Shown: positions 1-40,118 of the stretch, in pieces | Position numbering within the stretch: position 1 is the first letter of the stretch | Layout: each line of letters begins with the position of its first letter | Source: a bacterium | GTDB taxonomy: Bacteria > Patescibacteriota > Minisyncoccia > Sungbacterales > HO2-52-23 | Direction of reading: 5' to 3' | DNA length: 40,118 nt | Assembly: GCA_030697525.1 (NCBI GenBank) | Contig: JAUYPW010000014.1 | Location: 1 to 40,118 of the forward strand | Notes under the pieces: generated by a model | Databases searched by the model: none | Seen by the model: only the letters and a program-made list of their open reading frames with translations | What the model was told of the DNA's origin: nothing | Position numbers and translations under genes: made by a program

Positions 1-18
1 GAACCAGAATCAAGCTTA

Positions 19-117
19 GAAGCTAAAAAATGAGATGATTTCGCGACACGACGACGAAGGTGTGTCGATAGACACAGCGAGGAGGAGTAACAAAGAAATC
101 AACCATTTTTTAGCTTC
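19..117. repeat. Structured inverted-repeat element A
   Basis: GAAGCTAAAAAATG (19-32) pairs perfectly with CATTTTTTAGCTTC (104-117); TGATTTC (36-42) pairs with GAAATCA (95-101); internal hairpin TGTGTC-GATA-GACACA (61-76). Confidence 0.75.
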
Positions 118-125
118 CCCAGAGG

Positions 126-224
126 GCGGGACAATTTTGACAATCTTCGGCGTTACTCGTCGGAAAGGCAGCTCAAGCTGCGATTTCCTCCTCGCGCCTT
201 GAATATTGTCAAAATTGTCTCCGC
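126..224. repeat. Structured inverted-repeat element B
   Basis: GCGGGACAATTTTGACAAT (126-144) pairs with ATTGTCAAAATTGTCTCCGC (205-224), one bulged T; internal hairpin GCAGCT-CA-AGCTGC (168-181); shares GTTACTC(C/G)TC and TTC(G/C)TC(G/C)TCG motifs with element A in inverted orientation. Confidence 0.75.
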
Positions 225-283
225 TAAATTGATACTAGTTCGTATCCTGCTCTCCAAACATAATAATAATTTTCTAAATTTTC

Positions 284-1417
284 ATGACAAAAATTACAAT
301 ATCGGCAATCAAAGCCGATGTCGGCTCTATCGGCGGGCACACCAAGCCGTCCGAGAAAATGATAAATGAAGCTAAGAGACACGTGGACGAGGCTGTCCAA
401 AAGAGTTTACTTATAGACGGAATGGTAAGCTACACCGGTGATGATATCTGCTTGACCATGAGCCATCACTTCGGAACCGGATCGCCGGAAGTGCACAAAT
501 TTGCTTGGGATGTTTTTCTGGCCGCGACCAAATTAGCCAAAGAGGACGGGCTTTATGGCGCCGGGCAAGATTTGCTCGTAGATGCTCCCTCCGGAAATAT
601 CCGCGGCGCGGGACCCGCGGTGGCAGAAATTGAATTTAATCGCGACACCGAATCCAAAGACCGTCCGGCCGAAGCTTTTCTGGTTTTTGCCGCAGACAAA
701 TGCGGTCCCGGAACTTACAACTACCCTTTTTATTCTGTCTTTGGCGACCCTATGCATAACGGCGGTATTTTGCTTAGTCCTAAACTACATAAAGGTTTTG
801 TCTTCACTATCATAGATATGGACAACAAAGATGGAGACAAAATTATAAAATTGGAAGCTCCGGAAAGAATTTGGGATATAGCCGTGCTCCTGCAAAATCC
901 AGACCGCTTCGCAGTTGAATCTATACATTCCCGCTACTCACCTACCGAGCAAATAGTTTCAGTGTCCGCCACTAGATTGCACAACATAGCCGGAAAATAT
1001 ACCGGCAAAGACGATCCTATAGCGATAGTAAGAACCCAGGGTATGTTCCCCGCGCCGGAGGAAATAACCGAGCCCTTTATGCTGGGACATTTCGTAGCTG
1101 GAGACGCCCGCGGCTCACACATTATGCCTATTATGCCCGTGGCTATCAATACTCCCGTCACCGGCCCCTACTGTTTACCACTGATATCATGTCTCGCTTT
1201 TTCTGTTGACCCTTATGGAAAATTCACTAAAGAATATGTAGATATGTTTGGTAATACCGTCTGGGACGCAACCCGTCTGAAAATCCAGCAAAAGGCCGAA
1301 GAATGGAGACGACAAGGGTTTATTGGACCTACCATGGCTTCCTCCGCCGAACTGGCCTATACCGGAATAGTTGATGCTCTTGCCCAGTTAGACAAAGAAT
1401 TTTTCTTGAGACCGTAA
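284..1417 (+). CDS. Fructose-1,6-bisphosphate aldolase/phosphatase, archaeal type (FBPA/P)
   Basis: Full-length 377 aa ORF; N-terminus ITISAIKADVGSIGGHTKPS and DDICLTMSHHFGTGSPEVHKFAWDVF typical of bifunctional archaeal-type FBPA/P. Confidence 0.9.
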   Translation: MTKITISAIKADVGSIGGHTKPSEKMINEAKRHVDEAVQKSLLIDGMVSYTGDDICLTMSHHFGTGSPEVHKFAWDVFLAATKLAKEDGLYGAGQDLLVDAPSGNIRGAGPAVAEIEFNRDTESKDRPAEAFLVFAADKCGPGTYNYPFYSVFGDPMHNGGILLSPKLHKGFVFTIIDMDNKDGDKIIKLEAPERIWDIAVLLQNPDRFAVESIHSRYSPTEQIVSVSATRLHNIAGKYTGKDDPIAIVRTQGMFPAPEEITEPFMLGHFVAGDARGSHIMPIMPVAINTPVTGPYCLPLISCLAFSVDPYGKFTKEYVDMFGNTVWDATRLKIQQKAEEWRRQGFIGPTMASSAELAYTGIVDALAQLDKEFFLRP

Positions 1418-1428
1418 AATAGCTTACC

Positions 1429-1456
1429 AAAAACCCTGCATAGAGCAGGGTTTTTT
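1429..1456 (+). terminator. Intrinsic terminator
   Basis: AAACCCTGC-atagA-GCAGGGTTTTTT after the stop codon at 1417. Confidence 0.85.
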
Positions 1457-1478
1457 GAACTTGGAAGACGGCTATGTC

Positions 1479-1507
1479 TTGCTTTATTAAGCAATATATT
1501 GTATTAT
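1479..1507 (+). promoter_or_regulatory. Putative sigma70-type promoter for ppk2-like gene
   Basis: TTGCTT (1479-1484), 17-nt spacer, TATTAT (1502-1507). Confidence 0.5.
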
Positions 1508-1565
1508 TAAAATCAGGTTTTTGAAATTGGTGTAGGATGGTTCAAACCCGAAACAAGGAGCCGCT

Positions 1566-2435
1566 GTGGACACCAAAAGATTTTTGGTAAGATGTGGTGA
1601 TGAAAATTTTGATCTGCGAAAACTGGACCCAGATTTTACAGACCGGTTTAAAAGCAAAGAAGATGTTGTGCAAAAGTTAGAGGAAAATTTAGTAGAGCTG
1701 CGAAGATTGCAAGATATACTTTTCGCTCAAGGACAATACGGTCTTTTGATCATCCTGCAAGGAATGGACACCTCCGGCAAAGACAGCTTGAGTAAATACC
1801 TCATGCACGGACTAAATCCCGCCGGTTGCCGAGTTCATAGTTTCAAGGCTCCTTGCGTAGAAGAGCTTAAACAAGATTTTTTGCGAAGATACGCCGTACG
1901 CGTTCCGGCCAGAGGCGAAATCGTAATTTTCAACCGCTCCCACTACGAGGAAGTAGGTGTGGTTAGAGTACACCACGAGCTTCTGGCAAAACAGAATCTC
2001 TCTTTGGCGCTACGCGACAGGATTTGGGTGAATCGCTTCAGACAGATTCTAGATTTTGAACGCTATCTTACCGAAAACGGAGTTGTCGTACTTAAATTTT
2101 TTCTGCATATATCCAAGGAAGAGCAGGAGAAAAGATTACTGGAAAGAATTGAGGACAATACTAAAAATTGGAAGTTTTCTATGCGGGATGTTTATGAAAG
2201 AGGTTTTTGGGAAGACTATATGCTGGTTTACAGCCAAGCCATTGGCGCCACCAGCACTAAATCCTGCCCGTGGTATGGTGGTGTTCCCACAAACCACAAA
2301 TGGTTTGCCAAATTGGTCGTTGGAGAAGTAGTGATAGACCACCTACAAAGACTCCCGTTGAAATATCCTCATTTGGATAAAAAAGAACACACAGAGGCGT
2401 TGACCGCACTCAAAAAGTCACTGAAAAAAGTATAA
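1566..2435 (+). CDS. ppk2: Polyphosphate kinase 2 (PPK2) family phosphotransferase
   Basis: GTG start with SD AAGGAG; Walker A-like LLIILQGMDTSGKDSLSKYLMHGLNPAGCRVHSFKAP and FNRSHYEEVGVVRVH motifs. Confidence 0.88.
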   Translation: MDTKRFLVRCGDENFDLRKLDPDFTDRFKSKEDVVQKLEENLVELRRLQDILFAQGQYGLLIILQGMDTSGKDSLSKYLMHGLNPAGCRVHSFKAPCVEELKQDFLRRYAVRVPARGEIVIFNRSHYEEVGVVRVHHELLAKQNLSLALRDRIWVNRFRQILDFERYLTENGVVVLKFFLHISKEEQEKRLLERIEDNTKNWKFSMRDVYERGFWEDYMLVYSQAIGATSTKSCPWYGGVPTNHKWFAKLVVGEVVIDHLQRLPLKYPHLDKKEHTEALTALKKSLKKV

Positions 2436-2452
2436 AAATAAAAAATAAACTT

Positions 2453-2478
2453 GCAGCCGGAAAATTGGCTGCTTTTTT
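2453..2478 (+). terminator. Intrinsic terminator
   Basis: GCAGCC(2453-2458)...GGCTGC(2467-2472)TTTTTT. Confidence 0.8.
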
Positions 2479-2496
2479 ATTGCGTATTGCAGAAAA

Positions 2497-2531
2497 ACCA
2501 AAAACCTCCGCATTGTACGGAGGTTTTTGGT
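2497..2531. terminator. Bidirectional hairpin terminator (tRNA-Ala side)
   Basis: ACCAAAAACCTCCG-cattgta-CGGAGGTTTTTGGT perfect 14-bp inverted repeat. Confidence 0.8.
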
Positions 2532-2537
2532 GTGAAA

Positions 2538-2608
2538 TGGACCTACGGGGAGTCGAACCCCGACTTGATCCATGCCATGGATCCGTGATGCCGCTTCACT
2601 ATAGGCCC
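2538..2608 (-). tRNA. tRNA-Ala (GGC)
   Basis: Cloverleaf folded by hand: GGGCCTA/TAGGTCC acceptor with G3:U70, anticodon loop ATGGCAT, T arm CGGGG-TTCGACT-CCCCG. Confidence 0.9.
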
Positions 2609-2750
2609 TAGCGAGGAATAAAAAAAGTGCTTGCAATTATTTTTTCCGAGCGACGGGTCTATATCGCTTTGGATATAGGCCCTCAAATCAACAAAGCTCT
2701 TTCTTATCAGGAAAGATTATCACTAAACTATTGAACAAACAATTGAAAAT

Positions 2751-2999
2751 TTACTTATGCTTGCGGCGGGTGAACACGTAGAGATACAGTATCTCCAGAA
2801 TACCAAGTGTGTTCACTAAGAGAAAAACCACAAACCAAACCTTATTGTGATCTTTGGATGCTTTCCACAAGGCCAAACCTTTCCAGTATATGGACCAAGC
2901 AACCAATATTAAGAGGCCCAAACCTCCAAGGACAAAACCAAGCATTGGAAGCGGCTCTGCCCAATTACCCCACATTCTGCTTATGTTTGCTAACAACAT
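2751..2999 (-). CDS. Small membrane protein, DUF5652-like
   Basis: 82 aa; two TM segments; WSIYWKGLALWKASKDHNKVWFVVFLLVNTLGILEILYLYVF resembles the short CPR membrane family DUF5652. Confidence 0.7.
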   Translation of the reverse strand: MLLANISRMWGNWAEPLPMLGFVLGGLGLLILVAWSIYWKGLALWKASKDHNKVWFVVFLLVNTLGILEILYLYVFTRRKHK

Positions 3000-3028
3000 T
3001 TTATTATAAATTTATTTAACGACCTTTT

Positions 3029-3100
3029 TGCCCTCGCCAAGAATCGAACTTGGATCCGCACGTTAGGAGTGTGCTGTTCTGTCCATTGAACTACGAGGGC
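3029..3100 (-). tRNA. tRNA-Arg (CCT)
   Basis: Acceptor GCCCTCG/CGAGGGC, anticodon loop CTCCTAA, T loop TTCGATT. Confidence 0.9.
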
Positions 3101-3184
3101 TCTCCGACAAGCAGACTTTAACACAAAATTGCTTCTTTTTCCAGCTCCTATATAATTATCCTATAATCTAATTCCTAAAAACTT

Positions 3185-4261
3185 ATGACCCACGAAGAAC
3201 AAGTTATAGCTGTCGTAAAAAAAGTAATGCCGGCGGTGGTAAGCATTACTGTAGGCAAAGATTACGATGAACTACTAAAGGAACATCCGCAGGAGATGAT
3301 GGTGCCGCACGGCGACCACATGGATCTTCCTCCTCCGGAGGAGGCTCTCCCCCATACCCACACTGGCAAGGTAAAAGTTGGAGGCGGTTCAGGATTTATT
3401 GTTGATGCCTCGGGTTTGATAATTACCAACAAACACGTCGTCCACGATCACGAAGCTGAATACGATATAACCACAACCTCTGAAGATACTTACAAGGCTA
3501 GGGTACTTGCGAGAGATTCCTTAAATGATGTCGCGGTTTTAAAAATTGAGGCCGGTGATCTAGCGGTTGTTGCTTTGGGAGATTCAGACGAGATACAACT
3601 CGGACAAAGCGTTTTAACGGTCGGGACCGCTTTGGGAGAATTTCAGAACACTGTATCAGCCGGCATTGTCTCGGGTCTTTCCAGGTTTATTACCGCCATG
3701 ACGGATATGGAAGGCCATTCGGAAAGACTGCGCGGCCTTATCCAAACCGATGCAGCCATAAACCCGGGAAATTCCGGCGGACCGATGGTTAATCTAAAAG
3801 GAGAAGCCATAGGCATAAATTCGGCTGTTGTTTTCGGGGCGCAGAATATCGGTTTCGCGATTCCCATAAACAAAGTTACGCGAGATCTGGCCGAGCTTAA
3901 AAAATACGGACGGATCAGGCGGCCTTTTCTGGGAATACGCTATCTGCCAGTAAATCCACTGGTAGCCAAAAGATTTCGTCTGGCGGTTGACCATGGAGTT
4001 TTGGTTCTTCGGGAAGGCATACCAGGAAGACCGGCCATTGTTCCCAATTCTGCCGCAGCCAGAGCCGGTCTAAAAGAAGCGGACGTTATCGTAGCCCTAA
4101 ACAATACCCTGATTGACGACAAGACGACCATCGAAGATGTTCTGGAGAAAGTTTCTTTCGGTGAAAAAATACCGGTAAAAATATGGAGAAAAGGGAAAGA
4201 GCTTGAGTTAATAATGCCCGTGGAGGAACATTTGGATAATCATAAGAGAAAAGATGAGTAA
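3185..4261 (+). CDS. htrA: S1C trypsin-like serine protease (HtrA/DegP family) with C-terminal PDZ
   Basis: TNKHVV (His), DVAVLKI (Asp), NPGNSGGP (Ser) triad motifs; GRIRRPFLGIRYLPV..AGLKEADVIVALN PDZ; TATAAT at 3162-3167. Confidence 0.92.
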   Translation: MTHEEQVIAVVKKVMPAVVSITVGKDYDELLKEHPQEMMVPHGDHMDLPPPEEALPHTHTGKVKVGGGSGFIVDASGLIITNKHVVHDHEAEYDITTTSEDTYKARVLARDSLNDVAVLKIEAGDLAVVALGDSDEIQLGQSVLTVGTALGEFQNTVSAGIVSGLSRFITAMTDMEGHSERLRGLIQTDAAINPGNSGGPMVNLKGEAIGINSAVVFGAQNIGFAIPINKVTRDLAELKKYGRIRRPFLGIRYLPVNPLVAKRFRLAVDHGVLVLREGIPGRPAIVPNSAAARAGLKEADVIVALNNTLIDDKTTIEDVLEKVSFGEKIPVKIWRKGKELELIMPVEEHLDNHKRKDE

Positions 4262-4811
4262 AACCGAGGCCACAAAAAAGAACCGCAGAAATGGTTTTTC
4301 TCTGATTGAGCTCCTCGTTGTTATTGCTATAATGGGCCTCTTGGCCGCAACTATTTTAACTTCTATGAATTCGGCCAGAACTAATGCCCGCAACATACAG
4401 AGAATCACCGCTCTCAAACAATTGGAAACCGCCTTGGAACTTTACTTTACTGAATTTCGCAATTATCCAATAGCCACCACTGTTTGCAATAATCCCCCGA
4501 CCACTGGTGACGACGAACATTATGGCTTGCAACGTTTGGTAAATAGAGGATCAATCTCTCAAATCACCCGCGATCCCCAAGGACCATGCTATATTTACGC
4601 CACCCCCAATACCCCGCTCCCCCAAACTTTTCACTTAGGAGCAACTCTGGAAGATAAAAATAATTCCGCTCTGGGCGGAGATTCGGACACCACCGATCCG
4701 TCTGGCGCCATAAATCAATTCAACGGCACCGGAGTTGGTTGTCTTCCTTTAAATTCCGGCATGCCTTTTGGCTATGCCAACAACACCGAGACTTGTTATG
4801 ATAGGGAGTAG
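4254..4811 (+). CDS. Type IV prepilin / pseudopilin-like protein
   Basis: Class III signal RRNGFSLIELLVVIAIMGLLAATILTSMNSARTNAR; overlaps the htrA 3' end by 8 nt. Confidence 0.88.
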   Translation: MSKTEATKKNRRNGFSLIELLVVIAIMGLLAATILTSMNSARTNARNIQRITALKQLETALELYFTEFRNYPIATTVCNNPPTTGDDEHYGLQRLVNRGSISQITRDPQGPCYIYATPNTPLPQTFHLGATLEDKNNSALGGDSDTTDPSGAINQFNGTGVGCLPLNSGMPFGYANNTETCYDRE

Positions 4812-4835
4812 GTTCAAATTTTTCGTAATCTGTCC

Positions 4836-4864
4836 AAAAGCGACCCAATGTTGGGTCGCTTTTA
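4836..4864. terminator. Intrinsic terminator (bidirectional)
   Basis: AAAGCGACCCAA-TG-TTGGGTCGCTTT perfect 12-bp stem, between convergent prepilin gene and tRNA-His. Confidence 0.85.
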
Positions 4865-4875
4865 AGATAGGTGTG

Positions 4876-4947
4876 GGCGGCTAACGGGATTCGAACCCGT
4901 GCAAACAGCTCCACAAGCTGCTGTGCTGCCACTACACCATAGCCGCC
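4876..4947 (-). tRNA. tRNA-His (GTG), G-1 encoded
   Basis: Acceptor GCGGCTA/TAGCCGC with extra G-1 opposite C73; anticodon loop TTGTGGA; T arm ACGGG-TTCGAAT-CCCGT. Confidence 0.9.
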
Positions 4948-4982
4948 ACATAAACACTTTAATTATACCAAATTTACCCGAT

Positions 4983-5011
4983 TTGTAAAATGGCTGATTT
5001 CGGGGTATAAT
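4983..5011 (+). promoter_or_regulatory. hisS promoter, leaderless geometry
   Basis: TTGTAA (4983-4988), 17-nt spacer, TATAAT (5006-5011), then 6 nt to the ATG at 5018. Confidence 0.75.
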
Positions 5012-5017
5012 CAATTT

Positions 5018-6316
5018 ATGGATACGAAAGAAACGCCTGAAAAGAAAAAAATTAAACCGGATTTACCGGGCGGTTTTCGCGACTACGGATTTTCGGAGAT
5101 GGCCGCCAAACAAAACTTAATCGACACATTTCGCCAGACTGCCGAAAGTTTCGGTTTTGATCCGCTGGAAACCTCGTCCGTGCAAAAAACAGAAGTTCTT
5201 ACCGGAGGAGAAGAGACGGCCTCCAAAATTATTTTTAATGTTAAGGGGGCTAGAGACGAATCTGAAGAACTTTCAGACACCTCTCTTCGTTTTGATCTGA
5301 CAGTTCCTCTCGCCAGATTCCTAGCCGCTAACCCTGAAATACCCAAGCCGTTTAGACGCTATGAAATAGGGAAAGTATGGCGGGGGGAGAGACAACAGGC
5401 TGGACGATACAGAGAATTTACCCAAGCCGATGTAGATATTGTCGGCTCCCCTCTTCTGGAAGCCGACGCAGAAATAATTTCTTTCATGTATCAGTTTTTA
5501 AAAAAACTGGGGCTGGATAAGTTTACCATCAAAATAAATTTTCGGGATGAGGCCACCGCCATGCTTGAAAAATACGGAGTAGCTCGCGAGCAGCAAATTC
5601 CTACTTTGATTGAAGTAGATAAGAAGGAGAAGCTCGCCCCCGAAGAATGGGAGAAGAGAATAAATTTAATATCCGGCCTTAAAGAAAAACGGGTTAAAGA
5701 TTATATAAAAGAGATAACTGGAGAGCCGTCTTCAGATTCAAAATATAACAACCTTAAAAAACTTCTGGTGGGACTTGGGGTTGATGAAAGAAATATAAAA
5801 TATGACGGCGCAATCGTAAGAGGTCTTGCGTATTACACGGGTACTGTGTTTGAAACCATTCTCAACGACTACCCAGAAATAGGTTCTTTCTTCTCCGGAG
5901 GAAGATATGATAATCTGATTGAATCCTTCACTGGCCAAAAAATTCCGGCTGTGGGAGTATCGCTGGGAGTTGACCGTCTGATGACAGCTTGGAATAAACT
6001 TGCTCCGCCAGCTGGCGGACTTCTGAAAGAAAAAAATACTGCCAGAGTTTTGGTTTTAAGATTGCTTGAAGACATCCAAAACTATACCGAAATTGTTAAT
6101 GATCTACGTGGGGCCGGCATAGGCACAGAATTTTATCTTGGCAAAGAAGATACCATGCAAGCCCAGTTTGCTTACGCCCTAAAAAAAGAATTTCCTTTTG
6201 TTTTAATTTACGGCGAGGAAGAAAAGAAAAAAGGAATGGTTTCAATAAAGAATTTGCAAACTAGAGAGCAGAAAGAAATTCCCAAAAGTAAAATTTTGGA
6301 TTACTTTAAAAAATAA
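5018..6316 (+). CDS. hisS: Histidyl-tRNA synthetase
   Basis: LPGGFRDY, LRFDLTVPLARFLA, FRRYEIGKVWRGERQQAGRYREFTQADVDIVG, FSGGRYDNLI class II HisRS motifs. Confidence 0.96.
   Translation: MDTKETPEKKKIKPDLPGGFRDYGFSEMAAKQNLIDTFRQTAESFGFDPLETSSVQKTEVLTGGEETASKIIFNVKGARDESEELSDTSLRFDLTVPLARFLAANPEIPKPFRRYEIGKVWRGERQQAGRYREFTQADVDIVGSPLLEADAEIISFMYQFLKKLGLDKFTIKINFRDEATAMLEKYGVAREQQIPTLIEVDKKEKLAPEEWEKRINLISGLKEKRVKDYIKEITGEPSSDSKYNNLKKLLVGLGVDERNIKYDGAIVRGLAYYTGTVFETILNDYPEIGSFFSGGRYDNLIESFTGQKIPAVGVSLGVDRLMTAWNKLAPPAGGLLKEKNTARVLVLRLLEDIQNYTEIVNDLRGAGIGTEFYLGKEDTMQAQFAYALKKEFPFVLIYGEEEKKKGMVSIKNLQTREQKEIPKSKILDYFKK
6004..6019. repeat. 16-bp perfect palindrome inside hisS
   Basis: TCCGCCAGCTGGCGGA; same as the palindrome at 16976-16991 apart from one base at the centre. 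Confidence 0.7.
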
Positions 6317-6320
6317 TTTT

Positions 6321-6392
6321 GCCCCCATAGTTCAATGGACAGAACTCCAGACTTCTAAGCTGGATATCGAGGTTCGATTCCTCGTGGGGGCA
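6321..6392 (+). tRNA. tRNA-Arg (TCT)
   Basis: GCCCCCA/TGGGGGC acceptor, loop CTTCTAA, T arm CGAGG-TTCGATT-CCTCG; starts 5 nt after the hisS stop. Confidence 0.9.
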
Positions 6393-6400
6393 TACAAACA

Positions 6401-6427
6401 AAAAATCAGCACATGTGCTGATTTTTT
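6401..6427 (+). terminator. Intrinsic terminator
   Basis: AAAAATCAGCACATGTGCTGATTTTTT hairpin after tRNA-Arg. Confidence 0.85.
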
Positions 6428-6433
6428 GTTGCA

Positions 6434-6462
6434 TTGACTTTATGGTGTCTATATGTTATTTT
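6434..6462 (+). promoter_or_regulatory. Putative promoter of small-gene cassette
   Basis: TTGACT, 17-nt spacer, TATTTT. Confidence 0.55.
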
Positions 6463-6524
6463 GTATTCAAGATCGCTGTTTGAAAAAATTGGCAAGAAGT
6501 TTTACTCAAAGGGGAAAGGAAACA

Positions 6525-6707
6525 ATGATTGGAATAGTTGAGGGGGCAGTTTTTATCGTTTTATTGGGAAAAGTGGTCAAGAATCATTTTTCATCGTTAG
6601 GTATAAAGCCGATTGCACCGATAGCAAGCTCCGGGGTTGTAAAAAACCACGGGAGGCGATCAACCACACTAACCGGTTTAGGAATAAAGGTGGATTCTTA
6701 CGCCTAG
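6525..6707 (+). CDS. Small hypothetical protein (60 aa)
   Basis: ATG at 6525 preceded by SD GGGGAAAGGA; MIGIVEGAVFIVLLGKVVKNHFSS... in frame with the longer ORF 6453-6707. Confidence 0.55.
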   Translation: MIGIVEGAVFIVLLGKVVKNHFSSLGIKPIAPIASSGVVKNHGRRSTTLTGLGIKVDSYA

Positions 6708-6779
6708 AAAGGAGTGAAAAACCGCCATATATATCTGTGCAGTTGCTCGTGAACTATCACTCTAAGGAGAAAGGAAAAG

Positions 6780-7184
6780 ATGATGAAACGCATAATCATT
6801 TCGCTGTTCACAGTGGCCCTGCTGATTCCCTCGCTGGCTTGGGCTCAGGAGGTCAAGAAGGGCGACACGGCGACCGTTCCGGGTTGGACGTGGGTGGACG
6901 TGAAGAACCCCGAGCCAGTCAAGAGCGGCAACAACGACTTCGGCTACGGCGAGTCCTGCGGCATTCAGCACGGAGGCACCATAACGGTGGTCGGCATCGA
7001 GGAGAATCGTCTCCTCGTCCGCTACTCGATCGGTGGCACCCAGTATGGAACATCATGCCCGTCTGGAATTATTTTCTTCACCACGAAGGAAACGTTCTCC
7101 AAGATGTCAGCAGAGTACAATCGGATCCGTGTGGCCAAGCAGAACGAGAAGGATATTGTCAAACGGCTTCTCAAGAAAAAATAA
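6780..7184 (+). CDS. Hypothetical secreted protein with signal peptide
   Basis: SD AAGGAGAAAGGA; MMKRIIISLFTVALLIPSLAWAQE signal peptide; GC-rich body; preferred over overlapping frames 6737-7234 and 7033-7347. Confidence 0.75.
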   Translation: MMKRIIISLFTVALLIPSLAWAQEVKKGDTATVPGWTWVDVKNPEPVKSGNNDFGYGESCGIQHGGTITVVGIEENRLLVRYSIGGTQYGTSCPSGIIFFTTKETFSKMSAEYNRIRVAKQNEKDIVKRLLKKK

Positions 7185-7203
7185 CCGGACCAGAACCAAC
7201 AAC

Positions 7204-7231
7204 AAAAAGGAGACCCAAACGGATCTCCTTT
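7204..7231. terminator. Intrinsic terminator between convergent genes
   Basis: AAAAGGAGA...TCTCCTTTT. Confidence 0.8.
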
Positions 7232-7251
7232 TAACTTTGCCAAAATATTTT

Positions 7252-7836
7252 TTAACCCACTATTTTAACCACCTTCCACCAGTTCTCAATATATTCCACG
7301 CGGCGGTTTTGATATTTGAGATAATAAGCGTGTTCCCAGATATCTAACCCAATTATGGGTGTGTGATTTTTTAGATAAGGAGAGTCTTGGTTAGGCAAAG
7401 AATATACCTGTAGTTTTCCAGCCTCATCACGGGCAAGCCATGTCCAGCCACTGCCGAAATGGCCAGCTGCGGTTTGGTTGAATAATTTTTTAAATTCCTC
7501 CACCGAACCAAAGGTCTGATTTATTTCTTCTATTAGAGTCTCGTTTTTTGAATTTGCGGGATCCATAAGCTCCCAAAAAAGGGAGTGGTTCAGATGTCCG
7601 CCTCCATTATTTTTAAGCTTGGTTTTGTCTGCTTCGCTTATGGCAAGTCCCGCCAATTCTTTCATAAGCTCTTCCAGCGGCTTATCAGCAATAGCCGGGT
7701 TTGCCTCCAAAACGGCATTTAGATTATTTATATAAGCCTGATGGTGCTTCGTATAATGTATTTCCATCGTTTGCGCATCTATATAGGACTCCAGCGCATT
7801 ATAAGCATAGTTTAATTTTGGTAATTCGTATTTCAT
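7252..7836 (-). CDS. sodA: Fe/Mn superoxide dismutase
   Basis: MKYELPKLNYAYNALE...MEIHYTKHHQAYINNLN...GGGHLNHSLFWELM...GSGWTWL...LDIWEHAYYLKYQNRR. ATG taken at 7836 rather than 7896. Confidence 0.93.
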   Translation of the reverse strand: MKYELPKLNYAYNALESYIDAQTMEIHYTKHHQAYINNLNAVLEANPAIADKPLEELMKELAGLAISEADKTKLKNNGGGHLNHSLFWELMDPANSKNETLIEEINQTFGSVEEFKKLFNQTAAGHFGSGWTWLARDEAGKLQVYSLPNQDSPYLKNHTPIIGLDIWEHAYYLKYQNRRVEYIENWWKVVKIVG

Positions 7837-7849
7837 ATTGTTATTTATA

Positions 7850-8110
7850 TTACTTCTTTTGTAGTGTATCTTGCAACGCCACAGACCTTTTATCAAGCAG
7901 ACTCACTACCTCATCTATGTCTTCTGGGGTTAAGATTCGACCAGATAACTTTGCCGGAGGTAAGCCAAGTTCCCGAAAATTTACTTTATAATAAACATAA
8001 TCCGCCCAAAAAATGGAAAAAACTAAAAACAAAAACAAAATTATTATGCCGCAAAATAAGATATTATCGCGCAACTGCTTACTGGAAGTTTTAGACAAGG
8101 AAGTTGTCAT
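7850..8110 (-). CDS. Small single-TM hypothetical protein, last gene of the pilus cluster
   Basis: 86 aa with hydrophobic segment NILFCGIIILFLFLVFSIFW; co-directional with the pil genes. Confidence 0.6.
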   Translation of the reverse strand: MTTSLSKTSSKQLRDNILFCGIIILFLFLVFSIFWADYVYYKVNFRELGLPPAKLSGRILTPEDIDEVVSLLDKRSVALQDTLQKK

Positions 8111-8115
8111 AAATT

Positions 8116-8637
8116 TTATAATGTCTCTGCGCTTATTAAAAGGCTTAGACGATGAGTAGTTTTACCCGAATCAATCTGCTGAAGGGCCAGCTCCTTTATA
8201 GATATTTTATAGGGCATAAGTTCAAGCGCTTTGAGATAGCGCATGACCGACTTTTCAGTTCCGTCCACCGCCAGACGGAAAAATAAATCCTTGCTTTCGC
8301 CGCTTTTATTTTCATCCAAATCTATTACAAAAAGATTGCCGGATGCCTTGGCTAAACCTTCCAAGTCTTCCACAAAATCAACCGGCTTTTCCTTATTTAT
8401 AAGAACTTTATTGATCCGAGCCAGATCATCCGAGCGCTCTCCCATAGTAGCTTCGGCCAGACGTATAGCCTTGCGCTCATGTTCAGCAAAAAAAACTTCG
8501 GCATGGATCTCGTTTAATTTAGTTCTCAAGCTGACAGCTAGACTATTTAGCTTCCAGAAAGACCAGACCAAAGAAATTAGCAGAATGACGGCTATTAAAG
8601 AGGTGGCAAAAATCTTGTGATGGAAGAAATACTTCAT
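8116..8637 (-). CDS. PilO-like inner-membrane pilus assembly protein
   Basis: N-terminal TM, coiled coil, then a ferredoxin-like PilO-type region; follows a PilN-like gene. Confidence 0.6.
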   Translation of the reverse strand: MKYFFHHKIFATSLIAVILLISLVWSFWKLNSLAVSLRTKLNEIHAEVFFAEHERKAIRLAEATMGERSDDLARINKVLINKEKPVDFVEDLEGLAKASGNLFVIDLDENKSGESKDLFFRLAVDGTEKSVMRYLKALELMPYKISIKELALQQIDSGKTTHRLSLLISAETL

Positions 8638-8655
8638 ACAAATAAAAACTTATAA

Positions 8656-9192
8656 CTATTTAACTCTCAGGAGACCCTGTATGGTAAAACTGGCCGCGCC
8701 CCGGATAATGTCGGAGAGAGGTGAGCTTATCTTATCAAAGTGACCAGATTTTTTAAGCTCATCTTCAAAAAGGAGAAGCTCTTTTCTGCCCAAAGCGGTG
8801 CCGCTTATGGAAACCGCGCCCCCATCAGATAAGTTTATCTGCCGTATGCTTATGTTTGGGCCGGCCATTTGCTTTATTTCTTCTATAAGCATAGAGGTCT
8901 GGGATGATGTCTGTATAAAACTTTTTATGGAAGCCAACCGGCCATTTAGAGACTTAACTTCCTTGACTGTCTGATCTATTTTCAGCTTTTTATAGTTCTC
9001 ATCTTCAAGTTTTATAAATCTTTGCAGTTCCCTTTGTTCAAAAAACATAGGTAAAAAAGATGGTAAAAGAAGAACTGAAGCAAAAATCAAAACAATCCCC
9101 AACAAAATACTTAAAAAAACCAAAAGCCTCCGCCATTGCTCCAGACGGATAGCCTTTCGTTCGGCAATTGGCAGGAGGTTGATATTTAGCAC
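8656..9192 (-). CDS. PilN-like pilus assembly protein
   Basis: MLNINLLPIAERKAIRLEQWRRLLVFLSILLG: typical PilN N-terminus (INLLP + TM). Confidence 0.75.
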   Translation of the reverse strand: MLNINLLPIAERKAIRLEQWRRLLVFLSILLGIVLIFASVLLLPSFLPMFFEQRELQRFIKLEDENYKKLKIDQTVKEVKSLNGRLASIKSFIQTSSQTSMLIEEIKQMAGPNISIRQINLSDGGAVSISGTALGRKELLLFEDELKKSGHFDKISSPLSDIIRGAASFTIQGLLRVK

Positions 9193-9227
9193 AATTTAAA
9201 TATTTAAATATTTAAACACACGGGGAA

Positions 9228-10298
9228 TTATCCCCTTAAAAGAGTTTGCAGTTCTGAGGGATTGAGAGAATAATTGACTGCATTTTCCATAGTTATATCT
9301 CCCTTTCTAACCAAATCTATCAGAGAGCGGTTTAGACTTATCATGCCCTGATCAGAACTTGTCTCGATGACCAAATTAAGCTGGTGAATTTTGTTTTCTC
9401 TTATGAGATTGCGAACGGCTGGATTAGCGATCATTAGTTCTATGGCTGGAATCCTTCCGCCTCCGTTTTTGGGAATTAAACGCTGGGAGACAATGCCAAC
9501 CAGAGAAGCGGCCAGTTGAGCTCTGATCTGGTTTTGCTGGGCAGGAGAGAAGGTATCAATTATACGATCAATGGTTTGAGATGCATCATTGGTGTGCAGA
9601 GTTGAAAGTACCAAATGCCCCGTCTCGGCGGCGGTAACCGCCATAGCCATAGTTTCAGCATCACGCATCTCCCCCACCATGGCCACATCCACATCTTCCC
9701 GCAACATGGATTTTAGGGCGCGGGCAAAACTGCCTGTATCGTTGCCTACTTCTCGTTGATCAATCGTGGCCTTATCCGAGGTGAAAAGATATTCAATTGG
9801 ATCTTCAATTGTAATTATGTGATCGGCTCGCGTATTATTTATATAATCTATAAAGGCGGCCAGGGTGGTGGATTTGCCATGTCCGGTGGGGCCTACCACC
9901 AGAAAAAAACCTTGTTGGCCTTTAGCCATCTCCTGAAGAAGCGGCGGAAGGCCGAGCTCCTGAAAGGATTTTATTTTATTAGGAATAAGGCGAAGAGCGG
10001 CTCCCATAAACCCCCGTTGATGAAATACATTCACCCGGAAACGCGCTTTATCTTGAAAATTATAGGAAAGGTCTAGTTCTTTTTCTTTCAAAAAAACCGT
10101 CTTCTGCTCTTCATTCAACAGGTTGAAAACAAACTCTTTGGCCATTTCAGGAGTGAGCAGTTCTTGTTTAAGAAGAGGGGTGAGAGACCCGTCTATCCGA
10201 AGGGTCGGATACCTTCCTACGGCTATATGCAGATCGGAGGCCGATTGCTTTACCACCTGATTTAAGAGTTCTTCAAAATTTTCTTTAGTTAGGGCCAT
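9228..10298 (-). CDS. pilT: Twitching motility/retraction ATPase PilT
   Basis: ASDLHIAVGRYPTLRIDG, GPTGHGKSTT Walker A, MVGEMRDAETMAMAVTAAETGHLVLSTLHTNDA. Start taken at MALTKEN (10298). Confidence 0.93.
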   Translation of the reverse strand: MALTKENFEELLNQVVKQSASDLHIAVGRYPTLRIDGSLTPLLKQELLTPEMAKEFVFNLLNEEQKTVFLKEKELDLSYNFQDKARFRVNVFHQRGFMGAALRLIPNKIKSFQELGLPPLLQEMAKGQQGFFLVVGPTGHGKSTTLAAFIDYINNTRADHIITIEDPIEYLFTSDKATIDQREVGNDTGSFARALKSMLREDVDVAMVGEMRDAETMAMAVTAAETGHLVLSTLHTNDASQTIDRIIDTFSPAQQNQIRAQLAASLVGIVSQRLIPKNGGGRIPAIELMIANPAVRNLIRENKIHQLNLVIETSSDQGMISLNRSLIDLVRKGDITMENAVNYSLNPSELQTLLRG

Positions 10299-10326
10299 GT
10301 AATAATTATTGATCAATGATTATTTA

Positions 10327-10701
10327 TCATTCCAGTCCGAGAACCTTTTTTACTTTGTTGACGACTTCGGTAGGAGTAAAATGAGCTTTTATTATGTAGT
10401 CATCAGCACCTAATTGTAATCCTCGGTCAACATCTTCTTTCTGCCCGAGATTAGTCAGGAGTATGATTTTAGGTAAGGGCGCTGGCATAATTTTTTTAAG
10501 CTCCTGCAGGACATCAAAACCGTCCATGGCGGGCATCACCACATCCAACAACACCACATCTGGCTGTGTATCCTTAGCCTTTTTAAGTCCGGACTTGCCA
10601 TCTTGAGCAGTATCTACCTGAAAACCAGACTCCTTAAACTTCAGGACATACATGTCCAGTATAAATGGGTCATCATCAACAATTAAGACTTTTTTATTCA
10701 T
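10327..10701 (-). CDS. Response regulator (single REC domain)
   Basis: KKVLIVDDDPFILDMY...VVLLDVVMPAMDGF...ILLTNLGQKEDVDRGLQLGADDYIIKAHFTP. Confidence 0.9.
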   Translation of the reverse strand: MNKKVLIVDDDPFILDMYVLKFKESGFQVDTAQDGKSGLKKAKDTQPDVVLLDVVMPAMDGFDVLQELKKIMPAPLPKIILLTNLGQKEDVDRGLQLGADDYIIKAHFTPTEVVNKVKKVLGLE

Positions 10702-10737
10702 TAGTTTTTAGTATTAGACGTAGAGCTATTTATTAAA

Positions 10738-11160
10738 CTATGGAGCTGCCGTATTTACCCCGATATTTTTGCCCGATATCGTATCGGTTTCAAGATAATA
10801 AATTATGACGTAGGAAGAACCGTCGACTGAATTATAAAAATAACGGTAATTGCCGCTGTTTATGGGGTCTTGAGGAATTTTAGAAATAGCGTCTCTGTTT
10901 ATGATAGCCTGCGAAACCGCATCGGTGCCGGTAAGCACCACATTTTCTCCCAAGGGATAATTTTGAGCGCCGGCGACATAAATAGCCATGGCGTCTTGGA
11001 TAACTTTAACGTTCTTTTCCCGCTGGGCATCGCGAGCCTTGGCTCTGGCTTTTTCAATCTGAACAAAAGCAACGGAGGCCAGAAGTCCGATTATGGCGAT
11101 AACTACTAACAGTTCCACTATGGAGAAGCCTAGATTTTTTGATAACTTATAGTTGGTCAT
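10738..11160 (-). CDS. Type IV prepilin
   Basis: KNLGFSIVELLVVIAIIGLLASVAFVQIEKARAKARDAQR class III signal; start chosen at MTNYKLSKNLGF (11160). Confidence 0.88.
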   Translation of the reverse strand: MTNYKLSKNLGFSIVELLVVIAIIGLLASVAFVQIEKARAKARDAQREKNVKVIQDAMAIYVAGAQNYPLGENVVLTGTDAVSQAIINRDAISKIPQDPINSGNYRYFYNSVDGSSYVIIYYLETDTISGKNIGVNTAAP

Positions 11161-11199
11161 TAATAATTTCGATATGTCGAAATATCGATATATCAATAA

Positions 11200-12906
11200 T
11201 TATACCACCTCCAACAATTCTTCCAAGCCTATTTTGCCGGCTAACACCTTCATTACTCCATCTTGCTTCATAGTGATCATTCCTTGCCGTTTCGCTTCCT
11301 CGGAAATTTTAGCATCGGACGGTTCGGAAAGAATTATTTTCTCCAGCTCCGGCGTCATCATCAAAACCTCAAAAATACCCATCCTCCCTCGAGTGCCCTT
11401 GGGGCACTCGGAGCCGATCTGCGCTTGATATATTTCATCAGGAATTTTAAGGTTTTTTTGGGTAGCATCTGGCATTTTAACTATTTCCTCGTTAATCATA
11501 TCCTTCACCCTGCCCTCTAATTTTACTTTCTTGCGTGATTCCGAGCACAGTTTTCTGGCCAATCGCTGACCTACGGCCATTATGAGCGAGGGGGCGATTA
11601 AATATGGATCAACACCCATATCAATCAAACGGGGTATAACTCCAATGGCTGTATTGGTGTGTAGAGTAGATAAAACAAGATGTCCGGTCAAAGCCGCGTG
11701 GATAGCCAGCCCGGCGGTTTCTTTGTCGCGTATCTCCCCCACCATTATTATATCCGGGTCTTGGCGCAAAATAGAGCGAAGCCCGTTTGCGAAATCATAA
11801 CCTATCTCCGGATGAATCTGGGATTGATTTATGCCCGTCATATAGTATTCAATCGGATCCTCAAGACTGACTATGTTTGTCTTTTCCTGGTTTAAAATCT
11901 GAAGCATGGCATAAATGGTGGTTGATTTTCCGGAACCGGTGGGACCGGTAATTAGAATCATGCCATATGGCCGCTTCATTCCCTCTTTGAGAGTATCAAG
12001 ATTGCGACCATCAACCCCCAAATCTTCCAGATTCTTTACACCCGCTTCTGAATCCAGAATTCTTATGACAATTTTTTCACCCATAGAGGCCGGAAAGGTA
12101 GAGACACGAAAATCTATATCGCGTCCGGATACTTCGGCATGAAAACGGCCGTCCTGCGGCACACGATTCTCGTCTATTTTTAAATTAGTCATTACTTTTA
12201 TACGGCTGATGATGGCGGCATGTGTCTCCAGAGGAAGATTTAAACTGGTGTGAAGTATGCCGTCCAATCTGAACCTAACCCGTAGACCGTCCCGCATGGG
12301 CTCTATGTGTATATCAGAGGCTTTTCCCTCCACGGCATGACGCAAAATGACCGAGACCATTTTAGTCACCGGCCCTTCAGCGGTAAGATCTTGTACTTTT
12401 TTTGCTTCCGGCTTGGCGCTGGCCAATCCAACTTCTTTTTCAAATTCGCCCAGAGCTTTGGTTACCTCTCCGGCCAAAACCTTGTATTGATTTATTACCC
12501 CTTGTAGATCCGAAGGGGTGACAACAAAAATCCTTACAGGCAAGTTTACTTTGGTGGCTGTAAATTTGAGAGCTTCGCGAGCCGCCACATCATCGGGATT
12601 TAGCATACCCACATCCAGATACCCTTCTTCCTTGGCAACCGGAACCATCTTGTAATAGCGAGCCGATTCCTCTGGTATTTCCTTAAGCACCTCATAGGGA
12701 ACAGTTAGCTTACGCAAAGATTTAAAAGGATAGCCTATGGCCTCGCTCTTGGCTGTGGCCACGTCCGTCTCTGATATGTGACGCTCATAGAGAACATCCT
12801 CCACCGCAAGATCCCGCCCAGCGGCGTTTTCCTTTATCTCGGCAGCCTCATCTGCCTTCAAGGTGCCTTTGGCTATTAATATGTCCAGAATATCTTTGGC
12901 CATCAA
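11200..12906 (-). CDS. pilB: PilB/GspE-type assembly ATPase (copy 1)
   Basis: ASDIHIEPMRDGLRVRFRLDG, GPTGSGKSTTIYAML, IMVGEIRDKETAGLAIHAALTGHLVLSTLHTN. Confidence 0.93.
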   Translation of the reverse strand: MMAKDILDILIAKGTLKADEAAEIKENAAGRDLAVEDVLYERHISETDVATAKSEAIGYPFKSLRKLTVPYEVLKEIPEESARYYKMVPVAKEEGYLDVGMLNPDDVAAREALKFTATKVNLPVRIFVVTPSDLQGVINQYKVLAGEVTKALGEFEKEVGLASAKPEAKKVQDLTAEGPVTKMVSVILRHAVEGKASDIHIEPMRDGLRVRFRLDGILHTSLNLPLETHAAIISRIKVMTNLKIDENRVPQDGRFHAEVSGRDIDFRVSTFPASMGEKIVIRILDSEAGVKNLEDLGVDGRNLDTLKEGMKRPYGMILITGPTGSGKSTTIYAMLQILNQEKTNIVSLEDPIEYYMTGINQSQIHPEIGYDFANGLRSILRQDPDIIMVGEIRDKETAGLAIHAALTGHLVLSTLHTNTAIGVIPRLIDMGVDPYLIAPSLIMAVGQRLARKLCSESRKKVKLEGRVKDMINEEIVKMPDATQKNLKIPDEIYQAQIGSECPKGTRGRMGIFEVLMMTPELEKIILSEPSDAKISEEAKRQGMITMKQDGVMKVLAGKIGLEELLEVV

Positions 12907-12935
12907 AAATGTTTAAAAACTTAAATCTTTAAATA

Positions 12936-13259
12936 TTATTTTCTGATCGGAGTAGTTTGGAAAGGCAAAAATGGATTGGCCCTGCCCGGCGTAAGCGCCG
13001 GAGCCGTCCCAGCCGTTGGGGTCCGCTCGGCCAATTCCGGAGCCGATTCTAAATTCTTAAATACGATATTTTCAAAAACAGTTATATCCAACCTTGAATC
13101 TTTTAGTTTTCTTATTTTGGACAAGTCCTTCACCAAATCAGTATCCGACTCCTCTACTGCTGAACTTTCCGGAGCAACTTTAGAACTTTGGTAAAAATTA
13201 TAAACCGCGCCAAGAACAGCCAGTATAAAAACTATTATGAAAATTTTTTGCTTAGCCAT
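12936..13259 (-). CDS. Small membrane-anchored pilus-cluster protein, possibly PilP-like
   Basis: N-terminal TM and Pro-rich ...RANPFLPFQT C-terminus; sits after the PilM-N-O genes. Confidence 0.5.
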   Translation of the reverse strand: MAKQKIFIIVFILAVLGAVYNFYQSSKVAPESSAVEESDTDLVKDLSKIRKLKDSRLDITVFENIVFKNLESAPELAERTPTAGTAPALTPGRANPFLPFQTTPIRK

Positions 13260-13834
13260 TAAGGTTGGTAATACGTCTTAAGCTTTAAACTAAAGCTAAA
13301 AAGGTCGGTTGTACCGGTTATACTGAAATTCAAATTGTCTATGTCCGAAACTCTAAGATTTCTCTCCAGCATCCCCAAAAAATTTTTAAAAGAGTCGTAT
13401 GTTCCAAGCATACTCATACTAATCGGAAATTCTCGAACTGGACCGCTGGGCTTTTGAGAGGGAATCCCGAGCCCCGGCCTGGGCTGGCCTGGGCTTTCAG
13501 CTTTAACCTCAACTTTTTCAGACAGCTCAATGCTTTTCAAGACAAGACCGCTTTTACCAGACAAACTTTCAAATAAAGCAAGTAGCTGGGCCGCTTGCCT
13601 ATCTTTGGGCAGAACCTCATCAACACGACTAAGATCATTTTTAGAAATTCTGTTTATGGTATCTAATAAGAAGTCTCTATTTTCTATGAGACTGTTTAAT
13701 TCATCATTGAGAGAGCGCAGATCCCGGTTTTCTCTCGTCTGTGTTACTGTTTTGCTCCAGGACGGCCTTAAATAAAACAGGGCAATAAGCAGCGCGCCTA
13801 TGAATAACATTATGGAAGCAACGGTTCGATTCAT
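13259..13834 (-). CDS. pilO: PilO-like pilus assembly protein
   Basis: TM, coiled coil, ISMSMLGTYDSFKNFLGMLERNLRVSDIDNLNFS typical PilO C-terminal region. Confidence 0.8.
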   Translation of the reverse strand: MNRTVASIMLFIGALLIALFYLRPSWSKTVTQTRENRDLRSLNDELNSLIENRDFLLDTINRISKNDLSRVDEVLPKDRQAAQLLALFESLSGKSGLVLKSIELSEKVEVKAESPGQPRPGLGIPSQKPSGPVREFPISMSMLGTYDSFKNFLGMLERNLRVSDIDNLNFSITGTTDLFSFSLKLKTYYQP

Positions 13835-13846
13835 TCTAACTTAAAA

Positions 13847-14422
13847 TTATCCACTAATTTCTTCCTCAACAAAAGGCGGATTCAATAAAAGAGATGGCCT
13901 AAAAACTATAGTAATCCTGAAATTTACTAAATTATTGCCCCCCAAAGTAAGTCCTCCAAATTCAACTTTCTCAATCTGCGGATGTTTTTCAAGTAAAATT
14001 ATTTGCTCGGTGAGAGTGGCATAACTGGCGGCATCTCCGGCCATTTCCAACCTTCGGGTATCACTTTTAAAATCAAAAGTCAGAAAACGCACATTCGGCA
14101 AAGTGTTTTCTTCTAGAAATTTAAGTACGTTGGAGGTAAAGATGTGGCTCCCCGATAACTTTTGTATATTGGCCAATTTAGATTCCAGACTAAAAATCTG
14201 GTTTATCAACTCCGGACGCAGTTCATCTTGCCTGATTCGCACGTCTTTTAAAAGATTTTCTCTGGAAGAAGCCTGGGCCCGATTAACAAAAAAGAGGATC
14301 AGATACCCAACCAGCGTCGCGAAAAAAAGACTCAAACTTATATAAAAAATCAGCACAGTCCCCCGACGAAGCGAGATAAATCTACCGACGGCTTGTTCTT
14401 TTTTAAGAAGAAAATCAGTCAT
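13847..14422 (-). CDS. pilN: PilN-like pilus assembly protein
   Basis: N-terminal TM and position between PilM and PilO. Confidence 0.65.
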   Translation of the reverse strand: MTDFLLKKEQAVGRFISLRRGTVLIFYISLSLFFATLVGYLILFFVNRAQASSRENLLKDVRIRQDELRPELINQIFSLESKLANIQKLSGSHIFTSNVLKFLEENTLPNVRFLTFDFKSDTRRLEMAGDAASYATLTEQIILLEKHPQIEKVEFGGLTLGGNNLVNFRITIVFRPSLLLNPPFVEEEISG

Positions 14423-14425
14423 ATT

Positions 14426-15532
14426 TTAAACGCCTATCTCGTGTAGCGCTAGTCCCACCGCCACCGAGAAACCCGGACCTATTTCCTGCAAAACCGGCTG
14501 AATGAACGGCGGCACCGTTAAACGACTAAAGGGGTTTATTTTAAGCACTTCTATACCAAATTTGGCATTTGTGTACTCAACCAATCCTTTTAAGCTAGAT
14601 CCCCCGCCAGTTAAAATAATTTTTTGTATTTTACGAGGCGCTTTTCGATCCTGTAGCGATATCATCCTCTCGATATCAGACATCCAAACCTCCACTAAAG
14701 GAACCATAACCGAGCTAGCTTCCTTGTCTTCCGGTCTATCACTCAAACCGATTTCTTTTTTAAGATTCTCTGCCTGCTCACTTCCTATACTTAAACTGTG
14801 TTCAAGGGTTCTGGTGAGTTCGTTTGATCCCCTACTAAGGTTGTGAGAGACTCGTAAACGGGACTTGTCTACCATAGCAATGGTGGTAAATTGTGAACCT
14901 ATGTTTATTATGGCGGTGGGAGTCTGATCTCGTCCGACCAAAGATCGCGCCATACTGAAAGTCTCCACTTCCATAGCTCTTAGGTTCAGGCCAACCATTT
15001 CGGCAACTTTTTTTATCTTATCAATCATCTGCCGCGGCACAGCCACCACCAGCACCTCTATTTTCTCCGCCCCCTCCTCATCCGTGAGAATGTCCCAATC
15101 CATTACAACCTCTGACAAAGAGATTGGAATGTATTTTCTGGCTTCAAACGGAATAGCGGTCGCTATCTCCTCTCGGGGAATAACCGGAAAAGTTACCATA
15201 GCTACAAAACTTGAAGTTGCCGGAATAGCTATAACCGCATCTTTGGTCGTAACTCTGGATTCACGCAGGATATCTTTAATAAGTTCTGCCAGTTTACTGT
15301 CCAGATACTTAACAAAACCGCTGCCAATTCCCGAAGTTTCTGTAAAATAAGATTTGTTCTGAAGTTCGCCATAAGTTTCCAGGATCGCTCGTCCCGAATC
15401 GTATTTCAATTGTACTACTTTGCTGGAGGAGACTCCAATATCAATTCCAACCACTCTCGTGGGAGATCCAGAGAGAGATTTAAAGCTAAAACCCGGTATA
15501 TTAAGTTTTCTCAAAAAAGACAAATCCACCAA
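14426..15532 (-). CDS. pilM: Type IV pilus assembly protein PilM
   Basis: TRVVGIDIGVSSSKVVQL actin-like phosphate-binding motif; PilM-type ATPase. ORF extends to a GTG at 15583, but an internal TTG/GTG start (15532/15529) lies 7-10 nt downstream of a TATAAT (15540-15545, minus). Confidence 0.88.
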   Translation of the reverse strand: MVDLSFLRKLNIPGFSFKSLSGSPTRVVGIDIGVSSSKVVQLKYDSGRAILETYGELQNKSYFTETSGIGSGFVKYLDSKLAELIKDILRESRVTTKDAVIAIPATSSFVAMVTFPVIPREEIATAIPFEARKYIPISLSEVVMDWDILTDEEGAEKIEVLVVAVPRQMIDKIKKVAEMVGLNLRAMEVETFSMARSLVGRDQTPTAIINIGSQFTTIAMVDKSRLRVSHNLSRGSNELTRTLEHSLSIGSEQAENLKKEIGLSDRPEDKEASSVMVPLVEVWMSDIERMISLQDRKAPRKIQKIILTGGGSSLKGLVEYTNAKFGIEVLKINPFSRLTVPPFIQPVLQEIGPGFSVAVGLALHEIGV

Positions 15533-15583
15533 TACTTTTATTATATCATGTTTCAACGGTTTTAAATCAGCTAAAATATCCAC

Positions 15584-16285
15584 ATGAATAAACTCGTTAG
15601 AATAAAGGCGATTTTGCTTGATTTACTTTTTCCATGTTTTTGTATGGGCTGTAAGAAAGAAGGGTCGTTTCTCTGTCAACACTGCCGTTCCCTATTAAAA
15701 ACCATTCCTCCGACCTGTTTTGTCTGCCACAAGCTAAGTTGGCCCAGTGGAAGAACCTGCGATTCCTGCCGCCCAAAAACAGCCATTTACGCTTTTTTAT
15801 CCCCTTTCTCATATGGAGATGAGGCTATAAAAGAATTAATTCATCATCTTAAATATAATCGGGTGAGGGGCCTCGCTGAAATTCTTGCCGATTTGCTGAA
15901 GGATTATCTGCAAAAATATAAAATCTGGCTCCCTAAAGAAGCTTTGCTTATACCTATTCCTTTGCACAAAACCCGCCAAAGAGAGCGGGGTTTCAACCAA
16001 ACCGAACTTATAGCTAAGGTCTTCACCTCCGAAACAAGCTTAATTCTGGCCAAAGATGTTTTAATAAAAACGAAACCCACCAAATCTCAAATAGAGCTTT
16101 CTTCAGAAGAAAGAAGAAAAAATTTATCCGGTGTTTTTACAGTAAGTAAGCCGCAGGAAATACAGGGTAAAACCATCATCCTCTTGGACGACGTAAAGAC
16201 CACCGGCACCACTTTGGAAGAAGCGGCTACTACTTTAAAATCCGCCGGAGCCAAAAGAGTTTGGGCTATGACTGTGGCACATTGA
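15584..16285 (+). CDS. comF: ComF family protein (zinc finger + phosphoribosyltransferase)
   Basis: CFCMGCKKEGSFLCQHCRSLL, CFVCHKL..TCDSC, IPIPLHKTRQRERGFNQTELIA, IILLDDVKTTGTTLEEAATTLK. Confidence 0.93.
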   Translation: MNKLVRIKAILLDLLFPCFCMGCKKEGSFLCQHCRSLLKTIPPTCFVCHKLSWPSGRTCDSCRPKTAIYAFLSPFSYGDEAIKELIHHLKYNRVRGLAEILADLLKDYLQKYKIWLPKEALLIPIPLHKTRQRERGFNQTELIAKVFTSETSLILAKDVLIKTKPTKSQIELSSEERRKNLSGVFTVSKPQEIQGKTIILLDDVKTTGTTLEEAATTLKSAGAKRVWAMTVAH

Positions 16286-16310
16286 CATTTTATGCGTAAA
16301 AATGTAATAT
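16282..16310 (+). promoter_or_regulatory. Promoter of two-small-gene cassette
   Basis: TTGACA (16282-16287, overlapping the comF stop), 17-nt spacer, TAATAT (16305-16310). Confidence 0.65.
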
Positions 16311-16373
16311 ATAGACAAGAAGTGGCCTTTTAAAACCGTGTCGGGGTGTAGCAAAAACCACCCGGAGGAATTG

Positions 16374-16595
16374 ATGAGTGAGAGAGGAAATTTGTTGAAG
16401 AGAAAAAATACCATTATGTTCAGACTAAGGAACATGGAACGGGAAGCGCTGGACATCCACTCTCAAACTCTAAACCCACAATCATCCAGCATAGCTTTGC
16501 AAAGACTGCGGGATTTGACACGCCAAATAGAATCGGCCCGAAAAGAACTTGAAAGCGCACAAATGGCGCTATATCGGGATTGCCGCAACCAATGA
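16374..16595 (+). CDS. Small coiled-coil hypothetical protein (73 aa)
   Basis: ATG 16374 with SD CCGGAGGAA; charged helical sequence MSERGNLLKRKNTIMFRLRNMEREALDIHSQ... Confidence 0.65.
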   Translation: MSERGNLLKRKNTIMFRLRNMEREALDIHSQTLNPQSSSIALQRLRDLTRQIESARKELESAQMALYRDCRNQ

Positions 16596-16615
16596 AAGCA
16601 GAAAAAGGAGAAAAA

Positions 16616-16798
16616 ATGGCCAATACCGACGGAAGAATGAGTGTCAGGGTAAGGCTTTCGGAGATCATGGAACTGGTTATGTCTGTTCCTATGTTTAGCG
16701 ATATCTATACGGTGGATTTACGACTTACCCGAGAGCAAATAGAGAAACTACAGGAACGAAATATTTGGTATGCCAATCTGGTAGAGAGAGATTCTTGA
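16616..16798 (+). CDS. Small hypothetical protein (60 aa)
   Basis: ATG 16616 with SD AAAGGAG; MANTDGRMSVRVRLSEIMELVMSVPMFSDIYTVDLRLTREQ...; followed directly by a terminator. Confidence 0.65.
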   Translation: MANTDGRMSVRVRLSEIMELVMSVPMFSDIYTVDLRLTREQIEKLQERNIWYANLVERDS

Positions 16799-16808
16799 CC
16801 AAAAAAAC

Positions 16809-16836
16809 AAACAGCGAGATTTCTTCGCTGTTTTTT
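16809..16836 (+). terminator. Intrinsic terminator
   Basis: ACAGCGA-GATTTCT-TCGCTGTTTTTT. Confidence 0.85.
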
Positions 16837-16914
16837 CGTTTCCTTTAAAATATAAATACGGAGGGTAGTAAAAATGGTTGCGAGGAGGATTGGGTAAGTC
16901 ATTTTTCAGAAATA

Positions 16915-17077
16915 GCGGGTCGAGGCCATACCTTGAGGAGACCATAATGAGCCGAGCGGGCAGGGTTTTTCTGCCTCCGCCAACTGGCGGAGGCAGAAAA
17001 GAGCGAGGCTATTCTTTAGAAAAATTTCTCGCTGGGGAATTTTTGCGTGTCTCCGAGAGGTGTGGCCGAGAACCCGC
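16915..17077. repeat. Structured dispersed repeat element D
   Basis: Terminal inverted arms GCGGGTCGAGGCCATACC / GGTGTGGCCGAGAACCCGC; apical 16-bp hairpin TTTTCTGCCTCCGCCA-AC-TGGCGGAGGCAGAAAA (16967-17000); long near-identity to the reverse complement of 26775-26931. Confidence 0.85.
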
Positions 17078-17123
17078 GACAATGACAAAAGGGAGAAATG
17101 GGAATAAGGGGAATAAACTATTT

Positions 17124-18896
17124 TTATTCCGAAGTGACTCTCAAAACTTCTTCAATCGTCGTCACCTTCTGCGCCGCGCGGATAAAACCCTCCTCCAACA
17201 TCGTAAGCATACCTTCCCCCCTCGCCCTCTTTTCAATCTCATCCGAAGTGGCATTTTTTACCACCATTTCTTTTATAGATTCTGTGACCTCCAAAACCTC
17301 ATGAATACCGATTCTTCCTTTATACCCCTCCGGACACTCGGCGGTCTTTTTCGGCCTCCCCCACTCCATGTTTTCCAAAGTCATGTTTTGATCTGTCACT
17401 TTTTCTTTTTTCAGAATTTCCAATGTTCTGTCGAAATCTAGATCCTTTTTCAAACTTCCTATTTGATCGGAGGTGAGTTTATAGGCCTCTTGTTCCGGAC
17501 AAAGCCGTCTAACCAGCCTTTGAGATATGACCGCGCTTACCGTCGAAGCAATTAGAAAGGGTTCCACTTTCATATCAATCAGGCGGGGTATGGCTCCCGC
17601 GGCGGAATTGGTATGCAAAGTGGAGAGAACCAAGTGTCCGGTGAGCGCCGCGTTTATAGCCAAAGAGGCGGTCTCATTGTCGCGTATCTCGCCCACCATA
17701 ATTATATTCGGGTCTTGGCGCAAAAGTGAGCGCAAGCCATTGGCAAAAGTAAAACCAATATCCGGCCTCACTTGAGTTTGGTTTATGCGCGGCATTCGGT
17801 ATTCAATAGGATCCTCAACCGTAGAAATATTTACTGCCGGAGTATTCAGCATCTCCAAAATTGTATAAAGCGTGGTGGTCTTTCCGGAACCTGTGGGGCC
17901 GGTGGCCAGAATTATTCCGGTAGGTCTTTTTATGGCGCGCTGGATTCTTTCCAAATTTATCCCCCAAAAACCCAACTCCTCCAAAGAAAAGCCCTTAACT
18001 GATTCTGGTAAAAGACGCATGACAACCTTTTCACCTTCGGAAGTCGGCAGAACAGAGACACGGAAAGAAATTTTATACTGCTCCGTTTCTATTTTGAAAC
18101 GTCCGTCTTGCGGCAGACGATGCTCATCTAGCTTCAAATTAGACACGACTTTGATGCGCGCCACCACACCGGTAGAGATTTGTTTGGGCAGGGTCATGGC
18201 CTCATGCAAAATGCCATCAATCCGATAACGAACTAAAACCTCTTTTTCCATAGGTTCAATATGTATATCGGATGCGCTTTGTAAAATGGCGTGGCGAATC
18301 AAAGTATCCACTATGCGGATAACTGGCAAATCCTCGGCAAGTTTTTTTAAATCTTCCGCATTTTCCTCGCCATTGCCGCCCTCCTTCACCGCATTCATTG
18401 TCTCGCCCGCCTGTCCGGCAATTACTGATTCTTTTTTTATAATATCCCCGAATTCCGCCTCCAGCGTCTTTTGGTATTGCTTGAGAACGTGCTGGATGGA
18501 TTCTGGAGTGGTCAGACGTGGCAGAACACGAAAACCATCCTTTTTACGAACAAATTCAATGGTCTGTATGTCGTCGGGATCCAACATAGCCACTTCCAAA
18601 TTTTTACCTGTTTTTCGGAAAGGTACGATATTGTGAGTCCGCGATATCGGCTCGGGGATGATTTCCAATATTTTCGGATCAATAATTTCGTGGGTTAGAT
18701 CTACAAAAGGAATACCCAATATATAAGCCTCAAGCCGTCTTATGTCCTCTTCCTTCAAAAAACCCAGATTAAGTAAAATCTCTCGGAGTTTTTTTCCGGT
18801 TTTGACAGTTTCTTCTTCGGCCTTTTTTAGCTGATCAACTTTAATTAGTCCCGAATCCAGCAAAAAAGCTTTTAATTGTCCTTCTTCAACATGCAT
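17124..18896 (-). CDS. pilB: PilB/GspE-type assembly ATPase (copy 2)
   Basis: ASDIHIEPMEKEVLVRYRIDG, GPTGSGKTTTLYTILE, IMVGEIRDNETASLAINAALTGHLVLSTLHTN. Confidence 0.93.
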   Translation of the reverse strand: MHVEEGQLKAFLLDSGLIKVDQLKKAEEETVKTGKKLREILLNLGFLKEEDIRRLEAYILGIPFVDLTHEIIDPKILEIIPEPISRTHNIVPFRKTGKNLEVAMLDPDDIQTIEFVRKKDGFRVLPRLTTPESIQHVLKQYQKTLEAEFGDIIKKESVIAGQAGETMNAVKEGGNGEENAEDLKKLAEDLPVIRIVDTLIRHAILQSASDIHIEPMEKEVLVRYRIDGILHEAMTLPKQISTGVVARIKVVSNLKLDEHRLPQDGRFKIETEQYKISFRVSVLPTSEGEKVVMRLLPESVKGFSLEELGFWGINLERIQRAIKRPTGIILATGPTGSGKTTTLYTILEMLNTPAVNISTVEDPIEYRMPRINQTQVRPDIGFTFANGLRSLLRQDPNIIMVGEIRDNETASLAINAALTGHLVLSTLHTNSAAGAIPRLIDMKVEPFLIASTVSAVISQRLVRRLCPEQEAYKLTSDQIGSLKKDLDFDRTLEILKKEKVTDQNMTLENMEWGRPKKTAECPEGYKGRIGIHEVLEVTESIKEMVVKNATSDEIEKRARGEGMLTMLEEGFIRAAQKVTTIEEVLRVTSE

Positions 18897-18905
18897 TTAA
18901 AATTA

Positions 18906-19058
18906 GTTGCGGTCGAGGCCATTGCGCTCGCAGACAATGGGAAGAGCGATTTGCTTGGTTCACCAATCTTTTGGTGAAAATCGCGACGACCCTTAGTGAG
19001 GCCGCCGCAGGAGTGGCCGAGTCGTGTCTGCGAGCGCAATGGCCGAGAAAACTGCAAC
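18906..19058. repeat. Structured dispersed repeat element F
   Basis: Outer arms CCATTGCGCTCGCAGACA / TGTCTGCGAGCGCAATGG within GTTGCGGTCGAGG...CCGAGAAAACTGCAAC; inner hairpin around TTCACCAA-tct-TTTGGTGAA. Lies between a response-regulator stop and the pilB copy 2 start. Confidence 0.8.
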
Positions 19059-19424
19059 TTACCCGAGTACTTCTCTTATTTTGTTTATTACCTCCGAAAT
19101 TTTGTAGTCTGTTTTAACCATATACGATTTTGCGCCCAAGCTCATGGCCCTTTCAATATCTTCAGCTCTTTCAAGATTAGATAGAACAAGAACCGGAATA
19201 TCTTGAGTGTCCGGATCTTTTTTAAGCTCTTCCAGAACCATAAAACCGTCCTTTTTGGGAAGAATTAGGTCAAGCAGTATCAAGTCCGGATGTCCGCTTT
19301 TGGCCATACGAAGACCCGTCTCTCCATCCAGAGCCTGAATATTTTCATATCCTGTTTCCTGCAACATCTCACTTAAAGCTTTTTGCAAAGCAGATTCATC
19401 TTCTATGAAAAGTATTTTTTTCAT
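19059..19424 (-). CDS. Response regulator (single REC domain)
   Basis: KKILFIEDESALQKALSEML...LILLDLILPKKDGF...VLVLSNLERAEDIERAMSLGAKSYMVKTDY. Confidence 0.9.
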   Translation of the reverse strand: MKKILFIEDESALQKALSEMLQETGYENIQALDGETGLRMAKSGHPDLILLDLILPKKDGFMVLEELKKDPDTQDIPVLVLSNLERAEDIERAMSLGAKSYMVKTDYKISEVINKIREVLG

Positions 19425-20242
19425 AAGTAGCGTTTGGCAATCACCTTATCAATTTTATCCTGTATTTCATCAAGAAAAAAGTGGGCCTTAACGAGATAAT
19501 CATCCACTCCGAGTCTTTTTGTCCGCTCCATCTGTTCGGGTTCTCCCAAATTGCTTAAAACTATGACCGGCAATTCTTTGGTCTCGGGGTTCCTACGCAT
19601 CTCCTCCAGTACCTGAAAGCCGTCTATGCCCGGCATAACCAGATCCAGAAGAACAATTATGGGCAATTTACCTTTTAAAAATTCCAGGGCTTCCTTGCCG
19701 CTTGTGGCCTCCGCAACTTCAAAACCGTCTTTTTTAAGTTTATTCACCAAAAGCTTTCTCAAGAAAGCATCATCCTCTACCACCAAAACCAGACCCCTTA
19801 TGCCACCCTGATCCTGCGCTGTTGGTGTTTGATTCTTGGTTTCTCCTTGCATATTGATAGTTTTATTAGACTTTGGGGAAGAAACAAATTTATTTAACTT
19901 ATCCAGAACGTCTTGGGGAGTGAAATCCGTTTTTACCAGAAAATCTTTTACTCCCAATTTTTGAGAACGTTCTATTTCCACATTCTGGCCGGAGTTTGAA
20001 ATTATAATTACCGGAAGCGATTTCAGAATACCTTCGCGATTTAAATCTTCCAATATGTCCATGCCCGATTTTCCGGGCAGAAAAATATCCAGCAAGATTG
20101 CATCCGGTTTTTCGTTTTTTACTTTATCCACAACCCCCAAACCATCTGTGGCGGTAAGGACTTCATAGCCTTCATTTTGTAGCTTTATTTGTATAGCCGC
20201 GAGTAGCGATTTTTCGTCTTCAACAACTAAAATCTTAGGCAT
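19421..20242 (-). CDS. Tandem double-receiver (REC-REC) response regulator
   Basis: Two full REC domains (PKILVVEDEKSLLAAIQ... and GLVLVVEDDAFLRKLLV...), each with DLF/DLVMPG and K motifs. Confidence 0.92.
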   Translation of the reverse strand: MPKILVVEDEKSLLAAIQIKLQNEGYEVLTATDGLGVVDKVKNEKPDAILLDIFLPGKSGMDILEDLNREGILKSLPVIIISNSGQNVEIERSQKLGVKDFLVKTDFTPQDVLDKLNKFVSSPKSNKTINMQGETKNQTPTAQDQGGIRGLVLVVEDDAFLRKLLVNKLKKDGFEVAEATSGKEALEFLKGKLPIIVLLDLVMPGIDGFQVLEEMRRNPETKELPVIVLSNLGEPEQMERTKRLGVDDYLVKAHFFLDEIQDKIDKVIAKRYL

Positions 20243-20250
20243 TTTTAATA

Positions 20251-21228
20251 TTATATATGATTATTCCCTTGCACAAAATTTTTCATTTCAGCCTTAACTG
20301 GAGACTTGCCCATCGGGCCTTTTTTAGGTATCACCACACTGAAAGTACTGCCGTTTCCTACTTCAGATTCTACCTCAATGACCCCCCCGTGTCTAAGAGC
20401 TATGTTCTGCGAGAGAAAAAGTCCCAAGCCACTGCCGTTGGGAAACATCTTTATAGCCCCTTCGGATCGATAGAATTTAGTAAAAATCTGCTTTTTTTCT
20501 TCGGGAGTAATACCTATGCCGGTGTCTTTTACTGATATAGAAACTTTGGAACCTTGGCTTTTTATTGTTACAAATACTTTCCCGCCATTTGGAGTATAGG
20601 ATATGGAATTTTCCACCAGATTTTGCACAACCATTATAATCTTGTCCTTGTCTATTACCGCCATTACTCTGTCCTCGTTTTTTTCTAGAATTAATTCAAC
20701 ATTTTTCTGCTTGGCTGTGTTGGCCAAAGCCCCCAAAACTTCTTTAACCAGTGGGAGAACATCTTCCTCCTGAAATGAGTAAGAAAACCGTCCGCTTTCT
20801 ATTCTTGAGACGTTTAAAAGGTCGTTAACAAGCTTGATCATCCGCTCGTTGGTCTCATAACAGGCTTGAAGATATTCCGTCTGACTTACTGTCACTTGTC
20901 CTAAGTCTCCGTCCAGAAAAAGTCGCAAGGTCCATTTTACAGCCGAAAGAGGGGTGCGCAGTTGGTGAGCCGCCACCGTGACAAAGTGAGTCTTGGCCTG
21001 ATCCATTTCCCTCAAGGTTTCCAAGGTTTGAGAAAGTTCAAAATCGCGTCGTACCAATGTTTTGGAAGTACGATCCAGTTCAATTAGTTTTTGCTGATTT
21101 TCGGCTCTAAGTTTCCTGACTTCTTGCCGATGCTTTGCAAATACTATCAAACTACCAAGGACACCAACCGCCACACCCGCGGATAGGTGTGTCACAAACA
21201 TATCAATTATACTGGTATCTTCCGGCAT
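20251..21228 (-). CDS. Sensor histidine kinase
   Basis: VTVAAHQLRTPLSAVKWTL H box; NLVENSISYTPNGG N box; DTGIGITPEE, GSGLGLFLSQ. Confidence 0.93.
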   Translation of the reverse strand: MPEDTSIIDMFVTHLSAGVAVGVLGSLIVFAKHRQEVRKLRAENQQKLIELDRTSKTLVRRDFELSQTLETLREMDQAKTHFVTVAAHQLRTPLSAVKWTLRLFLDGDLGQVTVSQTEYLQACYETNERMIKLVNDLLNVSRIESGRFSYSFQEEDVLPLVKEVLGALANTAKQKNVELILEKNEDRVMAVIDKDKIIMVVQNLVENSISYTPNGGKVFVTIKSQGSKVSISVKDTGIGITPEEKKQIFTKFYRSEGAIKMFPNGSGLGLFLSQNIALRHGGVIEVESEVGNGSTFSVVIPKKGPMGKSPVKAEMKNFVQGNNHI

Positions 21229-21239
21229 ATCCTGTATGT

Positions 21240-22424
21240 TTATTCTCCTATCACAACCAAAGTCATGGTCTCATTGTGGAAATAAGCGGGGGTTCCTTTT
21301 TTACCTAGTAAGGGCCCTTGCTCGCCGTAAGTATAGAAACCGATCATGGGCACATTTTCACCAAGGCTTTTTTGTACAGTTTGATTTTCTTCATGACAGC
21401 GTATTCCCAAAAGTTTATTCCTGGCCATGCAGTTGAACATCAAGATAAATCTAGCTGGACGGCCTTCAAGTTGATTAAGAGCAACTTCCGCGGCGGCTTG
21501 AGCCGCTTTTATAGCCCGATCACGGTCTCCTATCATAATATGCACCATGGTTCCCTCGGGTATGGCCGCCGCCATGGATATCTCTCCCTTGTCGTTTGCA
21601 ATCACAGGATCACGAATCAAAAGTTCGTCACTACCCTCCACCCTAATTCCTATGGGATATGTATAGGCCATACGCGCCAGCGGCTCTTTTACAAGTTCCG
21701 AAGCTTCTTTACCGAAGTAATCTTCATACATTTTTAAAGCTGGCTTACCATCTATTTCTTTGAGCCACACGCCGTCAGTTTTGGTAACCTTCATTGGAAG
21801 CCCTACTGGTTCCCAGCCGTGTTTGATACCAAAACCGTAAGCAAAGTTACCTGAAAATCCTATAGCCACCACAGAGTCGGTAAGAACTTTGTCGTTGTAG
21901 TATTCGTAAGTTTTTTTAAAAAGATAATCGTCTCCCAAAGACCCGCCGATAACCGGAAAATTTACCCCCATGACCGATTTGACCCCCTCCACCAAAGCAG
22001 CGCCATTGGCCGTCATGCCATCCGGCAGTATAACCAACAGGTCGGGCTTTTGCCCTCCATTATTTTTTATTACATCTTGCGCCACGGCAGCCCCGGCCTT
22101 AAAACTGTCTGCCGCAACACCACCACTCACGCCGAGTGTAAATTTAACCTGATCCGCGGCAATAGCCATGACATTTACGGATTCAAAAGTGGTATTCCAG
22201 GAAACAATCTCCCCCGCCGCGCTTCCACCCACAATCGGCACACCGGGAAAAACATCATTAAGTCCAGCCAAAACATCTTCCTGCTTATATTTTATAGAGG
22301 AGAAGGCAAATACTATAGAAGGTTTAACGCCCCCCAATTTGTCTTGAGCCTCGCGAGCCGCATCCGCGGCGGCTCGACGATGATCAGTTAGATTTTGATT
22401 AAGACCGGCACCAGCTTTTATCAT
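21240..22424 (-). CDS. FIST domain sensor protein (FIST N + C)
   Basis: PSIVFAFSSIKYKQEDVLAGLNDVFPGVPIVGGSAAGEI...VIGGSLGDDY...ARFILMFNCMARNKLLG...PMIGFYTYGEQGPL...YFHNETMTLVVIGE. Confidence 0.9.
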   Translation of the reverse strand: MIKAGAGLNQNLTDHRRAAADAAREAQDKLGGVKPSIVFAFSSIKYKQEDVLAGLNDVFPGVPIVGGSAAGEIVSWNTTFESVNVMAIAADQVKFTLGVSGGVAADSFKAGAAVAQDVIKNNGGQKPDLLVILPDGMTANGAALVEGVKSVMGVNFPVIGGSLGDDYLFKKTYEYYNDKVLTDSVVAIGFSGNFAYGFGIKHGWEPVGLPMKVTKTDGVWLKEIDGKPALKMYEDYFGKEASELVKEPLARMAYTYPIGIRVEGSDELLIRDPVIANDKGEISMAAAIPEGTMVHIMIGDRDRAIKAAQAAAEVALNQLEGRPARFILMFNCMARNKLLGIRCHEENQTVQKSLGENVPMIGFYTYGEQGPLLGKKGTPAYFHNETMTLVVIGE

Positions 22425-22444
22425 AAATATTTTGTGGTTAATTA

Positions 22445-23371
22445 TTATTTATTACTTTTAATTGGCAAACTAAACCAAAAGGTGCTTCCTTTTCCGTCTT
22501 CGGACCGAAAACCAATTTGTCCGCCGGACAGGTCTATAATTTGTTTGGCAATATATAACCCGAGTCCCGAGCCATAAGTTTGGACACCCACAGCCTCATC
22601 GGATCTGAAAAATTTCTGAAACATATATTTTTGTTTTTCCCGGGCAATCCCTATGCCCTCGTCTTTGATGCTCCAGACAAGATATGAATCTTCTGGCTCA
22701 ATTCTGATTATAATGTCTCCGGCGCCTTGTGTATAGCGGATAGCGTTGTCTATAAGATTGTGGATCGCCAACGTTATTCTTTCCTTATCCGCAAAAACAA
22801 TTGGCGTTTCCATGGTCCCCTCAAAACTTATAGTGATATTAGACGCTTCAGCATACTTTGGAAAAATCCTCAAAATTTCTTTGGTGAGAATACTTAACGA
22901 AAAGTTTTCTTTTTTTAGTTTAAAACTTCCCGATTCTAAACGGTTTATTTCCAGCAAAGAATCGGCTAAACGGATCATATATTCCGAAGAATTGCGGAGA
23001 GTATATAGAAAATTCTCAACCGACTCATAAACTGGAATTTTGCCGAGGCGATGTTCCAGCATATCCAAGGTCCATTTGAAAATGGCCAGAGGAGAACGAA
23101 GTTGATGGGAAATAATATATATAAATTCGGATTTCAGGCGGTTGGCTTCGGAAACCCGGTTAAAACTGTTTATGATTATATTCCCAATTACAAATATAAA
23201 AGCGGCAACGCCCATAACTATAAGCGCCGCGATTTGCGGCTCATCCGCGCGACTGGAGGCTAATACATAGGTGGCGATCATGGCCACAATAGTGACTATA
23301 CCCATGACCATAAAAAGAAACGGCGGACATTGCCACAAACTTAATCCGGCCTTTTTGCACTCTTGGAACAT
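22445..23371 (-). CDS. Membrane sensor histidine kinase
   Basis: Two N-terminal TM helices; FIYIISHQLRSPLAIFKWTL; NLIDNAIRYTQGAG; DEGIGIAREK; GSGLGLYIAKQI. Confidence 0.93.
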   Translation of the reverse strand: MFQECKKAGLSLWQCPPFLFMVMGIVTIVAMIATYVLASSRADEPQIAALIVMGVAAFIFVIGNIIINSFNRVSEANRLKSEFIYIISHQLRSPLAIFKWTLDMLEHRLGKIPVYESVENFLYTLRNSSEYMIRLADSLLEINRLESGSFKLKKENFSLSILTKEILRIFPKYAEASNITISFEGTMETPIVFADKERITLAIHNLIDNAIRYTQGAGDIIIRIEPEDSYLVWSIKDEGIGIAREKQKYMFQKFFRSDEAVGVQTYGSGLGLYIAKQIIDLSGGQIGFRSEDGKGSTFWFSLPIKSNK

Positions 23372-23427
23372 AAGTTAATTATATGATTACATATAATTTA
23401 TCATTCGCTCGTTTAATTATAGCATAG

Positions 23428-23455
23428 TTGACAACTTATCGTCAGGTAGTATAAT
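23428..23455 (+). promoter_or_regulatory. nusA promoter
   Basis: TTGACA (23428-23433), 16-nt spacer, TATAAT (23450-23455). Confidence 0.85.
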
Positions 23456-23479
23456 AAGCTTATTACTGATTTTAATTCT

Positions 23480-23503
23480 GGTCCGTGGAAACGGACCTTT
23501 TTT
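23480..23503 (+). terminator. Intrinsic terminator/attenuator in the nusA leader
   Basis: GGTCCGT-GGAA-ACGGACC-TTTTTT, between the promoter and the nusA ATG (23510). Confidence 0.85.
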
Positions 23504-23509
23504 AACAAA

Positions 23510-24763
23510 ATGGATCTAAAATCATTCAGTCAGGCTATCCAGCAGATAGCCGATGAAAAAGGAATACCCAAAGAAAAAATATTCGAGACCATCGAGCTGG
23601 CTTTGGCTGCCGCTTATAAGAGGGATTACGGACACCGAGGACAGATAGTTCGGGCCAAGATGAACCCGGAAACGGCCAAAGTTACCATGACACAGATAAA
23701 AATCGTGGTAGATGAAACCATGATAAAATCCGAAGAAGAGGTGCTGGCAGAAGAAGAGGAAAGAGCTAAGCGCCAAGAGGAAGTCATGACCGGCAAAACA
23801 CCTGAAGAAAATCAGAGGTCGCGTCAAGAAGAGTACGAAGAATACGAGGAAGGAGAAAAAAGGGTTCGATTCAACCCGGAGAAACATCTAATGCTTGAGG
23901 ATGCTAGAAAAACAAAATCAGATGTAAAACCAGGAGATGAGCTTGAATTCCCCCTTGAATACCATGAGGAATACGGACGCATTGCGGCTCAGACCGCCAA
24001 ACAAGTCATAATCCAGCGAATACGAGAAATTGAAAGAGATACGGTTTTTGACGAATTTAAAAATAAAGAAGGAGAGGTGTTAAGCGGTATTGTGCAAAGA
24101 GTAGAGGGAAGGAACGTGTTTGTTGATCTCGGCCGATCTGTCGGCATGCTCCCACCTGAGGAACAAATACCGCGGGAGGGATATCAAATCGGAGAACGAA
24201 TAAAATGTGTCGTGATTTTGGTTGAGAAAAACCCCAGAGGACCGGGTATCTTTTTGTCCCGCTCCCACCCCAGACTATTGCGTAAACTTTTTGAAATTGA
24301 AGTGCCGGAGATTGCCGCCGGCACAGTGGAGATAAAATCGGTAGCCAGAGAAGCCGGTTCACGCTCCAAGGTGGCCGTTACATCACATGAGAAAGGAATT
24401 GATCCGGTAGGATCTTTGGTCGGCCAAAAGGGAGTACGAGTATCTACGGTGATCAACGAACTCGGAGGAGAAAAGATCGACGTGATTGAATGGTCAGACA
24501 AACCTTCAGAATTTATAGCGCATGCCATATCCCCAGCCAAAGCCATAGAAGTTGAAATAAATGAAAACCACCGAGAAGCAAGAGTTATAGTCCCCAGCGA
24601 ACAATTATCTTTAGCCATAGGAAAGGGCGGACAAAACGTGCGTCTAGCCGCTAAATTGACGGGCTGGAAAATAGATGTTAGAGCAAAGGGGGAAACTAGT
24701 CCCGCAGAGAAAGCTGGCACTACCGAAGAAACAACTAGTCCATCAATTGAAGATAGTAACTAA
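23510..24763 (+). CDS. nusA: Transcription termination/antitermination factor NusA
   Basis: KIFETIELALAAAYKRDYG NTD; VFVDLGRSVGMLPPEEQIPRE S1; GPGIFLSRSHPRLLRKLFEIEVPEIAAGTVEIKSVAREAGSRSKVAV KH domains. Confidence 0.95.
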   Translation: MDLKSFSQAIQQIADEKGIPKEKIFETIELALAAAYKRDYGHRGQIVRAKMNPETAKVTMTQIKIVVDETMIKSEEEVLAEEEERAKRQEEVMTGKTPEENQRSRQEEYEEYEEGEKRVRFNPEKHLMLEDARKTKSDVKPGDELEFPLEYHEEYGRIAAQTAKQVIIQRIREIERDTVFDEFKNKEGEVLSGIVQRVEGRNVFVDLGRSVGMLPPEEQIPREGYQIGERIKCVVILVEKNPRGPGIFLSRSHPRLLRKLFEIEVPEIAAGTVEIKSVAREAGSRSKVAVTSHEKGIDPVGSLVGQKGVRVSTVINELGGEKIDVIEWSDKPSEFIAHAISPAKAIEVEINENHREARVIVPSEQLSLAIGKGGQNVRLAAKLTGWKIDVRAKGETSPAEKAGTTEETTSPSIEDSN

Positions 24764-24773
24764 ATAACCAATT

Positions 24774-26765
24774 ATGATCTTATTTCCAATTATCACCTCG
24801 ATACTTTCTATAATATTCGCCCTTGTTTTGGTTTATTTCATAAGACGTTACCCGGCGGGACATGGTAAACAGCTTTTGATATGGCAGGCCATAAAAGACG
24901 GTTCTAAGGCATACTTGAGGAGGCAAAACCGTACGGTTGCCATTGTGGCTTTTGTGCTGACAATCTTTTTGTGGATTGTCTTTGACATTACCACTGCCGC
25001 CGGTTTCCTGGTTGGCGCCATCGCCTCCGCTTTGGCAGGGTACCTTGGCATGACCACGGCTGTAGACACCAATGTACGAACAACCGAAGCTGCCAAAAAC
25101 GGACTTTCTAGAGCCTTCAGGGTATCTTTTCTGGGAGGTTCGGTAACCGGTTTTCTGGTCGTAGGACTGGCTCTTTTGTCGGTGAGTTTGTTTTATTACA
25201 TAACGCAAGATATCAATTCACTTGTTGGACTTGCTTTCGGAAGCTCGCTTATTTCTATCTTCGCTCGTCTGGGGGGAGGTATTTTTACCAAAGGGGCAGA
25301 CGTCGGAGCAGATTTGGTGGGAAAACTTGAAGCTGGTATTCCGGAGGATGACCCAAGAAATCCAGCCGTAATAGCTGACAATGTCGGAGACAATGTTGGT
25401 GATTGCGCGGGCATGGCCGCGGATCTTTTTGAAACCTATGCGGTAACAGCCATCGCCGCCATGCTTTTGGGGTCTTTGCTTTTTCCAGGAAATCAGACTT
25501 TGATTTTGCTGCCGCTTATTATAGGCGGAGTGGCCATCATAGCTTCGGTTTTGGGCAGTTTCGTGGTGAGAATAAAAGAAAAAGCCGGATCAACAAATAT
25601 CATGGGCGGGCTTTATAAAGGACTAATAGTCTCTTCAGTGGCCACCCTTTTAATTCTCTGGCCAATTTTTGCCAGCATATTAGAAGGAAGTTTGTTTAAA
25701 TCTTATTTCCTATCTTCAGTTGTCGGCATCTTGGTAACCGCATTTATCGTCATATTCACTGAATATTACACTTCCAAAAAATTCCGCCCCGTACAGGCGA
25801 TTGCCAGATCCTCCCTCACCGGACACGGAACAAATATAATCATGGGGCTGGCTTACTCTATGGAATCAACCGCTCTTCCCATACTTGCAATTTCGGCCGG
25901 AATACTTGCCGCTTTTTTACTTGGAGGACTTTATGGTGTTGCCCTGGCGGCCATGACCATGCTTGCCATGGCGGGTATAATCGTAGCCATAGATTCGTTT
26001 GGACCTATAACCGACAATGCCGGAGGAATTGCCGAGATGTCCGGACTTTCCGAAGAAGTGCGAAATGTAACCGACCAACTGGATGCTGTAGGAAATACAA
26101 CCAAAGCCGTCACCAAAGGATACGCCATAGCCTCCGCGGGACTTGCGGCCATAGTGCTTTTTGCTTCCTATACAGAAGAGCTTAGAAACTTTGGTAAGGC
26201 TGTTGTTTTCAACATCTCTGATCCTTACGTGCTGGTCGGTCTCTTTGTGGGCGGCATGATGCCTTATCTTTTTGGCTCTATTGGCATGAGAGCTGTCGGC
26301 AAAGCCGCGCAAAGCGTGGTGGAGGAAGTGCGCCGTCAATTTAAAGAAATACCAGGGATCATGGAGGGAACAGCCCTGCCGCAATACGATAAAGCCGTAG
26401 ATATAGTCACCAAAGCGGCCATAAGACAGATGATTTTACCAGCCTTAATACCGATTGTAATTCCGATTCTGCTTGTGCTGGTTTTGGGTTCAAATGCCGC
26501 TTTGGGTCTGGGAGGACTTCTGGTGGGTTCAATAATCACCGGACTTTTTATGGCAATTTCCATGACTTCGGGAGGCGCGGCTTGGGACAATGCCAAGAAA
26601 TATATTGAGGAAGGCAACTACGGTGGCAAAAAATCTTTTGCCCATCAGGCGGCAGTTACCGGAGATACGGTTGGTGATCCGTACAAAGATACGGTAGGAC
26701 CGGCTATAAATCCTATGATAAAGATAGTCAATATTGTGGCGCTATTGATTGCGAGATTGCTTTAA
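24774..26765 (+). CDS. hppA: Membrane-bound proton-translocating pyrophosphatase, K+-independent type
   Basis: [59 protein letters not shown] (Lys signature of K+-independent enzymes). Confidence 0.95.
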
Positions 26766-26774
26766 TCTGTGCTG

Positions 26775-26931
26775 TCGCAGGTCTCGGCCACACCCCTCGG
26801 AGACACGCAAAAATTTCCCAGCGAGAAATTTTTCTCAGGATTCGCCTCGCTCGTCCCGCTATTAGCGAGACACCCTGCCCGCTCGGCTCATCATGGTCTC
26901 CTCAAGGTATGGCCGAGACCGCTATTTCCAG
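26775..26931. repeat. Structured dispersed repeat element E (inverted relative to D)
   Basis: Reverse complement shares GGCCATACCTTGAGGAGACCATRATGAGCCGAGCGGGCAGGG and AGAAAAATTTCTCGCTGGGRAATTTTTGCGTGTCTCCGAGRGGTGTGGCCGAGA with element D. Confidence 0.85.
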
Positions 26932-26945
26932 CATATTAAAACCAC

Positions 26946-27608
26946 TCATTCCGAGTGGTTTATTTCTTTTTCCAAAATAGCGCCTGATTTTACAAATTCG
27001 CCAAAACTTATCTCTATGGCGTTTTTATATGCATCGGGAGGGACGGTTATACCAGACGACAATTCTTGTTGAATTGCCGTTTGGGTGGGAATCATTTCAT
27101 AAATCGGAAACCCCCTTTCGTTCTTCCCCACCTTCAACACATATATTCTTGATCTTTCATTAAGGAGCTGGCGAGTCGGGGGAACTGTACCATACAACAC
27201 GCTTCCAAAATAACCCTCCATGGTTTCGTGCACCGCAGTTAAAAAAGCTACCTGCCAACCGCTATTAAAATTGGCAATCATTGCTCCTTTGGATTTTCTC
27301 AAGATTTCGCTTGCGTGAGGATTGAGAAAAATAAACAGGGAGCCAAGAATAGGAACCTTTTTATGCAACCAATTAAGCCGTTTGAGGCTTAGCAGTTTCG
27401 TCTCGGTTAAGAAACCTATAAGATAAAATATGCCGATGGAAAATAAAAACCCTAAAACGTGAAAATCCCTCTGCCACAGTTTCTGCCATAGATGCTCATT
27501 CCAAAAATTGTCAAACTGGGAAACAGTAAAAATTACTATCTGGATGGGTAAATATATCAGAACAACCTGTATCAGGCCTTTTAAAACCCTCCATGTGTGT
27601 TTGCTCAT
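26946..27608 (-). CDS. Membrane protein, DUF502-like
   Basis: Two TM helices then soluble domain (NSGWQVAFLTAV...PIYEMIPTQTAIQQELSSGITVPP); SD AGGAGG before the ATG at 27608. Confidence 0.55.
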   Translation of the reverse strand: MSKHTWRVLKGLIQVVLIYLPIQIVIFTVSQFDNFWNEHLWQKLWQRDFHVLGFLFSIGIFYLIGFLTETKLLSLKRLNWLHKKVPILGSLFIFLNPHASEILRKSKGAMIANFNSGWQVAFLTAVHETMEGYFGSVLYGTVPPTRQLLNERSRIYVLKVGKNERGFPIYEMIPTQTAIQQELSSGITVPPDAYKNAIEISFGEFVKSGAILEKEINHSE

Positions 27609-27643
27609 TCGCACCTCCTCTTTTCAAAAACCCGATTTTATGC

Positions 27644-27649
27644 TATCAT
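27644..27649 (+). promoter_or_regulatory. Extended -10 element for tig, leaderless geometry
   Basis: TGC-TATCAT, 7 nt before the ATG at 27657. Confidence 0.6.
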
Positions 27650-27656
27650 CTTTATA

Positions 27657-28982
27657 ATGCAAAGTCAAGATCATAATTACGTTCTGAAAAATCTCCCGAA
27701 ATCCGAAATTGAATTGGAAATAAACATCCCGTTCTCCGAGCTTGAGCCACAAGTCAAAAGAGCGGCTATTTTGATTTCGGAAAAAATAAATATAGAAGGT
27801 TTTCGCAAAGGGAAAGCCCCGTATGAAATTATAAAAAACAAGGTTGGTGAGATGGCGATCTACGAAGAAGCTGCGGAACTTGCCGTAAGAAAAACTTATC
27901 CGGAAATTCTGGAGGAAATTTTCCAGAAAAACAAAACCGACGGAAAAGATTTTACACCCATCGGAAAACCAGAAATCACAATTACAAAAATTGCTCCGGG
28001 AAACGATTTGCAATACAAAGTTAAACTGGCTCTCCTGCCGGAAGTAAAATTAGGAGATTATAAAAACATTGCCGCGAAAACAAACAAAGATAAAAAGGAA
28101 GTTGTGGTAAGCGACGAAGAAATAGATAAAACTCTTCAATGGATTAGAGAATCAAGAGCGCCAGTGGTAACAGTTGATCGTCCGGCACAGAAAGAAGACT
28201 TGGTGGAGATAAATTTTGAGACCAGAGATAACGGGGTAAAGATAGCCGATGGAGACTCCAAAAACCATCCTCTCGTTTTGGGCAAGGGTAATTATCTGCC
28301 CGGTTTTGAAGATCATATAACCGGCATGAAGACAGGCGAGGAAAAAACTTTTAAAATCACTGCGCCTAAAGACTGGCATGATAAAAATTTGGCGGGAAAA
28401 GAGCTGGAGTTTAAAGTAAATTTAAAACTTGTTCAGGAAAGACGCTTGCCTGAACTTACGGATGATTTTGCCAAAAGTCTGGGTAAATTTGTTTCAATTG
28501 AAGAACTCAAAAAAAACATAGAGAGCGGCATGAGGCAGGAAAAAGAAGCCAAAGAAAAGCAGAGAATGCGAGTTTTGGCGATTGAGGAAATAGCCGAAGG
28601 TAGCAAAATGGATGTCCCGGATGTTTTAATAGAGAGGGAGCTGGACAAAATGCTGGCTGAACTTAAATCTGGTATAGAAAATATGGGTATGAGGTGGGAA
28701 GATTACTTGCTACAGATAAAGAAAAAACCGGAAGATTTGAGAAAAGACTGGAGAGCTGAAGCCGAAAAAAGAGTTAAGATAGCTTTGGTTTTAAGAGAGG
28801 TGGCCAAACAGGAGAATATAGAAATACCAGAAGACGAAATAAAAAATAAATCTGATGAATTTCTACGTCAATTCAAGACATCAAAGCAGGCGTCCCAAGA
28901 AATTGACCTCGAAGAATTGAGAAGCTATACTATGGGCATACTTAAAAACGAAAAGGTGTTTGAATTATTAGAAAAATCATAA
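27657..28982 (+). CDS. tig: Trigger factor
   Basis: FRKGKAPYEIIKNKVGEMAIYEEA ribosome-binding region; PGFEDHITGMKTGEEKTF PPIase; start chosen at 27657. Confidence 0.94.
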   Translation: MQSQDHNYVLKNLPKSEIELEINIPFSELEPQVKRAAILISEKINIEGFRKGKAPYEIIKNKVGEMAIYEEAAELAVRKTYPEILEEIFQKNKTDGKDFTPIGKPEITITKIAPGNDLQYKVKLALLPEVKLGDYKNIAAKTNKDKKEVVVSDEEIDKTLQWIRESRAPVVTVDRPAQKEDLVEINFETRDNGVKIADGDSKNHPLVLGKGNYLPGFEDHITGMKTGEEKTFKITAPKDWHDKNLAGKELEFKVNLKLVQERRLPELTDDFAKSLGKFVSIEELKKNIESGMRQEKEAKEKQRMRVLAIEEIAEGSKMDVPDVLIERELDKMLAELKSGIENMGMRWEDYLLQIKKKPEDLRKDWRAEAEKRVKIALVLREVAKQENIEIPEDEIKNKSDEFLRQFKTSKQASQEIDLEELRSYTMGILKNEKVFELLEKS

Positions 28983-29006
28983 CCATGTATGTTGTCATAT
29001 AATTTT

Positions 29007-29618
29007 ATGGAAACACAAAATCAATATCTAATCCCGACGGTCATAGAAAAATCGCAGTTTGGCGAGCGGGCTTATGATATTTACTCAAGACTCCTAAAAG
29101 AGAGAATTGTGTTTTTGACCGGGACGATTATGGACCCAATGGCTAACACCATTATCGCTCAACTTCTTTTTCTTGAATCGGAAGACGATAAAAAAGATAT
29201 AAAACTTTATATAAACTCTCCCGGCGGATCGGTACCGGCCACTCTGGCAATTTATGACACCATGCAGTATGTGAAGCCGGATGTAAGCACAATTTGTATC
29301 GGTATGGCAGCCTCGGGCGCCGCCCTGCTTCTTTCCTCCGGAGCTAAAGGCAAGAGGTTTGCCCTCCCCAATTCGGAACTGCTAATCCACCAGGTGATGG
29401 CCGGGGGAATTGGAGGACAGGCCACCGAGATTGAGATTTCGGCCAAACATATTTTACGCCTAAAACAACGTTTGAATGAAATTATGTCTAAGCATACCGG
29501 AAAGCCCTTGGCGCAAATTGAAAAAGATACCGACCGAGACTTCTATATGGACACAAAAGAAGCCAAAGAGTACGGACTGATTGATGAGATTATAAAGAGG
29601 AAGAACAACACAAAATAA
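29007..29618 (+). CDS. clpP: ATP-dependent Clp protease proteolytic subunit
   Basis: [60 protein letters not shown]: Ser/His/Asp triad intact. Confidence 0.95.
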
Positions 29619-29652
29619 AAAATCCCCCGGCCTGCGCTGGGGGATTTTGTTT
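29619..29652 (+). terminator. Intrinsic terminator
   Basis: AAAATCCCCC-ggcctgcgct-GGGGGATTTT. Confidence 0.85.
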
Positions 29653-29725
29653 TTATTTCGAAGCAAGGCGAGCGAAATGAAAAACAGCAGTTTTTCATTT
29701 TCGAGCCGTAGCTAAGAAACAAAGG
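29650..29725. repeat. Structured intergenic element C (candidate relative of A/B)
   Basis: Apical hairpin AAATGAAAAAC-AGCA-GTTTTTCATTT; flanks GCAAGGCGAGCGAAA and TTTCGAGCCGTAGCTAAGAAAC resemble the reverse complement of element B (CAAGGCGCGAGGAGGAAAT). Confidence 0.45.
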
Positions 29726-29737
29726 GTTTAATACCCT

Positions 29738-30211
29738 TTATTTTACAGAGGAACTGTCAGACTCTGTTTCGTATAGATCAAAAAAAATCTTTCTGGCGTT
29801 CTCTGGCAGCTGACTTACCTTGTCACGATATTTGGCGCGAAATATATCATAACCCGCAACCTTGCTGTATATCCATATTTTATTTGGATCAGGGCGCAAC
29901 AAATAGCGCTGGTCCCTTACCTTTTTATGACCCTTCTCGTTTCTTTCAATAGTAATCACCTGCTCAAGAGTGCCTTCTTTCCAATTAACGTCAAAGACAA
30001 CTATCTGGATCATCCAGTTGCCCTTATTGCTCGGTATAAATATCTTGCAGTATTTGGAAAAATGAAACTCTGATCCGTCTGAATCAATCATAACTTGCCA
30101 AGCGGAAGTCGTATCTTTTTTAGCTTCTCCGGCTAGGGTGTGGGAGTTTGAAAAAAATATCGCCAAAAACACGGCCGAAAATAAAAGACTTTTCAGAAGC
30201 AACTTTTTCAT
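29738..30211 (-). CDS. Exported hypothetical protein
   Basis: Signal peptide MKKLLLKSLLFSAVFLAIFFSNSHTLAGE; SD AAAGGAAG. Confidence 0.75.
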   Translation of the reverse strand: MKKLLLKSLLFSAVFLAIFFSNSHTLAGEAKKDTTSAWQVMIDSDGSEFHFSKYCKIFIPSNKGNWMIQIVVFDVNWKEGTLEQVITIERNEKGHKKVRDQRYLLRPDPNKIWIYSKVAGYDIFRAKYRDKVSQLPENARKIFFDLYETESDSSSVK

Positions 30212-30216
30212 CTTAA

Positions 30217-31671
30217 TTAACTTCCTTTCTGGGTTCCCGGATTAAGCGCCAATAAAATCTGGCTTATGCCCTTTTGATTAAATCCTTTGTATCCACCGCC
30301 GCGCCAGAGATGCTCCAGGTGGCTCCCTACCGCTCTATCTCTTTTGAAGCTGACAAATTGCTCCTCGGTGATTTTCTTAGCCTTAAGCAGTCTGTGGAGA
30401 GTTGTGTCCGGCACCGGCCAGCGCTCGCCTTCTGTAAAAGCCTGTCGGAGCATGGGCAAATCGCTGAAAGGATTCATCAGTTTATAATTAGCTGCGACAA
30501 AATCTTGTCTGAAACGATCAAAATTGCATTGTATTTCCAGATGATGCATGCCGGCCTGCATGATTGACTCCCCATGCAAAGCGCACCAAAGACCAATGGT
30601 GCCAAGTTCTTTTCTTGATTTCAGAGGTTCGTGCGCAAAATCATTCAGGACTTCTTCGGGTGACAAGTCCACATCGGCAAAAATCACCGCGTCACTTTCC
30701 GGATGATCTAGAATCTGCGCTCCCCAACCGGCCTCACATCCGGCATGAAATCTCTCGCGGCATTGAAAACCCAGGGTCTCAAATATTTTTACAAGAGTCC
30801 TAAAGTGCTTGCGCGAAGACCTAAAGGTATGATGATCATGATTACCCCAACCCAACCCAAGCTTATCCTGCCTCTCTTTCTGGAAATGCGCCGCGGCGTT
30901 TCTCTTTTGCCAGTAGTACCGCTCATCTGCCATGACAATTTCTGCCGCCATGCCGGAGCCTACCAATTTAACCAGGCCTTCCGCATAATTAAGAACTTCA
31001 CGCATCCTTCTCTTTTCACACGTATGGAGAAGTAGGCCGCTGGTATTATAATCCGCGGCTGGATAGCGGAATCTCTGCAGGTGCCAAAGACGGATGGCAT
31101 CTCTTATCATATCCTCACGTTTAGGATCAAGACGTACCGGCGCTATTCCCCCATAACCCCTCCTTTGCGCTATCAAAAATGTCGGAGAATTATCCAAAAC
31201 AGCGACTCGGCAATAAGGACCCCACATTGAACCTTCAATAAATCCAAGTCTAGCCAATGAACCAAAACGGTTCTTAAAAATCTTGCTGAAAAAACTTAGT
31301 TCATCGCATTTTATAGCCACAGCCAGCACTTTTGTTTCTTTCTCATCCCAATTGACTGCTATTCTGGGTAAACGAGCGTTTGGATGGTAAAGAACAAACA
31401 TGGAATCTTTCAAAGGAACATCATCGTGACAGTAACCGGCCATCTGTAAATTACGGACAGATACGAGACTCCCACCGATTACAATATGATCAACCCAATC
31501 GATAAAATTCGTGCTTGTTTCCTCCAAAAGCCGTTCGCTGAAATTTTTGGCAAATTCATTCTTAAGTAAAAATTCGGCTAAAAAACTGTGTACCAACCTT
31601 TCTGCCTCCGGCCATTCTTTCCAATCAAAATTAGTCAAACCTTCTGTTTCTGGGCTCATCTCTGGGCTCAT
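30217..31671 (-). CDS. Large protein of unknown function (about 484 aa)
   Basis: Long uninterrupted ORF; ATG at 31671 preceded by SD AGGAG; no family recognised from motifs. Confidence 0.8.
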   Translation of the reverse strand: MSPEMSPETEGLTNFDWKEWPEAERLVHSFLAEFLLKNEFAKNFSERLLEETSTNFIDWVDHIVIGGSLVSVRNLQMAGYCHDDVPLKDSMFVLYHPNARLPRIAVNWDEKETKVLAVAIKCDELSFFSKIFKNRFGSLARLGFIEGSMWGPYCRVAVLDNSPTFLIAQRRGYGGIAPVRLDPKREDMIRDAIRLWHLQRFRYPAADYNTSGLLLHTCEKRRMREVLNYAEGLVKLVGSGMAAEIVMADERYYWQKRNAAAHFQKERQDKLGLGWGNHDHHTFRSSRKHFRTLVKIFETLGFQCRERFHAGCEAGWGAQILDHPESDAVIFADVDLSPEEVLNDFAHEPLKSRKELGTIGLWCALHGESIMQAGMHHLEIQCNFDRFRQDFVAANYKLMNPFSDLPMLRQAFTEGERWPVPDTTLHRLLKAKKITEEQFVSFKRDRAVGSHLEHLWRGGGYKGFNQKGISQILLALNPGTQKGS

Positions 31672-31835
31672 CTCTAGACTCCTCTCTATTATTCTAGTGT
31701 CAAAGAGCAATCCTGCTCTCCTATGCCCCTTATCCTATACCCGTTTTAGCAACTCTTGCAACTTTAAAACTTTTATGCTACTCTGGAGTTGTAATTAGTA
31801 GGAATATTTAGAATTAAAATTGAAAAGTAGGAATT

Positions 31836-31996
31836 ACACCTTTAGCTTTTTAGGAGTTTTAAGACTATTGTTAAAAACAGTGTTAATCAAAACTAATCCT
31901 TTTAATCATCTGTTTGTGTTAAAACTGAAGCTGTTCAGACTAGTTTAGTTTAACTTAAATTTAAACTCTTCTTAAAAAGCGCTAAAGGTTTAGTGT
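31836..31996 (+). promoter_or_regulatory. Candidate structured 5' leader (cis-regulatory RNA) of rny
   Basis: ACCTTTAGC..TTTTTA (31838-31852) pairs with TAAAAA.gc.GCTAAAGGT (31973-31989), enclosing about 120 nt with an inner hairpin CTGAA-GCTG-TTCAG (31925-31938); candidate promoter TTGCAA-17-TACTCT at 31756-31784. Confidence 0.5.
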
Positions 31997-32008
31997 CTGC
32001 TTTAATTT

Positions 32009-33538
32009 ATGGATACAATATTTATTATTTTAGGTAGCATTGTCCTTCTGGGTATTGGCCTCGGGGCGGGATACTACATCCGCCAGCTGGTCATGCAACA
32101 AAGAAAATCTTCCATAGAAGCCAGACTTAAAAAGCTGGTGGAAGATTCCAAAAGCGAGGCCAAAGAAACTATGCTGGAGGCCAAAGAAAAGGCCACCCGT
32201 ATTTTGGACGAAGCTAAAAACGAAGAGAAGGAAAGAGTCGGTCAGCTCCGTAAAATGGAGGAAAGAATTATGGAGCGGGAATCTCTTGTAGATAAGAGGC
32301 TCCAGCAGTTTGACCAAAAAGAAAAAGATTTTGAATTAAAACTGGAAAAGGTAAGGGTCATTAAAGCGGAGATAGATACAGCCCACGAGCGCCTGAATAA
32401 AGAGTTGGAACGCATGAGCGGCTTGTCCAGAGAAGAAGCCAAAAAAGAACTCATCACCAGAATAGAGAAAGATCAAAGCGATGATTTGATGGTAAGGATA
32501 AAGAAACTTGAGCAGAGCAGTATGGAAGAGCTGGAAAGAAAGGCCAAGAACATTCTCGCCACCCTGATCCAAAGACTGGCCTCCCCCACTACTTCGGAGA
32601 TTACCACCACCACTGTGTCTATTCCCTCTGATGATATGAAAGGTAAGATAATAGGACGCGAAGGAAGAAATATAAAAGCCCTTGAACGAGCCGCGGGGGT
32701 AGAGATAATTGTTGACGACACTCCCGGGTCTATAGTAATTTCCGCTTTTGATCCCGTAAGGAGACATATTGCCAAAATCGCACTGGAGAATTTGATTCAA
32801 GATGGGCGTATTCAGCCTGCCAGAATTGAGGAGATGGTGGATAAAGCAAGCCAAGAAATTGAAAAACAGATTAAGCAAGCCGGAGAACAAGCCGCTTATG
32901 AGGTCGGGGTTTTGGACCTTGATCCAAGACTGCTTACTCTTTTGGGAAGGTTAAAATTCCGCACAAGCTACGGCCAAAACGTTTTGCAACACTCGGTGGA
33001 GATGACTCACCTGGCCGGGATGCTGGCTCAAGAACTGGGAGCCGATCTGGCTATCACCAAAAAGGGCGCGCTACTTCACGACATAGGTAAAGCGGTGGAT
33101 CACGAAGTAACCGGAACCCATGTGGAGATTGGCCGCCGAATTTTGCAGAAATTCAATGTGGATCAGAAAGTTATCACAGCCATGCAGTCACATCATGAGG
33201 ATTATCCTTATGAGACTATTGAGTCTATTATCGTGCAGGTCGCGGATGCTATTTCCGCCTCCCGCCCGGGCGCCAGACGAGATACCTTAGAAAATTATCT
33301 AAAAAGACTGGAAGATTTGGAAAGAATCGCCAATTCTTTTGAGGGTGTCGAAAAATCTTATGCCATATCTGCCGGACGTGAGATAAGGATTTTTGTAACT
33401 CCAGATAAAATAAGTGATTTTGAATCCAGAGAACTTGCCCGAAAAATTGCCCAACAGGTTGAAAATGAACTAAAATATCCTGGGGAAATAAAGATAAATG
33501 TGATTAGAGAGATGAGGGCGATTGAATTTGCGAGATAG
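32009..33538 (+). CDS. rny: Ribonuclease Y
   Basis: N-terminal TM + long coiled coil; KH GKIIGREGRNIKALERAAGVEIIVDDTPG; HD GALLHDIGKAVDHEVTGTHVEIG. Confidence 0.96.
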   Translation: MDTIFIILGSIVLLGIGLGAGYYIRQLVMQQRKSSIEARLKKLVEDSKSEAKETMLEAKEKATRILDEAKNEEKERVGQLRKMEERIMERESLVDKRLQQFDQKEKDFELKLEKVRVIKAEIDTAHERLNKELERMSGLSREEAKKELITRIEKDQSDDLMVRIKKLEQSSMEELERKAKNILATLIQRLASPTTSEITTTTVSIPSDDMKGKIIGREGRNIKALERAAGVEIIVDDTPGSIVISAFDPVRRHIAKIALENLIQDGRIQPARIEEMVDKASQEIEKQIKQAGEQAAYEVGVLDLDPRLLTLLGRLKFRTSYGQNVLQHSVEMTHLAGMLAQELGADLAITKKGALLHDIGKAVDHEVTGTHVEIGRRILQKFNVDQKVITAMQSHHEDYPYETIESIIVQVADAISASRPGARRDTLENYLKRLEDLERIANSFEGVEKSYAISAGREIRIFVTPDKISDFESRELARKIAQQVENELKYPGEIKINVIREMRAIEFAR

Positions 33539-33548
33539 TGTAAATGAG

Positions 33549-33583
33549 AAAAGCCGCTCTGATTTTCCAGAGCGGCTTTGGTT
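33549..33583. terminator. Intrinsic terminator between convergent genes
   Basis: AAAGCCGCTCT-gattttcc-AGAGCGGCTTT. Confidence 0.85.
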
Positions 33584-35142
33584 TACTTGAGAATAGTCAG
33601 ACTTCTTACGACTGAAAACTTTCCAGTGGTAAGTTGGTAATAATATATCCCACTGGCCAATTTTCGGTCGTTTCGGTCTCGACCATCCCATCTGATATTA
33701 TGCATTCCAGCCAACTGTCTTTCGTCAACCAAGTCTATGATTTCTTGACCGAGGATGTTGTAGACAGTCAGCCGTACTTTTGTATCCTCCGGAAGACTGT
33801 ATTGAATGATAGTCTCCGGATTGAACGGGTTGGGGAAATTCTGGTTGAGCTGGATACCATGTTCATCTGTCCCGTGTTGTTTATGCGAACCGGAGTTAAT
33901 TTCATCAGCAGACCCCGCTTTGCATACATTGACAGTAGACATAATAACTGGCTTGGTTGCCACCGGCACAGGTTTTCGCAGACCCTTCTTTTTGCCAAAC
34001 AAGTCGGCAAATATGAAGAAATCTCCGAAGGAAACCTCGCCATCTTTGTCCAGATCAAACTTGAATCTAGGATCGGTGGGAACGACTTTCTTCCCAAACA
34101 CATCAACAAAGATGAAAAAGTCTTCCAAATCTACTTCTCCATCTTCGTCGAAATCTGCCGCCAGAACCTCAAACTTACGGTGAAGACCCCGACGGATTCC
34201 CTCCTGACATACAGGACAGAAGTTGGGTCTCCAGCTCCACCCCCCATTCATGATGCACCCCACAAATCCTATGTAGTGGCGCTCATTTTTTTCCGTTGGA
34301 CGGAGCTTATAAAATCCCACAACCTTTCCGCTAGTCTCCGGACTCCTTTCGGTGGGTATCTTAACCCCCGAAGTAAGCTGGGAGTACCAGTTTATATCTT
34401 CCCGACGGAAAGAGGAAAATTTCTCAACAGGCACTCTCATGATGTTGAAAAGCCAATCCTGACGATAAAACGAGTCATCGTCAAACTGGTCATAGAATGA
34501 GGATGATTCAGGATACTCATCACCCAGCCAGTTGTGGCCAAGTTCGTGAGTGCCAATGTATGTATAGTGGTCATAACTCTTCCCAGCTATGACCGAAGTT
34601 GTGGCCAGGTTATAGGAGGGCCCAAACCTCCAGTGTGTCCCCCCATACCTGGGATCATTCAAGATCAGAAGGGCGGTGTCCTTCTGCGGATCATAACCTC
34701 CCGGAATGTTATTTAAGGTTTGGGCTATTTTCTGAAGACTCTCTTCAGAAAAATCTATTCTTCTGCTTGTTGAATCCGCAAAGAAGCTTCCGAAGCTAGT
34801 CTTGGAAACTATCCCTTTGTAGGGATAAGATGCCCCTGACTCTTCAGATACCACCTTAGCCAGAGTTATTCTCACTCTAGCCCAATTTTCCGCCCACCCG
34901 CCCTTTTTAGCCTGCTCGGCCAAGGTGTCCACTATAGCTTTGGCATAAGCAGGAAAATCTTTTTCAAGCTGGTCGCCGGCCATAAATGCGTCCGGCAGAA
35001 TCACCAAATTGGCATAGTTCGCCTTACTCGATGATTCCTTTATCACCTCCCACCTGATGGGAGTTTGGGCGCCGGAGGGTACGAATACCCCCAGAAATGC
35101 GACCGCCAAGATTGCGGCAATCCATAATCTTTTCATCACCAA
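33583..35142 (-). CDS. Secreted M64-like zinc metalloprotease with dockerin-like repeats and FlgD/T9SS-like C-terminal domain
   Basis: Signal peptide; THELGHNWLGDEY zinc site; DFDEDGEVDLEDFFIFVDVFGKK and DLDKDGEVSFGDFFIFADLFGKK; QNFPNPFNPETIIQYSLPEDTKVRLTVYNILGQEI...LASGIYYYQLTTGKFSVVRSLTILK. Confidence 0.88.
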   Translation of the reverse strand: MVMKRLWIAAILAVAFLGVFVPSGAQTPIRWEVIKESSSKANYANLVILPDAFMAGDQLEKDFPAYAKAIVDTLAEQAKKGGWAENWARVRITLAKVVSEESGASYPYKGIVSKTSFGSFFADSTSRRIDFSEESLQKIAQTLNNIPGGYDPQKDTALLILNDPRYGGTHWRFGPSYNLATTSVIAGKSYDHYTYIGTHELGHNWLGDEYPESSSFYDQFDDDSFYRQDWLFNIMRVPVEKFSSFRREDINWYSQLTSGVKIPTERSPETSGKVVGFYKLRPTEKNERHYIGFVGCIMNGGWSWRPNFCPVCQEGIRRGLHRKFEVLAADFDEDGEVDLEDFFIFVDVFGKKVVPTDPRFKFDLDKDGEVSFGDFFIFADLFGKKKGLRKPVPVATKPVIMSTVNVCKAGSADEINSGSHKQHGTDEHGIQLNQNFPNPFNPETIIQYSLPEDTKVRLTVYNILGQEIIDLVDERQLAGMHNIRWDGRDRNDRKLASGIYYYQLTTGKFSVVRSLTILK

Positions 35143-35191
35143 CCTCCTGAAATCTATTGTTTGTTTACAGAGTCAAGGTTCTAATTACCTA

Positions 35192-35220
35192 CATTATATC
35201 ACATTTTTAAGCATAATGCA
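35192..35220 (-). promoter_or_regulatory. Promoter of the metalloprotease gene
   Basis: Minus strand TTGCAT, 17-nt spacer, TATAAT; SD AGGAGG before the ATG at 35142. Confidence 0.7.
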
Positions 35221-35226
35221 AGTATT

Positions 35227-35256
35227 AAAAATCCCGCTTATTTAAGCGGGATTTTT
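35227..35256. terminator. Intrinsic terminator for the giant surface protein gene
   Basis: AAAAATCCCGCTTA-TT-TAAGCGGGATTTTT perfect 14-bp stem. Confidence 0.88.
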
Positions 35257-35308
35257 GAAGACTCTGCGTTTTACTATTAGCTATCTTGCTAGTGGCTAGT
35301 TACTATTT

Positions 35309-38300
35309 TTATCTTGGCACTATTTCTTTCAGCTTAGGAACTTTGGAGATATTTACAGTAACCTGCGAAGAATCCTGCTTATTTCCGGAATAAACGCAAA
35401 CCAGAGTATAGGTGGTTTGGGTAACCCCTTCTTTATAGAAGATTGTCTTGGTTCCGCTATCTGTGCTGACCGTTCCAATACCTTGGTCAATAGAGCAGGA
35501 TTGGTATCCGGTGGTAAGCCACGAAAGAGTTGTTGACTGGCCGGGGTTAACCACTCGAGGACTGGCGTTAAAGTTCAAAATAGTTGAGGCGACTATAAGA
35601 GTGAAATCCATAGACTGACTTCCACTAGTGACGGTGATTGTATAAGAGCCAGACTTGTCACAAGATACTGTAAATGTTGAACCGCTACCCGTACGCGGAG
35701 TACAGCGATTGGGAGCATCCCAACCGTAACTTCCAGTTCCTCCTTGTACGGAGAAAGTTACCGGAGAATTGGCAGAGGATGTTTTGGTTTGAGATTGACC
35801 GGTTGCCGGCTCCACGGTTGGATAATCAACTGTAACTGAAGCTCTGGCCTCCTTGGGAGTTACCACCCCTCTTTCGGCAATAACTTTGGCGGTGTAACTG
35901 CCCTGATTTTGGTAAATGAAAGTCAAAGATTGGTTGGCCGCGGACATGCCGTCACATTTTGCTCCTGTAGAACTTGTCTGGCATGTCCCCGGAACTGGGG
36001 AAGGCAGAGTCCCGCAAGCGCCTATGGCTGTGGCTAGATTGGTGGTCGCGTTGTTGCAATTCCACCAGAAAGAATAATTTGAAGTTGTGCCCGGAGGCAT
36101 ATTTCCGGTTACGGTCGCGGTGGTGATCACGCTCAAAGGAGCGCGGCCGCTGGTTGGAGAAACACTTAAACTTATATTTAAACTCTGCGGTGTAACATTT
36201 ACGGTTTGAGAGGAAGAAGTAGATTCATTTATGCTGTTGGTGCAAGTGGCTGTGTAGGTTGTGGTTGTATTTGGAGAAACAGAAACCGAACCACTCGTTA
36301 CCCCACCAGTGCTAAAGTTAGTACCGCTGGAAGTTGTGGAATCAGCGCAAGACCAGTTTAGTGTTACCGATTCGCCTTGAATTATGTTGGCGTTGGTGGT
36401 GGTGAAAGAAGAGACGGACGGTTTGTTGGAGATGGTAACCGAAGAAGATGGGGTGCAGGTTTTAGTCTCATTTCCGGAAGTCGCGGTGACCGTGCCGTTT
36501 TTAATACCTGCCGTAGAATAAGATTTATCAACGGAATTGCAGGTGGGCTTTGGCTGTCCGGTACATTTCAATCCCTCACCGTCAGTACTAGACCAAGAGT
36601 AAGTATAGGAACCAGTTCCTTCAGAAGCGGTCGCAGACCAAGTCACGTTGTTATTTACACTAGTTGATGTTGGAGAAGCAGAACAAGTCAGACCGAGAGG
36701 ATTTTTTATAGTAATTGATACCGAACCGGACCCTCCTCCTACTGAAGGAGTGGAGCCGGTGGGAGTACATGTCCCCGTCACATTATCTGAAGAAGTCACA
36801 GTTATGGTTCCGCTTTTTGGCCCGGGAGAATTGGAATATATTTTATCAACACTTGCGGTGTTGCCGGAAAGGCCGTCTGTACCGGACCAGGAATAAGTAT
36901 AAGATCCGGAGCCGCCATTTGCGCTATCCAGTTTCCAGGTAACTGGGAAGGTGGTGGTGGTTTCTGTCGGAGAGACAGAACAAGTTAGAGTCAACCCAAC
37001 CTTTACCGTAACTTCAGATGTGGCGCTTACTCCGCTTTTTTCATTTATGCCGCTACAGGTTACCCGATATACCGCTGATCTAGTAAGATTGCCAGTGCTT
37101 TTACTGTTGGATGTTCCTGTCCAGCCGCCCACCGCATTGCCATCTTTGGTTACAGAACAAGAGGAAGCGTTGCCCGATGTCCAGCTTATGGTTGCAGAGC
37201 TGTTATAAGCCACCGGATTGACACTGGCTGAAATAGTGGCAGTCGGATCGGCCGTTGCCGTTACATTCACCGAATTACTGCACTGGCTTGTCGCACTCAA
37301 ACCTCCGGAGTAAGCCGTAACCGATGCTGTCTTGTCGCCGGTCTGTGAGTATTGCTTATTTACATTCTCACAAGAACTTAGAGGTTGCCCTGAGCAAGAT
37401 AAACTATCCGTTCCAGTCCATGAGTAAGTATAGGAACCATCTCCGCCGGAAATATAATTTACCGCCCAATTTCTAGTTTGCCCGGGATAGGCCGTAGTAC
37501 TGTCAGGATAACAAGTAACTGAAACTGCCGGATAAGAGATGGGTATGGAACTTTCCCCGTTGGGTATGGTGCAAGATAAATCAGTATAATTATTTGTCCC
37601 GGATGGATAATTACTCGCTACCCCCGAAGTAATTCTTACGGTAGCAGTTTTAGATCCGCTGGTGGAATAGGTTTTTTTCACCGAAGATTTGCTGCCGGAT
37701 AAAGTATCTGTACCTGACCAAGAATAACTGTATGCCCCTGATCCTCCGGAAACTGAACTAGTACTCCAAGTAACTGCCTCCCCTGTATTGGCCGAATCTT
37801 TGTCTGCCGAGCAGGAGCCGGTTATGGCAGGATAGTACACCTTAAGGGCGTTGCCATTTATATCCTTAGAGCAAGTTATGTTCAGGTTTTGTCCGTCAGA
37901 TGAGGTTATATCCACACTCGCAGTTTTGCTTCCAGTGCTGGCGTAAGACGTGATGCCTGACACCGGAGAACTATTGGTGGTGTTTGAGCCTGATTGGAAA
38001 CTCCACTTGTAACCATAAGGCGCTATTCCTCCAGAAAAATGAGCTGTCCATGTAACGCTATCATTGACTAAAGCTGGGTTGGGGCTGGCGTAACAGGACG
38101 GAGCACCAATAGGATTTGGGGGAATTGGAGGAGTACTTTGTACTATTGTCGGAGGATTGGTTACACTAACTGTCACGCTATCCGAGACAGATCCTCCCCC
38201 GCCGTTTGCGCAGGATAAAGTATAGGTGTAAGTGCCCACCGTAGACGAAAGAGTACCCGTAGATTCTCCTGCTGTATTGTTTAAAGATTTATCAAAAACC

Positions 38301-40118
38301 CCCCAAGCCCCGGAGGAAGCGCAGGAAGAAGCGTTGTTGGAAGTCCAAGTCAGGTTGGCTGATCCGTGGTTGAAAATAGAGACCGGCCCATGAGAATTAT
38401 TGGCTTTTATATCCACCGTAATAGGATTGTAAATCGTCACAAACTCATTCGTACTAGCGGATAATACACCGCGACTTATGGTTACCCTAGGATTATACGT
38501 TCCGGCAGAAGTGTAAGTACAAGAAAAATCTCGGCTGGTATTGCTGACTGTAGTTGTCTGAACAGGCGACCCATTTGCGCAATTAAAATTGTAAGTAATA
38601 TTTCCGGTGGCTGTTCCTCCGACTACCACCGAAGATGATGTTATTACCTGTCCCCCGGATAAGGTGTGAGAAGACGGTGAAGCGGAATGAGACATGGAAA
38701 CGTCTAGGGTGGGGGCCTGCACTGTAACGTAAGCAGTATCTACCACCGTGTCCAGACCTAAAGATGTGGTTCTGGAGCACTTGAGTTTGAAATCAAGATT
38801 CGAGGTTAATGGTCCTGCCGACACCCCCGAATTACTAAGAGAGCTATTACTAAAAGTGCTATTCTGGACAGAATAGGCCTGACCAGCTACCGTGCCAGCG
38901 GAACAAGCCCAGCTTAGAGTTACCAAAGAGTTATAGGGGGTGGTAACTGAAATAGCATCATTGACTCTTATGTAGCCGGAGGTTTGGGGTGTCTGAACGT
39001 CTACTGCCAAAATAATATTGGCTTGAGGGCCGACCAAATCAAGTTGCATATTATAGACCCCAGGTGGGGTAGCCGAAGTCACATTGACTCTCAATACTGA
39101 TGTACAAAAATTACTGCTTTGAGCTGTGCAGGTAGGATTATTTGGAATGCTAGTCCGATCAGGATTCCAGTTAAAGGTCATTCCAGCTGGAATAGCACCC
39201 AAAGGATCGTGAAAAGCATCGGCCTGTGAATTACTAACGGTCAAGATGGTTGAACCAGATTGTCCTTGGACAATGGTCACACTGGAAGGAGACAAAGAAA
39301 GACACTTGGAAGGATCTGTAGTGGTACAATTGGCCGGAAATCCGGTAACATTTAAAAGAGAGGTGGGGGTACTATCTCCACTGCATCCGCTACTGTTACA
39401 AGCTACTCCCTTTGCCCGCAGGGTATTCCTTATACCAGAAACAGTGAAAGCATACTGGGTTCCACCGTTGCTAATGACGGTATAACCGCCATCCCATGTG
39501 CTGTCGCGCTCAAATTTTAATTTATAGGAAGTGGCATCGCTGACGCTACCGAACGTAAAAGTAACCGTTCCGCCACTATCAACATTACCGCTGGATGGAG
39601 TTGAAGAAAGTATCGGCGTTGAAGGAATCGGTGGAGGAGGGCTAGATAAATTGGTCGCTATGGAGTTGCTGAAATTGCCGCATCCTCCGCTGTTGCAAGC
39701 CACCAATATCCCGTAAAGAGTTTTGGCGTCAGGATTTGTGGGAGCGCTATTACTTATAGCTATAGAACGGCTGGTAACATTTCCTATATTAACCATGCTG
39801 GTATCGGATATGCTGGAAATGACGTTGTTGTTGGCATCCTTAAATTGATATCCGAAAAGATAATAGGAGGCGTCGGGGGCCGCGCTCCAGGTATAGTTTA
39901 TGTTGCCACTATAATAAGCACTGGTAGGTCCTGATAAGGAAGGGGTGGTTGGCGCTGGGGGAGGATCGTCCGCCGGTGGTGGCGGAGGGTTGGAAATAGT
40001 TACCGAGCCGTTAGTAGTGCTCATCTTTAACCAGAAAACATAGGTAGAACCGTTCCACCACTGCAGCTCCGCGTCACCAGATACCGTATAATCCCCCGCG
40101 CTTAAATTAGAAAAGGTA
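35309..40118 (-). CDS. Giant Ig-like/PKD-repeat surface protein, 5' end beyond the window
   Basis: ORF listed to 40024, but the frame stays open to 40118 (...TFSNLSAGDYTVSGDAELQWWNGSTYVFWLKMSTTNG). Repeated SGGSGAYSYSWSGTD...GSKTATVRITS PKD-like units and NPGQSTTLSW...TTYTLVC Ig-like units. Confidence 0.9.
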   Translation of the reverse strand, partial: TFSNLSAGDYTVSGDAELQWWNGSTYVFWLKMSTTNGSVTISNPPPPPADDPPPAPTTPSLSGPTSAYYSGNINYTWSAAPDASYYLFGYQFKDANNNVISSISDTSMVNIGNVTSRSIAISNSAPTNPDAKTLYGILVACNSGGCGNFSNSIATNLSSPPPPIPSTPILSSTPSSGNVDSGGTVTFTFGSVSDATSYKLKFERDSTWDGGYTVISNGGTQYAFTVSGIRNTLRAKGVACNSSGCSGDSTPTSLLNVTGFPANCTTTDPSKCLSLSPSSVTIVQGQSGSTILTVSNSQADAFHDPLGAIPAGMTFNWNPDRTSIPNNPTCTAQSSNFCTSVLRVNVTSATPPGVYNMQLDLVGPQANIILAVDVQTPQTSGYIRVNDAISVTTPYNSLVTLSWACSAGTVAGQAYSVQNSTFSNSSLSNSGVSAGPLTSNLDFKLKCSRTTSLGLDTVVDTAYVTVQAPTLDVSMSHSASPSSHTLSGGQVITSSSVVVGGTATGNITYNFNCANGSPVQTTTVSNTSRDFSCTYTSAGTYNPRVTISRGVLSASTNEFVTIYNPITVDIKANNSHGPVSIFNHGSANLTWTSNNASSCASSGAWGVFDKSLNNTAGESTGTLSSTVGTYTYTLSCANGGGGSVSDSVTVSVTNPPTIVQSTPPIPPNPIGAPSCYASPNPALVNDSVTWTAHFSGGIAPYGYKWSFQSGSNTTNSSPVSGITSYASTGSKTASVDITSSDGQNLNITCSKDINGNALKVYYPAITGSCSADKDSANTGEAVTWSTSSVSGGSGAYSYSWSGTDTLSGSKSSVKKTYSTSGSKTATVRITSGVASNYPSGTNNYTDLSCTIPNGESSIPISYPAVSVTCYPDSTTAYPGQTRNWAVNYISGGDGSYTYSWTGTDSLSCSGQPLSSCENVNKQYSQTGDKTASVTAYSGGLSATSQCSNSVNVTATADPTATISASVNPVAYNSSATISWTSGNASSCSVTKDGNAVGGWTGTSNSKSTGNLTRSAVYRVTCSGINEKSGVSATSEVTVKVGLTLTCSVSPTETTTTFPVTWKLDSANGGSGSYTYSWSGTDGLSGNTASVDKIYSNSPGPKSGTITVTSSDNVTGTCTPTGSTPSVGGGSGSVSITIKNPLGLTCSASPTSTSVNNNVTWSATASEGTGSYTYSWSSTDGEGLKCTGQPKPTCNSVDKSYSTAGIKNGTVTATSGNETKTCTPSSSVTISNKPSVSSFTTTNANIIQGESVTLNWSCADSTTSSGTNFSTGGVTSGSVSVSPNTTTTYTATCTNSINESTSSSQTVNVTPQSLNISLSVSPTSGRAPLSVITTATVTGNMPPGTTSNYSFWWNCNNATTNLATAIGACGTLPSPVPGTCQTSSTGAKCDGMSAANQSLTFIYQNQGSYTAKVIAERGVVTPKEARASVTVDYPTVEPATGQSQTKTSSANSPVTFSVQGGTGSYGWDAPNRCTPRTGSGSTFTVSCDKSGSYTITVTSGSQSMDFTLIVASTILNFNASPRVVNPGQSTTLSWLTTGYQSCSIDQGIGTVSTDSGTKTIFYKEGVTQTTYTLVCVYSGNKQDSSQVTVNISKVPKLKEIVPR

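Follow-up and report, generated by a model that had tools for sequence, protein, structure and literature searches.

Elements D, E and F of the window (the whole 40,118-nt stretch of DNA analysed here) are members of one phylum-wide family of dispersed elements of about 145 nt, a family that is apparently undescribed so far. The evidence shows well that the family is structural, under selection, specific to one strand and spread across the phylum. Its members fold into a three-way junction, with P1 as the long outer stem, P2-P3-P4 as one arm and P5 as a hairpin. We infer, with a probability of roughly 0.45, that they are non-autonomous mobile DNA elements, similar to REP or attC, whose folded single strand is what is recognised.

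Covariation of this strength suffices to define a new structural family, and a very small, streamlined Patescibacteria genome keeps 28 copies of this complex folding element. If mobile, the element would be a structure-dependent repeat without the usual partner enzymes, hinting at a novel recombination or retro-copying activity; if RNA, it would constitute an abundant, previously undescribed non-coding RNA family. The model, the conserved motifs and the copy-rich complete genomes provide a concrete handle for direct testing.

Members in the window and distribution of the family

Elements D and E were found to be as the first-pass annotation had described them in position, in their common blocks (42 nt at 97.6% and 54 nt at 96.3% identity) and in their differing apical hairpins. 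By a repeat search of the window, these blocks were recovered as inverted pairs of 54 and 71 nt with 91-92% complementarity. The features are as follows.

16893-16926, + strand: left part, outer palindrome module (GGTAAGT..TTCAGAAATAGCGGGTCGAGGC), 34 nt, 91-100% in L001, L008 and L012
16915-17077, + strand: element D, whole fold, with outermost stem GCGGG (16915-16919)/CCCGC (17073-17077)
16924-16942, + strand: 5' arm of D P1, GGCCATACC-TTGA-GGAGAC, partner 17049-17067
16951-16957, + strand: 5' strand of D P3, GCCGAGC, partner GCGAGGC (17003-17009) via tandem G.A
16958-16966, + strand: unpaired conserved bulge of D, GGGCAGGGT, family form GC-A/T-N-GGT
16967-17000, + strand: D P4, apical variable hairpin, 96.7% of cells paired over 123 copies
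17020-17044, + strand: D P5 hairpin, AAAAATTTC-TCGCTGG-GGAATTTTT, stem varying and covarying, loop CGCNGG kept
17049-17067, + strand: 3' arm of D P1, GTCTCC-GAGA-GGTGTGGCC, partner 16924-16942
about 18905-19058 (core 18912-19051), + strand: element F, third copy
26775-26931, - strand: element E

Two covariance models were used, R1 (from 14 copies, with D and E included in the training and F not) and R2 (from 124 rows). Element D was matched at 16919-17074 by R1 (E 3.7e-33) and was also matched by R2 (E 1.7e-21), E at 26779-26919 by R1 (E 5.9e-39), and F by both R1 (E 8.9e-14) and R2 (E 3.6e-18). These matches are far from what chance would give, with all E-values being approximate due to short calibration.

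Seven full copies and additional partial matches came up in a nucleotide search of the 36-contig, 746-kb assembly. A covariance-model scan, as the first-pass annotation had proposed, identified 28 copies in this 746-kb genome at E <= 1e-4 (R2), about one per 27 kb, as well as matches in further Patescibacteria. By R1, the element was detected in 9 of the 13 genomes of the family, with up to 21 copies (21 in G009 and 17 in G012), and in 82 of 286 sampled Paceibacteria (class) genomes, with no more than 11 candidates scored in each. By R2, with strict filters and a limit of 8 scored candidates per genome, it was detected in 33 of 380 genomes sampled across the phylum, other classes included; apart from this genome, nine that were scored more fully carried up to 14 copies each. 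An exact-pattern scan of 84,980 prokaryote species matched only Parcubacteria/Sungiibacteriota MAGs, and no element match was found in phages, plasmids, E. coli or viral contigs. Comparison of the window and 20 diverse loci to Rfam 15 at the curated gathering score returned only tRNAs, and weak Rfam scans that included single elements returned unrelated families far below cut-off. A literature search of published, mostly open-access papers found no description of the element. The first-pass annotation had named, as outcomes that would speak against it, a genome-wide search yielding its own copies alone with no covariation, or a match to a described family; instead, more copies and covariation were found, with no known-family match.

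Elements were also observed at contig ends (G041 C14:1-140, G041 C2:4-139 and, in this genome, C5:89-228). Thus, short-read assemblies are probably broken by the repeats, and the genomes may carry more copies than were counted.

Fold, covariation and the folded strand

When 123 distinct copies were aligned, 93.6% of stem cells were paired and two-sided changes were present in 39 of 40 pairs. Covariation in this alignment was 0.901 compared to 0.205 for shuffled sequences and at most 0.118 when partners were slid by 1-3 columns, although the alignment was fitted to the model and its covariation therefore partly leans toward it. The size of the margin and a MAFFT alignment of 14 copies nevertheless agreed, the latter with a covariation of 0.452 compared to 0.200 and two-sided changes in 22 of 40 pairs. 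Among paralogues, compensatory changes were apparent in P1 (GGAGAC/GTCTCC to GGGGAC/GTCCCC and to GAAAAC/GTTTTC), and the NN of the P5 hairpin AAAAATTNN-TCGCTGG-NNAATTTTT were altered pair by pair. P3, which in D is closed via tandem G.A, was Watson-Crick paired in relatives (GGCCTTGC/GCAAGGCC). The first-pass annotation had envisaged a fixed scaffold with a swappable apical hairpin. That description was not supported as stated: P4 is one of several stems that vary freely while still pairing, the outer, P3 and P5 stems vary as freely as the apical one, and only short unpaired motifs are fixed. Of these motifs, the GC(A/T)NGGT bulge between P3 and P4 was present in 110 of 123 copies (27 expected in shuffled segments) and the P5 loop CGCNGG in 115 of 123 (21 expected in shuffled segments). 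Tandem G.A mispairs recurred at several positions of the fold.

Folding as RNA gave z-scores of -8.8 for D and -6.7 for E, with neither equalled by any of 200 dinucleotide shuffles, and the predicted RNA energy was lower on the element strand in 59 of 63 copies. Mispairs of the outer arms were then counted with all mismatches scored alike and hence blind to wobble; by this approach, G.T mispairs outnumbered A.C by 100 to 11 (p 4e-19), and G.A/A.G outnumbered C.T/T.C by 82 to 2. The excess of G.T over A.C mispairs shows that a single folded strand, either RNA or single-stranded DNA, is under selection. Thus, selection on structure, which the first-pass annotation had put forward, was strongly supported, with all stems covarying and the mispairs marking the strand that is folded.

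Gene setting, turnover and nesting

In the window, D lies 47 nt from a T2SSE/PilB-type ATPase gene (17124-18896, - strand), and E lies 10 nt behind an H+-pyrophosphatase gene (24774-26765, + strand), with a gene at 26946-27614 (- strand) that had no Pfam match on its other side. Both D and E are between convergent genes, as originally reported. This setting did not extend to F, the flanking genes of which are co-directional, unlike those of D and E, nor to the other loci, where only 15 of 65 and 7 of 70 had convergent flanking genes. The arms of F are perfect over 20 nt, and its outer stem reaches the stop codon of a response regulator gene (19059-19424, - strand). A terminator-like hairpin with a T-run (ACAGCGAGATTTCTTCGCTGTTTTTT) was also observed upstream of D at 16811-16840, separate from the element.

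Based on simple ORF calls, the gene at the 3' side of the element was on the opposite strand at 48 of 65 loci (p 1.5e-4), with its stop codon a median of 9 nt from the model end. A second set gave an antisense 3'-side gene at 59 of 75 loci (p 6e-7); the two sets share the G009 copies, and removal of these from the second set left 46 of 58 (p 8e-6). In most cases, then, the element sits behind a stop codon with its folded strand antisense to the gene that ends there. Elements were antisense to both flanking genes at 33 of 65 and 48 of 70 loci, and divergent flanking genes were the rarest setting. The folded strand was opposite positive GC skew at 59 of 75 loci, although gene orientation confounds this bias. 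Along the single contig of genome G003, three + strand copies come first and six - strand copies after them. Promoter-like signals were not enriched upstream of the element (26 of 93 copies compared to 30 when shuffled), which favours DNA over an RNA gene.

The first-pass annotation had also raised a mobile palindrome. This idea was partly supported, by the many dispersed copies, presence/absence within a genus, nested composites and near-identical copies inside different palindromes. In the same-genus pair G012 and G009, seven G012 copies were missing from the matching G009 spacers and one locus was common to both. Because the spacers have diverged, this comparison revealed neither a clean empty site nor a target duplication. 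At two G009 C1 spacers (L146 and L147), another dispersed inverted repeat (GTGATGCYAATCCGATGCGAATTTAATGCCAAT..) was observed where G012 carries the element.

Copies C15 and C23 share a near-identical unit of about 150 nt, but the outer stems around it, each perfectly paired, are unrelated (TTTTAGC..GCTAAAA and TTTTGGGT..ACCCAAAA). Over 93 copies, pairing outside the model was copy-specific (z 5.8 compared to exchanged partners). Composite copies, with the core of one subfamily and the arms of another, were found as units of about 220 nt repeated at unrelated sites. The module at 16893-16926 recurs elsewhere in the genome, surrounding different cores. We read the different outer palindromes and the nesting as insertion of the element at the tips of existing palindromes, with arm growth by correction a possible contributor to the palindromes. 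The insertion hot spot originally suggested was not supported as stated.

A second case of nesting was observed at about 1440-1760 of L002 (contig C19 of this genome), where the arms of another subfamily (..GTGGTATTCTGATT../..GTGTCTGAAATCAGGATACC..) are split around a D-type copy. Longer nested palindromes around unrelated cores were observed in L008 (1290-1540; C21:3355-3605 of this genome), L010 and L012. These combine the outer modules of D (TTTTCAGAAATAGCSGGT..CCCGCGACAA) with a second module (CCATTTCGCGGAAGATGACTATGACCCGC) and look like a further repeat family made from the outer parts of D.

Enzymes, known systems and rival readings

No single mobility enzyme was universal among those tested, and each was missing from some copy-rich genomes. 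Y1 transposases were common in the class (188 of 286 genomes) and unassociated with the element (55 of 82 element genomes and 133 of 204 others; Fisher p 0.78), and the RAYT link suggested by the first-pass annotation was not found; Y1 was not detected in G009, with its 21 copies, or in G004. None of 14 element genomes had a TnpB match above cut-off; a single sub-threshold match was seen in G342. Among ten element genomes, rve was found in one and a tyrosine recombinase of any subtype in eight (one per genome, two in G217), with none matched in G001 and G165. Reverse transcriptases were found in 6 of 10 element genomes tested, with no RVT_1 match in the element-bearing G001, G004 and G165; those inspected appeared by motif to be mostly DGR-type, and those of G000 (this genome), G102, G217 and G122 were not next to elements. 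In G041, an element lies 316 nt before a retron-like reverse transcriptase. A retron partner was considered and rejected, as the other retron-like enzyme (G102) is 9 kb from its element, and the G041 adjacency was treated as coincidence. The two retron-like enzymes are encoded at 10705-11658 of L178 (G102 C3) and 10425-11444 of L175 (G041 C14), the latter with a catalytic YADA in place of YADD. The two DGR-type enzymes of this genome, assigned by the motifs GLPLGNLTSQ and YVRYADDF / YIRYCDDF, are at 259-1269 of L171 (C34) and 6279-7184 of L172 (C27), and an AbiP2-type defence reverse transcriptase is at 7026-8696 of L173 (G009 C8; PADLOC E 4e-190).

The element resembles the REP/REPIN and RAYT system in being a dispersed extragenic palindrome that forms strand-specific single-strand hairpins and is rarely between divergent genes. 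It differs in being a three-way junction of about 145 nt compared to a REP hairpin of 20-40 bp, in carrying a GT[AG]G foot at the hairpin base in only 7 of 123 copies at either end, in lacking Y1 association, and in having arms that are completely different between copies. With attC it shares structure that is kept rather than sequence, and a folded strand antisense to the gene and right behind its stop codon; this bottom-strand placement applied to the 48 of 65 and 59 of 75 loci above. In sedentary integrons, attC bottom strands are mostly on the leading-strand template (PMC8946536), as is the folded strand of the element, subject to the confounding by gene orientation noted above (for lagging- and leading-strand background on IS200/IS605 and attC, see PMC6006769 and PMC8946536). 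Unlike attC, the element has no attC boxes at its two ends (RYYYAAC in 0 and GTTRRRY in 1 of 123 copies, compared to 2.8 and 6.3 when shuffled), forms a three-way junction rather than a single hairpin, lies outside cassette arrays behind ordinary genes (PilB-type ATPase, H+-PPase, response regulator), and occurs in two genomes without a tyrosine-recombinase match. Miniatures of IS200/IS605 and OMEGA (TnpB/IscB) RNAs are similar in their structured single-strand ends or RNAs and in that short non-autonomous copies are possible; by contrast, Y1 and TnpB were not found in copy-rich genomes, the element has two complementary arms around one fold, and no Rfam match was obtained. Retron msr-msd RNA likewise has complementary outer arms around several hairpins, but only one of the two retron-like enzymes inspected has an element nearby and several copy-rich genomes gave no RVT_1 match. 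With regard to a classical MITE, which has conserved terminal inverted repeats and a target duplication, the arms of the element covary rather than being conserved, and the diverged spacers offered no clean empty site. Taken together, the layout works like REP or attC, and the element is a member of neither on the features tested. A likeness of one subfamily (CCCTTAGCGAG) to a retron msr, and of GGCATGGT...CTCGCTGG to the HDV ribozyme, was considered and set aside; the helix order does not match that of HDV, and Rfam returned nothing.

For a non-autonomous mobile DNA element of this type, the folded single strand would be exposed, for example, at replication or DNA entry. A recombinase or transposase supplied in trans could then bind it through the conserved bulge, the loop and the tandem G.A motifs. 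This enzyme would insert the element into the tips of palindromes already present behind stop codons, leaving the folded strand antisense to the gene upstream. We suggest, more tentatively, a new phylum-specific class of mobile element in which the folded strand of about 145 nt (single-stranded DNA, or RNA copied back to DNA) is the replication unit, inserts at DNA hairpin tips behind stop codons, and is served by an enzyme or by its own catalysis. The main rival, somewhat less likely in our view, is that the folded molecule is RNA, either a transcribed non-coding RNA, a ribozyme or a SINE-like RNA retroelement, antisense to the upstream gene. Tolerance of G.T, the tandem G.A internal loops, the conserved bulge and loop, the RNA folding z-scores and the reverse transcriptases of six element genomes are consistent with RNA. 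By contrast, promoter-like signals were not enriched before the 93 copies, and most copies are antisense to both neighbours, such that read-through would make the wrong strand. Elements are also carried by three genomes without an RVT_1 match, the enzymes inspected are by motif mostly DGR-type, and no relation to Rfam, nor a matching Rfam ribozyme, was found.

A benefit to the host, with the hairpin terminating transcription or protecting the 3' end of the upstream mRNA and the spacing under selection, would explain the short distance to the stop codon and the rarity of divergent settings. This explanation is improbable, since the strand bearing the marks of selection is antisense to that gene and spacers of the sister genome are without the element; a terminator was rejected, as neither direction shows a U-run after the hairpin in the copies inspected by eye (C15 and C23). 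A known mobile kind (REP/REPIN with RAYT, an integron attC, or an IS200/IS605- or TnpB-linked miniature) would account for extragenic, palindromic, dispersed and strand-specific copies, for the frequency of Y1 in the class and for the strand placement shared with sedentary-integron attC. It is largely refuted and very unlikely, given the lack of association between Y1 and the element, the rarity of the GT[AG]G foot, attC boxes that are below shuffled levels and the lack of a TnpB match above cut-off in any of the 14 genomes. Least likely of all are functionless inverted repeats kept complementary by template-switch correction of quasi-palindromes. Arms that are often perfectly complementary and extended copy-specifically fit such correction, which may contribute to the outermost arms; for the core it is refuted, as it would remove the one-strand G.T and G.A mispairs and leaves the unpaired motifs conserved across the phylum unexplained.

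Elsewhere in the window, an ORF of 1571 aa (35309-40024, - strand) was observed with repeated Ig-like or PKD-like segments and direct repeats at 36582-37751; its product is probably a surface protein.
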